Shown one piece after another: positions 1 to 50,580 of a DNA stretch of 50,580 nt. The stretch is from NCBI GenBank assembly GCA_010672585.1, contig JAAHGF010000007.1:52077-102656 (forward strand), in the 5' to 3' direction. A program made the position numbers and the translations under genes. Source of the stretch: Okeania sp. SIO1I7. Lineage in GTDB: Bacteria; Cyanobacteriota; Cyanobacteriia; Cyanobacteriales; Microcoleaceae. Positions within the stretch are counted from its first letter, which is position 1, and the number at the start of each line of letters is the position of its first letter. Under the pieces are notes generated by a model. It was not told the origin of the DNA. It did not search any database and worked only from the letters and a program-made list of their open reading frames with translations.

Positions 1-129
1 CTGAGGTTAGGAGTCATACCATCCTTAGTAGGTAGGACTTTCACCTACATCCTGTAAGAGTTTGATAACCTTTGGTCGGTTATCCCCTGATTTAGCCTTT
101 TTGGTTTAGGTCAGGAACGAATCGCACAT
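1..129. other. Window-edge sequence, unidentified
   Basis: Frame +1 is open from the window edge to a TAA at 55-57, giving an 18-residue tail. This could be the end of a gene lying to the left, possibly mobile-element related, but I recognise no motif. The rest holds no gene. It lies 3' of the hydrolase on the minus strand. Confidence 0.2.
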
Positions 130-1017
130 TTACTTCTTTTGTAAAAAATCAAGTAACTCTCTATTCACTGTATGAGGAACTTCCTGCTGAATCCAGTGGC
201 CACATTCAGGTATAACTTTTAACCAAAAAGGAGCTGCTATTAGTTTATCTAAACCTTCTGTAAGTTTTTGACTTAAAAAAGAATCTTCTTTTCCCCACAA
301 AATTAAAGTAGGTGCTGTAATTAATGATGGTTTAGGGTTAAAGTTTTTCAACCAGTTTTGAGGTAAAAGAAATTGACGGTAGTGATTAATTGCTGATACC
401 AACGCCCCTGGTTTTTCCAGAGCTGCTTGATAAATTTGAGTAATTTCGGCACTAAAGACACTCTTACGAATAGCTTGTCCCTGAAAAACCCCTTTAATAA
501 ATTCCCTTAAATTTTGTTGAATCAACCATTCTGGAATACCAGGAACTTGGAATGCTAATATATACCAACTTCGCCATAATTGATCTATATTTCCTGTTAT
601 TTCTTGAATCAGTTTTTGTGGGTGGGCCGCGTTCAAAATTGCCAGGCGGTTAAGACATTGAGGAAACTTTTGGGCCAGATGCCAGGCGATCGCTCCTCCC
701 CAATCATGGCCTACAATATGTGCTCTAACATAACCCAAACGTTCAATCAATCCCCGAATATCAGCAGCTAGAGTATCTAAGTCATAGCCGTTATCTGGTT
801 TCTCGGAATCGTTGTACCCTCGTAAGTCTGGTACTACAACTTTATAATGACGGGCCAATGCAGGAATTTGATAGCGCCAAGAATACCAAAATTCAGGGAA
901 CCCATGAAGGAGTATAACTAACTCTCCTTCGCCTTGAGTAACATAATGCAGACGTACATTATTGGTATCTACGAAAAAATGTTGCCATTGAGACTCTAGA
1001 AGACTCATAGTTTGCAA
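130..1017 (-). CDS. Alpha/beta hydrolase, epoxide-hydrolase-like
   Basis: A soluble 295-aa alpha/beta-hydrolase-fold enzyme. It has the HGFPE oxyanion-hole motif near residue 39, DLRGYNDSEKP, the nucleophile elbow GHDWGG (Asp nucleophile, as in epoxide hydrolases and haloalkane dehalogenases) and a C-terminal CGHWIQQE carrying the catalytic His. HGxP plus GHDWGG favours epoxide hydrolase; the substrate cannot be told. The reading frame opens with TTG at 1017-1015. An AGGAG at 1028-1024 sits 6 nt upstream of that TTG but 15 nt from the ATG at 1008, so the TTG start is better supported. It stands alone, on the same strand as the next gene but more than 300 bp away. Confidence 0.85.
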   Translation of the reverse strand: MQTMSLLESQWQHFFVDTNNVRLHYVTQGEGELVILLHGFPEFWYSWRYQIPALARHYKVVVPDLRGYNDSEKPDNGYDLDTLAADIRGLIERLGYVRAHIVGHDWGGAIAWHLAQKFPQCLNRLAILNAAHPQKLIQEITGNIDQLWRSWYILAFQVPGIPEWLIQQNLREFIKGVFQGQAIRKSVFSAEITQIYQAALEKPGALVSAINHYRQFLLPQNWLKNFNPKPSLITAPTLILWGKEDSFLSQKLTEGLDKLIAAPFWLKVIPECGHWIQQEVPHTVNRELLDFLQKK

Positions 1018-1340
1018 TCAACTCTCCTCTATTACTACCAGACTCGTCTAATATATTAGTAGCTTTTGTCTGGCCAATGTGATATTTTTAACTTATCTAT
1101 TTCTAGATTAACATCTGTTCAAGCTATGTGTAGCGAAATACGACATAAGTAGCTTTTCTTATATGAATTACAGATATTGTAAGTTGCTAATTTTTATACT
1201 TATTTCAGAAGAATTTTCTCCATCTACTTAGACTTGATGGAATTGAAGAGGGAGTTGTTTAAAATACTAAATTTGTTTTCTGGGAATTTAGATTAAGGTC
1301 TGCGTCATACCCAAAAGGTTTAACGCAGGAAATTAATAGA
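1018..1340. other. Intergenic gap, nothing recognised
   Basis: AT-rich spacer between two minus-strand genes. It must hold the hydrolase promoter, but I see no clear -35/-10 pair. No repeat shared with the rest of the window was noticed. Confidence 0.5.
1024..1028 (-). promoter_or_regulatory. Shine-Dalgarno that favours a TTG start
   Basis: AGGAG on the minus strand, six bases before the TTG at 1017-1015 of the hydrolase. Spacing to the alternative ATG at 1008 is 15 nt, which is too long for good pairing. Confidence 0.55.
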
Positions 1341-1706
1341 CTATATGACCTGATTCAGACTTAAGTCTTCCTGCGGAAGTTGACTAGAGTTTGGACAAGG
1401 CTGAGTCTGATTTTTCAGCAAATTAGCTAGCTCTTGTAACTGACTAATTGCTTCAGCTCCTTCTAATTTCATTAGTTCGCGATCGTCTCGCATCTCTGTC
1501 CATGTAATACCATAATCTGATACTAGGAAGCGAATCAGATGATTTTCTCCCAAGCTGACCATAAATGAGGCACTATTCATTTTACCTCCGCAGGTATAAC
1601 AAGATGCCAAATACCCTCTATTCTCCAGCACAATTGCTAGAGCTTGCAAGTTCATTACCAGGTCTTGTACAAATTGACGATGTTGTTCTGCAAGTCTCAG
1701 AAACAC
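1341..1706 (-). CDS. DUF1815-family cyanobacterial protein
   Basis: A 121-aa soluble protein whose N-terminal ~95 residues match what I know of the cyanobacterial family DUF1815: LAEQHRQFVQDLVMNLQALA, a CYTCGG cysteine pair, then SDYGITWTEMRDDRELMKLEG. Function is unknown. The CxxC pair near residues 37-40 could bind metal or be redox-active, but that is inference. Translation starts at GTG (1706-1704), supported by a strong AGGAGG at 1718-1713 with 6-nt spacing. The last ~25 residues are polar and probably variable. Confidence 0.8.
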   Translation of the reverse strand: MFLRLAEQHRQFVQDLVMNLQALAIVLENRGYLASCYTCGGKMNSASFMVSLGENHLIRFLVSDYGITWTEMRDDRELMKLEGAEAISQLQELANLLKNQTQPCPNSSQLPQEDLSLNQVI

Positions 1707-2050
1707 TGTTATCCTCCTATCACCACACTCCTAAATTTTAGACTTTTAGTTAAGTTCTTATAAAAATCTGGATATTTAGCTTTTGAACATTCAGTATATC
1801 CCTAATAATTTTTTTAGCACATCTCTCTGAGTAGCCTTGAATACCAGATACTTGATTAGGTTAACTAATAGAATTTTTGAGCAAGGTATCAAGAGCAACA
1901 CCCACCTATACCCTATGTCTTTATTTTGAGAGACTCAAAAACTAAATTTAGGTTCCAAAATTAGCGATTTGAGGAACTCAAACCAGAAAATTATACAAAT
2001 AATTAATCATGGTTATAAGTTAAATAGTATCAAGATGCATTAAAGACCCT
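1707..2050. other. Intergenic gap, nothing recognised
   Basis: AT-rich sequence upstream of the DUF1815-like gene. Apart from that gene's Shine-Dalgarno, no feature was recognised. Confidence 0.4.
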
Positions 2051-2272
2051 TTCATTAATTGATAATGGATAATGGATAATTGATAATTACCTCGGGTTTT
2101 AACCGCTACGGAATTGAATATAAGGAATATTTTCTTTTCTTGGTCGATGGTCGGACAGCGCAGGTTTCGGAGCCATCCCTCGACCGCTTTTTTTCCCTTC
2201 AAAGGGGAGGCTTCAAGGCGCGAATTATTTAATTATTAATTATTAATTATTAATTATTAATTATTCGGTAAG
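2051..2272 (+). repeat. Dispersed element ending in TTATTCGGTAAG (copy 1)
   Basis: A 222-bp intergenic element that recurs almost verbatim at 41743-42115, in part at 28775-28995, and inverted at 20148-20466. It opens with TTCATTAATTGATAATGG. The core holds ACCTCGGGTTTTAACCGC and GGAATTGAATATAAGG. It closes with ATTAATA-type heptamers and TTATTCGGTAAG. The 60-aa minus-strand reading frame inside it also appears in the 41.7-kb copy and is repeat-derived, not a gene. No transposase is encoded, so it is either a non-autonomous mobile element or a spreading intergenic repeat. Confidence 0.75.
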
Positions 2273-2481
2273 GAAGAGTTTTGAGGGAATACAATTCAAC
2301 CTAAACTGTTCTAGAGGTGAGTTGTTAATTTTTTATAGATATTAGATTGTATTGAGATTGGAAACTATTTTATAGATAAAAATCAATAAAATGTATTCGC
2401 TTATTTATTTTATTGATTGCGATAATTTCATTATTCCTAGAGTCAATTAAAGTTCTACATAGATAGAGTTTTAGAGTTTTT

Positions 2482-2726
2482 ATGTCAGTATTCAGCTTTT
2501 AGCAGTGAGCGCTTCACTGCCGGATGCTACGCAAACAGCAATTAGTAATGAATAATAACTTCTCAGGTTTGGGAAGGGAACGCATGGCAGTGACTTTTGA
2601 TTCTTTCTCAATTTCAAAAGTTGCTTTTACCTTCCCAAAAATTAGCTGAAGTCCGCAGTTCCTCCTATAGGAGGCTAGCTAATAGCTAACTGCTGTTTGC
2701 GCAGCATTCCGCAGGAAATGCTTATT
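2482..2726. repeat. Inverted-repeat-bounded intergenic repeat
   Basis: The left part (about 2500-2550, GGATGCTACGCAAACAGCA) and the right part (about 2675-2722) are imperfect inverted copies: the reverse complement of the right part has GAATGCTGCGCAAACAGCAG. The same CTGCGGAATGCTGCGCAAA and AGCTATTAGCT vocabulary recurs near 13490-13540, 34900-34980 and 45948-46137. This suggests a family of miniature inverted-repeat elements. No coding capacity. Confidence 0.5.
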
Positions 2727-3063
2727 TTTTTATACTGCTAGATTATGTTATTGAGTATTGATGTTAATAAACTGTTTTTGACATCTATCAAATTCATCAT
2801 AAATCAAACTTTCACTAAAATTTATTCATAGATTTAAAATTTTTTATAACAGATTTTATTAGTATTTTTTAAAATATCAAAAGTTTGTATCAAGTTTCAA
2901 TTCATTTAACTTTTATGCTACATTAATACTCATCAATTTTGTTAAATAAATACTTTGCGAAGTATTTAACTCTAGGAGTACTCTGATCAATACTTGTTAA
3001 TTAAAATTTAACAATTAGCTATTAAATTTCTCTAATTGTTATTTTAACTTTATAGAGAAATAA

Positions 3064-3276
3064 TTATTCAATTTGCCACCATCCAAAAGCAGGACCAATG
3101 AATCTAACTGTTAACCAGGCAACAATGAGAAACCCAATACCAATCCATGCACCAGTTGAAGTTAACTGCATGAATTTCTGACTTTGACTTTTAGTAATTG
3201 GCAGCCAAGAAATAAACCGTGCTTCTTGGCCGTATTGTTCTCCTAATGATTCTTTACGACGCTTTGCTTCGCCCAT
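3064..3276 (-). CDS. DUF2839-family small membrane protein
   Basis: A 70-aa protein starting MGEAKRRKESLGEQYGQE, the hallmark opening of the cyanobacterial DUF2839 family, then WLPITKSQ and one hydrophobic segment (about residues 44-62) ending FIGPAFGWWQIE. It is probably a single-pass membrane protein with a basic cytoplasmic N-terminus. Function is unknown. The gene stands alone in AT-rich DNA with no obvious Shine-Dalgarno. Its upstream edge lies about 140 bp from the IS1 remnant, so the insertion may have disturbed its promoter region (inference). Confidence 0.8.
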   Translation of the reverse strand: MGEAKRRKESLGEQYGQEARFISWLPITKSQSQKFMQLTSTGAWIGIGFLIVAWLTVRFIGPAFGWWQIE

Positions 3277-3420
3277 AATTATCTCAATAGTTATTTAAGT
3301 GATTTTAATTTAGATCATAACAGTGAGCCTCGACAAGAATAAGCTTTTTTTGTTAAATCTATTTAAGAAAGGAGCAAAAAAGTTAACTTTAAGAATTAGT
3401 TCTTAATCAATTGGTTAATA

Positions 3421-4359
3421 GGTTGTGCATCAAGAAAGTGTGGGAATGGTAATATAACTATTGTCCCTCAATACTTTTAATTGTGATGGAATGTCCTCTA
3501 TGTGGCCATCACAAAACTCAGAAGCATGGAAAAACTAGCAAAGGAAGTCAACGATATTATTGTCCCGAATGCCTGCAAACTTTTCCTACGGAATGCGGAG
3601 CTAACAGTTACACCTTCAACACTCTCTACTATCGCAGACAAGTTAAACCTGAACAAATGCGGATGGTTTTGCAGGCTCATGTCGAGGGTAGTAGTTTAAG
3701 AGTTTAAGAGGAATTAGTCACACAGTGAATCTTGCCTATAATACAGTAGTCAGTTTGGTGAGAGCTGCCTCTTAAAAAGGACAGATGATTCATAATGCTC
3801 ATGTCCAAGATATTGAAACCTCACAAATCAGCAGTGATGAGTTTTGGTCATTCGTCCAAAAAAACAAAAACACTCTCAGGCAAATGAATTAACAGAAGGG
3901 GATTGTTGGATTGGCATGACTCAAGCATCATCAAGTAGATTAATTTTGGCTAATAGAGTCGGCAAACAAAGTCACGAGTTCATCGCAGAATTAATAGCCT
4001 AGCCCAGAAGGAAAAACTAGCTGTAAACATTGGTATACAGATGATGATTGGGGTGGGTATGAACGATTTTTACCACCAAAAGTATAACATATCATAGGTA
4101 AAGACCAGACTCAGCAATTAGAACGAACTAATGGAATTGTCCGACAATAGATAGGTCGGTGGCATCGCACCCCAGAATAAGTTTGGTAAGGTCTGGCAGC
4201 AAACGGAAGTAACAGTGAGGTTAGCGATCGCTTACTTTAATTGGATTTGGGTTCGCCCGTCGCAAGGACAATACAGCAGCCCAAAGATCGGGGCTGGCGA
4301 TCGCCCCTTGGAACTGGAATGATCTAATTACCATTCCCACACTTTGCTGATGCACTACC
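3421..4359 (+). mobile_element. IS1-family insertion sequence, decayed
   Basis: A 939-bp element bounded by near-perfect terminal inverted repeats. The left end starts GGTTGTGCATCA and continues AAGTGTGGGAATGGTAAT. The right end, read in reverse, starts GGTAGTGCATCA with the same continuation. The inside encodes a broken IS1 transposase. Flanks (GGTTAATA left, GATTAATT right) are similar but not an exact target duplication, as expected of an old insertion. Confidence 0.88.
3483..4324 (+). pseudogene. IS1-family transposase (InsA/InsB) remnant
   Basis: The first reading frame (3483-3707) is an intact InsA-like zinc-ribbon: CPLCGH, KHGKTSKGSQRYYCPECLQTF, with four metal-binding cysteines. Further on, several frames hold InsB pieces: LAYNTVVSLVRAA then a stop near 3773, SSDEFWSFVQKK, then GDCWIGMTQASSS, WYTDDDWGGYERFLPPK, GKDQTQQLERTNGIVRQ and YFNWIWV. 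IS1 normally joins the two by a programmed frameshift, but here several in-frame stops and shifts separate the pieces, so it cannot make a working enzyme. The catalytic-domain DDWGGYE and ERTNG motifs remain readable. Confidence 0.88.
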
Positions 4360-4384
4360 GATTAATTTAGCTACTATTCAGATC

Positions 4385-4570
4385 CCCTATCTAAATTTCT
4401 AACTTCTGATTTCTGACTTCGTCAAGTTAACCATGTAGTATCTAATTGACTTCTCTCTCGGTTAAAACACGAGAGATTCTAAGCGGATGTTCTGAATCGG
4501 GTTAAAACCAGGATTCTCCACCTTTAACACTTAACTGTCACCGACAATTAGTCGGTGGTGGCAGTCAAAA
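4385..4570. repeat. Hairpin-rich debris, possible IS200/IS605 end
   Basis: Two clear hairpins lie within 110 bp: TCTCTCG/CGAGAGA (4454-4460 with 4470-4476) and CACCGAC/GTCGGTG (4539-4545 with 4551-4557). A similar hairpin block with GATTCTCC and GTCGGTGG recurs at 44730-44780. Subterminal hairpins without coding capacity are typical of IS200/IS605 ends, but no transposase is present, so the assignment is inference. Confidence 0.35.
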
Positions 4571-4891
4571 ACCACCTAGACGCTCTAACATACTGATGAT
4601 GAATACCATATGCTTTGCGCTTACTTTTTATGATTAATCCTTTCAGAGTGGTTTTACTCAAGGAGCGAGCTATAAATCCCTATCTTTGCTGCCTGTTTGT
4701 CTGTTGCCTTGGTCTTGGTAGCGACATAAGTCCTACTAGTTTCCTTCTGACAGGAATTTCACCCCTACTAGCAAAGGTTTGTCCCGATAAACCTTGTTCT
4801 TACTCCGATTAATATATTATCTAATATTTTGGGATACAGGAGATTAAAATCTCCAACTTGTTTTCATCCATCGGCTGAAGCCTGATGGCTT
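4571..4891. other. Non-coding spacer with hairpins near the helicase 3' end
   Basis: Contains a GGAGATT-AA-AATCTCC hairpin near 4840-4856 and a second palindromic stretch around ATCGGCTGAAGCCTGAT near 4869-4885, just after the helicase stop codon. They could serve as an RNA 3' end for the minus-strand operon, though no T-tract follows. A 65-aa plus-strand reading frame here has no recognisable family. Confidence 0.3.
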
Positions 4892-6424
4892 TCAACTGCC
4901 AAATTCAAGGTAATCAATCTTGGCAAAAGGACTAAGAGCTACTAAAATTTGCTTGCCATAACTACGACGAATTACACGACTGTCCAACAAAGCAACAACA
5001 CCTTGAGATTCCCTGACAGAAGCAATAGCACGTTGTAACTCCTGTAGTGCCTTTGGTAAAAGGTATAATCTAAACCAATCTAAACCCTGTTGCTTATAAA
5101 AATTTACTCGTCCAGATACTAAAGGATTTTCCAAAGATGGAAGGGGTAAAGTAGCAATTATTAATAATTTAGGTGCTTTTAATTCCCTTTGATGCTTTTG
5201 CCAAAACTCCCAACCAGTAATCAAAATGCCTTGTTCTCCAGGATAACTTGTTTCTACTTGAACTCGGGAACCAAATTCAGAGGCCAAAACTGCGCCCACT
5301 TGAGCTTTCAGTGGTACATCTCCAATGATGATCGCTATTAATCCATCAACAGTACTGGAACTGATATACAATAAAGTCCTAATTTCTTGAATTAATGCTT
5401 CCTGAAATTTAGGTGTATTTGGCATGGGCAAACCATTGGGCAAATATAGTTGAATCATCTCATTGTGGCGATCAGGGGAAAATTTAACGCAGGTCAAGTC
5501 CCCTAACCCCATCATCTTTCTATAGTTAGAAGCTTGGGCCTCTAAATCCAATGCTCCTCCAATAATCACTACAGGTTGTTGAGTCCAAATATTTTTGAGA
5601 GCTTCAGATAAATCACAAGGAGTGCAGTATAAAGAAAATGACCCTCTCTGGCGATGAATTTCTGCCCACTTTAGTTGTCCATCGCTTTGCCACCTCAACC
5701 AAAAATCATTATTCAAATGATGACGATGTAATTCCTTGTTTCTTGGAGTCAATGACAAACGTTCGATGAGATTTTGTAAAATCTGCTCCTCATCTTGTTC
5801 TATTAAGTAGCAACTGTAGGGGTTTGCTGGATGTTGGAAGAGCGATCGTGTTAAGTTTATCCTGGCTTCACGAATAAAGTCAGCTCGATCAGAGTAAACT
5901 TGCATTAGTTGATTCCAGTCAGCAGATAAAAAACTGGTAGTTAAATAATTTTGGACCCAAGTTTCTAGATCGTCTGCCCAATCTATAATTGTGGGAATAC
6001 CTTGAGAAAACTGCCCATCTTGCCATTGTTTAACTAACCAAGCTTCAGGAGTTATCAGGAGTAGTCCATTAAAGTCAGGGTCTTGTTGTGGATAGGTTTG
6101 GATTGCTTTATTGGGCAGTGATGAGCTACTGTATGAATTATTTGCAAGCAACTTAGGAATTTCTACCCCAAGTAAATGTTGCTGTACTTGGTGAGGAGCA
6201 ACTAATATTGTTTTTTGAGGCCACATTAAAATTGGTACTAGGTAGCTTAACTGATATTGTTGATTATGACTACCTGGTGGAGACCCTGTTTGAATCAAAG
6301 CACTACGTCCCAGTCGCAAGGCCCTCGCTACTAAACGTGCCATCGTCAAATTATGAGGCCAGTGAGGTTCATTTTGCGATCGCAGGAAATTAAGCAGGGA
6401 TCTATGGACTTCTACTTCGATCAC
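4892..6424 (-). CDS. DinG-like (Rad3/XPD-related) helicase
   Basis: A 510-aa soluble protein with a shortened superfamily-2 helicase layout. The N-terminal half has a degenerate P-loop-like LIQTGSPPGSHNQQ (about residues 43-57), ILVAPHQVQQHLL (motif Ia-like) and IIDWADDLE where a DEAH box is expected. The C-terminal half is a good match to the DinG/Rad3 C-terminal domain: GILITGWEFW, LPLPSLENPL, WFRLYLLPKALQELQRAIASV and GVVALLDSRVIRRSYGKQIL. The weak Walker motifs suggest reduced or altered ATPase activity. The GTG start is only 5 nt after the stop of the upstream pentapeptide gene, so the two are probably co-transcribed and perhaps translationally coupled. Confidence 0.75.
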   Translation of the reverse strand: MIEVEVHRSLLNFLRSQNEPHWPHNLTMARLVARALRLGRSALIQTGSPPGSHNQQYQLSYLVPILMWPQKTILVAPHQVQQHLLGVEIPKLLANNSYSSSSLPNKAIQTYPQQDPDFNGLLLITPEAWLVKQWQDGQFSQGIPTIIDWADDLETWVQNYLTTSFLSADWNQLMQVYSDRADFIREARINLTRSLFQHPANPYSCYLIEQDEEQILQNLIERLSLTPRNKELHRHHLNNDFWLRWQSDGQLKWAEIHRQRGSFSLYCTPCDLSEALKNIWTQQPVVIIGGALDLEAQASNYRKMMGLGDLTCVKFSPDRHNEMIQLYLPNGLPMPNTPKFQEALIQEIRTLLYISSSTVDGLIAIIIGDVPLKAQVGAVLASEFGSRVQVETSYPGEQGILITGWEFWQKHQRELKAPKLLIIATLPLPSLENPLVSGRVNFYKQQGLDWFRLYLLPKALQELQRAIASVRESQGVVALLDSRVIRRSYGKQILVALSPFAKIDYLEFGS

Positions 6425-6429
6425 AAACT

Positions 6430-7947
6430 TTAACCCAAATAATAAAAGCTGTTGATAAAATCAACTACCTTATCTTTAGAAGGCAAAGAAAATGTTTGCT
6501 CTTTTATATTTTGACAGTTTTTTTTACCAAAGTTTGGATTACTACTTACTACTAAACTCTGACCAGTTGAATTATTTAAAATCAACTGAGTAGGGCTAGA
6601 AAAAAAAGCAATTTTGCCTCTAACAGACTCGATAATTGTTTGAATTCGCTGATTTTTTTTGACAAGCTGTTTCATTCCTATTTCTAATTCTAATATCTTG
6701 GCATTCATTTTTTGTAAAGGAATATTTTTGACAATTTCTATCACGTTAACTTGAGCTTTTTTAGCATCAGCGAAAGGAAAAATCACAATAAATGCTAGCA
6801 GAAATAAAAGTTCATCACTATCTACTCTAAAATTCAAAATAGTTTTTCGGTAGCTAACTTCAATGCTGGGAGGGCGAGTAATAAAATTATAATTCTTGGC
6901 CAAATGATAGTAAGTTGTCGCAAGAGCTACATTACCTTTTAGGTCTAAAGGTAAATCAACAATAATTTGAACTGTTGGGGATTTTTGGTTAAAAAATCTC
7001 TTAGATTCTGCTGATGATTTAAAATAATAGACTTGGCTATGATCTCCGTTGGGGCTAGTATCAATCCATTCACAAACAATTTCCTCAGCTTTAATATTTA
7101 ATCTGGGGACTTCATAAAGTTTTGCTCCAGTCAAAATTGCCCCTGATAAATCTACTCCCACTAAATCAGCTCTAATTAAATTAGCTTCAGTTAAATCAGC
7201 ATGAACTAAACTGGCATTAGTTAATTTTGTATTAGTTAAATTTGCTCCACGAAGATTTGCCCCACTCAACTTAACATTACTCAGGTTAGCATTAGTTAAG
7301 TCAGCTCCATTAAGAGTAGCCCATCTAAGATTAGCTCCATTTAGCTTGGCATTCCTGAGATTAGCCATACTTAGATCGGCCTGTCTTAATTCAGCATGGG
7401 TAAAATCAGCTCCTTGCAGATCTGCTTTTGTCAGATCAGCGCTATGTAGGTCAGCTTGTTCTAGATTAGTTCCTTGTGCTATGGCAACTCGTAGATTTAC
7501 ATTACTAAGATTAGCTTGGCTTAAGTTTGCTTCTGTCAGGATAGCTTCTCTCATATCAGCACCACTGAGATTAACTCGCTGAAGATTAGCTTGAGTCATA
7601 TCTACCCTGATTAATTCTCCTCTAAGTAGTGTAGCTTCTACTAATTGAGCTTCAGTCAGATTTGCCTGGACTAGATTGGCCACATTTAAAGTAGCTTGGT
7701 TCAATATTGCCTTGTTGAGATTGGCACCGCTAAGACGAGCTACATTAAGATTAGCCTTACTGAAATTTGATTCACTAAGATTTGCACCACTAAGATTAGA
7801 GACAAATAGGGCAGCATTACTGAAATTACTTTGACTTAAGTTCATCTTACTGAGGTTAACTTCTGTCAGGTTGATGGCAGTAAAATTTCTTTCCCCTTGT
7901 GCATATCTTTTGACTAATTCGTATCTTCTGAATATTTCTTCTGACAT
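6430..7947 (-). CDS. Pentapeptide-repeat protein with conserved C-terminal domain
   Basis: 505 aa. Residues ~22-275 are pentapeptide repeats of the A(D/N)Lxx type (LSGANL, LTEANL, LQGADF), which fold into a right-handed square beta-helix. The last ~220 residues form a separate domain with CEWIDTSPNGDHSQVYYF, IIVDLPLDLKGNVALATTYY and a hydrophobic segment FLLAFIVIFPFADA. The C-terminal part aligns with the protein at 8666-10243, so they are paralogues. No biochemical role is known; pentapeptide proteins act in DNA mimicry, scaffolding or signalling. It is followed 5 nt later by the DinG-like helicase, hinting at a DNA-linked role (inference). The antisense 78-aa frame is a shadow of the repeats. 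Confidence 0.85.
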   Translation of the reverse strand: MSEEIFRRYELVKRYAQGERNFTAINLTEVNLSKMNLSQSNFSNAALFVSNLSGANLSESNFSKANLNVARLSGANLNKAILNQATLNVANLVQANLTEAQLVEATLLRGELIRVDMTQANLQRVNLSGADMREAILTEANLSQANLSNVNLRVAIAQGTNLEQADLHSADLTKADLQGADFTHAELRQADLSMANLRNAKLNGANLRWATLNGADLTNANLSNVKLSGANLRGANLTNTKLTNASLVHADLTEANLIRADLVGVDLSGAILTGAKLYEVPRLNIKAEEIVCEWIDTSPNGDHSQVYYFKSSAESKRFFNQKSPTVQIIVDLPLDLKGNVALATTYYHLAKNYNFITRPPSIEVSYRKTILNFRVDSDELLFLLAFIVIFPFADAKKAQVNVIEIVKNIPLQKMNAKILELEIGMKQLVKKNQRIQTIIESVRGKIAFFSSPTQLILNNSTGQSLVVSSNPNFGKKNCQNIKEQTFSLPSKDKVVDFINSFYYLG

Positions 7948-8665
7948 CTGTTATTGATTAACTCAAGTTGACTAAATATTTTTTTCTACTGAATTTTAAT
8001 ATGATTTTTTTATATCAATTAGTTATTTGTACAAAATAAAAGTAGGTAATCTAATCAAGTTAACTGTTAGACTTGAAGCCCATATTAATTTTCTGGTTCT
8101 AGCAGTCTTAAATAATTTGTAAAAAATCCAGGAATAGAAAATAAATCTAACAGCCTTTTCCTTAATTCCAAAATATTTTATGCCAAATTAAAATTAACAC
8201 TGCTACATTAATCATCAAGATACAGAAGATTTTATCTAAGTGATGTAGACCAGTAGCGGGCAAGATGGCCGACCAAAAAAGTTTTATTGTTAATGTTTGT
8301 ACTTCATATGATTGTAATTTGCTGTATTTATCTTGCTTTGACTTTTAAGATCAAATTTTGTGTCGAGTTTTTTTCAACTCTATCATTTTATAGTTTGCTG
8401 CAATTTAGGTGAAGTACAAAATTCAATATTTTAGGGAATAGGGGAAAATCTTAAATCTCTTTTAGAGAAGAAGATTTTCTCTCACAAAGTTTTAGTTAAT
8501 CTAGAGCCATTGTATTGTATTGTATACAAGTTTTCTATTCTACTAATGTAACAAATATTTTATTCTGGTATCAGTCCCATTAATATAAAATAACAAACAA
8601 CTCTAAAAGAATAAAACTTTTAAATTTGAGATAATCATTATTGATAATGATGCTGTATGAATAAA
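7948..8665. other. Intergenic gap between pentapeptide paralogues
   Basis: 718 bp of AT-rich spacer holding the upstream region of the 6430-7947 operon. TTGTATTGTATTGTATACAAG-like direct and inverted short repeats occur near 8510-8530. No gene, tRNA or strong terminator was recognised. Confidence 0.45.
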
Positions 8666-10243
8666 CTAATGTTCAAAGTCATGAAAACCATCAATAAAAT
8701 CCATAATTGTATTTAGAGAATATGACTCTGTTTGAGGTACTTGAATGATCGTTTCTACTTCACTATTTTTACTGAATTTTCGCTTACCAAATGTAGGATG
8801 ATGATAAACATTAAAGGTTTGATTGCTTGAATTAAGCAGGGTTATTTTTGTTGGTGTCTGAAAAAACTTAATTCCGTTGCAAAACCTCAGTAATTCCTTG
8901 TCTTTATTAATTCGATTAACTTGTTTAATAGATTGGTTGAAAACCGTAGTTAACTGCTGAATTTTTTGAGCTGATACAGGAGTTAAATAGTTTATATCTT
9001 GATAGTTAAGCATTTTCATAATATTGCTAATTTTCTCTTGTGTCTTAGCAGCATCATTAAAAGCAATAATAGCAGCATAAGCAGTAGCAAATAGTTTCTT
9101 GTCGCTGTTCATTTGAAACGAGATTATTGTTCGACAAGAGTTAATTTGTATAGAAGGTGGTTGATTGAGTTCTGGTAAATACTTACTGATTTGATAATAT
9201 GTTGCCGCTAGAGCATAATGACTAGAACTATCTAAGGGAGCATCAACAATAATTTTTACTTTAGGAAGAGTCTCGTGAAAGAAACTTGTTATTTTCTCAG
9301 AATTGAGATAATGGACTTTACTTTGATCTCCATTAGCACTCAAGTCAAACCATTCACAGATTGCTGCTTCTGTTTTAATTCCTAAGCGAGAAGCACCATA
9401 AATTTTTGCACCTGTTAAAGTTGCACCTGTTAAATCCGATCCAATCCAATCTACTTCAATTAAACAAGCATTTGATAAATCAGCATGAACTAAGCTAGTA
9501 TTTAAAAGATTAGCTTGGGACAAGTCAGATCTACTTAGGTCAGCACCACTAAGCTTGGCATCACTAAGATTAGCCCACTTCAGGTTAGCCCCAATTAGAG
9601 TCGCCCAACGTAAATTAGCCCCACTTAAATCAGCTCCATTCAAGTTAGCACCAGTCAAATCAGTTTGTCTCAGTTCAGCACCACTAAGGTCAGCACCACT
9701 AAGGTCAGCACCACTAAGGTCTACTCCTTGTAGGTTAGTTTCTATTAAATTAGCTCCTGTCATAGAAGCAAAGCGCAGGTTAGCTCCCTTTAAGTTAGCA
9801 CCACTAAGATTCGTTTTTCTGAGTGTGGCTTCTACCAGACTTGCTCCACTTAAGTCAGCAAAAGATAGATTAGCTTCACTTAATTCTGCCCTAATTAGCT
9901 CTGCTCTTATCAATTTAGCACCAACTAATTGAGCTTTTTTTAGATTAACTAAAACTAGATTAGCTACATTAAGATCAGCATCATTTAAGTTAGTGCCACT
10001 AAGATGAGCGCCGTTAAGTTTAGTAATATTAAGTTTAGCTTTACTGAGGTTAGCATCACTTAAATTTGCTCCACTAAGGTTAGCAACGCTGAGATTAACT
10101 CTGCTAAGATTTGCACCACTGAGATTAATACCACTAAGATTGGCCTCAAAAAGATTGAAGTCAGTAAAGTCTCTTTCACCAGCAGCATATTTTTTTTGAA
10201 GTTCTTCGATTATCATTAGGGCGGACTCTGGTATAATCCCCAT
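8666..10243 (-). CDS. Pentapeptide-repeat protein, paralogue of the 6430 gene
   Basis: 525 aa from the first ATG. An internal ATG at 10216, giving MIIEELQKKYAAGERDF, lines up better with the paralogue (ELVKRYAQGERNF) and may be the true start. Pentapeptide repeats span ~residues 25-285, including three near-identical LSGAD units at 9685-9720. The C-terminal domain has CEWFDLSANGDQSKVHYL and KIIVDAPLDSSSHYALAATYY, shared with the paralogue. Function unknown. The gene is divergent from tyrA with essentially no spacer if the first ATG is used (10243 versus 10250), so the promoters must overlap coding sequence. No Shine-Dalgarno is evident for either start. Confidence 0.85.
   Translation of the reverse strand: MGIIPESALMIIEELQKKYAAGERDFTDFNLFEANLSGINLSGANLSRVNLSVANLSGANLSDANLSKAKLNITKLNGAHLSGTNLNDADLNVANLVLVNLKKAQLVGAKLIRAELIRAELSEANLSFADLSGASLVEATLRKTNLSGANLKGANLRFASMTGANLIETNLQGVDLSGADLSGADLSGAELRQTDLTGANLNGADLSGANLRWATLIGANLKWANLSDAKLSGADLSRSDLSQANLLNTSLVHADLSNACLIEVDWIGSDLTGATLTGAKIYGASRLGIKTEAAICEWFDLSANGDQSKVHYLNSEKITSFFHETLPKVKIIVDAPLDSSSHYALAATYYQISKYLPELNQPPSIQINSCRTIISFQMNSDKKLFATAYAAIIAFNDAAKTQEKISNIMKMLNYQDINYLTPVSAQKIQQLTTVFNQSIKQVNRINKDKELLRFCNGIKFFQTPTKITLLNSSNQTFNVYHHPTFGKRKFSKNSEVETIIQVPQTESYSLNTIMDFIDGFHDFEH
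10232..10237 (+). promoter_or_regulatory. Candidate -10 box for tyrA
   Basis: A perfect TATAAT lies 12 nt upstream of the tyrA ATG, inside the short space between divergent genes. No good -35 is visible. If used, the transcript would be leaderless or nearly so, consistent with no Shine-Dalgarno before the ATG. Sequence-only suggestion. Confidence 0.3.
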
Positions 10244-10249
10244 TTGATT

Positions 10250-11089
10250 ATGATTAATATAGGTATTGTCGGATTAGGTTTAATCGGTGGCTCAATTGGA
10301 TTGGATTTAAGAACCCTAGGTTATCGTGTTCTTGGGGTATCTCGTCGAGAAAAAACTTGTCAAAAGGCACTCGCTCTTGGGGCTGTTGATGAGGCCAGTT
10401 TGGATCTATCTTTATTATCTATTGCTGATGTAATATTTATTTGTACTCCCATAGCTGTTATTATTCCTACTTTAGAAGAGCTGATTCCTTTTCTTTCTCC
10501 CACTACAATTTTAACCGATGTCGGTTCGGTTAAGGTACCTATTGTGGAAGCTGTTTTCCAAGTTTGGCCTAATTTTGTAGGTGGACACCCCATGGCTGGC
10601 AAAGCAGAAAATGGAATTGAAGTGGCTCAGTTGGGTTTATTTCAAAATAGACCTTATGTTTTAACTCCTACGGAAAATACTCCCCTAGAGTCTATAGAGA
10701 AAGTTGAAGCAATAGCTAGGATGCTCAAGAGCAAAGTTTACTTTTGCGATCCTGATGAACATGATCGAGCTGTTGCTTGGATTTCTCATTTGCCTGTTAT
10801 GGCCAGTGCTAGTTTGATTCTTGCTTGTATGAGCGAGACTAATCCTACAGTTTTCAAGTTAGCACAAGATTTGGCTAGTTCTGGCTTCCGTGACACTAGC
10901 AGGGTGGGAGGAGGTAATCCTGAATTAGGACTAATGATGGCCAAATATAATCGTTTGGAAGTGTTACGATCACTCTATTCTTTTCGCGAACAAATTGACC
11001 AGTTTATTCAACAAATTGAACAAGAAGATTGGCAGACTCTGGAAGAAAAGTTAAGCTCTACAGAGCAAAATAGAAAACTATTTTTATAG
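10250..11089 (+). CDS. tyrA: Arogenate/prephenate dehydrogenase (TyrA)
   Basis: 279 aa from the ATG at 10250; a TTG at 10244 is in frame, but homologues usually open MNIGIVGLGLIGGS. The enzyme oxidatively decarboxylates arogenate (usual in cyanobacteria, with NADP) or prephenate in tyrosine synthesis. The Rossmann GLGLIGG motif starts at residue ~7 and is followed by VSRRE, whose basic residues fit NADP preference. Also present: DVGSVK, GGHPMAGKAENGIE, HDRAVAWISHLPVM with the catalytic His, and FRDTSRVGGGNPELG. The length is typical for a monofunctional TyrA. It stands alone, head-to-head with the pentapeptide gene. A GAAGGA-type microsatellite begins within 10 bp of the stop codon. Confidence 0.93.
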   Translation: MINIGIVGLGLIGGSIGLDLRTLGYRVLGVSRREKTCQKALALGAVDEASLDLSLLSIADVIFICTPIAVIIPTLEELIPFLSPTTILTDVGSVKVPIVEAVFQVWPNFVGGHPMAGKAENGIEVAQLGLFQNRPYVLTPTENTPLESIEKVEAIARMLKSKVYFCDPDEHDRAVAWISHLPVMASASLILACMSETNPTVFKLAQDLASSGFRDTSRVGGGNPELGLMMAKYNRLEVLRSLYSFREQIDQFIQQIEQEDWQTLEEKLSSTEQNRKLFL

Positions 11090-11091
11090 CA

Positions 11092-11191
11092 GAAGGAAGA
11101 AGGAAGAAGGAATAAGGAAGAAGGAAGAAGGAATAAGGAAGAAGGAATAAGGAAGAAGGAAGAAGGAAGAAGGAAGAAGGAAGAAGGAAGA
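11092..11191. repeat. GAAGGAA/GAATAAG microsatellite
   Basis: About 100 bp of purine-only tandem repeat (AGAAGGA and GGAATAAG units), starting 3 bp after the tyrA stop. The same vocabulary occurs at 29035-29080 on the other strand and at 41130-41165, always just after a gene's 3' end. Confidence 0.85.
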
Positions 11192-11285
11192 ATCTTACTT
11201 TCTCTGAGTTTTACAGCACTTTTGAGGAAGCATGAGGTACATTGTAAGACTATTCTTGTATTTCCTGTTCCCTGTTTCCTGCTCC

Positions 11286-11408
11286 CTAGTGCAGGATGGC
11301 GGAAATAACTTACCAGTTACAAAATCCTAAAACAATTACAAATCAAAAATGATTGACTTTTAACTTTTAACTAACTTTTAACTTTTAACTTCCGCGTAGC
11401 GGCACTAG
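11286..11408 (+). repeat. 123-bp MITE with CTAGTGC ends (copy 1)
   Basis: Bounded by CTAGTGC and GCACTAG, extended to CCCTAGTGC/GCACTAGGG by flanking bases. The inside includes AGGATGGCGGAAATAACT, AAAATCCTAAAACAATTA and TTTTAACTTCCGCGTAGCGG. An inverted second copy lies at 28349-28463. Non-coding and therefore likely non-autonomous. Confidence 0.75.
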
Positions 11409-11450
11409 GGCAATAAAATTTTGTACCTCCAAAACTCGAAAACTGCTGTA

Positions 11451-11607
11451 ATACCAATTCACTTTAAAGGTTTCATAAATAGTTTCATTCCTTTAAATGT
11501 TCAATATTTTCCTGAAATTACTGTAATATTAAAGTTTTGAGCTGATAAAATTTAACTTATAACTTATAACTTATAACTTTTAACTTTTGACTTCCGTGAA
11601 ACGGTAT
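11451..11607 (+). repeat. Repeat bounded by ATACC / GGTAT (copy 1)
   Basis: Starts ATACCAATTCACTTTAAAGG and ends CTTCCGTGAAACGGTAT. A second direct copy lies at 34008-34157. The tail (AACTTATAACTTTTAACTTTTGACTTCCG) is partly repeated once more at 11610-11688, ending within 6 bp of the AI-2E permease gene's stop. Non-coding. Confidence 0.7.
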
Positions 11608-11693
11608 TTGAGCTAATAAAATTTAACTTATAACTTTTAACTTATAACTTTTAACTTTTAACTTTTGACTTCCGTAAAACGGTGTACTTTCCT

Positions 11694-12728
11694 TTAATGA
11701 AATTCTGAATAGTAGCGGAGGTAATTAACAGTATTTTTGACAAAACCTGCTATGGGTACAGCAATTAATAAACCCAAAACTCCCCATACTTGTGCCCCCA
11801 CTAATAAACTAACTAAAATCAAGACAGGATTAAGACCAGTGAAGCCTCCAAGTATTCTAGGAGCAACAAAGTTTTCAATTGCTTGTTCTATTAAAACTAT
11901 CACTATTAAAACCTTTATACCTAGCCAAAAATCTTCTAAAGTTATCAATAAACTTACGAGAGTTACACCTAAAGCTGTACCAAAAGGGATTAAAGTCATT
12001 AAACCAATTCCGATGCCAAATAATAAACCAAAAGGAGCTCCTAGAACTAATAAACCTATAGTCATAGCTACACCCATTAAACAAGCTAATGTAGCCTGAC
12101 CAATAAAGTAATTTTGAAAGTTTTGTCTTAATGATTTGCGTACATGAATCTCTAGGTGATTAGGCAACCAATTAAATATCCCATCCCATAAGCGATCGCC
12201 ATGCAACATTAGGTAAAAAGTGATAATAATGGTGATTAAAATGTCAAAAATTCTACCTAATGTATTAACAATAAAACTAATAATGTCTCCTGTAATATCT
12301 TGCAATTGAGAAGATAAACTTTCTGTAAATTGATTTGTCCAAAGGGTTAAATTAATCGGTAATTTCTGTTTATGTGCCCATTGGTCAAATGATTCTAATT
12401 GTTGATTTCCTGATGCGAGCCAACTAGGAAATTTTTCAATAAATCCGGTAAGTTGTTCTAATAGCAGGGGAATTAGAATAACTCCTAAAACTAATATAAT
12501 TACTAATGCTATTAAGAATACTAAAATAACTGCTCTGGGGCGTTTAACTTTATGTTTCTCTAAAAAAAGCACTGGGTAATCTAATAAAAATGAGAGTAAG
12601 GTTGCAGAAACGGCTATTGTAATTATTCGACCAAAATATTGAAATATTTGGAGTAAAGCCCAACCATTTATGACAATTATTGGTAATGCTAAGAACCAAA
12701 ATAATCTTTTGTTTAGTAAATTCAGCAT
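11694..12728 (-). CDS. AI-2E family transporter (PerM/YdiK type)
   Basis: A 344-aa inner-membrane protein of the family that includes E. coli TqsA and YdiK. It has two N-terminal hydrophobic segments (residues ~8-28 and 32-55), a pair at 63-90, a loop of about 60 residues (EKFPSWLASGNQQLESF), then a cluster of membrane segments from ~150 to 335 with FGIGIGLMTLIPFGTALG and the family-typical LGGFTGLNPVLILVSLLVG near 295-312. Some members export autoinducer-2 or act as Na+/H+ antiporters. The substrate here is unknown and quorum signalling should not be assumed. Single gene; ATG start without a clear Shine-Dalgarno. Confidence 0.85.
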   Translation of the reverse strand: MLNLLNKRLFWFLALPIIVINGWALLQIFQYFGRIITIAVSATLLSFLLDYPVLFLEKHKVKRPRAVILVFLIALVIILVLGVILIPLLLEQLTGFIEKFPSWLASGNQQLESFDQWAHKQKLPINLTLWTNQFTESLSSQLQDITGDIISFIVNTLGRIFDILITIIITFYLMLHGDRLWDGIFNWLPNHLEIHVRKSLRQNFQNYFIGQATLACLMGVAMTIGLLVLGAPFGLLFGIGIGLMTLIPFGTALGVTLVSLLITLEDFWLGIKVLIVIVLIEQAIENFVAPRILGGFTGLNPVLILVSLLVGAQVWGVLGLLIAVPIAGFVKNTVNYLRYYSEFH

Positions 12729-12826
12729 AAATTAGCTTGCAGGTTTAATTGGTAGGTCATAGTAATTTTCAGCACCGCAAGTGACGGTTAAGTTGGAAAT
12801 AAAATCAATTATTAAAGAGGTGAAAA

Positions 12827-13454
12827 ATGGCTTTGAGTAATTTCAACACTATTGGTAAAGTTCTTAAAGAATATCAAATTACCTACACCGAAGCTAAATT
12901 TATTTTACTATTTCTGATTATTTCCGTGAAGATTTAGAACTTATAATGCGGGATGCTGTGGTTGATAATTCGGAATTTGCCATCTATGAAAATCTCATTT
13001 ATCCCCTCCTCAAAGAAGTTTGGAAAATCTACCACCAAGATTTTATTTTGTGGAGTCATCATTCCTTAAACTATGATGAACAATCATCAGAATTCCCTGA
13101 ATATATTTTAGCTAAACTTTCTCCTTTAGGTAAGATTTTATTTGATAGACAATACTTGATTTTAATTGAGACTAAACAAGACAATTTTAAACATATTTGG
13201 CGCAATGTTTAGAGGAAATGATTGCTACTCAAAAATTAAATGAAGAAGATAAAATTATTATTTTTGGCATTGTCTCTAATGGTGCAATATGGTAATTTAG
13301 TGCATGATAAAGTGACAAATTTACTAAAAAAATTACTCCTTATAGAATCTATGAACTAGATAGATTATTTGCCGTAGTAAATTTTGTTTTTAAACAATGT
13401 GAAATACAGCTAAATAATTTAGTTCCAATTAATAACAGTAGTGCAGAAGTTTAA
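12827..13454 (+). pseudogene. PD-(D/E)XK-nuclease-like protein, frameshifted
   Basis: An ATG at 12827 follows AGAGGTG and opens MALSNFNTIGKVLKEYQITYTEAKF, then the frame breaks. An 88-aa open stretch (12946-13212) contains SPLGKILFDRQYLILIETKQDNF, whose D...E-x-K pattern is that of PD-(D/E)XK nucleases. A second shift restores EEMIATQKLNEEDKIIIFGIVSNGAIW, and a third gives ITPYRIYELDRLFAVVNFVFKQCE up to a stop at 13454. Together these match a cyanobacterial family of ~200-aa PD-(D/E)XK-like proteins as I remember it. At least three lesions make it non-functional as one chain. Confidence 0.7.
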
Positions 13455-13679
13455 GATTGTAGAGGCGTTTAATTAAACAGTCAGTATTTCCTGCGGAATG
13501 CTGCGCAAAGAGCTATTAGCTACAGCTCTCAGCTCTTATGGGGGGCTTAAATGAATATAGACTGTTTTAGCCAGTTTTTGTAGTAAGTATAAATTCTGCC
13601 TCAATTACTAAAGCTTTTATCACTAACTAAAAACAATAACTTAACACTTAAGCGCTGACCGCTTAATCCTTACAACAAA
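13455..13679. other. Spacer with repeat fragments
   Basis: Contains TTCCTGCGGAATGCTGCGCAAA and AGCTATTAGCTACAGCTC near 13490-13535, vocabulary shared with the repeats at 2.5 and 46 kb. No gene. Confidence 0.4.
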
Positions 13680-13799
13680 CATCTCCAATAATCAAAAATC
13701 AAATCAATTATCCCACAGAAATTATCAATTCTTTCCCCCTACAGAGTAGGGACATTGCATGCAACATCCCTACGACCTACTCCCTCTTTTCTAGAGATG
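13680..13799. repeat. CATCTC-ended miniature repeat (copy 1)
   Basis: Begins CATCTCCAATAATCAAAAAT and ends TCTAGAGATG, so the ends are CATCTC/GAGATG. A shorter relative lies at 36221-36317. This copy also contains a palindrome with arms GTAGGGA (13746-13752) and TCCCTAC (13767-13773) around TTGCATGCAA. It ends 2 bp before the peroxiredoxin stop codon and could act as that gene's RNA 3' end. Confidence 0.6.
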
Positions 13800-13801
13800 A
13801 A

Positions 13802-14353
13802 TTAACTCTGCTGTAAATCATCTAAACGTGCCAGAACTTCTTGACTATGAATAGGTGGTTTTACTCCTAGAAAAATTTCCTCTAACATCCCATCTGGGTC
13901 GATAATAAAAGTATGTCGCATTGAGAAAAAACTCATCCATGAACCGTAAGCTTTACTAACACTTCCATCCGTATCAGCTAACAATGGAAATTTCAATCCT
14001 TCAGAATCACAAAATTCTGCATGGGAGTCTATATCGTCTGCACTAACACCTAAAATTTGAGCATTTCTAGAAATATATTTTGGCAAATCTTGCTGGAACC
14101 TACGCGCTTCAATAGTACAACCAGAAGTAAAATCTTTAGGATAAAAATAAAGCACTACCCACTTACCCCGATAATCAGATAAAGAAATTTCTCCATCTCC
14201 AGTATTCGTGGGTAAAGTAAATTCTGGTGCTGGTTGGTTTAACTCCGGTAATTTGCCTCCAAGTGCCCAAGTATTAGGAATAAAGTTAAACCAAGTTATC
14301 AAAGCTAAACAGCTAGCTAAAAATATGCTAATTAGATTCCGACGGGTGGTCAT
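13802..14353 (-). CDS. bcp: Exported PrxQ/BCP-type peroxiredoxin
   Basis: A 183-aa thiol peroxidase that reduces peroxides using thioredoxin-like donors. Residues 1-30 (TTRRN then a hydrophobic core ending NTWALG) look like a signal peptide with a twin-Arg, so the enzyme probably acts in the periplasm or thylakoid lumen. The peroxiredoxin core has VVLYFYPKDFTSGCT with the peroxidatic Cys79, the FPLLADTDG region and RHTFIIDPDG. The classical resolving Cys five residues later is replaced (CTIEAR, Arg84). Cys115 in HAEFCDSEGL may take its place. Convergent with a pseudogene. Confidence 0.88.
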   Translation of the reverse strand: MTTRRNLISIFLASCLALITWFNFIPNTWALGGKLPELNQPAPEFTLPTNTGDGEISLSDYRGKWVVLYFYPKDFTSGCTIEARRFQQDLPKYISRNAQILGVSADDIDSHAEFCDSEGLKFPLLADTDGSVSKAYGSWMSFFSMRHTFIIDPDGMLEEIFLGVKPPIHSQEVLARLDDLQQS

Positions 14354-14537
14354 AATTTACGATGAAAACTCTACTTTATATAAGTTTACATAATTTTAGG
14401 AACAAATTTTCTCTGGGGAAATTGTTCAAATCTAATATTTCGGATTTTGAGGAAAAATAGTGTTTATCAGAAAAGCCAGAAAATTTACTATATAATAAGC
14501 AACTTGTACAAAAACTTGAGCCATAAAATTAGACAAA

Positions 14538-15899
14538 ATGGAAGAAGATTTACCACAAATATCCAGTCCGGCAACAGTATTAATGGTTATCAACAATCAA
14601 ATAGTTACTATAGAAGTTGATGGTATAAATGCACCAATAACTGGAGGTAATTTTGTTGATTTAGTAGAACGAAATTTTTATGATGGTGTTAGATTTCATC
14701 GCATCGAAAATCAACCACAATTTTCATTAGTTCAAGCAGGAGACCCTTTCAGTAAAAATCCAGATATTCCTTTGGAACTTTTAGGAAGTACTGATTTTGT
14801 CGATCCACTCACAAATGAAACTCGATTTATTCCTTTAGAAATTCGGCCGTTAGGACTTGGACAAGAAATTATTTACAATCAAATAGTTTCTCCTCCAGTA
14901 CAACTGTCAAATGTAGTAGGTGCAATTGGAATGGCTCGTGCAACGGAGTTAAATTCTGCATCTTCTCAATTTTATATTCCCCTGAATGATTTATCAGTAT
15001 TAGATGGTAGTTTTGCCGTATTTGGTAATGTAATAGATGGGTTGGATGTTATAGAAGAACTAGAATTAGGTGATAGTATTACTGCTGCGAGAGTTACTCA
15101 AGGAATAGTTCCTAGTCGGGTTTCACAAATTATTACTGATACTACTCTGCTCAATAATTTTATTAATATTGTTAATCGTGCTAATATTCCATTACCTATT
15201 GATTTCTTTCAAGTTTTAACTGAAGGAGACGATATTTTTCCAATTTCCACAGAATTATCTCAAGAAGTATTTGGTGTTTTGGGATTAGAAGGAAATGATG
15301 AAATTACAGGTTCAATACTTAATGATGTAATTAATGGTAATCAAGGAGATGATAGTTTAAATGGTGGAGATAGTTCCGATTATCTTCGGGGTGGAAAAGG
15401 GTTTGATTTATTATCTGGTGGTCCCGATAGTGATATTCTCAATGGTAACTTAGATAATGATACTTTATTTGGTGGTAGAGGAGATGATTTTTTACGCGGT
15501 GGAAAAGATAGTGATATATTAACTGGTGGGGAAGGAAATGATATTTTAATTGGTGATGCTGGTACGGATAATTTGGTTGGTGAAGCAGGGGCAGATACTT
15601 TTATTTTAACATTAATTGAAAATGAAGAAGATAATGCAGATACAATTGAAGATTTTAATTTTTCAGAAGGGGATAGAATAGGTATTTCGGTGCAAATATC
15701 TTCTCTTTCTTTTACTCAAGAAGAAAATAATACAGTAATTCAATTAGAAGGTGAAACAGAGGAAGATAATATTATTCTTGGTACTGTGAATAATTCCACA
15801 GCAGAAGAAGTTAGAAGCGCCAGTTTCTTTGTCGATTTTACCACTATTTCTGTTCCTGATGCACTGCCTTTTGGAGATGCAGCTTTGAGAATTGGATAA
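14538..15899 (+). CDS. Cyclophilin-RTX fusion protein (divergent copy)
   Basis: 453 aa. Residues ~12-215 are a cyclophilin-type peptidyl-prolyl isomerase domain: GGNFVDLVERNFYDGVRFHRI, VQAGDP, GMARATELNSASSQFYI, GSFAVFGNVIDGLDVIE. The FHR arginine is present, but the canonical FxxQGGD has become FSLVQAGD, so activity may be reduced. Residues ~249-351 are RTX nonapeptide repeats (GGKGFDLLSGG, GGRGDDFLRGG, GGEGNDILIGD) that bind Ca2+ and usually mark proteins exported by type I secretion. No N-terminal signal peptide, consistent with C-terminal secretion. It ends FGDAALRIG, like its neighbour's YALRLG. Tandem paralogue at 16393; no secretion genes nearby. Confidence 0.88.
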   Translation: MEEDLPQISSPATVLMVINNQIVTIEVDGINAPITGGNFVDLVERNFYDGVRFHRIENQPQFSLVQAGDPFSKNPDIPLELLGSTDFVDPLTNETRFIPLEIRPLGLGQEIIYNQIVSPPVQLSNVVGAIGMARATELNSASSQFYIPLNDLSVLDGSFAVFGNVIDGLDVIEELELGDSITAARVTQGIVPSRVSQIITDTTLLNNFINIVNRANIPLPIDFFQVLTEGDDIFPISTELSQEVFGVLGLEGNDEITGSILNDVINGNQGDDSLNGGDSSDYLRGGKGFDLLSGGPDSDILNGNLDNDTLFGGRGDDFLRGGKDSDILTGGEGNDILIGDAGTDNLVGEAGADTFILTLIENEEDNADTIEDFNFSEGDRIGISVQISSLSFTQEENNTVIQLEGETEEDNIILGTVNNSTAEEVRSASFFVDFTTISVPDALPFGDAALRIG

Positions 15900-15904
15900 T
15901 TTCA

Positions 15905-16033
15905 ACAATTAATAATTAATAATTAATAATTAATAATTAATAATTGCCTATCCTAGAAAATGGATAGGATTGAATAATCATAAAAAATTTTTCTTGTTTC
16001 TCCACGGCAAGTGAGAATATTTTCACCTTAATT
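15905..16033 (+). repeat. AATAATT heptamers plus TTATTCGGTAA-ended element
   Basis: Starts 6 bp after the stop codon with about five heptamers of the ATTAATA type, then ATGGATAGGATTGA, and ends TTATTCGGTAA. The structure is equivalent to 18074-18218 behind the paralogous gene. It shares its last bases with the element at 2051-2272. Confidence 0.7.
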
Positions 16034-16392
16034 ATTCGGTAAAGTCAAGTATTTTAGTTTTAACTGAAGCTATAGCAATCCTATTTAAGTTGTAATATTT
16101 TGGTAGGAGTTAGGAGTCAGGAATCATAATTTTAAAGGTTTTCAGTTCAAATTAACTAACTATTATAAAAATTGTTTGTTACAAGCAATTTAGGATTGCT
16201 ATAATTTCGATTTTTTAAACTTTGCTATGCAAGAGTGCAAAAAATTAGGGAGCGATCGACAATTATTAAAAGAAGTTTATCCTCTTTTAAATTGACTTTT
16301 TGACTTTATTTAAGCAGTTTTGTGGCCAACGAAATTAAGAATAGAATATAATAAAGTAGCAAATTTTGGAAAACTAAGGAACTAATTAACAA
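16034..16392. other. Upstream region of the second cyclophilin-RTX gene
   Basis: AT-rich, no gene. The bases just before the ATG (AAGTAGCAA...AACTAAGGAACTAATTAACAA) resemble those before the 14538 gene, consistent with duplication of the gene with its 5' flank. AAGGA lies about 12 nt before the ATG, a weak Shine-Dalgarno. Confidence 0.4.
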
Positions 16393-18069
16393 ATGGACGA
16401 AGAAAAAAGTACCGCAGAATATTTAGAAGAGCTAGAATTAGCTGATTTAGAAGGCCAAGAAGTCACAGTGGAAATGGTCGTACAGAGGGTCTCCCAGGAA
16501 GAAGAAGAGGAAAATGAAGAAAATGAAGAAGAGGAAAATGAAAATGAAGAAGAGTCTGGTGAGAGAGAAAAAATTACTGTCACACTCAACTCTGCTGGTG
16601 CTCCAGTAACAGCAGCTAACTTTGTCAATCTGGTAGAGCAAAATTTTTATGATGCTCTGGCATTCCATCGGTTTGTAGATGGTTTTGTAGTTCAAGGTGG
16701 CGACCCCCAGGGAAGAGATCCTGATTTTTTGATTGAAGATTTAGGATCGGGGAGATTTATTAACCCTGCAACAGAAGCACCACGGGAAATACCTTTGGAA
16801 ATTCAAGTTGCAGACACAGGAGAGATTGTCTATAACGAGGTAGTTGCCGATCCAGTAGAGCTATCCCATGAAGCAGGGGTAATAGCGATGGCTCGCTCTC
16901 AAGCACTAGATACAGCTTCTTCACAATTTTACTTCTCTTTAGATAATATTGCCGATCAACTGGATGGCAGTTATGCAGTATTCGGTGAAGTGACTGAAGG
17001 TTTTGATTTTGTGCAAGATTTGAGAGAGGGCGATCGCATTCTTGTTGCCAGGGTAGTTGATGGAGATATATCTAGTAGAACTTCAGAGATAGCTACTGAC
17101 TCAGATTTACTCAATAATTGGGTTAATGCGGACAATGAAGTGAAGGTATCCTATGTTCTCTCTATGGATGAAGATACTGAAAATGAAGATGACGATAGCA
17201 ATACTGATTCTGCTCAGGATGATGATATTGTTGAGACATCTGTAATGGATGACGCTATCCTTGCTAGTCAAATTGCGCAAACTATTGATGAAGAAGTTGA
17301 AGGAGAAGAAGAGGTTGAAGGAGAAGAAGAAGGAGAAGGAGAAGAAAATTCAGACAGTGAAGATGATGATGAGGGTGATGAAATAGCTAGCGCTGTTGAT
17401 GAAGATGAAGATGAAGAACCAGAAGAAGCAACTGAGGTAGCTGAAAATGATGACGGTGAGAGCGTGCTGGATATAGATGTTGTTGATCCTTCCTTCACAA
17501 CCAGAATTGGAACAGAGGGTGATGATCCTATTGATGTTCTCACAATTAGCGGTGTTGATACTGATTCATCTTTCGCAATTATGGGTTTGGGAGGTGACGA
17601 TGAAATATCTGGTGGTAATCGTACAGATATCCTGAGTGGAAACGAAGGTAATGATACAGTTAGTGGTCGTGACGGTCAAGACTTTCTCCGAGGTGGAAAA
17701 GGTGATGATGAATTAATAGGTGGCAAAGGAGGCGATATTCTAGTTGGCGATCATGGTATTGATATCCTGACTGGTGGTCTGGGTGCAGATAGTTTTATTC
17801 TGCGAGCTAATATTGTTGATGGTATAGAAGAAATAGACCAAGCTGACTTGATTACTGATTTTAATGCCGCAGATAACGATCAAATTGTCGTGGTTGCTAA
17901 TTTCATTCCTTCTGAAGGGTTAACTTATGAATTATTCGGTGATGACACAGTAATTAGACTGTCTGATAGTGGATTTATATTAGGAGTAGTTTCAGAGACT
18001 TCTATAGAAGATGTTGAAAATAACATTTTTGCAGTAAGTCCTGATGATTATGCTCTCCGTCTTGGTTAA
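16393..18069 (+). CDS. Cyclophilin-RTX fusion with acidic inserts
   Basis: 558 aa. A Glu/Asn-rich stretch (residues ~36-56) sits where the first beta turn of the cyclophilin fold should be. The PPIase domain (~57-235) keeps a full active-site signature: ALAFHRFVDGFVVQGGDP, then GVIAMARSQALDTASSQFYF and GSYAVFGEVTEGFDFV. A very acidic, Asp/Glu-rich linker follows (~258-356). RTX repeats occupy ~397-467 (GGDDEISGG, GRDGQDFLRGGKGDDELIGG, GGLGADSF). It ends DDYALRLG. Probably a secreted, calcium-binding prolyl isomerase; export by type I secretion is inferred from the RTX repeats and the lack of a signal peptide. It is a tandem paralogue of 14538 and looks the more catalytically competent. Confidence 0.88.
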   Translation: MDEEKSTAEYLEELELADLEGQEVTVEMVVQRVSQEEEEENEENEEEENENEEESGEREKITVTLNSAGAPVTAANFVNLVEQNFYDALAFHRFVDGFVVQGGDPQGRDPDFLIEDLGSGRFINPATEAPREIPLEIQVADTGEIVYNEVVADPVELSHEAGVIAMARSQALDTASSQFYFSLDNIADQLDGSYAVFGEVTEGFDFVQDLREGDRILVARVVDGDISSRTSEIATDSDLLNNWVNADNEVKVSYVLSMDEDTENEDDDSNTDSAQDDDIVETSVMDDAILASQIAQTIDEEVEGEEEVEGEEEGEGEENSDSEDDDEGDEIASAVDEDEDEEPEEATEVAENDDGESVLDIDVVDPSFTTRIGTEGDDPIDVLTISGVDTDSSFAIMGLGGDDEISGGNRTDILSGNEGNDTVSGRDGQDFLRGGKGDDELIGGKGGDILVGDHGIDILTGGLGADSFILRANIVDGIEEIDQADLITDFNAADNDQIVVVANFIPSEGLTYELFGDDTVIRLSDSGFILGVVSETSIEDVENNIFAVSPDDYALRLG

Positions 18070-18073
18070 GGAA

Positions 18074-18218
18074 TGTTCAACAATTAATAATTAATAATTA
18101 ATAATTAATAATTAACAAATACATCTCCTTGAAAACGGATAGGATTGACGCGGAGCGTGAAAATTTTTTCTTCTTTCTCCTTTAAAGGAGAGGCTTTAAA
18201 CCTGAATTATTCGGTAAG
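18074..18218 (+). repeat. ATTAATA heptamers plus TTATTCGGTAAG-ended element
   Basis: Begins TTCAACAATTAATAATTAAT like the element behind the first cyclophilin-RTX gene. Carries AAACGGATAGGATTGA, CTCCTTTAAAGGAGAGGC (a hairpin) and ends TTATTCGGTAAG. Its presence behind both paralogues suggests it was copied with the gene. A 61-aa frame inside is not credible. Confidence 0.7.
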
Positions 18219-18512
18219 ATTAAAAGGGTTATTTAGTTCGCTAGACAATTTTTACAAAATATTACATAAAAGTTGTACTAGCGAATTTTATATTATTATA
18301 TTGATTTTGGATAAAGTTTCTTTTTTATAGCAAAAGGGGAGTAGGGGAGCGGGGGAGTAGGGAAAATAGAAAGATTTACTGTTTAAGCAAGAGGATAAGT
18401 TTTTTCATTACTAATTTGACTTCTGACTTGGGGACTTCTGACTTCGTTAAGGTGTTTTCTACCTTCATAGGTTCAAAAAGATGTAATTTAAATTCAATCA
18501 AAATAACGAGAT
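18219..18512. other. Spacer, nothing recognised
   Basis: AT-rich DNA with a GGGGAGTAGGGGAGCGGGGG run near 18338-18360 and GACTTCTGACTTGGGGACTTC near 18418-18446, both common intergenic vocabulary here. No gene. Confidence 0.4.
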
Positions 18513-19193
18513 ATGATGAAATTTTTAGCCGCTATTACCTTAGCCATTTCTTTAATTTATTTTAGTTTATCCATACCAGTCATAGCAGCTAATTCTGAAG
18601 ATATTAATCATCTTTTACAAGATAATTGGTGCGTATCATTTTTATGGAAACAGTGCGATTTAAGTGAAATAGATTTACATGAAACTAATTTAAGCAATGC
18701 GAATCTTTCGGGAGCTAATTTAACAGGTGTAAATTTTCAGGGTGCAGATTTGAATGGTGTTAACTTTTCGGGAGCTAATTTAACGGGAGCTAATTTAACA
18801 GGAGCTAATTTATATAGAGCAGATATTAATAGAGCTAATTTAACAAATTCAAACTTAAGTAACACTCGTTTGTTGGAAGCTGACCTAACTTTAGCAGATT
18901 TAAGTAATGCCAATTTGGTTAATGCTAATTTGTTAGAAGCAAGACTCTGGGGAGCAAATCTAGAAAAGGCTAATTTAAGTAATGCTAGTCTCCGTGGTAC
19001 TAACTTGGAATATGCTAATCTTGCTGATACTAATTTGAATGGAACAGATTTTCATAGTTTCTATTTCCGGGGTAATAAACAAGAAACTAATTTAAGTAAT
19101 GCTAATTTGGAAGGTGCAGTTATTACTGATGTAGATTTAAATGGAGTAATTATGAGAGGAACAATTATGCCTGATGGTTCAATTAATGATTAG
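18513..19193 (+). CDS. Exported pentapeptide-repeat protein
   Basis: 226 aa. Residues 1-28 are a signal peptide (MMKF, hydrophobic core to SLSIPVIAAN), so the protein probably acts in the periplasm or lumen. After a short segment with two cysteines (NWCVSFLWKQCDL) come pentapeptide repeats from ~50 to 215 (LSNANLSGANLTGVNFQGAD, LTGANLTGANL), a beta-helix of about 30 units. Function unknown; lumenal pentapeptide proteins are frequent in cyanobacteria. It differs from the two large pentapeptide proteins upstream in having a signal peptide and no C-terminal domain. Start either ATG of ATGATG. Confidence 0.85.
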   Translation: MMKFLAAITLAISLIYFSLSIPVIAANSEDINHLLQDNWCVSFLWKQCDLSEIDLHETNLSNANLSGANLTGVNFQGADLNGVNFSGANLTGANLTGANLYRADINRANLTNSNLSNTRLLEADLTLADLSNANLVNANLLEARLWGANLEKANLSNASLRGTNLEYANLADTNLNGTDFHSFYFRGNKQETNLSNANLEGAVITDVDLNGVIMRGTIMPDGSIND

Positions 19194-19482
19194 TTAAGTA
19201 GTAGTCATTTTAGTTATCGGTTGTCATAATTCAGGAGGGAAAAATATTTTGTTTGATTGTGCTATTAAGCAAACATAAGACAAAGTTTATTGTGATAAAT
19301 CTTAATTTATAGGGATTCTCATATTAATCAGATACAGTCTTTTTTTCCTTTTGTTTATTCCCTGTTCCAGTGTTCCTTAAAATCAAAAACTTTTATCTAT
19401 TTGAGAAATTATATATAACTAATTAGGGATAAGTTTTTTGCCAAACTTACCCCTGAAATAACTTGATTGAACTTGATTTAAT

Positions 19483-19971
19483 TTACCAAGGCAATTTTGT
19501 CATATTGACTCGAATACAACCATGATAATTAGAGCAATTTTCCATTCTCCAACCACCATTACCATCTGACTTAACATAAAAAGTATCAGGTTGATACTTA
19601 GGGTTTATTTGATTACTACCTGGATAAGTAGGTGTACTACCTTGAAGAGTATAACCATTTTGATCGGGAACTATACTAATTTCTTGTTTAGCGTGAACTG
19701 TCTGACCATTAGGTGGAGTTGCATTCACAATTATAGTTCCAAAATTGCCATTTATTGTCAAACGACCTCTATGTAACCATCCGTTGACTTTCCAATCTAA
19801 ATTCCATGTTCCGTTCATCCCTGTGTTGATTGTATCTGGACTTACACTACGACCCCCTGATTGAGCAAAAGCAACTTTTGCAGGAGTTACTGTGGCAAAT
19901 GATAAAGAAGTAGCGGTTAAAGAAACCAAACTGAGACTAATAATTTTGTTGAGGTTAGTTTGAATATTCAT
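19483..19971 (-). CDS. Small exported protein, unknown family
   Basis: 162 aa. A clear signal peptide (residues 1-36: basic start, hydrophobic core, VAFAQS cleavage site) precedes a beta-rich domain of about 120 residues: GMNGTWNLDWKVNGWLHRGRLTINGNFGTIIVNATPP, TVHAKQEISIVPDQNGY, and a C-terminal WRMENCSNYHGCIRVNMTKLPW with two cysteines that may form a disulfide. I do not recognise the family. Convergent with the pentapeptide gene; no operon. Confidence 0.75.
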   Translation of the reverse strand: MNIQTNLNKIISLSLVSLTATSLSFATVTPAKVAFAQSGGRSVSPDTINTGMNGTWNLDWKVNGWLHRGRLTINGNFGTIIVNATPPNGQTVHAKQEISIVPDQNGYTLQGSTPTYPGSNQINPKYQPDTFYVKSDGNGGWRMENCSNYHGCIRVNMTKLPW

Positions 19972-20147
19972 CTAAAGTTCTCTAGGAATTAATTGGGTTA
20001 TTTATTTCTGTTTGATAGTTCTAAGATGAGACAGTAAATTCCGGGTAAAAATTATAAACACTCCCTAATTGGGTGATTTTTACCTCTTCCTTATGGTTAA
20101 GGTGATTCAAACAAATAGATCAAACTATAGGAGTGGTATTGATGAAG
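19972..20147. other. Promoter-side spacer of the exported protein
   Basis: No gene or repeat recognised. AGAGAA a few bases before the minus-strand ATG may act as a weak ribosome binding site. Confidence 0.35.
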
Positions 20148-20466
20148 CTTACCGAATAATTAATAATTAAATAATTCTATAGCCATAAGATTTGAGTTGT
20201 GAGATATTGGAAACTTTTAGGCAATAGCTCCGGAAGGTAACAGGCAACAGAGAAGAAGAAAAAAACGTATGATATGAATGTAATAATTGCTATATTCTAT
20301 ACTTTTAAGGAATACTTCAATTCTCACAACTGATTCCTGATTGCTATAGTTTAAAGCTTCCCCTTTTAAGAGGAAAAAAGAAATAATATGTCCTTATATT
20401 CAATTCCGTAACGGTTAAAACCCAAGGTAATTATCAATTATCCATTATCAATTATCAATTAATGAA
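20148..20466 (-). repeat. TTATTCGGTAAG-type element, inverted, abutting the methyltransferase
   Basis: Reverse-orientation relative of the 2051-2272 element. CTTACCGAATAATTAATAATT is at its left end. The core (AACGGTTAAAACCCAAGG, CTTATATTCAATTCCG) and the far end (CAATTATCCATTATCAATT) lie at 20395-20466. About 160 bp of unrelated sequence interrupts the middle. The last bases, ATTAATGAA, are the reverse complement of the TTCATTAAT that opens the other copies, so the element overlaps the methyltransferase start codon. Confidence 0.65.
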
Positions 20467-21634
20467 TTATCTTGACTTTTTTAGTGGTGCAGGTGCTTGG
20501 GGTTCTGGGTTACAAATGCTTGGATTAAAGCATTTAGGTTCCTATGATATAAATAAATCAGCTTGTCGCACAGCTAGAGCTAATTTAGGTAATCAAATCT
20601 TTTGCCTAGATTTAACTAAATTTAATCCAGATAAAAACTTACTTAATCCTGACTTAATAGTAGGTAGTCCTCCATGTCAAGGTTTTAGTAATGAGGGTTA
20701 TAAAAAAGAAAAAGACCCTCGAAATAGTCTAGTTTGGACGTTTTTTAATCTTGTAGAAATGCTTTCTCCTCAAGTGTGGATATTTGAAAATGTACCTGGT
20801 TTTAAACGACTATATAATGGTGTTTATTATCAAGCTCTCAAAAGTCGTCTTAATTCAATGTCTTATTACTGGAATTCATTTTTAATTGATGCAAGTCATT
20901 ATGGAGTACCACAAAAACGTCAAAGATTTTTTGTAATAGGAGCAAAAGAATTTAAACCGGAAAAACCACAGGCAACTCATTCAGAATTTGGTGAGGTTTT
21001 AGGTACAGAAAAAGCAATTACTATTTGGCAAGCAATATCTGATCTACCTCAAGTAGGAATTGGGGAAAAAGTGGGGATTTTTGATTATGATAAATTGCCT
21101 GAATTTGCATATCAAGTTTGGGCGAGAGAAGGGAGTAAAAATGTAGAAAATCACACAACTCAAAATCATAGTCAAAGAGTTTTAGAAAAAATTAGTTCTG
21201 TTCCTATGGGAGAAGGAATGGAAGTATTTATAGATAAGTATGAAGAGAATAAAGTAACTTATTGTGGAGGATATAGAAGAGCAAAAAAGCATCGACCTTC
21301 TTATACTGCTTATTGGACAAGAGGAATGACTTCTATTCATCCTGAAGAGAATAGATTTTTATCGCCTAGAGAATGTGCTCGTATTCAATCTTTTCCCGAT
21401 AACTTTATATTTAAGGGTACGACAATTGAGAACTACACACAAATTTGCAATGCTGTACCACCACTTCTAGCAAAAGCATTTGGTTCCTACATAATTAAGG
21501 TTTTAACAGGAGAAGAAATTAGTCCTATTCTTGGGAATATTTCGAGTAGTAATAATCATCAAAACTACAGAGGGAAAGTTTATAGCAAAAGTGAGGATAA
21601 TAATTTTCCAATTCAGTTGAAGTTACCATTTTAA
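20462..21634 (+). CDS. C5-cytosine DNA methyltransferase
   Basis: 390 aa, transferring methyl from AdoMet to cytosine C5 in a specific DNA sequence. Conserved motifs in order: I (DFFSGAGAWGSG, residue ~5), IV (GSPPCQGFS, catalytic Cys at about 72), VI (FENVPG, ~108), VIII (QKRQRFFVIG, ~151), a target-recognition stretch at ~180-290 (WTRGMTSIHPEENRFLSPRECARIQSFP follows) and X (NAVPPLLAKAFG, ~330). No endonuclease gene adjoins, so it looks solitary; the target cannot be read from sequence. The ATG lies in a dispersed repeat and has no Shine-Dalgarno. The stop codon lies in the first unit of the repeat array. Confidence 0.93.
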   Translation: MNYLDFFSGAGAWGSGLQMLGLKHLGSYDINKSACRTARANLGNQIFCLDLTKFNPDKNLLNPDLIVGSPPCQGFSNEGYKKEKDPRNSLVWTFFNLVEMLSPQVWIFENVPGFKRLYNGVYYQALKSRLNSMSYYWNSFLIDASHYGVPQKRQRFFVIGAKEFKPEKPQATHSEFGEVLGTEKAITIWQAISDLPQVGIGEKVGIFDYDKLPEFAYQVWAREGSKNVENHTTQNHSQRVLEKISSVPMGEGMEVFIDKYEENKVTYCGGYRRAKKHRPSYTAYWTRGMTSIHPEENRFLSPRECARIQSFPDNFIFKGTTIENYTQICNAVPPLLAKAFGSYIIKVLTGEEISPILGNISSSNNHQNYRGKVYSKSEDNNFPIQLKLPF

Positions 21635-23567
21635 ATTAGGCATCTCCACCAAATGAGGGAATAGGAAATACTCATTCAATTTAGACAAACATCTTGATGA
21701 TTTTTCCTGATTCCCTCTTCCTTCTTGCTTGTTGCTTCTTTTTTAAATTAGGCATCTCCACCAAATGAGGGAATAGGAAATACTCAATTCATTTTAGATA
21801 AATATCTTGATGATTTTTCCTGATTCCTTCTTGCTTGTTGCTTCTTTTTTAAATTAGGCATCTCCACCAAATGAGGGAATAGGAAATACTTATTCATTTT
21901 AGACAAATATCTTGATGATTTTTCCCTGATTCCTTCTTGCTCCTTTCTTCTTGCTTCTTCCGTAAAGGGGGAATAGGAAATACTTATTCATTTTAGATAA
22001 ATATCTTGATGATTTTTCCCTGATTCCTTCTTGCTCCTTTCTTCTTGCTTCTTCCGTAAAGGGGGAATAGGAAATACTTATTCATTTTAGACAAATATCT
22101 TGATGATTTTTCCCTGATTCCTTCTTGCTCCTTTCTTCTTGCTTCTTCCGTAAAGGGGGAATAGGAAATACTTATTCATTTTAGATAAATATCTTGATGA
22201 TTTTTCCTGATTCCTTCTTGCTCCTTTCTTCTTGCTTCTTCAGTAAAGGGGGAATAGGAAATACTTATTCATTTTAGATAAATATCTTGATGATTTTTCC
22301 TGATTCCTTCTTGCTCCTTTCTTCTTGCTTCTTCAGTAAAGAGGGAATAGGAAATACTCATTCATTTTAGATAAATATCTTGATGATTTTTCCTGATTCC
22401 TTCTTGCTCCTTTCTTCTTGCTTCTTCAGTAAAGAGGGAATAGGAAATACTCATTCATTTTAGATAAATATCTTGATGATTTTTCCTGATTCCTTCTTGC
22501 TCCTTTCTTCTTGCTTCTTCAGTAAAGAGGGAATAGGAAATACTCATTCATTTTAGATAAATATCTTGATGATTTTTCCTGATTCCCTCTTCCTGATTCC
22601 CTCTTCCTTCTTGCTTCTTGCTTCTTTTTTAAATTAGGCATCTCCACCAAATGAGGGAATAGGAAATACTCATTCAATTTAGACAAATATCTTGATGATT
22701 TTTCCTGATTCCTTCTTGCTCCTTTCTTCTTGCTTCTTCAGTAAAGGGGGAATAGGAAATACTTATTTATTTTAGATAAATATCTTGATGATTTTTCCTG
22801 ATTCCTTCTTGCTTGTTCCTTCTTGCTTCTTCAGTAAAGGGGGAATAGGAAATACTCATTCAATTTAGACAAATATCTTGATGATTTTTCCTGATTCCTT
22901 CTTCCTTGTTCCTTCTTGCTTCTTCAGTAAAGGGGGAATAGGAAATACTTATTCATTTTAGATAAATATCTTGATGATTTTTCCTGATTCCTTCTTCCTT
23001 GTTCCTTCTTGCTTCTTGCTTCTTTTCTAAATTAGACATCTCCACCAAATGGGGGAATAGGAAATACTCAATTCATTTTAGATAAATATCTTGATGATTT
23101 TTCCTGATTCCTTCTTGCTCCTTTCTTCTTGCTTCTTCAGTAAAGGGGGAATAGGAAATACTTATTCATTTTAGACAAATATCTTGCTTGATGATTTTTC
23201 CTGATTCCTTCTTGCTTCTTCCTTCTTGCTTCTTTTTTAAATTAGGCATCTCCACCAAATGAGGGAATAGGAAATACTCAATTCATTTTAGATAAATATC
23301 TTGATGATTTTTCCTGATTCCTTCTTGCTCCTTTCTTCTTGCTTCTTCAGTAAAGGGGGAATAGGAAATACTTATTCATTTTAGATAAATATCTTGCTTG
23401 ATGATTTTTCCTTCTTGCTTCTTGCTTGTTGCTTCTTTTTTAAATTAGACATCTCCACCAAATGAGGGAATAGGAAATACTCATTTAATTTAGACAAATA
23501 TCTTGATGATTTTTCCTTCTTCCCTCTTCCTTCTTGCTTCTTCCTTCTTGCTTCTTCCTTCTTTCTT
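21632..23567. repeat. 19-unit tandem array, 93-126 bp per unit
   Basis: GGGAATAGGAAATACT recurs 19 times (first at 21657, last at 23465). Short units are 93-94 bp; long ones (106-126 bp) carry an extra AAATTAGGCATCTCCACCAA block or a doubled pyrimidine segment. Each unit has a purine arm GGAATAGGAAA, a middle TAGATAAATATCTTGATG, and TTTCCTGATTCC that can pair with the purine arm, then a pyrimidine run (CTTCTTGCTCCTTTC). The array fills the whole space between two convergent genes and touches both stop codons. Not CRISPR: there are no unique spacers. Confidence 0.93.
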
Positions 23568-26500
23568 TTAAATCAAACTAGGACATTTCAAATTGACCAT
23601 TCCCAATCGCACATGAGAACCATCCTTAAGAATAGCTTCTAAGGAAATTTTCATCTCTGGCGCAAATTCAATTACTTCTAATTCTCCCCAAAAACCAGAA
23701 TATTTAGCCTCTGGAATTTCTGGATGAATTTCTCCTACGTCTGGACGATGTAAATTAGCAGGAACTTCTCTGATTACTTTGCCTGCTACAATTAATTCTA
23801 CTGTTACTGGGGGAGATGTTTTTCCTACTACCCATCCACCTATACAAATAGAACTAATATTTTGCTCTATTCCTGGTTTGGGTACATCTATAGAACAACC
23901 AACTATTTCTGTATCTTTTTCATATAAAGAAATACCAACTTCGACATTTGTTTTAATCCTTAAACTGAAGTCTTCTTGTTGTCGAGTTAGATGAGGGTTA
24001 TAACAAGGATCTTCATCTATTAAATATTTCCACCTTTGCTTCATTTTCTGAATTTCTTGTTGGAAACGTAATTGTTTTTCTCCTGTATTTTCTACTCCCC
24101 TACTTTTCGATTCATGGTGATACAAAACAGCGTGAGGTACATAAATATTTCGATAACCTTTATCTAGCATTTTTAAACATAAATCTACGTCGTTAAATGC
24201 TATGGCTAATTCTTCATCAAACCCACCCATTTCTTCAAATACTTCTCGCCGACACATTAAACAAGCGGCAGTTACGGCGGAATAATTATTCACAGAAATA
24301 ATTTGACCATTATATCCAGTATCAGTGGGAGAAAAACCACGATGACTATGGTCTGCTATACTCCTCATTCCTAATACTACTCCGGCGTGTTGAATTGTAT
24401 TATCTGGGTATAATAATAAAGCACCGACTGCTCCTATTTTTTCTCTTTGTGCTTGTTCTATCATTGCTTCTAACCAGTCAGGAGTTTTTACTTCTGTGTC
24501 ATTATTTAAGAATAGTAAATAATCTCCTTCTGCTTTTTCTGTGGCAAAATTATTGAGCTTGGAAAAATTGAAAGGAATATCATATTCATAACATTTGAAA
24601 CGTTGTGGTTCTTGATTTTTCCACCATTGGATAATATCTTTTGTTTTTGATTCGTCGCTGCCATTGTCTATCAATATTACTTCGTAATTTGGGTAGGTTG
24701 TTTTGCTAAATATTGACTCTAGACATCTATCTAAAATTTCTCCTAAGTTTCTGGTGGGAATGATAATACTGACTAGCTTTTTCTCTGAAATTTGATAACG
24801 AACTTGATAGAAACCAGGATGTTGAGTGAGGTTATAAATTGTTCCTTTTTCTCCTCGTCTTTCTAATGCTTCTGCTAATGCTTTTTTGGCTGTTTCTGCT
24901 GAAATTTTCTGATTTATTGCTACTCCATTTTCAGAAATTTTGTTGTGATAAAGTATTTTGGGAATGTGGAATATTTTTTGACTTGTTTCGCTTAAGCGCA
25001 GAATTAAATCATATTCATAACTATTTTCATATCCTGCTCGAAAACCGTTCAATTTTTCTAGTAATTCTCGGCGATATATACACAAATGACCAGTGTACAT
25101 TCGAGATAAAAATGAGTCTGGACACCAGTCTGGTTTAAAGTATGGTTGAGTTAATTCCCCTTCTTTTGTTAATTTATCTTCGTCTGAATAAACCATATCT
25201 GCTTCTGGATGTTTATTCAGAAATAGCGCCATTTCATAAAGAGCATCTAGGGTTAAAATATCATCAGAATTTAACAGGGTAATAAAATCTCCTGTTGTTA
25301 ATGCTAAGGCGGCATTTAAGTTTGTGGCAATATCTCTACTTTCATCTTTCAAGACTAATTTTACTCTGTTATCTGTTTCTACATTTTGCGGAAGTTTATC
25401 GGCAATATAACAAATTTCCCAGTTTGTATAAACTTGATTTATAACTGATTCAATTGTCTCTGGGAACTCTGGAGATGCTGTTTTTTCTGGCAAGATAATA
25501 CTAATTAATGGTTGATATCGAAAGGTGTCTAAATTTTCCGACATCTTCTTTAGTTTTTCTGAACTTGGTAAGTTTTCTTTTAGCCATAATTGATAGGTAT
25601 CTTCTTTTTCAATGACAGGAGAAGTCGAGGGAGAAATAGCAATATTTGTTTGTTCCTTATTTTCTATTTCCTGCTCCCTTTTCAAAAGAGCGATATTTTC
25701 CTGTTGCCTATTACTTGTTCCCTGTTGCCTATTCCCTGTTTCCGGTTCCTTTAAAGTCTTTTTTTTTGGTAATATATTTTCTAACTGAGCCTGAATTTCA
25801 GGGTCATCTGGATTAATTTGTAAACCTAACTGATAAAAGGCGATCGCTCCGTGAGTTTTCCCTTTTTTTACTAATGTATTGCCTAGTTGTAAATACAGTT
25901 TGTGGTCTTCTGGTTTGATTTCTAATGCTTTATGATAAAGCTGTTCATTTTCTGGATTATTTTCTATGGCTTTTTCGTACCATTTTATGGCTTCATCTAA
26001 ATCTAATTGAGCACGTTTTTTCAGGGCATCTCCTAATTTTTGATAAGCTTCTGGTAGGTCTGCTTTTAATTCTATGGCGCGACGATATGGGTCTATTGCT
26101 TCTTGCCAATTTCCTGCTGACCACAAAGCTTTTCCTAAGTTAATATAAGACCAAGAAAAGTCAGGATTTAATTCTATTGCTTTACGATAAGGTTCAACAG
26201 CTTCTGACCATTTTTCTAGTTTTAATAGACAGTCTCCTAAGTTATTATGAGACCAAGAAAAGTCAGGATTTAACTCTATAGCTTTGCGGTATGCTTCAAC
26301 AGCTTCTGACCATTTTTCTAATTTCTTGAGAGCTTCTCCTAAGCTATTGTGATACCAAGAATTATCTGATTTTATTTCACTTGCTTTTTTATATACTTTG
26401 GCAGCTTCTTTCCATTTTTCCTGTTGTGAGAAAATTTCTCCTAATTTTCCATAGGGAATATCAAATTCTGGATAATTTTCTGTTGCTTGACTGTAAGCTT

Positions 26501-28148
26501 TGATTGCCTCTTCTATTTTTCCTTGTTCTTGAAAAACTTCTCCATATCTATAATAAATTCCTCCAATTTTTTGCTTGATTTCTATTTTGTTTGGTTCTAG
26601 TTGTTTGGCTTTTTGATAATTTTGTAAAGCTGACTCTAGCTGTCCTTGATTTAATAAAGCATCTGCTAATTTTTCGTAAGGTTCTACATTATTTGGATTT
26701 GCAGATATGACTCTTTGATAACAAGCAACTGCTTCTCCCCACTGCCCATTGTGAATTAAAATTTCTCCTAATTTATAACTAGCTTCTACTAACTGTGGCT
26801 TTAACTGAATTGCTCCTTGATAACAAGCGATCGCCTGTTCTAATTGACCATTTTCATTCAGAGTATTTCCGGTGTATAAAAATTCTTCTGCTGTGGCTTT
26901 TCCTGGTTCTAGTCTTAATACTTGATATAAACATTCTGCTGCTGCTGCTGACTGATTAAGTTGAGTATAAATTTTGGCTAAATTACGATATGCTCCAGCA
27001 AATTCTGGTTTAATTGCTATTGCTCTGCGATAATATTGTATGGCTTTTTCCCACTGTTGTTGTTGAGCAAATATAGTTCCTAGATTTGCATGGACTTGTA
27101 CAAAATCTGGTTTAATTTCTAATGCTTTTTTGTACGAATCTAATGCTGCTTGTAATTTCCCCATAGCTTGTAAAGAATTACCGATTATTTTATAAGCTTT
27201 GGGTTCTGGTTTAATTGAAATAATTTTCTGACTTATAGTAATTGCTTGTTGCCATTTTTTCTGATTCACATAAGTCTCTGCCACCATCATATAAGTTTCT
27301 ATATCTTCAGTATTAATCGCAGTTGTTGGTTGAGGTGGAATATTATTTGTCTGTTCTGCCGCAGTCAGGGTATCATTAGCATTTGCTCCATCGTTATTTA
27401 AACTGCCAACTAAAGTATCTTGGGCTTCTAATTCTTGACTAGAAACTAAATTATATTTATTAGAGCTAATATCTGTTGAAGTTTCTACTTTTGTATTAGT
27501 ATTAGTTGGTCTAAGTTCGATAGCTCTGCGAAAACAAACTGTCGCTTCATCTAGGTTCCCTTGCTCCTTTAAAGCTGCTCCTAAATTTTGATAAGCTTCT
27601 GCTGAATTAGCATTTAATTTAATAGCAATTCGGTAACAAGATATTGCCTCGTTTAAACTACCCTGTTGCTGTAGATTTTTACCTAAATTAAGAATTTCTT
27701 CTAAGGTTGCTTTTTCAGGTTCTAGAGAAAATGCTTTGTATTGACAATATGTAGCAGATTTTTCGTTACTCAAACATAACCATACTTTTGCCATATTGCG
27801 ATAAGCTCCGGCAAAATCTGGCTTCACTTCTACAGCTTTTTGATAATAAGATATTGCCTCTTGCCATTTTTGCTGCATGGCGTATAAACTGCCGAGATTA
27901 GCATATATTTCCGGCCAATTTGATTTAATTTCTAACGCTTTTTTATAGTAATTTTCTGCAGCTTCCAATTTTCCTTTTGCTTGCCAAACATTACCTAAAG
28001 TTTTGTAAGCTGGAGCATAATTTTCTTCTATTTTTATAGCTAATTCACAGGAAGCGATCGCCTCATCTAATTTTTTTTCGGCTACATAAGCTTCTGCTTT
28101 TTGGTGAAATTTTTCTGCTGGGCTTTCTTGAGGATTTGTTGATGTCAT
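23568..28148 (-). CDS. TPR protein with two GT2 glycosyltransferase domains
   Basis: 1526 aa. Residues 1-790 are some 20 tetratricopeptide repeats (AYKTLGNVWQAKGKLEAAENYYKKALEIK and similar). A linker at ~800-832, rich in NRQQG, precedes two GT-A glycosyltransferase family 2 domains. The first (~882-1090) has ISIILPE, LLNSDDILT and VYSDEDKL. The second (~1123-1360) has SIIIPTRN, DNGSDES, FLNNDTEV and GGFDEELAIAFNDVDLCL, typical of O-antigen/RfbC-type enzymes. A small C-terminal beta domain (~1430-1526) follows. Probably a cytoplasmic glycan-assembly enzyme. Its gene neighbour is another TPR-glycosyltransferase, suggesting a shared surface polysaccharide or protein glycosylation task. The substrate is unknown. 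Confidence 0.9.
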   Translation of the reverse strand: MTSTNPQESPAEKFHQKAEAYVAEKKLDEAIASCELAIKIEENYAPAYKTLGNVWQAKGKLEAAENYYKKALEIKSNWPEIYANLGSLYAMQQKWQEAISYYQKAVEVKPDFAGAYRNMAKVWLCLSNEKSATYCQYKAFSLEPEKATLEEILNLGKNLQQQGSLNEAISCYRIAIKLNANSAEAYQNLGAALKEQGNLDEATVCFRRAIELRPTNTNTKVETSTDISSNKYNLVSSQELEAQDTLVGSLNNDGANANDTLTAAEQTNNIPPQPTTAINTEDIETYMMVAETYVNQKKWQQAITISQKIISIKPEPKAYKIIGNSLQAMGKLQAALDSYKKALEIKPDFVQVHANLGTIFAQQQQWEKAIQYYRRAIAIKPEFAGAYRNLAKIYTQLNQSAAAAECLYQVLRLEPGKATAEEFLYTGNTLNENGQLEQAIACYQGAIQLKPQLVEASYKLGEILIHNGQWGEAVACYQRVISANPNNVEPYEKLADALLNQGQLESALQNYQKAKQLEPNKIEIKQKIGGIYYRYGEVFQEQGKIEEAIKAYSQATENYPEFDIPYGKLGEIFSQQEKWKEAAKVYKKASEIKSDNSWYHNSLGEALKKLEKWSEAVEAYRKAIELNPDFSWSHNNLGDCLLKLEKWSEAVEPYRKAIELNPDFSWSYINLGKALWSAGNWQEAIDPYRRAIELKADLPEAYQKLGDALKKRAQLDLDEAIKWYEKAIENNPENEQLYHKALEIKPEDHKLYLQLGNTLVKKGKTHGAIAFYQLGLQINPDDPEIQAQLENILPKKKTLKEPETGNRQQGTSNRQQENIALLKREQEIENKEQTNIAISPSTSPVIEKEDTYQLWLKENLPSSEKLKKMSENLDTFRYQPLISIILPEKTASPEFPETIESVINQVYTNWEICYIADKLPQNVETDNRVKLVLKDESRDIATNLNAALALTTGDFITLLNSDDILTLDALYEMALFLNKHPEADMVYSDEDKLTKEGELTQPYFKPDWCPDSFLSRMYTGHLCIYRRELLEKLNGFRAGYENSYEYDLILRLSETSQKIFHIPKILYHNKISENGVAINQKISAETAKKALAEALERRGEKGTIYNLTQHPGFYQVRYQISEKKLVSIIIPTRNLGEILDRCLESIFSKTTYPNYEVILIDNGSDESKTKDIIQWWKNQEPQRFKCYEYDIPFNFSKLNNFATEKAEGDYLLFLNNDTEVKTPDWLEAMIEQAQREKIGAVGALLLYPDNTIQHAGVVLGMRSIADHSHRGFSPTDTGYNGQIISVNNYSAVTAACLMCRREVFEEMGGFDEELAIAFNDVDLCLKMLDKGYRNIYVPHAVLYHHESKSRGVENTGEKQLRFQQEIQKMKQRWKYLIDEDPCYNPHLTRQQEDFSLRIKTNVEVGISLYEKDTEIVGCSIDVPKPGIEQNISSICIGGWVVGKTSPPVTVELIVAGKVIREVPANLHRPDVGEIHPEIPEAKYSGFWGELEVIEFAPEMKISLEAILKDGSHVRLGMVNLKCPSLI

Positions 28149-28348
28149 TGTCTCTGTTTTGTTGGCGATAATTAATTAAGATTTTACTGTCTAATTTGAG
28201 ATTGCTTTTAGATTGCGAATCGCAAAATAATCTCAGTACAAAATATCAAATCAACAATATAGCTATCGGGAATAAATTATGAGAATTTAACTTTTATTTG
28301 TTCTCTAAAATTATAGAGTATCTCACAACTAAAATAATCTGTCTATAT
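28149..28348. other. Upstream region of the TPR-GT2 gene
   Basis: AT-rich. It includes AAATTATAGAGTATCTCACAAC near 28308-28330. No clear promoter pair and no gene. Confidence 0.35.
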
Positions 28349-28463
28349 CTAGTGTCGCTATGCGGAAGTTAAAAGTCAAAAAATAAAAGTCAAAAGTCAA
28401 TTATTTTTGATTTATAATTGTTTTAGGATTTTATAACCAGTTATTTCTGCCATCCTGCACTAG
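28349..28463 (-). repeat. 115-bp MITE with CTAGTGC ends (copy 2, inverted)
   Basis: CTAGTGTCGCTATGCGGAAG at the left and GCCATCCTGCACTAG at the right, with TTGTTTTAGGATTTTATAAC inside. This is the reverse complement of 11286-11408 with small differences. No exact target duplication is visible. Confidence 0.72.
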
Positions 28464-28774
28464 ACTCAAAGCTTTATTTTTAATTTGATTTCTTCCTTTT
28501 TTTAGAAAGCTTAAAACTCAGACAAAGCAATATTTTTCTTTTTGCCTCCCCCCTTTGAAAGCTATGCTTTACCCATCAGTCTTGAAACCCTTGTGGGAAG
28601 CAGGGGAGCAGGGAGCAGGGGAGAAAGGAGAAAGAATCATAGTAGCTAAATAAAACTACTGAAGTTGTCTAAAAAAAGTGTACGGAAAAATACATTTTTT
28701 CTCCCAAAAAAGCCTAACCAAGACTCACCCATGACTTGTCTATTTTGTCAAGTTTTATATTAAGAAAAATGTGG

Positions 28775-28995
28775 TTCATTAATGGATAATGGATAATTAC
28801 CTCTGGTTAAAACCGTTACGGAATTGAATGTAAGGAAATATTATTTCTTCACAGGAGTCGATTGGATATGGTTAGGAAACCCATCCATCCCACCCTACGG
28901 GAAGCTACGAAGAGCGACTGCTTTTTTTCCCCTTGAAAGGGGAGGCGGAATTAGCTGAATTATTTAATTAATAATTATTAATTATTGATTTTTCG
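28775..28995 (+). repeat. TTATTCGGTAAG-type element, degenerate copy
   Basis: Opens TTCATTAATGGATAATGG, contains TTAAAACCGTTACGGAATTG and TTGAAAGGGGAGGC, and runs into AATTATTAATTATTGATT. The final CGGTAAG has decayed. Same orientation as 2051-2272. Confidence 0.65.
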
Positions 28996-29077
28996 CTAAT
29001 GGATAGCTTTCAAAGGGGAGTAGGGGTAATGCCTTTTGCCTTTTGCCTTCTTCCTTCTTCCTTCTTCCTTCTTCCTT

Positions 29078-31987
29078 TTAAATAATACCTACAGCTTTAA
29101 GCATTAAATTGAGTGACCCTAAGTTCACAAAAATATCTTCTACAAGGGAACTTTCATACATTATATTTCTAATAGGATAACAACTAAATGCTTCACCTAC
29201 TAAAAAGTAATGTTCAAGTCCTAATAATTGGCTAATATGCCAATAGTAGTATCTGAGATAGTTGGGCGAAAAAAGCTCAATAATTTTGGTCTCTGGATTA
29301 CAGAATACTATATTTGTAAGACCACTTCCATGAGGAGCAACTATAATTTTTGCATGAGCAAAGGTGGCAATTTGACTTTCTAGGGACATAGACTCTGGAG
29401 TAATACAGGTAAAACCAAATTTGCTTAATATCTCTACTACCTCTGGTTCGTTCATTACTCGGCGATACCTAGCATTACTCCTACTTATATATATTCTTTC
29501 TGGTAACTGTGACTTCTCAATAATTCTTTCTTTGAGAAATACTTCTCTCAAAAATTTTACTCCCCACGGTTGTAACCATCCTAAATAACCAGAAAATGAA
29601 GGGACAACTAATTCTTCTGCCTGAATGTAGGGATGGCGATCGCTTACCAGAATTTTCTCCTCGGGAATGCCAAGAATTTTTAAGGTCTCCTGCTGAAAAG
29701 GTTGTTGATAGTCATTAACCAAAAACCAATCTATCTCTTCTAAATTTATACCCTGACGTAATATTTCTATTCTGGGCAATAAGTCCACCATCCAATGAAA
29801 ATACACATTTCCCGACAGTACTGATAATACTGCTACTTTACCATGAATTTTCTCTAGAGACGGAAGTTCTTCTAAACCAAATATTCGATGTTTACTTGGG
29901 TCATAGTTCCTACATCCTGGTAATGGAGATGGATACTCCCGAGAAACATCTGCCAATAAATAGTTATCTGGAGTCATAATAGCGATCGCGTAACATAGTC
30001 TCCAGTAATTTTTCTTGGGCATAACCCAAGCTCTTCCCTCTGGTACTATTGTTACGAAATTGGGAGTCTGGGAAATTTTCAGAAAGTGAGAAAAACCAGA
30101 CAAACTATTTTTTGAGTCTTCTGTCAAGGAGGGTATATCCCCTTTTTTTCGTTGCTTGAGGAAAGAGCTTTTTTTCCCTAAACTCTGACTCAAAAAATCC
30201 GTATCTTGGCTAAATCCACTTCTACCATTGAGACTATAAACTGCTGGAGCGAGGTATTTTACTTCAAAATACTGATAAATTTCCCATAAACATTTACTAC
30301 AATTTAACCCATGACATTCTAAATTTTTCTGCTGATTTTTAGAGCTTAATTCCTGAATTGAAAATTTAGTAATTTCTTCTATCCCCCTTTCAAAGGGGGG
30401 TAGGGGGGATGCCTTATCTTCTGTTGTGGATTTTTCTAATTTTACTTCTATATATCTTGGCAGATATTTGTTACTGTCTAATCGTTCTATCCAATCTTTT
30501 GTAGATAAATGTAATCCTTCTAACTGTTGATAAGGCTGAAGATTATTGTTGAATATCTGCGAATCTAATATTGCTTTTTCCGATAAAACTTTACCGTAAC
30601 AATCTATCGCTTGCTCCCATCGTTGTTGCTTTTCCAGAACCTTTCCCAAATCAAAATAAATGCCGATAGTCTCAGAAATTCTATTTTCACTTAATAATAT
30701 TTGGATAGCTATCCGATAACTAATAATTGCTGGATTTAACCGTTTTTGTTTAACCAGACTATTCCCTAATAAACAATAAATATCTGGTGAATTTGGCTGA
30801 AGTTGTAAAGCTTTTTGATAAATACTCTCTGCACTAGCATAAGACTCATTTTCCATCAATATATTGCCAAAATGAATATAATATTTGAGCAAATATTGAG
30901 ATAGTTTCTGACACTGCTGCTGAAAACTTTCTGAATAACTATCTAATTTTTGTAGCTCCTTGAGAAAATTAAAACCAGCTACTTTTGTCAAATACAATTC
31001 ATCAGATACTATCTGCTCCGATTTTTCTAACTTAGCCTCCAATAACTGACAATAACCATGAACAAAATTATCATTAATAATCGCCTTTTTTAAATCAAGA
31101 AAAGCCGCCTTAAACTTGCCTATACTCATTAAAGAAAAAGCACAATCACTGTAAACTAATGAATTATCTTCTTCTTGCTTTAGTTGAATAACCTCTTTAA
31201 AACATTTGACCGCCCATTCATGCTCCCCAATAACTTGTAATGCTTTACCCAAATTATAATGCGCCTTAATAAAAGTAGGATTTAACTCTATAGCACGACC
31301 ATAAGCAGCGATCGCTTGTGCGGGATTTTCTGTTGATAAAGCATGACCAATATTATTATATAAATCTGCTGAATTTGGTTTTAAACCTAACCCCTGCTGA
31401 TAAACTTCAATAGCTTCTTCCGTTCTATTCAAATCAGCTAAAACACCACCTAAATTATTATACGCTTCTACAGAATTAGGCTGGAGTATAATGATTTTTC
31501 TATAAATATCAACTGCTGCTTGATAATTTCTTTGCAACTCAAAAACAATACCCAAACTCAAATAAGCCTTAATATAATCAGGATTCAGAATAATTGCTAT
31601 TTCATAACATTCAATAGCAGCTTCTAAATAACCAAATTGATGCTTTATATTACCCAAATTATAATAAACTTCCGGCCATTGTAACCCTAAATTAATCCCT
31701 TGTTGATATTGACTTGCTGCTTCAATCAACCACTTTTTCTGACTATATAATTGACCAAGAAAAGCATGAACTTCCGCATATTCTGGCTTAATTTCCAAAG
31801 CCTTTGTATAAGCATACATAGCTGCCTGAAAATTGCCTTGAGCTTGATAAGTTTCCCCTAATATTCTGTAGGCATCCTCAGAATTTGATTGTAATTCTAA
31901 AACTTCTTGACAGGTTGCTATAGCTTGACCTAATTTACCTTCGCTCAAGTAGAGTTTTGCTAATCTGAGATATTCTTTTATTCCCAT
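29078..31987 (-). CDS. TPR protein with GT61 (DUF563) glycosyltransferase domain
   Basis: 969 aa. Residues 1-270 and ~370-480 are tetratricopeptide repeats (LGQAIATCQEVLELQSNSEDAYRILG). Residues ~690-930 match the DUF563/GT61 family: GNVYFHWMVDLLPRIEIL, RIYISRSNARYRRVMNEPEV and HAKIIVAPHGSGLTNIVFC. GT61 enzymes transfer sugars such as xylose or GlcNAc; the exact donor is unknown. A linker around 525-537 reads KASPLPPFERGI, translated from a common intergenic repeat. The adjacent TPR-GT2 gene on the same strand (about 930 bp away) suggests a functional pair. The ATG has AAGGA overlapping it, so the start is only moderately supported. Confidence 0.88.
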   Translation of the reverse strand: MGIKEYLRLAKLYLSEGKLGQAIATCQEVLELQSNSEDAYRILGETYQAQGNFQAAMYAYTKALEIKPEYAEVHAFLGQLYSQKKWLIEAASQYQQGINLGLQWPEVYYNLGNIKHQFGYLEAAIECYEIAIILNPDYIKAYLSLGIVFELQRNYQAAVDIYRKIIILQPNSVEAYNNLGGVLADLNRTEEAIEVYQQGLGLKPNSADLYNNIGHALSTENPAQAIAAYGRAIELNPTFIKAHYNLGKALQVIGEHEWAVKCFKEVIQLKQEEDNSLVYSDCAFSLMSIGKFKAAFLDLKKAIINDNFVHGYCQLLEAKLEKSEQIVSDELYLTKVAGFNFLKELQKLDSYSESFQQQCQKLSQYLLKYYIHFGNILMENESYASAESIYQKALQLQPNSPDIYCLLGNSLVKQKRLNPAIISYRIAIQILLSENRISETIGIYFDLGKVLEKQQRWEQAIDCYGKVLSEKAILDSQIFNNNLQPYQQLEGLHLSTKDWIERLDSNKYLPRYIEVKLEKSTTEDKASPLPPFERGIEEITKFSIQELSSKNQQKNLECHGLNCSKCLWEIYQYFEVKYLAPAVYSLNGRSGFSQDTDFLSQSLGKKSSFLKQRKKGDIPSLTEDSKNSLSGFSHFLKISQTPNFVTIVPEGRAWVMPKKNYWRLCYAIAIMTPDNYLLADVSREYPSPLPGCRNYDPSKHRIFGLEELPSLEKIHGKVAVLSVLSGNVYFHWMVDLLPRIEILRQGINLEEIDWFLVNDYQQPFQQETLKILGIPEEKILVSDRHPYIQAEELVVPSFSGYLGWLQPWGVKFLREVFLKERIIEKSQLPERIYISRSNARYRRVMNEPEVVEILSKFGFTCITPESMSLESQIATFAHAKIIVAPHGSGLTNIVFCNPETKIIELFSPNYLRYYYWHISQLLGLEHYFLVGEAFSCYPIRNIMYESSLVEDIFVNLGSLNLMLKAVGII

Positions 31988-32050
31988 CCTTAGCTAATAG
32001 TTAATCATTGAATATTTGACTTTTTATCCCAAATTTAAAGGAAAGGCTCA

Positions 32051-32130
32051 ATAATTAATAATTAATAATTAATAATTAATAATTAGGGCTTGCTGAATAA
32101 AGCTAAAAGTCAGGATACCTAAGACTTAGA
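32051..32130 (+). repeat. ATTAATA heptamers joined to an AGGGCTTGCTGA end
   Basis: About five AATAATT heptamers (32051-32084) run straight into AGGGCTTGCTGAATAAA, the same terminal sequence as the MITE at 41195-41580. A decayed partner end (GCTAACGCCCT) may lie at 32463-32473, which would make it 389 bp, but the interior does not match. Confidence 0.5.
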
Positions 32131-32572
32131 AGCTTTTTATATTCAGTTTATCTCCTAGTTATTGGCTCTTATTGGCCTCAAAATACTGAAATTTTCAGCT
32201 GAAATTCAAGAAAATTTCTTCACATAAAATGACCGAAACCGTTGCCTGTTCCCCCCATGTCCGCGTCCCCGCGTCTCCGTGTCCCCGTGTCCTACCCCCA
32301 CCAACCAATTTTTTCAAAGGAAATATCAAAAGCTGAAAACTCAGACAACGCCAGATTTTTACTTCTGCCTTCTGCCATATATTGAAAAGTACATTTTTTT
32401 GAGAACTGTAGACAAGATTCTTACTCCCCACATCCCCCACACCCCCTCCATTACCCAAATATGCTAACGCCCTAAAAATTTATCCCTCCTACAATTAGGT
32501 TAGGAGGGAGTCAAAATCTTCATTCTCGGGTTATACCCATATTTAAAACCGCATCTATAATATTAACCATAC
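32131..32572. other. Spacer with C-rich repeat DNA
   Basis: Holds CCCCGCGTCTCCGTGTCCCC near 32265-32285 and ACATCCCCCACACCCCCTCC near 32428-32450, low-complexity DNA on a local GC peak, and no gene. The overlapping frames of 62 and 87 aa are in this low-complexity DNA. Confidence 0.4.
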
Positions 32573-33511
32573 TTAGAAGATTTCAAAGTCAGTATTTTGT
32601 AATGGGTTACTCGCATCATATACAGTATTATCAACCCGAGCAATTTGATTTTCATCAGAACCAGGATCTGTTGTTGGGTTATAGTAGACTAAACCATTAG
32701 TAGGGTCATATACAATTGCTGCAGAACTTGCTCCATCAACTAGAGGATTGAAATTCTCAATTACTGCAAACTCATCTGCTGGTAATGCTTCGCCACTTGG
32801 TGTACCTGTTAAAGCATTAAACCTTGCATCTTCAGGAATGAATGGACTAGCAGCGAGAACTATCCTATCTCCCTCACCTCTATTAAAGTCTGTTAGAGAA
32901 TCTGTTCCATAACTACCATCTGAATCGTACCAGAAGAAGAAAGTATCAGCTCCAGTGCCACCAGTTAAAGTATCGTTACCCCTAGCTCCTGATAAGAAGT
33001 CATTCCCAGCACCACCATCAAGACTATCGTTATCTTTACCTCCATCAATAATATCATTGCCCTCATTACCCGCTAGGGTATCATTGCCCTGATTACCCCT
33101 GATATCATCATCTCCCGATCCACCTCGTGCTACATCGTCTCCGCGATCGCTAAAGATAATTTCTTCTCCTTCACCACCTTCTAACGTATCATTATCTCTA
33201 CCACCTCTTAGGCAATCATCTCCATCCCCTCCTACTATAGAGTCATCTCCTCGGTTTCCTTGGATCGAGTCATTACCAGTACCACCAGCTCCAGTATCGT
33301 TACCTGGTCCTAATGCTATTACATCATTGCCACCACCAGATGCTACTATGTCATCTTCAGCTAAAGCTGAAATTTGATCTGCACCAGGTGTCCCAACACC
33401 ACGGTCTGGTTGTGGTGTATATACTCGGACACGACCTCCATCGGCGATGCCAGTACTTACATCGGTTACTGGATCGGTTTCGGTACCTGGTGGAATTATT
33501 ACTTCAGTCAC
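32573..33511 (-). CDS. RTX calcium-binding repeat protein
   Basis: 312 aa. It starts at GTG (33511-33509) with GAGGT 6-7 nt upstream. Residues ~45-190 are RTX nonapeptide repeats (GGTGNDSIQGNRGDDSIVGG, GGAGNDFLSGARGNDTLTGG), roughly fifteen Ca2+-binding turns. The final GGTGADTFFF and DSLTDFNRGEGDRIVL segment is the usual cap of RTX beta-rolls. The C-terminal ~100 residues have GLVYYNPTTDPGSDENQIARVDN, common in cyanobacterial RTX proteins. No signal peptide; export by type I secretion is inferred. Unlike the cyclophilin-RTX proteins it has no catalytic domain and does not end in ALRxG. Confidence 0.88.
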   Translation of the reverse strand: MTEVIIPPGTETDPVTDVSTGIADGGRVRVYTPQPDRGVGTPGADQISALAEDDIVASGGGNDVIALGPGNDTGAGGTGNDSIQGNRGDDSIVGGDGDDCLRGGRDNDTLEGGEGEEIIFSDRGDDVARGGSGDDDIRGNQGNDTLAGNEGNDIIDGGKDNDSLDGGAGNDFLSGARGNDTLTGGTGADTFFFWYDSDGSYGTDSLTDFNRGEGDRIVLAASPFIPEDARFNALTGTPSGEALPADEFAVIENFNPLVDGASSAAIVYDPTNGLVYYNPTTDPGSDENQIARVDNTVYDASNPLQNTDFEIF

Positions 33512-34007
33512 TTGCTTACCTCGTTTTTTAGTATTTACTATTACTGATTTATCTTTGTTTTGCTCAAAGAGCTAATTTTAGATTCTGTATAGATAACCGT
33601 TTTTGTCAACCTATAATTTTCATTTCTAGGGAAAACTTTGCCCTTGTGAATTAAGACATCACAAGCACAACCATTGTTCCCCATTAACTACAGCACTACC
33701 TAATGACATAATTCCTATTTCAGGAACTAGGCCAGGATTTTTTCTGCTGCAACAGATACATTTTTTAGAAAGTTCTAAGTATGTACTGTTTCGTGTATTT
33801 TTGCATCTTTAAGACTATATATGATTTTGTCTAAATATTACAGATATTTTTTGGCTCAATCAATATGAACATCCAAGATTTTAACATAGTATGAGCTATT
33901 GTCAATTGCCAAATTTGCCGATTAATTTTAAATTCTATAAATAAATTCTGTAGTTACAAGTTAACTTTCACTTTGAGTAAGTTTTACAGATTTGGTTGGT
34001 TTATATA
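33512..34007. other. Upstream region of the RTX gene
   Basis: AT-rich, no gene seen; it must contain the RTX gene promoter. Confidence 0.4.
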
Positions 34008-34157
34008 ATACTAATATCAATTCACTTTAAAGATGTCACAAATAGTTTCGCTCCTTTAAATGTTAAATAATTTCCTTAAATTACTGTATAATCAAAGTTT
34101 TGAGCTTATAAAGTCTTAATGCATGATTTTTGACTTATAACTTCCGTGAAACGGTAT
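34008..34157 (+). repeat. ATACC / GGTAT-bounded repeat (copy 2)
   Basis: Direct copy of 11451-11607: AATTCACTTTAAAGATGTCA, CTTTAAATGTTAAATAATTT, AAAGTTTTGAGCTTATAAAG and a CTTCCGTGAAACGGTAT end. Confidence 0.7.
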
Positions 34158-34479
34158 AAGATTAGCTTTACGCAAATTATTCCTAAAAGAAGTAAGCAGG
34201 TAACAGGGCAAAATTCTAAATTTCTTTGGCAAATTGGACTTGGTATTACTTGCGAAGTTAAAGCTACTTGATAGTATTTGTGTTCTTGTACTAATTTAAG
34301 ATACTAAGATGATTTTATTCTAAACTTATAAGGAACAAAATTTAATTATATTCGTCTTTGGCTTTTTCAAACTTATAAATTCCGATTTAAAATATACACT
34401 CAATAAAATTAATTAATTAATAGTTTTACCGAAAATTTGGGGTTAGGTGCTTCGCCCTGAATAGATATGTTATTATACT

Positions 34480-34692
34480 ATTAGTTGCCGAGGGGCACGC
34501 CTCCAGAGGAGGAACTGCGAATTGCGGAAACTTTCAATGGACGCGGAGGGGAGCGTCACCCACCCCCATCCCCTCTCGGGAGGGGAGCAAGAGGGGTGGG
34601 TGCAGTACCCGATGTTAGTGGCACAAAACGTCAACCCGCCGAATAGCTACGGCTCAGTTTTGTTTCTCCGTGTCTTCAGACCGGAGAGGATG
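34480..34692 (+). ncRNA. GC-rich island, possible IS200/IS605 right end (omegaRNA scar)
   Basis: A sharply GC-rich island in AT-rich DNA. It ends with the hairpin CTCCG/CGGAG, then AGAGGATGTCAA, where the base composition abruptly returns to AT-rich. The layout (structured RNA, terminal hairpin, ATGTCA-type end) matches 45690-45935 and is typical of IS200/IS605 right ends, where TnpB guide RNAs are made. No tnpB remains. The 60-aa frame here is not credible. RNA identity is inference. Confidence 0.35.
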
Positions 34693-34784
34693 TCAATTAC
34701 TTAACTTACTTTGGGAAATATAACTTCTATAATAGTCTTGCCATAACTAACAAATATCTGTTATAGTAGATAATTATAATTATT

Positions 34785-34874
34785 GGAGAGGTGGCTGAGT
34801 GGTCGAAAGCGGCTCACTGCTAATGAGTTGTACGGGAGAACCCCGTACCGAGGGTTCGAATCCCTCCTTCTCCG
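34785..34874 (+). tRNA. trnS-GCU: tRNA-Ser (GCU)
   Basis: A 90-nt class II tRNA. The acceptor GGAGAGG pairs with CTTCTCC (one G-U), followed by the discriminator G. The D-arm is GGCTGAGTGG, the anticodon loop CTGCTAA with anticodon GCU (reads AGC/AGU), the long variable arm ACGGGAGAACCCCGT as required for serine, and the T-arm GGGTTCGAATCCC. CCA is not encoded. Single copy, no tRNA cluster. Confidence 0.95.
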
Positions 34875-34895
34875 TTATAAATATAGTTAAAAAAG

Positions 34896-34978
34896 CGGTC
34901 AGCAGTAAACGTTAGAAGGAGCGAATGGCCATTCGCTCCTGGCAGCTCGTAGCTGAATGCTAAAAGCTAATAGCTAGT
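34896..34978. repeat. AGCGGTCAGCAGT-type repeat with 24-bp palindrome
   Basis: Starts about 20 bp after tRNA-Ser. At 34917-34940 lies a perfect 24-bp palindrome whose half is AGGAGCGAATGG. It is flanked by GCGGTCAGCAGT and GCTGAATGCTAAAAGCTAAT, vocabulary of the MITE family at 45948-46137. It could fold as a strong hairpin in the tRNA's downstream transcript. Confidence 0.6.
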
Positions 34979-35029
34979 TAAATTAAATAAATTTTAAAGA
35001 TATAAATAGGCAAAATTTTTTTTGTTATT

Positions 35030-35959
35030 TTATTGTAATTTTTTCATTGCCTCTACAAACCTTTGGGAAATATAAGGCAGTATCTTTTCATTTTGACTAA
35101 GGTTCTTGCCTTCTGTAAATACAACTAAAAGATATGGCTTAATATTTGGTAACTCAATATAAGCAAAATTATGACGCACCTGAGTATCTGAGATTCCTTT
35201 GCCCCATACATCAGCATCTTGAGGTAGACCATCATCCAAGAACCCTATAAGCTTTTCTTTACTTCCATCTCTTAATTTATCTTGGCTAGAATTTTTCTTT
35301 AATAAGTTCATCATTTTCTGTGAAGCGATAGGAGATACTGCAACCCCACTGACAATACTATGTAACAAACGAGCTGTGCTATGAGTAGTCAGTATATTCC
35401 GATTTTCCATCAATAGTCCTTGAAACATCCTTTCTCGTCCATAAGGACCATCACACCATGTTTTTTGATTAATATTAATTGATTTTAACTCAGGCCACTT
35501 CAGAGATTGAAAATAACGATTGACAAAGTTACGTTGATATTTCCAGGTTTGAAAAGGTCCTGATGAGATTTCAGGTCCACTGGTAGTTCCAGTTAAAACA
35601 TCTACAACTAGACCAGTAGCATCGTTACTGGAATAAACAATCATATCTCGAATTGCTCTTTCTAACTCTACTGAGGTTTTGACCATTCCTTTCTCTAACC
35701 ACTCATAGATAGCTATAAGATAGAATAAATGGACTATTTTACCAGCATACATCCGTTCATCACCGCGATCGCTCCAACCACGCACTTGCTGTTGCCAAAA
35801 CTCTGTGGCATTCTTAATATTTCCTGTCATTGGTAAATCGTAGACTAACCAAGTTATAGCAATTTGCTCATAAGTTAATTCTGAAAACTCTAGCTTGATT
35901 GCCTCTATAATGTCTTGACCCAGCATATTTAACTGTTCATCTCGATCGAAAAAAGTCAT
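35030..35959 (-). CDS. Beta-lactamase-fold protein lacking the SxxK serine
   Basis: 309 aa with the layout of class A beta-lactamase-like serine hydrolases (Beta-lactamase2 type): a helix region YAGKIVHLFYLIAIYEWLEKG (71-91) where SxxK is expected, SSNDATGLVVD (110-120) as the SxN loop, and VWGKGISDTQVRHNFAYIEL (251-270) where KTG precedes a beta strand. The expected SxxK serine appears as Gly and its Lys as Val, so ordinary lactamase or DD-peptidase chemistry is doubtful. It may bind cell-wall peptides or use other residues. No signal peptide is visible, which is unusual for this fold. No Shine-Dalgarno. Divergent from the NlpC/P60 gene 440 bp away, another cell-wall protein. Confidence 0.7.
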   Translation of the reverse strand: MTFFDRDEQLNMLGQDIIEAIKLEFSELTYEQIAITWLVYDLPMTGNIKNATEFWQQQVRGWSDRGDERMYAGKIVHLFYLIAIYEWLEKGMVKTSVELERAIRDMIVYSSNDATGLVVDVLTGTTSGPEISSGPFQTWKYQRNFVNRYFQSLKWPELKSININQKTWCDGPYGRERMFQGLLMENRNILTTHSTARLLHSIVSGVAVSPIASQKMMNLLKKNSSQDKLRDGSKEKLIGFLDDGLPQDADVWGKGISDTQVRHNFAYIELPNIKPYLLVVFTEGKNLSQNEKILPYISQRFVEAMKKLQ

Positions 35960-36402
35960 ATAGAAATAAGGAAGTAAATAGTAAAAATCAGGTATAACAG
36001 AAGGAAGAACCCAAAGACCAAAGGAGCGAAGGACTGAAGGAGCGAAAAATATTGCATTGTCTGAGTTTTAAGCTTTCTATCTGTCCGTGTCCTTTCCTGC
36101 GACTGCTATAAGATTTAGAAAATATCAAAATACTTAATTTAATAATATACAGAATAAGTGAAAAATTATCTGTTAATTATTCCATAGTTATTGAAAATCA
36201 AAGCTATCTTTGATAATAGACATCTCCAATAATAAAAAATAAAATCAATTATCGTACTCTTATTCATCAATTCTTTCCCCCTACTCCCTACTACCTGCTT
36301 CCTCTTTTATAGAGATATCTAATAGTGATTCTGATAACTAAGGTTGTAGTTTATATCTATAAAATATTTTAATAACTTCATAAATTACCCGGAGGAAATT
36401 TA
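35960..36402. other. Divergent intergenic region, with CATCTC repeat
   Basis: Lies between two divergent cell-wall genes and must contain both promoters. GGAAGAA/GGAGCGAA purine repeats occur at 36000-36045, and the CATCTC-type repeat (36221-36317) sits near the NlpC gene. Confidence 0.45.
36221..36317. repeat. CATCTC-ended miniature repeat (copy 2)
   Basis: CATCTCCAATAATAAAAAAT at the left, TCAATTCTTTCCCCCTACTC inside and TATAGAGATA at the right. Same orientation as 13680-13799 but without the internal GTAGGGA palindrome. Confidence 0.55.
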
Positions 36403-37113
36403 GTGACTGACCACCAATTATCTAATGTTATTGAGTATCAGTGCCAAGATAATATCAATATCTATGATTCTTCTGAATGTAATATTTTGGCAACTCAAGC
36501 AGCAATTGGGCGAAATTTACAAGTTATCCAGTTACAGGAAAAATTCGACAGTGCAATTTTGGTCAAGTTGCAAGAAGATGACTATCAAGGGTGGTTAAAA
36601 TATACAGATATTGATAAGATTCAACCAGCGAAAAATATTTTTCAGCCTCACATTTTTGGCGAGACTGAAATTAGAGAGAAATTACCAGAAGTAATTGCTT
36701 TTACCTATAAAGCTATGAATACTTCTAATTATTATCTTTGGGGAGGTACAGTGGGGCCTAATTATGATTGTTCTGGCCTTATTCAAGCTGCTTTTGTTTC
36801 TGTTGGTATCTGGTTGCCTAGAGATGCTCATCAACAAGAAGCTTTTTGTCAGAATATTTATCTAGACAAATATCAATTAAATAATCAACTTATAGTCGGA
36901 GACTTAGTGTTTTTTGGCACTGGTGAAAAGGCAGATCATGTAGGATTATATCTGGGAGAAGGAGGTTATATTCATAGTTCTGGAAAAAGTCAGGGTCGTA
37001 ATGGCATTGGCATTGATGTATTATCTGAAGTAGGGGATGAAGTTAGTCAAAGATACTATCAAAAATTTCGGAGTGCAGCAAGAGTAGTTAGGAGTTATGG
37101 AAATACTAAATAG
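36403..37113 (+). CDS. NlpC/P60 gamma-D-Glu-diamino-acid endopeptidase (AvPCP type)
   Basis: A 236-aa cysteine peptidase that cleaves D-gamma-Glu to diamino-acid bonds in peptidoglycan stem peptides. It has an N-terminal bacterial SH3-like domain (~5-90, with GWLKYTDIDK) and a C-terminal NlpC/P60 domain (~95-232). Catalytic residues: Cys123 in YDCSG, His179 in ADHVGLYLG, His191 in YIHSSG. Length and layout match the structurally known cyanobacterial enzymes from Anabaena variabilis and Nostoc punctiforme. No signal peptide, so it may act in peptide recycling in the cytoplasm. It starts at GTG, well supported by GGAGG about 8 nt upstream. Confidence 0.92.
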   Translation: MTDHQLSNVIEYQCQDNINIYDSSECNILATQAAIGRNLQVIQLQEKFDSAILVKLQEDDYQGWLKYTDIDKIQPAKNIFQPHIFGETEIREKLPEVIAFTYKAMNTSNYYLWGGTVGPNYDCSGLIQAAFVSVGIWLPRDAHQQEAFCQNIYLDKYQLNNQLIVGDLVFFGTGEKADHVGLYLGEGGYIHSSGKSQGRNGIGIDVLSEVGDEVSQRYYQKFRSAARVVRSYGNTK

Positions 37114-37590
37114 TTTGATGTTAAAAATGGTTATTATCAGAAGGCAACAGGCAAGATGAAAGGGGTTGTGGGCACGTTAATACTTGGGTTTTTTATCTCT
37201 CTCTACTTAGGAAATAGGTTGGGCTAATATAAATTGATATTGGATGAGTTTCTATTGTTACAGATTTGCTTACCTTGTAAGTTATTAAAAGAAGTAAGGT
37301 GGGAAAATGTGACTTGATTTATTATCAGTATCTATGGTTAAAAATTTGCTAATTTTACTGAAAAATTGTGGGTATGTGCCTCCTTTTTTAAAGGTATAAA
37401 AAGCGGTCTATCTTCGTAGCTTCCCGTAGGGAGGGATGGCGAGGTCTCCTCGTCATATCCAATCAATTGACTAAGAGAAAAGAGACTATTCCTGATTTCA
37501 ACCCTCCTAATTGCAGAGGTACTGATAACTGATAACTGATAACTGATAACTGAAATGACAACTATATAAACAGCAATACTAATATGATAA
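37114..37590. other. Spacer with (GATAACT)4 repeat
   Basis: Contains four tandem GATAACT heptamers at about 37522-37551, and fragments shared with the 41.9-kb element (GTAGCTTCCCGTAGGGAGGG). No gene was seen. Confidence 0.5.
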
Positions 37591-37824
37591 TATGATCTGA
37601 AAAAAATCTATATGTGCTGGATGATTCTAGGAGGAACAATATTTTTTATGGTTAAACCCCTGAAAGATAATTGGCAGCAATTTAGAGATATTCGTATTAG
37701 CGAGTTTGGGGTAGTTGATGTGGATTTGGCGATCGCTTTTGTTGTCACAATAATGGCTTATATCTGGCCTGGAGGAGTCTGGATAAATCATTACAAAAAT
37801 CCTATGCATTCGGAAATGATATAA
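37591..37824 (+). pseudogene. 5' fragment of a flippase-like membrane protein gene
   Basis: The reading frame LKKIYMCWMILGGTIFFMVKPLKDNWQQFRDIRISEFG aligns with residues 1-50 of the intact protein at 40215 (MKKV..LGWIILGGTLFFLAKTLKDQWEQVLEIRISDSG), with about six residues deleted near the start. Similarity continues to AIAFVVTIMAYIWPGGVW, then stops about one quarter of the way in. Only the first two membrane segments survive, so this is a truncated duplicate. The intact copy lies on the far side of the GT39 gene. Confidence 0.8.
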
Positions 37825-37977
37825 TAGGATGGACAATAATTATTTAAGCTTTAAATCTAGTCAATTTCTGGTCTGAGGATATCAATAGTTTCTATCAGTT
37901 GGCGAGCATTTCTACAAAACAAACATACTCTTTAAGAAATTGTAGAACCTAATTTTTGAATTCAGGAAATATAGTTT

Positions 37978-39456
37978 ATGTTAAATGCTTTTCAGAGGTT
38001 TATTTACTCTATAAAACGAAAAGAAAGTTTCCCTATTTTGTTGATTCTTGTCTTAGGGTGTTTTTTGTACTTTTACAAAATAAATTTTCGAGGTCTATGG
38101 ATAGATGAATTTTTCAGTATTAGGGATGGAATGCGGATGGCTTTTAATAAGGGTAGATTACTCTACTATGCTCTTTTAAATCCATGGATTAACATTTCTG
38201 ATAATGAGGTATGGTTGAGAGTTCCAGCTATTATTTTTGCATTGTTATCTGTCTATATAATTTATAGATTAGGTAATGACTTTTTTAGCAAAAAAGTTGG
38301 TCTTCTTGCCGCATTTTTACTAACTATTTCTCCATTATTTATCAATCATGCTCAAGAAATTAGATACTATACAATGAGTGTTTGTCTAGGGCTTTGTGGC
38401 TGTCTTGGTATTGCACATTCTCTGCAGCAACCAGATAAAAAATTTCCACGATTCATCTGGGTTATAGGTAGAATTTTATCCTTTTACACTACACCTTTAA
38501 ATGCAGCTTTTTTAGTACCAGATATTCTGATTTTATGGCTTAAGTTTAGGTTTAAAATTTCCAGATTAATCAGTTATCTCATTCTATATTTAACAATAAT
38601 TCTTGCTAGTATTCCTGTGGCTATTTCTGTAAAAAGGTATTCAGGTTCACACCGAGTAATTTTGCCAATTCCTGGTGTAAGAGAAATCTTCCGAGAGCTA
38701 AGAGTAATGACTGTATTTGCTCACAGTCCCCCACCACCTTATATACCATTATTGATTCAAGTTGTAGCTTTAATTGTTGCTACAGTTATTCTGGTTGCAA
38801 TTCTTCAAAAACCTCGTACTCAGGAAGTTGTATGGGTAGCTTCATGGGGAATTATACCTGCTGCATCCATTTTTGTTTTTTCTAATTTATTCTACTCGAT
38901 CTGGAATAGTCGTTACCTAATCATTTCTCAGCCATACTTTATATTACTGGTTGCAATTGGCTTTTTTAAGATTTTGGATTGGCAAAAAATAATAGGAGTT
39001 GTGCTAGCTGTAATATATATGTTGGCCGTTAGTTTAGGTTTGGTAACTTATTATACAAGTTCGAAACGATACATGGGAGCATTAGACCACTACAAACCAG
39101 TAGCACAATTGATTGAAAGTCAAGATAGAGAAGGCGACATAATCATGTATTCTACATATCATGCTAATTCTTTCCCTATAAATGGTGGCTCTTTTCCTCT
39201 GGCTTACTATTATCAAGGTTCTGCGCCCATATATGTCGATCAGAGAGAAAAAACAGATAAATCAAATCTTCCAACTCATTTAAAAAATTGGGTTGAAAGT
39301 TTACCTCCTACAGCTTCACGTATATGGTTTATCTATTACGGAGGAGATATGAAAATTTTTAAGTCTGTATTTGCAGAGCAATTTACAATTGAATCACAGG
39401 AAATTATTGGTAATGCAAATATATTATTGCTGATTCCTAAGTTGGATAAAAAATGA
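37978..39456 (+). CDS. GT39-like membrane glycosyltransferase
   Basis: A 492-aa multi-pass membrane protein of the PMT/ArnT superfamily, which moves sugars from polyprenyl-phosphate donors to lipids or proteins. The first periplasmic loop has FRGLWIDEFFSIRDG (~residues 40-54), whose Asp-Glu is the family's catalytic/metal site. About ten hydrophobic segments run from 18 to 355, followed by a soluble C-terminal domain (~365-490). AGGAAA lies about 9 nt upstream of the ATG. The gene sits between the truncated and the intact flippase-like gene, so an envelope or glycolipid role is likely (inference). Confidence 0.82.
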   Translation: MLNAFQRFIYSIKRKESFPILLILVLGCFLYFYKINFRGLWIDEFFSIRDGMRMAFNKGRLLYYALLNPWINISDNEVWLRVPAIIFALLSVYIIYRLGNDFFSKKVGLLAAFLLTISPLFINHAQEIRYYTMSVCLGLCGCLGIAHSLQQPDKKFPRFIWVIGRILSFYTTPLNAAFLVPDILILWLKFRFKISRLISYLILYLTIILASIPVAISVKRYSGSHRVILPIPGVREIFRELRVMTVFAHSPPPPYIPLLIQVVALIVATVILVAILQKPRTQEVVWVASWGIIPAASIFVFSNLFYSIWNSRYLIISQPYFILLVAIGFFKILDWQKIIGVVLAVIYMLAVSLGLVTYYTSSKRYMGALDHYKPVAQLIESQDREGDIIMYSTYHANSFPINGGSFPLAYYYQGSAPIYVDQREKTDKSNLPTHLKNWVESLPPTASRIWFIYYGGDMKIFKSVFAEQFTIESQEIIGNANILLLIPKLDKK

Positions 39457-40214
39457 CTACTAGGATCTTAATATCTGGACAACAAACAAATAAACTTCCT
39501 AAGGATTAAGCGATGGAATAGTGTTTGTAAAGCAAAGATTAATACCGCTAGATCGCTTAATTTTCAGTATTTTAGGCTGGTTATGGCAGGTAGTTCAGAG
39601 TTTGGAGATAAGAATATTTATTACCGTCTTTTTCCTAGGTTATGCTCCGCAAATATGTTGCGCTTTTCATACCCACCCTAAACCAAAATTTAATATTCCT
39701 TTAACAAAAAGTATCTGAGCACTTACCCATAAGCTTTGAGAAAAAAACTTTAATTTTAGCTCAATTTATCAATTGCTTTTGGATGAATTAAAAGCAATAT
39801 TTGTTGGCTTATAGCTGACTGCTGAATATTTACTTACTTAGACTAATTCATAAGCATTAATGCTATACTTAGGTAACACTTCAATTATTAAGTAATTAAC
39901 ACAAGCTGAATCACCTTTTTGCTAATTAAAAGCCCAGTTAATGTTAATTCTTCTTATGTTTATTTCTCTGTACTGACGTTGAATGCAACATCCTATACCG
40001 GCGTTAACGATAGTTATACGAAGCTAACAGCCGTTTGCGTTCCGCAAAGCTCCGCTTTATATGTCGCGGAGCGTTAACTTAGTTGTGCCCTAGCAAAACG
40101 CCCCTACTCCCCGGATCGAGAAAATGTAGAAAAGTTTTTGAGAAATGGTATTACACAGTTTAGAGGGGAAAGGCAAAAAGTTAGCAATTATTAACCAAAT
40201 CAGTTTTATACTTT
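39457..40214. other. Spacer between GT39 and flippase-like genes
   Basis: A 65-aa frame (39521-39718) has one hydrophobic stretch but no recognised family and no Shine-Dalgarno; I do not call it. A GCTCCGC/GCGGAGC hairpin (40049-40055 with 40066-40072) lies in GC-rich repeat-like DNA at 40010-40110. Confidence 0.4.
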
Positions 40215-41129
40215 ATGAAAAAAGTTTTATCGAGGTTGAAATCCTATCTGGGCTGGATTATTTTAGGAGGGACTTTATTTTTTCTAGCTAAAACTCTCAA
40301 AGACCAATGGGAACAAGTGCTAGAAATTAGGATTAGTGATTCTGGGTGGGTCAGTTTAGGAACTGCTTTTATCGTCACAACAATAGCTCATTTATGGTCT
40401 GGATGGGTATGGTTTTGGATTATTAAAGAATTTAATCAATCAGTTAATCTACGATGGGCTATTAGAGTATATATCCTCACAAATGTTGCTAAGTATTTAC
40501 CAGGAAATATATGGCATTTTTATGGTCGGATTTCTGCAATCAAACAAGCGGGAGTACCCTTTGAAATTGCAATTTTAAGTGTGTTAATAGAACCACTTTT
40601 AATGGCAGCGGCAGCTTTAGGAGTCGCTTTAGTCGGTTCTACTCAAGAAAGTTGGTTTTTACAATTTTTGTGTTTTTTGGCAGTCATTTCTATTATTCAT
40701 CCACGCATTTTAAACCTAGTAATTAAGTATTTAGTTAAACTCAAATTAAAAGTTAAAAAATATGATTTGGAGCCAGCTACTGAATTAAAATTAGAACGCT
40801 ATCCCATCAAGCCTTTTCTCGGAGAAATTTGTTTTGTGCTGCTTCGAGGTTCTGGATTTTTGTTGACAATGTTGGCGTTCAATTCTATTGAATTTAATCA
40901 AATTTTATTAATATTTAGTGTGTTTAGTTTAGCATGGCTATTAGGTTTAGTTGTGCCAGGAGCGCCTGGAGGTGTTGGGATATTTGAAGCAACTGTTTTG
41001 GCTTTACTGGAGCAAAAATTTTCTCCTGGTATTGTATTAAGTGCTGTTGCATTTTATCGCTTGATTAGTGTTTTAGCTGAAACTTTTGCTACTGGTTTAG
41101 CTTGGTTGGAGCAACAAAATCAAAAGTAA
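40215..41129 (+). CDS. LPG-synthase/flippase-like membrane protein (UPF0104)
   Basis: A 304-aa integral membrane protein of the family defined by the transmembrane part of lysylphosphatidylglycerol synthase (MprF), with no catalytic aminoacyl-transfer domain. Typical features: LGWIILGGTLFFLAKTLKD at the start, RAYILTNVAKYLPGNIWH-like sequence (VYILTNVAKYLPGNIWHFYGR, ~80-100), and GLVVPGAPGGVGIFEATVLALL (~245-266), the family hallmark. About eight membrane segments. It may move lipids or glycolipids across the membrane, consistent with the GT39 gene upstream. A GAAGAAGC microsatellite begins just after the stop. Confidence 0.87.
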   Translation: MKKVLSRLKSYLGWIILGGTLFFLAKTLKDQWEQVLEIRISDSGWVSLGTAFIVTTIAHLWSGWVWFWIIKEFNQSVNLRWAIRVYILTNVAKYLPGNIWHFYGRISAIKQAGVPFEIAILSVLIEPLLMAAAALGVALVGSTQESWFLQFLCFLAVISIIHPRILNLVIKYLVKLKLKVKKYDLEPATELKLERYPIKPFLGEICFVLLRGSGFLLTMLAFNSIEFNQILLIFSVFSLAWLLGLVVPGAPGGVGIFEATVLALLEQKFSPGIVLSAVAFYRLISVLAETFATGLAWLEQQNQK

Positions 41130-41194
41130 AAGGAAGAAGCAAGAAGGAAAAAGGGAGGAAGAAGGTTGATTATTTATATTTCCTTGTTTTAGAT

Positions 41195-41580
41195 AGGGCT
41201 TGCTGATTAAATCTAAAAGTCTTTATAGATAAAGGTAAGTGCCTTTTTAAGTATCAAAAAGTGCGAGGTTTTAAGTGGTAATGGTTCAATTTAGGAGCGG
41301 ATTTTGCTCAAGATTTGGGCAGAAAAATCATTCTTACAAAACGCCCGCTCCTACTTTCTCGCTCTTTCCCATTTCTCCTGTCTTCCCCTCCACGGTCGGG
41401 GGAGGGGCGAGAGGTAGGTTGTCTCCTCCCCCTACTAAAAGACTTTTGAGCGCAAACCCTAGATATTCTATAAGTCAATAGTAGTCATGGAAGTTGCTAT
41501 ACAATTAATTTTGCTAATACCAATCTAAAAAGGCGAAAACCTTTATCTGCAAATGCTTTGATATTTAGTCAGCAAGCCCT
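41195..41580. mobile_element. 386-bp MITE with AGGGCTTGCTGA inverted ends
   Basis: AGGGCTTGCTGATTAAATCT at the left and AGTCAGCAAGCCCT at the right. Similarity between the two ends extends about 50 bp (CTTTATAGATAAAGGT versus reverse-complemented CATTTGCAGATAAAGGTT). A shorter relative is at 46210-46382. No transposase inside; the interior holds GC-rich cassette DNA (about 41390-41450). No exact target duplication. Confidence 0.82.
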
Positions 41581-41742
41581 AAATAAATGTTACTGCCATA
41601 ATTCTCAAGATATATCAAATTAATACAGCAGTTTTCGAGTCGATTGGGTACAAAGTTTTATGCTTTTAGGGAATAGCGGTGCAACCCCGCGTCGGCGGTA
41701 GACGCAAGCGGTCGGAACCCGGCGTTAGCGGAGCGCGGCTCT

Positions 41743-42115
41743 TTCATTAATTGATAATGGATAATTGATAATTGATAATTACCTCGGGTTTTAACCGCTA
41801 CGGAATTGAATATAAGGAATATTTTCTTTTCTTGGTCGATGGTCGGACAGCGCAGGTTTCGGAGCCATCCCACCCTACGGGAAAGCTGCGAAGAGAGAAC
41901 TCCGTTCCGCTGTCGCGTTTCGCGTCAGCGTTGCGTTACGCCAGTTTTGCGAAGCAAAAGCAAACGACCGCTGTCTTGGTCGATTGGATATGGCGCAGGT
42001 TTCGGAGCCATCCCTCGACCACTTTTTTTCCCCTTAAAAGGGTCGGCTTCAAGGCGCGAATTATTTAATTATTAATTATTAATTATTAATTATTAATTAT
42101 TAATTATTCGGTAAG
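41743..42115 (+). repeat. TTATTCGGTAAG-type element (copy 2) with GC-rich insert
   Basis: Nearly identical to 2051-2272 at both ends, but about 150 bp longer. The extra part (about 41870-42020) contains GTTACGCCAGTTTTGCGAAG and a second copy of GCGCAGGTTTCGGAGCCATC, so part of the core was duplicated around the insert. The reading frames of 71, 98 and 89 aa here are repeat-derived. Confidence 0.75.
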
Positions 42116-42687
42116 AGCGGGTCTCCTAGCCATGGGAATGCCGAGCAAGAGAGGGAATGCGCGCTAACAGAGGGAACAGAGAATGAATAAAAATTATAGA
42201 TTCGTCTTGAACTTTACCTCACGCTTCCTGAAATTTGCTGTAAGTCTACCTCCAAATATTAAAAAACTTTCCATAGGTATTTATAGATATCTGAACAGTT
42301 TTAATTATAAGTTTTAGTTTTTAATTTAAAAAATCAAAATATTGTCATCAATCCCTGACAAAAAACATCAAAAAATTCCTGAATCAACTCACGAAATTTC
42401 AAAACTTTCAGAGCTTTTTCTCAATTATGTGATATTATCAAAAATAGTATAATCTTGAGCTATTTATAACTTAATAGCAAAACAAAGCTGCAAATACCTA
42501 TTCTGTCGTTATTTTTGTAGCGATCGCTCTGAATTTTTTATGGCACAGCAAACTAATTTTCTTCACCCTCCTTAAGCAGTAATTGACAAATATATAGCCA
42601 TAGTGTTAAACAAAAATATTCAACCAGGCAGATTTTAACAATTTGTCACAAAATATATGAATACAAGTTATTCAGAGTCAATTAGCA
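42116..42687. other. Upstream region of the MFS gene
   Basis: AT-rich, no gene seen. Includes one HIP1 site near 42524. No convincing promoter was identified. Confidence 0.4.
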
Positions 42688-43947
42688 GTGAAAGTATTCC
42701 GAACACTTGAGCCTCAAAACCAGCGCAGTCTAATGATGTTATTCATTGCAGGTTTATTATTTTGGTCAAGTATAACCACCTTACTACCCACCTTACCTCT
42801 TTACATAAGTTTTATTGGAGGTACAAAACAACAAATTGGCCTGGTAGTGGGCTGCTTTGCTGTGGGACTATTATTATCACGATTTTTTCTAGGACCATTA
42901 GCTGATACCAGAAGTCGAAAGTTAGTCCTAATAGTTGGCACAAGTACAGCAGCGATCGCCCCACTCGGTTACTTACTACTAAAGTCTTTTCCTTTACTAA
43001 TGGGAGTTCGTGCTTTTCACGGTATTAGTCTTGCTGGAGTTACTATTGGCTATAGTGCTTTGGTCGCTGACTTGTCTCCTCCCGGTCGTAGGGGAGAATT
43101 AATTGCCTATATGAGTTTAGCAACTCCTATAGGTATGGGAATAGGCCCAGCAATAGGTGGTTTTTTAGCAGAGGCTAGTGGTTATGTGGCTTTATTTATC
43201 CTTTGCTCTGCTCTGGGAGTTATGAGTTTATTATGTTGTTCTTTTGTTAAGGAACAAAACACCATAGTAGAAAAAAATCAAGCCGAGCTAAATCCTGTTT
43301 TCAATGAGTTACAGCAACAAAAATTCTGGCAGATATTAGGGAGTCGTAGGGTTTTAGTTCCTAGTTTTGTGATGTTAATAGTGGGTTTAGTATTTGGCAC
43401 AACAGACACTTTTCTGCCACTTTTCATTCAAGAAAGTGGAATTGCTCTGAACGCAGGACTTTTTTATACAGTCAGAGCGATCGCTAGTTTTATCATCCGC
43501 TTTTTTACTGGACGAGGTTCAGATAGATTTGGTCGTGGCATTTTTATCTGTGGAGGTCTAGTCTGTAGTTTGTTGGATATGTTAACTTTATGGACAGCAA
43601 ATAGCAGTAACAGCATTTTACTCGCAGCTATTTTCGGAGGGACTTCTAGTGGCTTGGTTCTTCCTATGATGATTACTTTAATCACAGACCGATGTCTTCC
43701 TAGTCAAAGAGGTAAGTTTTTCTCTCTTTGTATTAGTGGGTTTGATTTAGGTTTGGCTTTAGCTGGTCCTTGTTTTGGTCTGGTGGCAGAGCAATTTAGT
43801 TTTAGTTATAGAAGTATGTTTGCTCTAGATGCTTGTCTTGTTTGTTTAGCACTAGCTACATTTATCACCATGTCAAACAAAGATTTGCCCCATTCCATCA
43901 GATTTGCTTCTGGTCAGGGACAAGATACTTATGCTATTAATTCTTGA
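42688..43947 (+). CDS. MFS transporter
   Basis: A 419-aa permease with about 12 hydrophobic segments. The major-facilitator loop 2-3 motif is readable as GPLADTRSRKLVLIVG (~residues 69-84) and its pseudo-repeat in the second half as GRGSDRFGRGIFICGG (~274-289). FHGISLAGVTIGYSALVADLSPPGRRGELIAYMS resembles drug/sugar exporters of the DHA1 type. Substrate unknown. It begins at GTG; an in-frame ATG at residue 16-17 (MMLFIAG) would remove part of the first cytoplasmic segment. No Shine-Dalgarno for either. The stop codon lies 2 bp from the tRNA-Arg 3' end on the opposite strand. Confidence 0.87.
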   Translation: MKVFRTLEPQNQRSLMMLFIAGLLFWSSITTLLPTLPLYISFIGGTKQQIGLVVGCFAVGLLLSRFFLGPLADTRSRKLVLIVGTSTAAIAPLGYLLLKSFPLLMGVRAFHGISLAGVTIGYSALVADLSPPGRRGELIAYMSLATPIGMGIGPAIGGFLAEASGYVALFILCSALGVMSLLCCSFVKEQNTIVEKNQAELNPVFNELQQQKFWQILGSRRVLVPSFVMLIVGLVFGTTDTFLPLFIQESGIALNAGLFYTVRAIASFIIRFFTGRGSDRFGRGIFICGGLVCSLLDMLTLWTANSSNSILLAAIFGGTSSGLVLPMMITLITDRCLPSQRGKFFSLCISGFDLGLALAGPCFGLVAEQFSFSYRSMFALDACLVCLALATFITMSNKDLPHSIRFASGQGQDTYAINS

Positions 43948-43949
43948 TA

Positions 43950-44022
43950 CGGGCCTGGAGGGATTCGAACCCCCGACCTCATGGTCCGTAGCCACGCACT
44001 CTATCCACTAAGCTACAGGCCC
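43950..44022 (-). tRNA. trnR-ACG: tRNA-Arg (ACG)
   Basis: 73 nt on the minus strand. The acceptor GGGCCTG pairs with CAGGCCC, discriminator G. The D-arm is GCTTAGTGGATAGAGT, the anticodon stem CGTGG/CCATG with loop CTACGGA (anticodon ACG, A34 presumably edited to inosine), and the T-arm GGGGGTTCGAATCCCTC. CCA is not encoded. Confidence 0.95.
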
Positions 44023-44104
44023 CCGTTATCTTTAGTGCTGGATTAAGCTTAATTAAAAAGCTTTTCTTCCGCACTAATAATTAATAATAGCATATTTGAA
44101 CAAA

Positions 44105-44650
44105 ATGACAAGAGATTTTTTTAAATTTGAGCAAAGTTTGACTCATCTGGACGAAAAGGGGGAAGCTCAAATGGTTGATGTATCTGCTAAAGTGCCTACT
44201 GTGCGCCAAGCTGAGGCTGGTGGACAAGTACGGATGTCAAGAGAAACATTTGAGGTTATTCAAGCTGGTAATGCGCCAAAAGGTGATGTTTTGGGAACTG
44301 CTAAGTTGGCTGGTATTATGGCGGCCAAGCAAACGGCTCAACTTATTCCTCTATGTCATCCTTTGCCGTTGCAAAAAATAGATGTTCAGTTAATTGCCGA
44401 TCCACAACTGCCTGGATATCAGATTCGGGCAATGGTGAAGACTAAGGCGGAAACTGGGGTGGAGATGGAGGCTTTGACGGCGGTTTCTGTGGCTGCTTTG
44501 ACTTTGTACGATATGGCTAAGGCTTTGGAAAAGTCTATTTGTATTGAGTTAATTCGTCTGTTGAGTAAGAGTGGGGGTAAGTCTGGGGATTATAGCGCTA
44601 TGTGCAAGTCAGAAGTCAGAAGTCAGAAGTTAGAAGTAATCCCTGACTAA
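44105..44650 (+). CDS. moaC: Cyclic pyranopterin monophosphate synthase (MoaC)
   Basis: 181 aa from the ATG at 44105 (TTG at 44096 also in frame). It converts 3',8-cyclo-7,8-dihydro-GTP to cyclic pyranopterin monophosphate in molybdopterin synthesis. Motifs: [76 protein letters not shown] and [10 protein letters not shown]. Catalytic Lys and Asp positions are retained in these blocks. Homologues normally end soon after GKSGD; here about 15 extra residues ([15 protein letters not shown]) are encoded by an AAGTCAG tandem repeat. No other mo genes nearby. Confidence 0.95.
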
Positions 44651-44729
44651 TTTTGAGCGTTTATAAATGTCCGTGCCCTATTTGCGTAGTGGTATCTCAA
44701 TTAAGTTAAAAGTTAGTGCTTGATATACT

Positions 44730-44780
44730 CTCCATCAACCACGAAGATTCTCCTGAAAACAGGAGTCGGTGGTTTACGTT
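44730..44780. repeat. Hairpin block related to 4385-4570
   Basis: CTCCTG/CAGGAG (44750-44755 with 44760-44765) inside AACCAC/GTGGTT (44737-44742 with 44769-44774). It shares GATTCTCC and GTCGGTGG with the hairpin debris next to the IS1 remnant. Possibly an IS200/IS605-type end; also a possible 3' end structure for moaC. Confidence 0.35.
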
Positions 44781-44931
44781 CCACAAGGCTACGCCAACAT
44801 TAAGTCCACTTAAATTAAACACCTTGCGATATCGCTTTCCAGAGTGTGTTGACTAAATAATCTCCAGATTGATTGTTAGATTCCCTTTATAATATCTTTA
44901 ATAATTGTGAATAAAAGAGTTATCAAGTATT

Positions 44932-45189
44932 ATGCCTCCTCGTTGGCCTCGTAAACCTGACCGTAATGACCCAGAGTTCCGCAAGTTGGACGACCGAATG
45001 AATTTTGCTATTCATGTGGCTATTTTTGCAGCCAGTAATTCTGGAATATGGTTTTTCCGTAATCTCACAGCAGCATCTTGGCCTTGGGCTATCTGGGTAA
45101 CAGGTGTTTGGGTATTATTATTGTTAGTTCACGGGATTTATATTTTCGCACTGGCAGATTATTCATCTACTACTGAGGATTCTGTGTAA
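44932..45189 (+). CDS. 2TM-domain protein
   Basis: 85 aa with two hydrophobic segments (about 27-45 and 53-75) joined by FRNLTAASWPW, a layout of the 2TM domain family: KLDDRMNFAIHVAIFAASNSGIWFFRN then WAIWVTGVWVLLLLVHGIYIF. The basic proline-rich start (MPPRWPRKPDRNDPEFRK) is cytoplasmic by the positive-inside rule. Function unknown. It ends 50 bp before the DUF3181-like start on the same strand, so the two probably share a transcript. Confidence 0.8.
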   Translation: MPPRWPRKPDRNDPEFRKLDDRMNFAIHVAIFAASNSGIWFFRNLTAASWPWAIWVTGVWVLLLLVHGIYIFALADYSSTTEDSV

Positions 45190-45238
45190 AAGAATTTTAG
45201 TGATTCTGTGGGTAAAAAAATTAGGTTTTATTGTTCTT

Positions 45239-45547
45239 ATGAGTAATGGTAGTACAACACAAATAATTGAAGGTTTAGCAGCAGAAATTGGGGATAAGGT
45301 TTACATTGATATTGTTGGTTGGCATCTCTATTTATCTGATGCGAAGCTACATACTACTTTGGCAGAAAAGTTTTATCCTATTCTGACAGAGGAAGTACCT
45401 TCGGAAGGTCAAGTTGTGGAAATATTACAAGGAATTCCTGTTAAGTTAGGTGGTGGTAGAAAGGAGCTTCCTCTAATTGATTTGTTGCCGATGCAGTGTC
45501 AGACTGAGTTGATAGAAGTTTTAGCAGATTTTAGACAACAAATTTAA
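45239..45547 (+). CDS. DUF3181-family cyanobacterial protein
   Basis: 102 aa from the ATG at 45239, giving MSNGSTTQIIEGLAAEIGDKVYIDIVGWHLYLSDAKLH. An upstream extension to 45200 is open but non-conserved. The order GWHLYLSDAKLHTTLAEKFYPIL, GIPVKLGGGRKELPLIDLLP fits the small soluble cyanobacterial family DUF3181 as I know it. Function unknown. Downstream of the 2TM gene, probably co-transcribed. Two strong hairpins follow 25 bp after the stop. Confidence 0.78.
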   Translation: MSNGSTTQIIEGLAAEIGDKVYIDIVGWHLYLSDAKLHTTLAEKFYPILTEEVPSEGQVVEILQGIPVKLGGGRKELPLIDLLPMQCQTELIEVLADFRQQI

Positions 45548-45571
45548 TTTGAAAAAATACTTTAGCTAGAG

Positions 45572-45657
45572 CGTCGAGAAACCTCACACCATAATTGAAA
45601 ATTTGGTGTGAGATGAATCGACGGTAAATTAATGGGACTCGATGTCCCATTAATTTA
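45572..45657. other. Two consecutive strong hairpins
   Basis: First: outer CGTCGA/TCGACG (45572-45577 with 45618-45623) enclosing CTCACACCA/TGGTGTGAG (45583-45591 with 45604-45612). Second: a perfect 14-bp stem TAAATTAATGGGAC (45625-45638, loop TCGAT, partner 45644-45657). They lie right after the DUF3181-like stop and just before the omegaRNA-like segment. Either they end the upstream transcript or they are the left-end hairpins of an IS200/IS605-derived palindromic element. Confidence 0.75.
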
Positions 45658-45689
45658 CAAATTTTATGTTATGATAGATTTAAGCTGGT

Positions 45690-45935
45690 TTGAGTTAACA
45701 ACCGCCAGTGATCAACCATGAAAATCAAATAAGATTAGGGGTGAGATCCCAGAAATCCTAGTAATCCGTTGGGAATGTCAAATCTGATGGTAGCCCTAGG
45801 TGAGCAGCTTTTTGATTGGCCAAAAGGGCGGCGGGGCATCCCGTCCTTAAAGCTCGTGGAGTCCGACGGAATACCGGGACTGTGAAACGAGAAGCCCACA
45901 CTATACCGTCAGGTTAGTGTGGGAGTATGTCACTC
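45690..45935 (+). ncRNA. IS200/IS605 right-end RNA scar (omegaRNA-like)
   Basis: A structured, more GC-rich segment ending GAAGCCCACACT...AGTGTGGGAGTATGTCAC. The CCCACACT/AGTGTGGG hairpin followed by a short ATGTCAC tail is the pattern I know from IS200/IS605 right ends, where the TnpB guide RNA (omegaRNA) is transcribed. A TATGAT lies upstream near 45669. No tnpB or tnpA remains, so this is a stranded end or a non-autonomous derivative. Confidence in the family is moderate; in the RNA being made, low. Confidence 0.5.
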
Positions 45936-45947
45936 TATAGAAATAAG

Positions 45948-46137
45948 GTAAGCATTCAGCAGTCAGCTAGCCTCCTATCGGAGGAACTGCGTTATCAGCT
46001 ATCAGCTTCTGAGATATATCTATGTTTCTTGCCACAGAATTGTATAGGTTTGTAACTAAAGTTTGTTGTTCTTGCATTTCAATTTATTAAAAAGTACAGA
46101 CTAGCTGAACGCTGACTGCTAATAGCTGAATGCTTAC
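45948..46137. mobile_element. 190-bp MITE with 8-bp target duplication
   Basis: Terminal inverted repeat GTAAGCATTCAGC at the left and GCTGAATGCTTAC at the right, each followed inside by GTCAG/CTGAC and CTAGC/GCTAG relatives. It is flanked on both sides by the identical 8-mer GAAATAAG (45940-45947 and 46138-46145). Non-coding. Related sequences without clear ends are at 2482-2726, 13490-13540 and 34896-34978. Confidence 0.88.
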
Positions 46138-46148
46138 GAAATAAGAAT

Positions 46149-46197
46149 AATTAGGTTGTCTAATAAAGTTTACTGCAATAGACAACCTAATTTTTTT
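46149..46197 (+). terminator. Rho-independent-terminator-like hairpin
   Basis: A 14-bp stem AATTAGGTTGTCTA (46149-46162) with its reverse complement at 46179-46192, 16-nt loop, followed by seven T residues (46191-46197). The first gene it could serve on the plus strand is more than 600 bp upstream, but it would stop transcription coming from the omegaRNA-like region. It abuts the 8-bp target site of the MITE. Confidence 0.65.
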
Positions 46198-46209
46198 ATC
46201 GACCTAAAT

Positions 46210-46382
46210 AGGGTTTGCTGATTAAATCTTAAAGCATTTATAGATAAAGGTTTTAGCCTTTAATGGTCAGAAATACCTTGGTTTTCAACTCTTCATGCTC
46301 AAAAAGTTAGCATTTATGGCGCATAGTTGGGCAAAAAAAATTACTCCCCTACTCTTTAAAAAATACTTTTTCAGCAAACCCT
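46210..46382. mobile_element. 173-bp MITE with AGGGTTTGCTGA inverted ends
   Basis: AGGGTTTGCTGATTAAATCT at the left, TTTTTCAGCAAACCCT at the right. Internal CATTTATAGATAAAGGTTTT matches the 41195-41580 element. AAAT on both sides may be a 4-bp target duplication. Both termini carry the same C-to-T change relative to AGGGCTTGCTGA, so the ends match each other. Confidence 0.78.
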
Positions 46383-47077
46383 AAATATTGATATCTGTAG
46401 GGCGAAAGCAACAGATTTAATATAAAATTTGGCGACTTTATCAAGTATAGCAATGAGCGCTGGTATATTTACAAATTGCAGTAGAGGCCAAATAGCTAAA
46501 AGTCTTATATTATCAGTTTTTATTCCCCTCCTGGGAGGGGTTAGGGGTGGGTTCCCTGTTGCCTTCCGGAGCTGTTGCCTGTTGCCTGCGCACAGCGCTA
46601 TAAAAATTTATCTCTAAAAAATGGTAGAAAAACTATTAATTCTGACTCCTCACTCCTCACTTCTATGAAATATTTTTTTTGTATAACTTTAGGAAAATAG
46701 TAAATACTTGCCAAATATCTATCCAGGTTTATCTGAATCTATCTGAGTAAGCAAAATAAGAATTTTATTGAAAAAATTTTATGAGGAGAGATACAAAACA
46801 GGAAGAATTTTCAATCAAAAATCATGGTGGGTTTTATATATAACAGAAGGAAGAAAGAAAAATCTGGCATTTGGCATTCATTATCTGAGTTTTAAACTTT
46901 TGATATGTCAAATAAAGTAATGGCGACTGCTATATGATGAAATGGTATAACAAATTAATGGATTAAAATCGATAAATCTCAGGAAAATCTCAGCATTAAT
47001 TAGAATAATGCTAAGTTGAAAATTATAATATATCTTTGTTCTGTTAATTAATTGGAAATTAGTAGATATAACTAACT
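46383..47077. other. Upstream region of the cellulose synthase gene
   Basis: Contains low-complexity repeat DNA (CCCCTCCTGGGAGGGG near 46526-46541, TGCCTGTTGCCTG near 46576). A 62-aa frame here is repeat-derived. AT-rich from 46620 on; no promoter identified. Confidence 0.4.
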
Positions 47078-49336
47078 ATGCTCACATCGAATATAACTAA
47101 AAAAAAGTTCAAAAGTCGTATAAATACTCTGGGTGTTGTTCAAGGCAATTTAACAAAATTATTACTCATTGGATTCGTCACACTATTAATAATTATTGTT
47201 GTTGCTTGGTTAGCAGAAATAGATCAAATAGACAGATTTTTTGCTCAAATTCATTACTTTCAAGAAAATCCGCCAATGTGGGTAGAAGCACCAACAAAAA
47301 AGAGTCAATATTTACTATTACCGACAATATTACTATTTTTAATAGCTCAAGGAATTATGAGAATTTCTTCTACTCCCAAAAATTGGTCGCGCATTTTGGT
47401 AGTAGGGATTTTATTAGGTTTAACTATTCGTTATTTATCTTGGCGATCGCTCTCTACTTTAAACTTAATCGATCCGGTAAATGGTGTATTTAGTCTAGGT
47501 TTATTTGGTCTAGAATTTTTGACAATAAGTAGTAGTATCTTGGGTTTATTTTTGATGCTAAAAGTCAAAAATCGTCACAAGGAAGCAGACTATTTTTCTC
47601 AGGCAATTTTAGACAAAAGTTTTCAGCCGTCAGTGGATATTTTAATTCCTACTTATGATGAACCTGAATTTATTTTGGAACGTACTATTATTGGCTGTCA
47701 AGCTCTAGATTATGTTAACAAAAAAGTTTATTTACTAGATGATACTAATCGACCAGAGGTGAAAAAGTTAGCGGCAAAATTAGGTTGTGAATATATTACT
47801 AGATTTGATAATACTCATGCTAAGGCTGGAAATCTCAATCATGCCATTCCTCAAACAAACAGTGAATTTATTGTTGTTTTTGATGCTGATTTTATTCCCA
47901 CAAAAAACTTTTTAACTCGGACTTTAGGATTTTTCCAAAATGAACAAGTTGCCCTAGTACAAACTCCTCAAACTTTTTATAATATCGACCCTATTACTCG
48001 AAATTTAGGTTTAGAAAATATCCTAACTCCAGAAGAAGAAATATTTTATCGACAAGTTCAACCTATTCGAGATGGAGTAGGTGGGGTTGGTTGTGTAGGA
48101 ACTTCTTTTGTAGTGAGAAGAAAAGCTTTAGAATCAGTAGGAGGATTTGTGACAAAATCAATTAGTGAAGATTATTTTACTGGAATTAGTTTAGCAGCGA
48201 AAGGTTATCGTTTGGTTTATTTAGAAGAAAAATTAAGTGCTGGTTTAGCTGCTGAAAATATTTCCGGTCATGCAACTCAGAGATTAAGATGGGCAAGAGG
48301 AACTTTTCAAGGATTTTTTATTAATTCAAATCCTTTGACAATTCCTGGATTACGTCCTATCCAAAGATTGGCATATTTAGAAACATTTTTACATTGGTTT
48401 ATTAACGTTAGTCATGTGGGTTTTTTGTTAATGCCATTAGCTTATATTTTTTGGGATGTTATTCCTATTCAAGCTACTGCTGCTGAATATTTATATTTCT
48501 TCCTGCCTTGTTATTTCGTTAACTTTACTGTATTTTCTTGGTTAAATTATCGTTCCCGGTCAGCATTTATGGCAAATTTTTATCACATAGTTTTTGCTTT
48601 TCCTTTGGTAGTAACAATAATTCAGACATTACTCAATCCCTTTTCACAAGGATTTAAAGTTACACCAAAAGGAATTAAAAGCGATCGCTACTATTTTAAT
48701 TGGAATTTAGCTTTGCCTTTGGTTATATTTTTAGCACTTAATACCATAAGTTTATGCTTAGGTTTATCTAACTATATAAGTCATAGTGAGGTAGTAATTG
48801 AACAAACAAAATATTTTAATTTGGGGCTATTTTGGAGTGGGTATAATATATTGATGATTTGGGTAGCATTATTAATGTTAATAGATGCACCTAAGCAAGA
48901 TATATATGAATGGTTTAATTTGCGAAGGGTGGTGAAATTAGAAATTGATGACCGGAAATTGTGGGGTATTACTACACAAATATCGGAAGTAGGTGCGAAG
49001 ATAGAAGTTAATCAGAAAATTCCTGTTAATTTAGAAGCAGAGACTTTACCCGTAAAGTTGAAAATTATTGAAGAAAAAATTTGTTTAGCAGGAAAAATTA
49101 CTAATATAGAAATGAATGGAGAATTTCCTTGTATGGAGGTAATGTTTGAGGAGGTAAATTTATCTGAAAAGCGACAATTAATAGAGTTTTTATTCTGTCG
49201 TCCCGGACAATGGCAACGACGAGAAGCACCGAGTGAGTTAAAATCTCTATGGTTATTATTACAAGTGTTGTTAAAACCAAGATTTATCTTTGAAAGAAAG
49301 CCAAAAGAGAAAGGGATGAAGGTTGGTCAAATTTAA
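47078..49336 (+). CDS. bcsA: Cellulose synthase catalytic subunit (BcsA type) with PilZ-like domain
   Basis: A 752-aa inner-membrane GT2 enzyme polymerising UDP-glucose into beta-1,4-glucan and extruding it. Hydrophobic segments lie at ~28-48, 76-92, 105-118 and 136-160. The cytoplasmic catalytic domain has LLDDT (~220), DAD (~269), SED (~363, in place of the usual TED) and QRLRW (~401). Further membrane segments follow at ~430-460, 475-495, 505-530, 550-575 and 590-605. The C-terminal PilZ-like domain (~616-720) has RRVVKL and QISEVG, only partly fitting the RxxxR...(D/N)xSxxG c-di-GMP signature. No bcsB, bcsC or endoglucanase gene nearby. Cyanobacterial cellulose supports cell aggregation. 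Confidence 0.9.
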   Translation: MLTSNITKKKFKSRINTLGVVQGNLTKLLLIGFVTLLIIIVVAWLAEIDQIDRFFAQIHYFQENPPMWVEAPTKKSQYLLLPTILLFLIAQGIMRISSTPKNWSRILVVGILLGLTIRYLSWRSLSTLNLIDPVNGVFSLGLFGLEFLTISSSILGLFLMLKVKNRHKEADYFSQAILDKSFQPSVDILIPTYDEPEFILERTIIGCQALDYVNKKVYLLDDTNRPEVKKLAAKLGCEYITRFDNTHAKAGNLNHAIPQTNSEFIVVFDADFIPTKNFLTRTLGFFQNEQVALVQTPQTFYNIDPITRNLGLENILTPEEEIFYRQVQPIRDGVGGVGCVGTSFVVRRKALESVGGFVTKSISEDYFTGISLAAKGYRLVYLEEKLSAGLAAENISGHATQRLRWARGTFQGFFINSNPLTIPGLRPIQRLAYLETFLHWFINVSHVGFLLMPLAYIFWDVIPIQATAAEYLYFFLPCYFVNFTVFSWLNYRSRSAFMANFYHIVFAFPLVVTIIQTLLNPFSQGFKVTPKGIKSDRYYFNWNLALPLVIFLALNTISLCLGLSNYISHSEVVIEQTKYFNLGLFWSGYNILMIWVALLMLIDAPKQDIYEWFNLRRVVKLEIDDRKLWGITTQISEVGAKIEVNQKIPVNLEAETLPVKLKIIEEKICLAGKITNIEMNGEFPCMEVMFEEVNLSEKRQLIEFLFCRPGQWQRREAPSELKSLWLLLQVLLKPRFIFERKPKEKGMKVGQI

Positions 49337-49357
49337 GTGTGCTTGAAAAATTGATTA

Positions 49358-50580
49358 TTAAAATACCTTGAATAAATAAAGTTTTAAATTGCCTTCTTCT
49401 CCATAAAATTCTACTACTCTAAATTTTCCAGAAGTAGTTCTCGGTAGCAAAACAACTTCATCTTCGAGTAACAAATAATTTGCCAGTTTCTCACAACTTA
49501 TCGGCAGTTATTTCGTATTTGGGAAAAATCTTCAAAGCGACAAGGGGTTTTCCGCAGTTCATATCTTCTATATTTACTTTTCCAGAAAATTTTACTACTC
49601 TAAATTTTCCATCAGCAATTCCCCGCAATAAAACAACTCCACCTTCGATTAATAAATAATCTGCCAGTTTCTCACAACTTATTGGCAGTTGTTTAATATT
49701 TGAGAAAAATATCCATTGCACCAATAAAATTTCTATAGTTGAGGGGTCGCTTTTTTATCCGACTAATATCCGAGGGAATATTTTCAATGGAATTTACATA
49801 AGACAACCTTAAATATCCATCTCTAAATTTTCCATCAGCAGTTCCCAGTAATAAAACAACTTCAGCTTCAGATAATCAATAATCTGCCAGTATTTTCACA
49901 ACTTATCGACAGTTGTTTCAGATTGAGGAAAATCTTCAAAGCACTAAGGGGGTTTTCCAAAGTCAATATATTCCATAGAATTTAATTCCTCGAAAATTAC
50001 ATCACCTCTGCCAAAAAAATAATGATTAAATTCTCCATCCCAGAAAATTTGACTATTCAAATAGAATTTTTATAGTTGAGGGGTCGCTTTTTTATCCGAC
50101 TAATATCCGAGGGAATATTTTCAATGGAATTTACATAAGACAACCTCAAATATCCATCTCTAAATTTTCCATCAGCAGTTCCCAGTAATAAAACAACTTC
50201 AGCTTCAGATAATCAATAATCTGCCAGTATTTTCACAACTTATCGACAGTTGTTTCAGATTGAGGAAAATCTTCAAAGCACTAAGGGGGTTTTCCAAAGT
50301 CAATATATTCCATAGAATTTAATTCCTCGAAAATTACATCACCTCTGCCAAAAAAATAATGATTAAATTCTCCATCCCAGAAAATTTGACTATTCAAATA
50401 GAATTTTTATAGTTGAGGGGTCGCTTTTTTATCCGACTAATATCCGAGGGAATATTTTCAATGGAATTTACATAAGACAACCTCAAATATCCATCTCTAA
50501 ATTTTCCATCAGCAGTTCCCAGTAATAAAACAACTTCAGCTTCAGATAATCAATAATCTGCCAGTATTTTCACAACTTAT
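49358..50580 (-). pseudogene. Decayed repeat-protein gene, continues past the window
   Basis: On the minus strand, related blocks recur: EKLADYLL-EAEVVLL-GTADGKFR and GKVNIEDMNCGKPLVALKIFPKYE. The first recurs near 49470, 49660, 49870 and 50210. Only one 77-aa stretch (49491-49724) stays open. Elsewhere in-frame stops (LADY then TGA, GKPP then TAG) and frame changes break the chain. The family is not recognised. The 3' end is TAA at 49358. The upstream part is a 337-bp tandem duplication. Confidence 0.65.
49741..50580. repeat. 337-bp tandem repeat
   Basis: GAGGGGTCGCTTTTTTATCC occurs at 49741, 50078 and 50415, an exact 337-bp spacing, with the units virtually identical. Two full units and half of a third are inside the window. 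337 is not a multiple of three, so each unit changes reading frame. Confidence 0.95.

Follow-up and report, generated by a model that had tools for sequence, protein, structure and literature searches.

A minisatellite that looks built from a gene-end hairpin, seven-base repeats and one mobile-element end in the cyanobacterium Okeania

Among the repeats of cyanobacterial genomes, the heptamer direct repeats go by the name of STRR. Passages of one report describe heptamer direct repeats in both cyanobacteria and Beggiatoaceae (PMC4679880). Repeat units that fold as hairpins are represented by REP and BIME sequences, which according to parts of another source are often located between convergent genes (PMC3733652). 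Tandem arrays can also be tied to mobile elements, as in BrickBuilt of Porphyromonas gingivalis, a minisatellite lying inside a MITE and reported as a 23-bp tandem in the complete element, found 19 times in one strain (PMC4596501). In eukaryotes, a review traces minisatellites and satellites to short flanking repeats together with parts of transposable elements (PMC6947457). Here we describe a tandem array of Okeania sp. SIO1I7 (G000) that, judged from its sequence, resembles a minisatellite assembled from a hairpin at a gene end, 7-base repeats and one mobile-element end, and we follow the same gap through related species.

The array and its parts

The window, i.e., the whole stretch of 50,580 nucleotides that was analyzed, contains 19 units in tandem, in all of which GGGAATAGGAAATACT is exact (first copy at 21657, last at 23466), which occupy the entire 21632-23567 gap between two convergent genes (Table 1). 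This agrees with a sequence-only reading of the same DNA, which had described an array of hairpin units bounded by both stop codons. The units are spaced by 93, 94, 106, 109, 112, 116, 119, or 126 bp, and the top TRF score across the array, 2439, lies far above chance expectation. On the left, the methyltransferase gene end TTTTAA is the start of the array edge, with the stop TAA at 21632-21634, and on the right the array is bounded by the glycosyltransferase stop (23568-23570, minus strand). An edge shared by both genes had also been noticed, and the octamer TTTTAAAT is indeed present at both array ends and both gene ends; it has eight further occurrences in the window, so that two gene ends could easily share it by chance. 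A coding array was rejected, the longest ORF entirely inside the gap being 55 aa, and in an Rfam scan of the window only two tRNAs reached gathering scores, with no known RNA family in the array.

Table 1. Features of the array and its bordering genes (window coordinates)
Feature	Position	Strand	Basis
C5-cytosine DNA methyltransferase gene, 390 aa, left border	20462..21634	+	PF00145, E 2.3e-57
Minisatellite, 19 units, spacings 93-126 bp, whole gap	21632..23567	.	TRF repeat scan
First of seven heads, left end of the Okeania MITE (ATTAG[A/G]CATCTCCACCAAATG[A/G])	21635..21656	+	
Remaining heads	starts 21747, 21853, 22633, 23031, 23241, 23444		
Hairpin core of unit 1, methyltransferase-adjacent; predicted stem on both strands, -21.0 / -22.2 kcal/mol	21655..21722	.	
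Units 3-9, seven consecutive short units (94 or 93 bp), very similar, no intervening MITE head	21875..22528	.	
Two-unit block present twice, units 15-16 (210 bp) and 17-18 (203 bp), a higher-order repeat	23053..23465	.	
Hairpin core of unit 19, glycosyltransferase-adjacent; retains the TTCTTCCCTC arm, present in G003 and G004 too	23464..23531	.	
Heptad tract (TTCCTTC/TTCTTGC), array end, continuing into TTTTAAATC	23510..23567	+	
TPR-glycosyltransferase gene, 1526 aa, right border	23568..28148	-	TPR families; PF00535, E 2e-39

Comparison between species divides the unit into three parts, namely a hairpin-forming core (GAGGGAATAGGAAATACT...TTTTTCC...), pyrimidine-rich heptads, and, at seven places, the left end of a MITE. 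The heptads (TTCCTTC, TTCTTGC) connect the units and their number sets the linker length, the short units of Okeania sp. SIO2B3 (G002) measuring 79, 79, 93, 79, and 100 bp with differences of 14 and 21, both multiples of 7, and those of SIO1I7 93 or 94 bp. The head, ATTAG[A/G]CATCTCCACCAAATG, accounts for the TTTTAAATTAG edge that precedes seven of the 19 units (TTTCTAAATTAG before unit 15) and is missing from the other 12; this edge is explained as a stop codon together with one end of a MITE that is dispersed in the genome. The left arm GGGAATAGGAAATACT, exact in all units of SIO1I7, is exact in five of the seven units of SIO2B3 and is found in the units of O. hirsuta PAB10Feb10-1 (G003) and SIO2C9 (G004) as well. 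All units but 18 and 19, 17 in total, have the motif TTTCC(C)TGATTCC; pairing arms had been claimed for each unit, which is true of most but slightly too strong as a general statement. Interior units had likewise been called the most alike, and the cores of units 6-9 do differ at one position at most, but 75-bp cores are also identical between units 3 and 5 and between units 15 and 17, and likeness is therefore block-wise. The two-unit block of units 15-16 and 17-18 is a pattern as left by unequal exchange.

The heads are the left end of a dispersed Okeania MITE of 104-146 bp with the ends TAGACATCTCC/GGAGATGTCTA, a short non-coding sequence with terminal inverted repeats and many dispersed copies. 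Of 28 loci retrieved from among the good matches, one of them (L035) chosen for its heptads only, 20 have both ends. Allowing up to two mismatches and including the array heads, left ends number 78 in SIO1I7, 76 in SIO2B3, 68 in SIO2C9, 55 in O. hirsuta, and 47 in SIO3B5 (G001), and a reversed-pattern control gave 0 in all five genomes. One insertion (L111) is matched by an empty site in three relatives (G003, G001, G004). A TA-only duplication would predict these sites to be 3 bp longer than they are, and TA and TATTA are both possible target duplications. A second, less clear insertion probe revealed an insertion common to SIO2B3 and SIO2C9 and a longer stretch in SIO3B5. As candidates for an autonomous parent transposase of the MITE, six matches to PF13358 were obtained, four of which contain internal stops. 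Of the 20 complete MITE copies, some of them orthologues, 19 are preceded by A-x and followed by x-T, x being the same base on both sides, and the family (L033-L047, L100-L111) holds a variable run of GGGAATA/GGGAGTA-type heptads, i.e., it is a MITE that carries a small minisatellite of its own.

The unit count of 19 is taken from a draft assembly (9.48 Mb, 109 contigs), in which tandem arrays may be mis-sized, since a tandem array of a 337-bp unit on the same contig (window 49723-50580; G000:C77 up to 102656; 2.5 copies, 99% alike) reaches the window end and meets 100 N, a scaffold gap or masked stretch, after which the 337-bp unit resumes; L099 1-657 is the same DNA and not additional copies. 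An assembly artefact is nevertheless highly improbable for the array in the gap, as the assemblies of three relatives carry units in the same gap, the units differ from each other by many substitutions, and there is no N within the window.

Hairpin folding and possible transcript ends

Trimmed to their arms, 29 units from four species fold with a mean z of -2.6 on the plus strand and -1.9 on the minus strand, compared to -0.16 for random window segments, folding against shuffled controls having been proposed in the sequence-only reading; untrimmed pieces of units and flanks gain only modestly over shuffles (z -0.25 to -2.4). On the plus strand, 18 of the 19 trimmed units of SIO1I7 range from -1.6 to -4.0 and unit 18 reaches -0.8, and this unit together with units 6 and 7 of SIO2B3 makes up the three of 29 that are no better than -0.9 on that strand. 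Because trimming relied on the known arms and the units are related, these scores lend support and are not proof. On the RNA strand of the glycosyltransferase gene, the unit adjoining that gene folds at -18.1, -16.6, -17.7, and -16.8 kcal/mol, its stem being kept in all four species, and the other 25 units average -13.0 kcal/mol with three as stable (Mann-Whitney p 0.005, the units not being independent). In SIO2B3, this edge unit has a changed arm that still pairs as G-U in the glycosyltransferase RNA but is mismatched on the other strand (-16.6 vs. -11.3). Weaker homogenization at the array edge could also explain why the edge unit has kept its stem. The methyltransferase-adjacent units of three species are not significantly stabler on their own strand (p 0.11; 13 of the 25 others are as stable), and on the glycosyltransferase strand the stems of most interior units are weaker.

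Judging from the predicted folds, a terminator role is plausible for the gene-adjacent hairpins, and to this extent the earlier suggestion of a bidirectional terminator may stand, but the folds depart from an intrinsic terminator in that the stem is not G+C-rich, the loop is long, and the U-tract is weak. For the array as a whole a terminator role is unsupported. A consensus terminator scan returned 4 sites in 5 kb vs. 3.1 in shuffles and none in the array, and as the scan accepts loops of 3-8 only, the long-loop hairpins of the array are invisible to it. We consider it unlikely that the array is a selected bidirectional terminator block, whose serial hairpins would halt polymerases approaching from both sides and keep antisense transcripts from arising between methyltransferase and glycosyltransferase. 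Such a block would fit the exact position of the array between two stops, the hairpins of most units beating background on the plus strand, and the occurrence of the largest arrays (19 and 7) in the two species whose methyltransferase is full-length, compared to 2 units beside the truncated gene of O. hirsuta, 1 beside the relic of SIO2C9, and 0 in SIO3B5, where none was found within 6 kb behind the glycosyltransferase gene. However, the five genomes are not independent and the neighbor genes of SIO3B5 differ too, the glycosyltransferase-strand stems are weaker in most interior units, and no canonical terminator is present. The further suggestion of an RNA-structure array, selected as an array, finds no support, given these weaker interior stems and a copy number that varies from 0 to 19 among species. 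As a bolder and quite improbable speculation, the array might act as a graded bidirectional transcription barrier in which serial amplification of a 3′-end hairpin is adaptive, its length tracking an intact methyltransferase head-on to the glycosyltransferase and the array being rebuilt independently in each species from whatever microhomology is available.

The same gap in related species and the probable growth of the array

The orthologous gap holds 19 units in SIO1I7, 7 in SIO2B3, 2 in O. hirsuta, and 1 in SIO2C9, and zero units were found behind the glycosyltransferase gene in SIO3B5 and in a Trichodesmium. As a tandem repeat confined to a single locus, with units of tens of bp and a copy number of 19, 7, 2, 1, and 0 across five Okeania species, the array belongs among the bacterial minisatellites or VNTRs. 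In SIO2B3, O. hirsuta, and SIO2C9 the gap has the glycosyltransferase on one side and the methyltransferase or its remains on the other, followed by the same two upstream genes; SIO3B5 has no methyltransferase and neither upstream gene within 6 kb behind the glycosyltransferase gene, and the Trichodesmium has the two upstream genes without the methyltransferase. At this locus, the methyltransferase is full-length in SIO1I7 and SIO2B3, the two species with the longest arrays; its first 165 residues were not found there in O. hirsuta, and a 51-codon relic is left in SIO2C9. A tree built from 1,230 bp of the glycosyltransferase gene places SIO1I7 and SIO2B3 together (ultrafast bootstrap 87). Both have the fusion of head and core as well as the short joint CTTCAGT[AC]AAG[AG]GGG, and their long joints differ.

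Across 98 genomes, SIO1I7 included, nine candidates were scored per genome, and among the matches listed from these some match occurred in 45 genomes, mostly to heptads or MITE ends; full-core matches among the scored candidates were confined to the orthologous gap of the four unit-bearing species. Within SIO1I7, the 40 of 181 first-look candidates that were scored gave 45 matches, 19 of which are the array itself. Another 24 fall within query positions 44-93 (right arm and heptads), and the last two of the remaining 26 span 18-86 and 12-54. The former (L048) proved on re-comparison to match in the heptads only, and the latter (C19:123985-124025) is weak, 34/43 positions in mid-core with the arms unmatched, and may be due to chance or to a remote relative. 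A genome search for single copies had been proposed earlier; SIO2C9 has a single core in the gap, and no second array and no other whole core was seen among the 40 of 181 candidates scored in SIO1I7. That the array is a cluster of a mobile or dispersed, REP/BIME-like hairpin family is scarcely credible. Its heads are the ends of a real dispersed MITE and there is the one partial mid-core match elsewhere, but among the candidates scored in SIO1I7 and in the 98 genomes no whole core was seen outside the orthologous gap, and the GTAG and CGTC tags are absent from both strands of 21632-23567.

A survey of 800 kb of SIO1I7 (40 stretches of 20 kb, 8.4% of the genome) yielded 18 intergenic arrays with a period of at least 40 and at least 2.5 copies, intergenic meaning that no 100-aa ORF covers most of the array, so that some may be coding; the 18 do not include L135:18226-18515, an intergenic array of low score. 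Intergenic minisatellites are hence a habit of this genome, large examples being L141:12445-13783 (145 bp x 9.3) and L154:17131-18440 (139 bp x 9.6). The array described here scores above all surveyed intergenic arrays and below two arrays inside ORFs. None of the 17 other intergenic arrays examined contains a MITE end. Heptad runs are present in 7 of these 17, with 6.3 expected in array-length-matched non-coding windows (133/300 draws as high) and 2.7 in unit-length-matched windows (2/300 draws as high), and as the enrichment depends on the control, we do not claim heptads as general seeds of minisatellites. A possible second case like the array described here is the 94-bp x 4 array at L154:12949-13325 (98% alike, TTCCTTC heptads). 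It is flanked by convergent ORFs, reaching 12 bp into the end of the right one and lying 1,967 bp from the left one. Heptads of the type TTCCTGATTCCTTCTTCCCTCTTCC are also contained in a 234-bp tandem array of SIO2C9 (L112, G004:C1:16000-17600), and in the window 14.6 copies of the heptad AGAAGGA occupy 11091-11192, right behind an ORF ending at 11089.

The array could be a purely neutral, functionless minisatellite, its hairpin a by-product of opposing purine-rich and pyrimidine-rich heptads. This is a real possibility, though a rather doubtful one. Intergenic minisatellites are common in SIO1I7, as the 18 surveyed arrays attest, copy number differs between species, and arrays of the heptad type abound (in 800 kb, TRF gives 368 rows with a period of 7, 14, or 21, overlapping ones included). 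On the other hand, the left arm GGGAATAGGAAATACT has been retained through most units of four species, the stem of the edge unit on the glycosyltransferase strand is kept in all four, and the trimmed hairpins lie above background.

The joints between units lie at microhomologies of 4-8 bp (TTCC, TTCTT, TTTTAAAT) and differ between species, suggesting several separate duplications of the locus. In O. hirsuta the order is unfused, i.e., methyltransferase stop, MITE left end, intervening DNA, and core, the whole being duplicated once; the span between its two AGGGAATAGG copies is 54 bp, and a deletion between these repeats predicts the fused head-core of SIO1I7 and SIO2B3, point changes aside. 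Amplification seeded from a gene 3′ end, as had been suggested, turned out to be largely right: the duplicated segment includes the end of the methyltransferase gene, the repeat re-entering it after TTCC 25 bp before the end of the stop in O. hirsuta and, also at TTCC, about 150 bp before the end of the stop in SIO2B3, whose array contains a decayed copy of the last 50 codons, 78% identical. The suggestion fits SIO1I7 as well, where the long joint is located at the TTTTAAAT common to both gene ends, about two bases off an exact exchange there. Mean core identity is 90.6% within SIO1I7, 86.1% between SIO1I7 and SIO2B3, 90.5% within SIO2B3, and 90.0% between SIO2B3 and O. hirsuta. The units of SIO2B3 being as like those of O. 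hirsuta as each other, and unit 18 of SIO1I7 grouping among SIO2B3 units in a weakly supported unit tree, homogenization within species is incomplete.

These observations suggest a stepwise history. It would have begun with a single core hairpin adjoining the glycosyltransferase stop, as in SIO2C9, whose one copy is the positional equivalent of unit 19 in SIO1I7; we infer that this single-copy state is ancestral, loss in SIO2C9 being the alternative. A MITE left end would then have come to lie just behind the methyltransferase stop, followed by the unfused core, with one duplication giving the state of O. hirsuta, and loss of 54 bp between the two AGGGAATAGG direct repeats would have fused the MITE end to the core in SIO1I7 and SIO2B3. 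Duplication presumably proceeded by replication slippage or unequal exchange between short repeats, and exchange of one- and two-unit blocks probably followed; in our reading, slippage and unequal exchange account for the expansion and were mostly neutral. The single copy is a probable 3′-end hairpin. With less certainty, the original hairpin may have served as a 3′-end structure for the glycosyltransferase transcript and, once the methyltransferase gene abutted the array, for the transcript of that gene too, and the extra copies may mostly be passengers, tolerated, as we propose, because whichever unit adjoins a gene can still do the 3′-end job. Taken as a whole, we find it likely that the array is a lineage-specific minisatellite grown in place from a hairpin that is probably a 3′-end structure, with its copies mostly passengers.

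Comparison with known systems

An array of this kind is already known, and what is unusual is that its stages of growth are preserved in sister species. Among the matches listed from mostly open literature, none concerned this locus or this MITE, the matches to the MITE end letters being unrelated by title. Minisatellites are usually seen only once they have grown, and here one copy, an initial duplication, and arrays of short and of great length can be compared with their joints still readable, so that the likely rules of bacterial minisatellite growth can be traced step by step, namely microhomology joints, heptad slippage, a deletion fusing a mobile-element end to a gene-end hairpin, and block exchange. 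A caution also follows, in that arrays of gene-end hairpins need not be selected as arrays.

As these systems are described in the cited sources, the Okeania units resemble REP and BIME sequences in forming hairpins and sitting between convergent genes, but differ in that the array lacks the GTAG/CGTC tag on both strands and its core was not seen dispersed among the scored candidates (PMC3733652). Like the heptamer repeats of cyanobacteria, the array has 7-bp intergenic repeats of the TTCCTTC type, which serve as its linkers, but they are only one part of a unit of 93-126 bp (PMC4679880). In BrickBuilt, too, a tandem array in the intergenic DNA of a bacterium is associated with a MITE, and the Okeania locus differs from it as reported in that one MITE end has been caught in a single array (PMC4596501). 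Compared to the eukaryotic minisatellites and satellites, so far as that source portrays them, the Okeania array is bacterial and confined to a single locus, and its intermediate stages still exist in sister species (PMC6947457).
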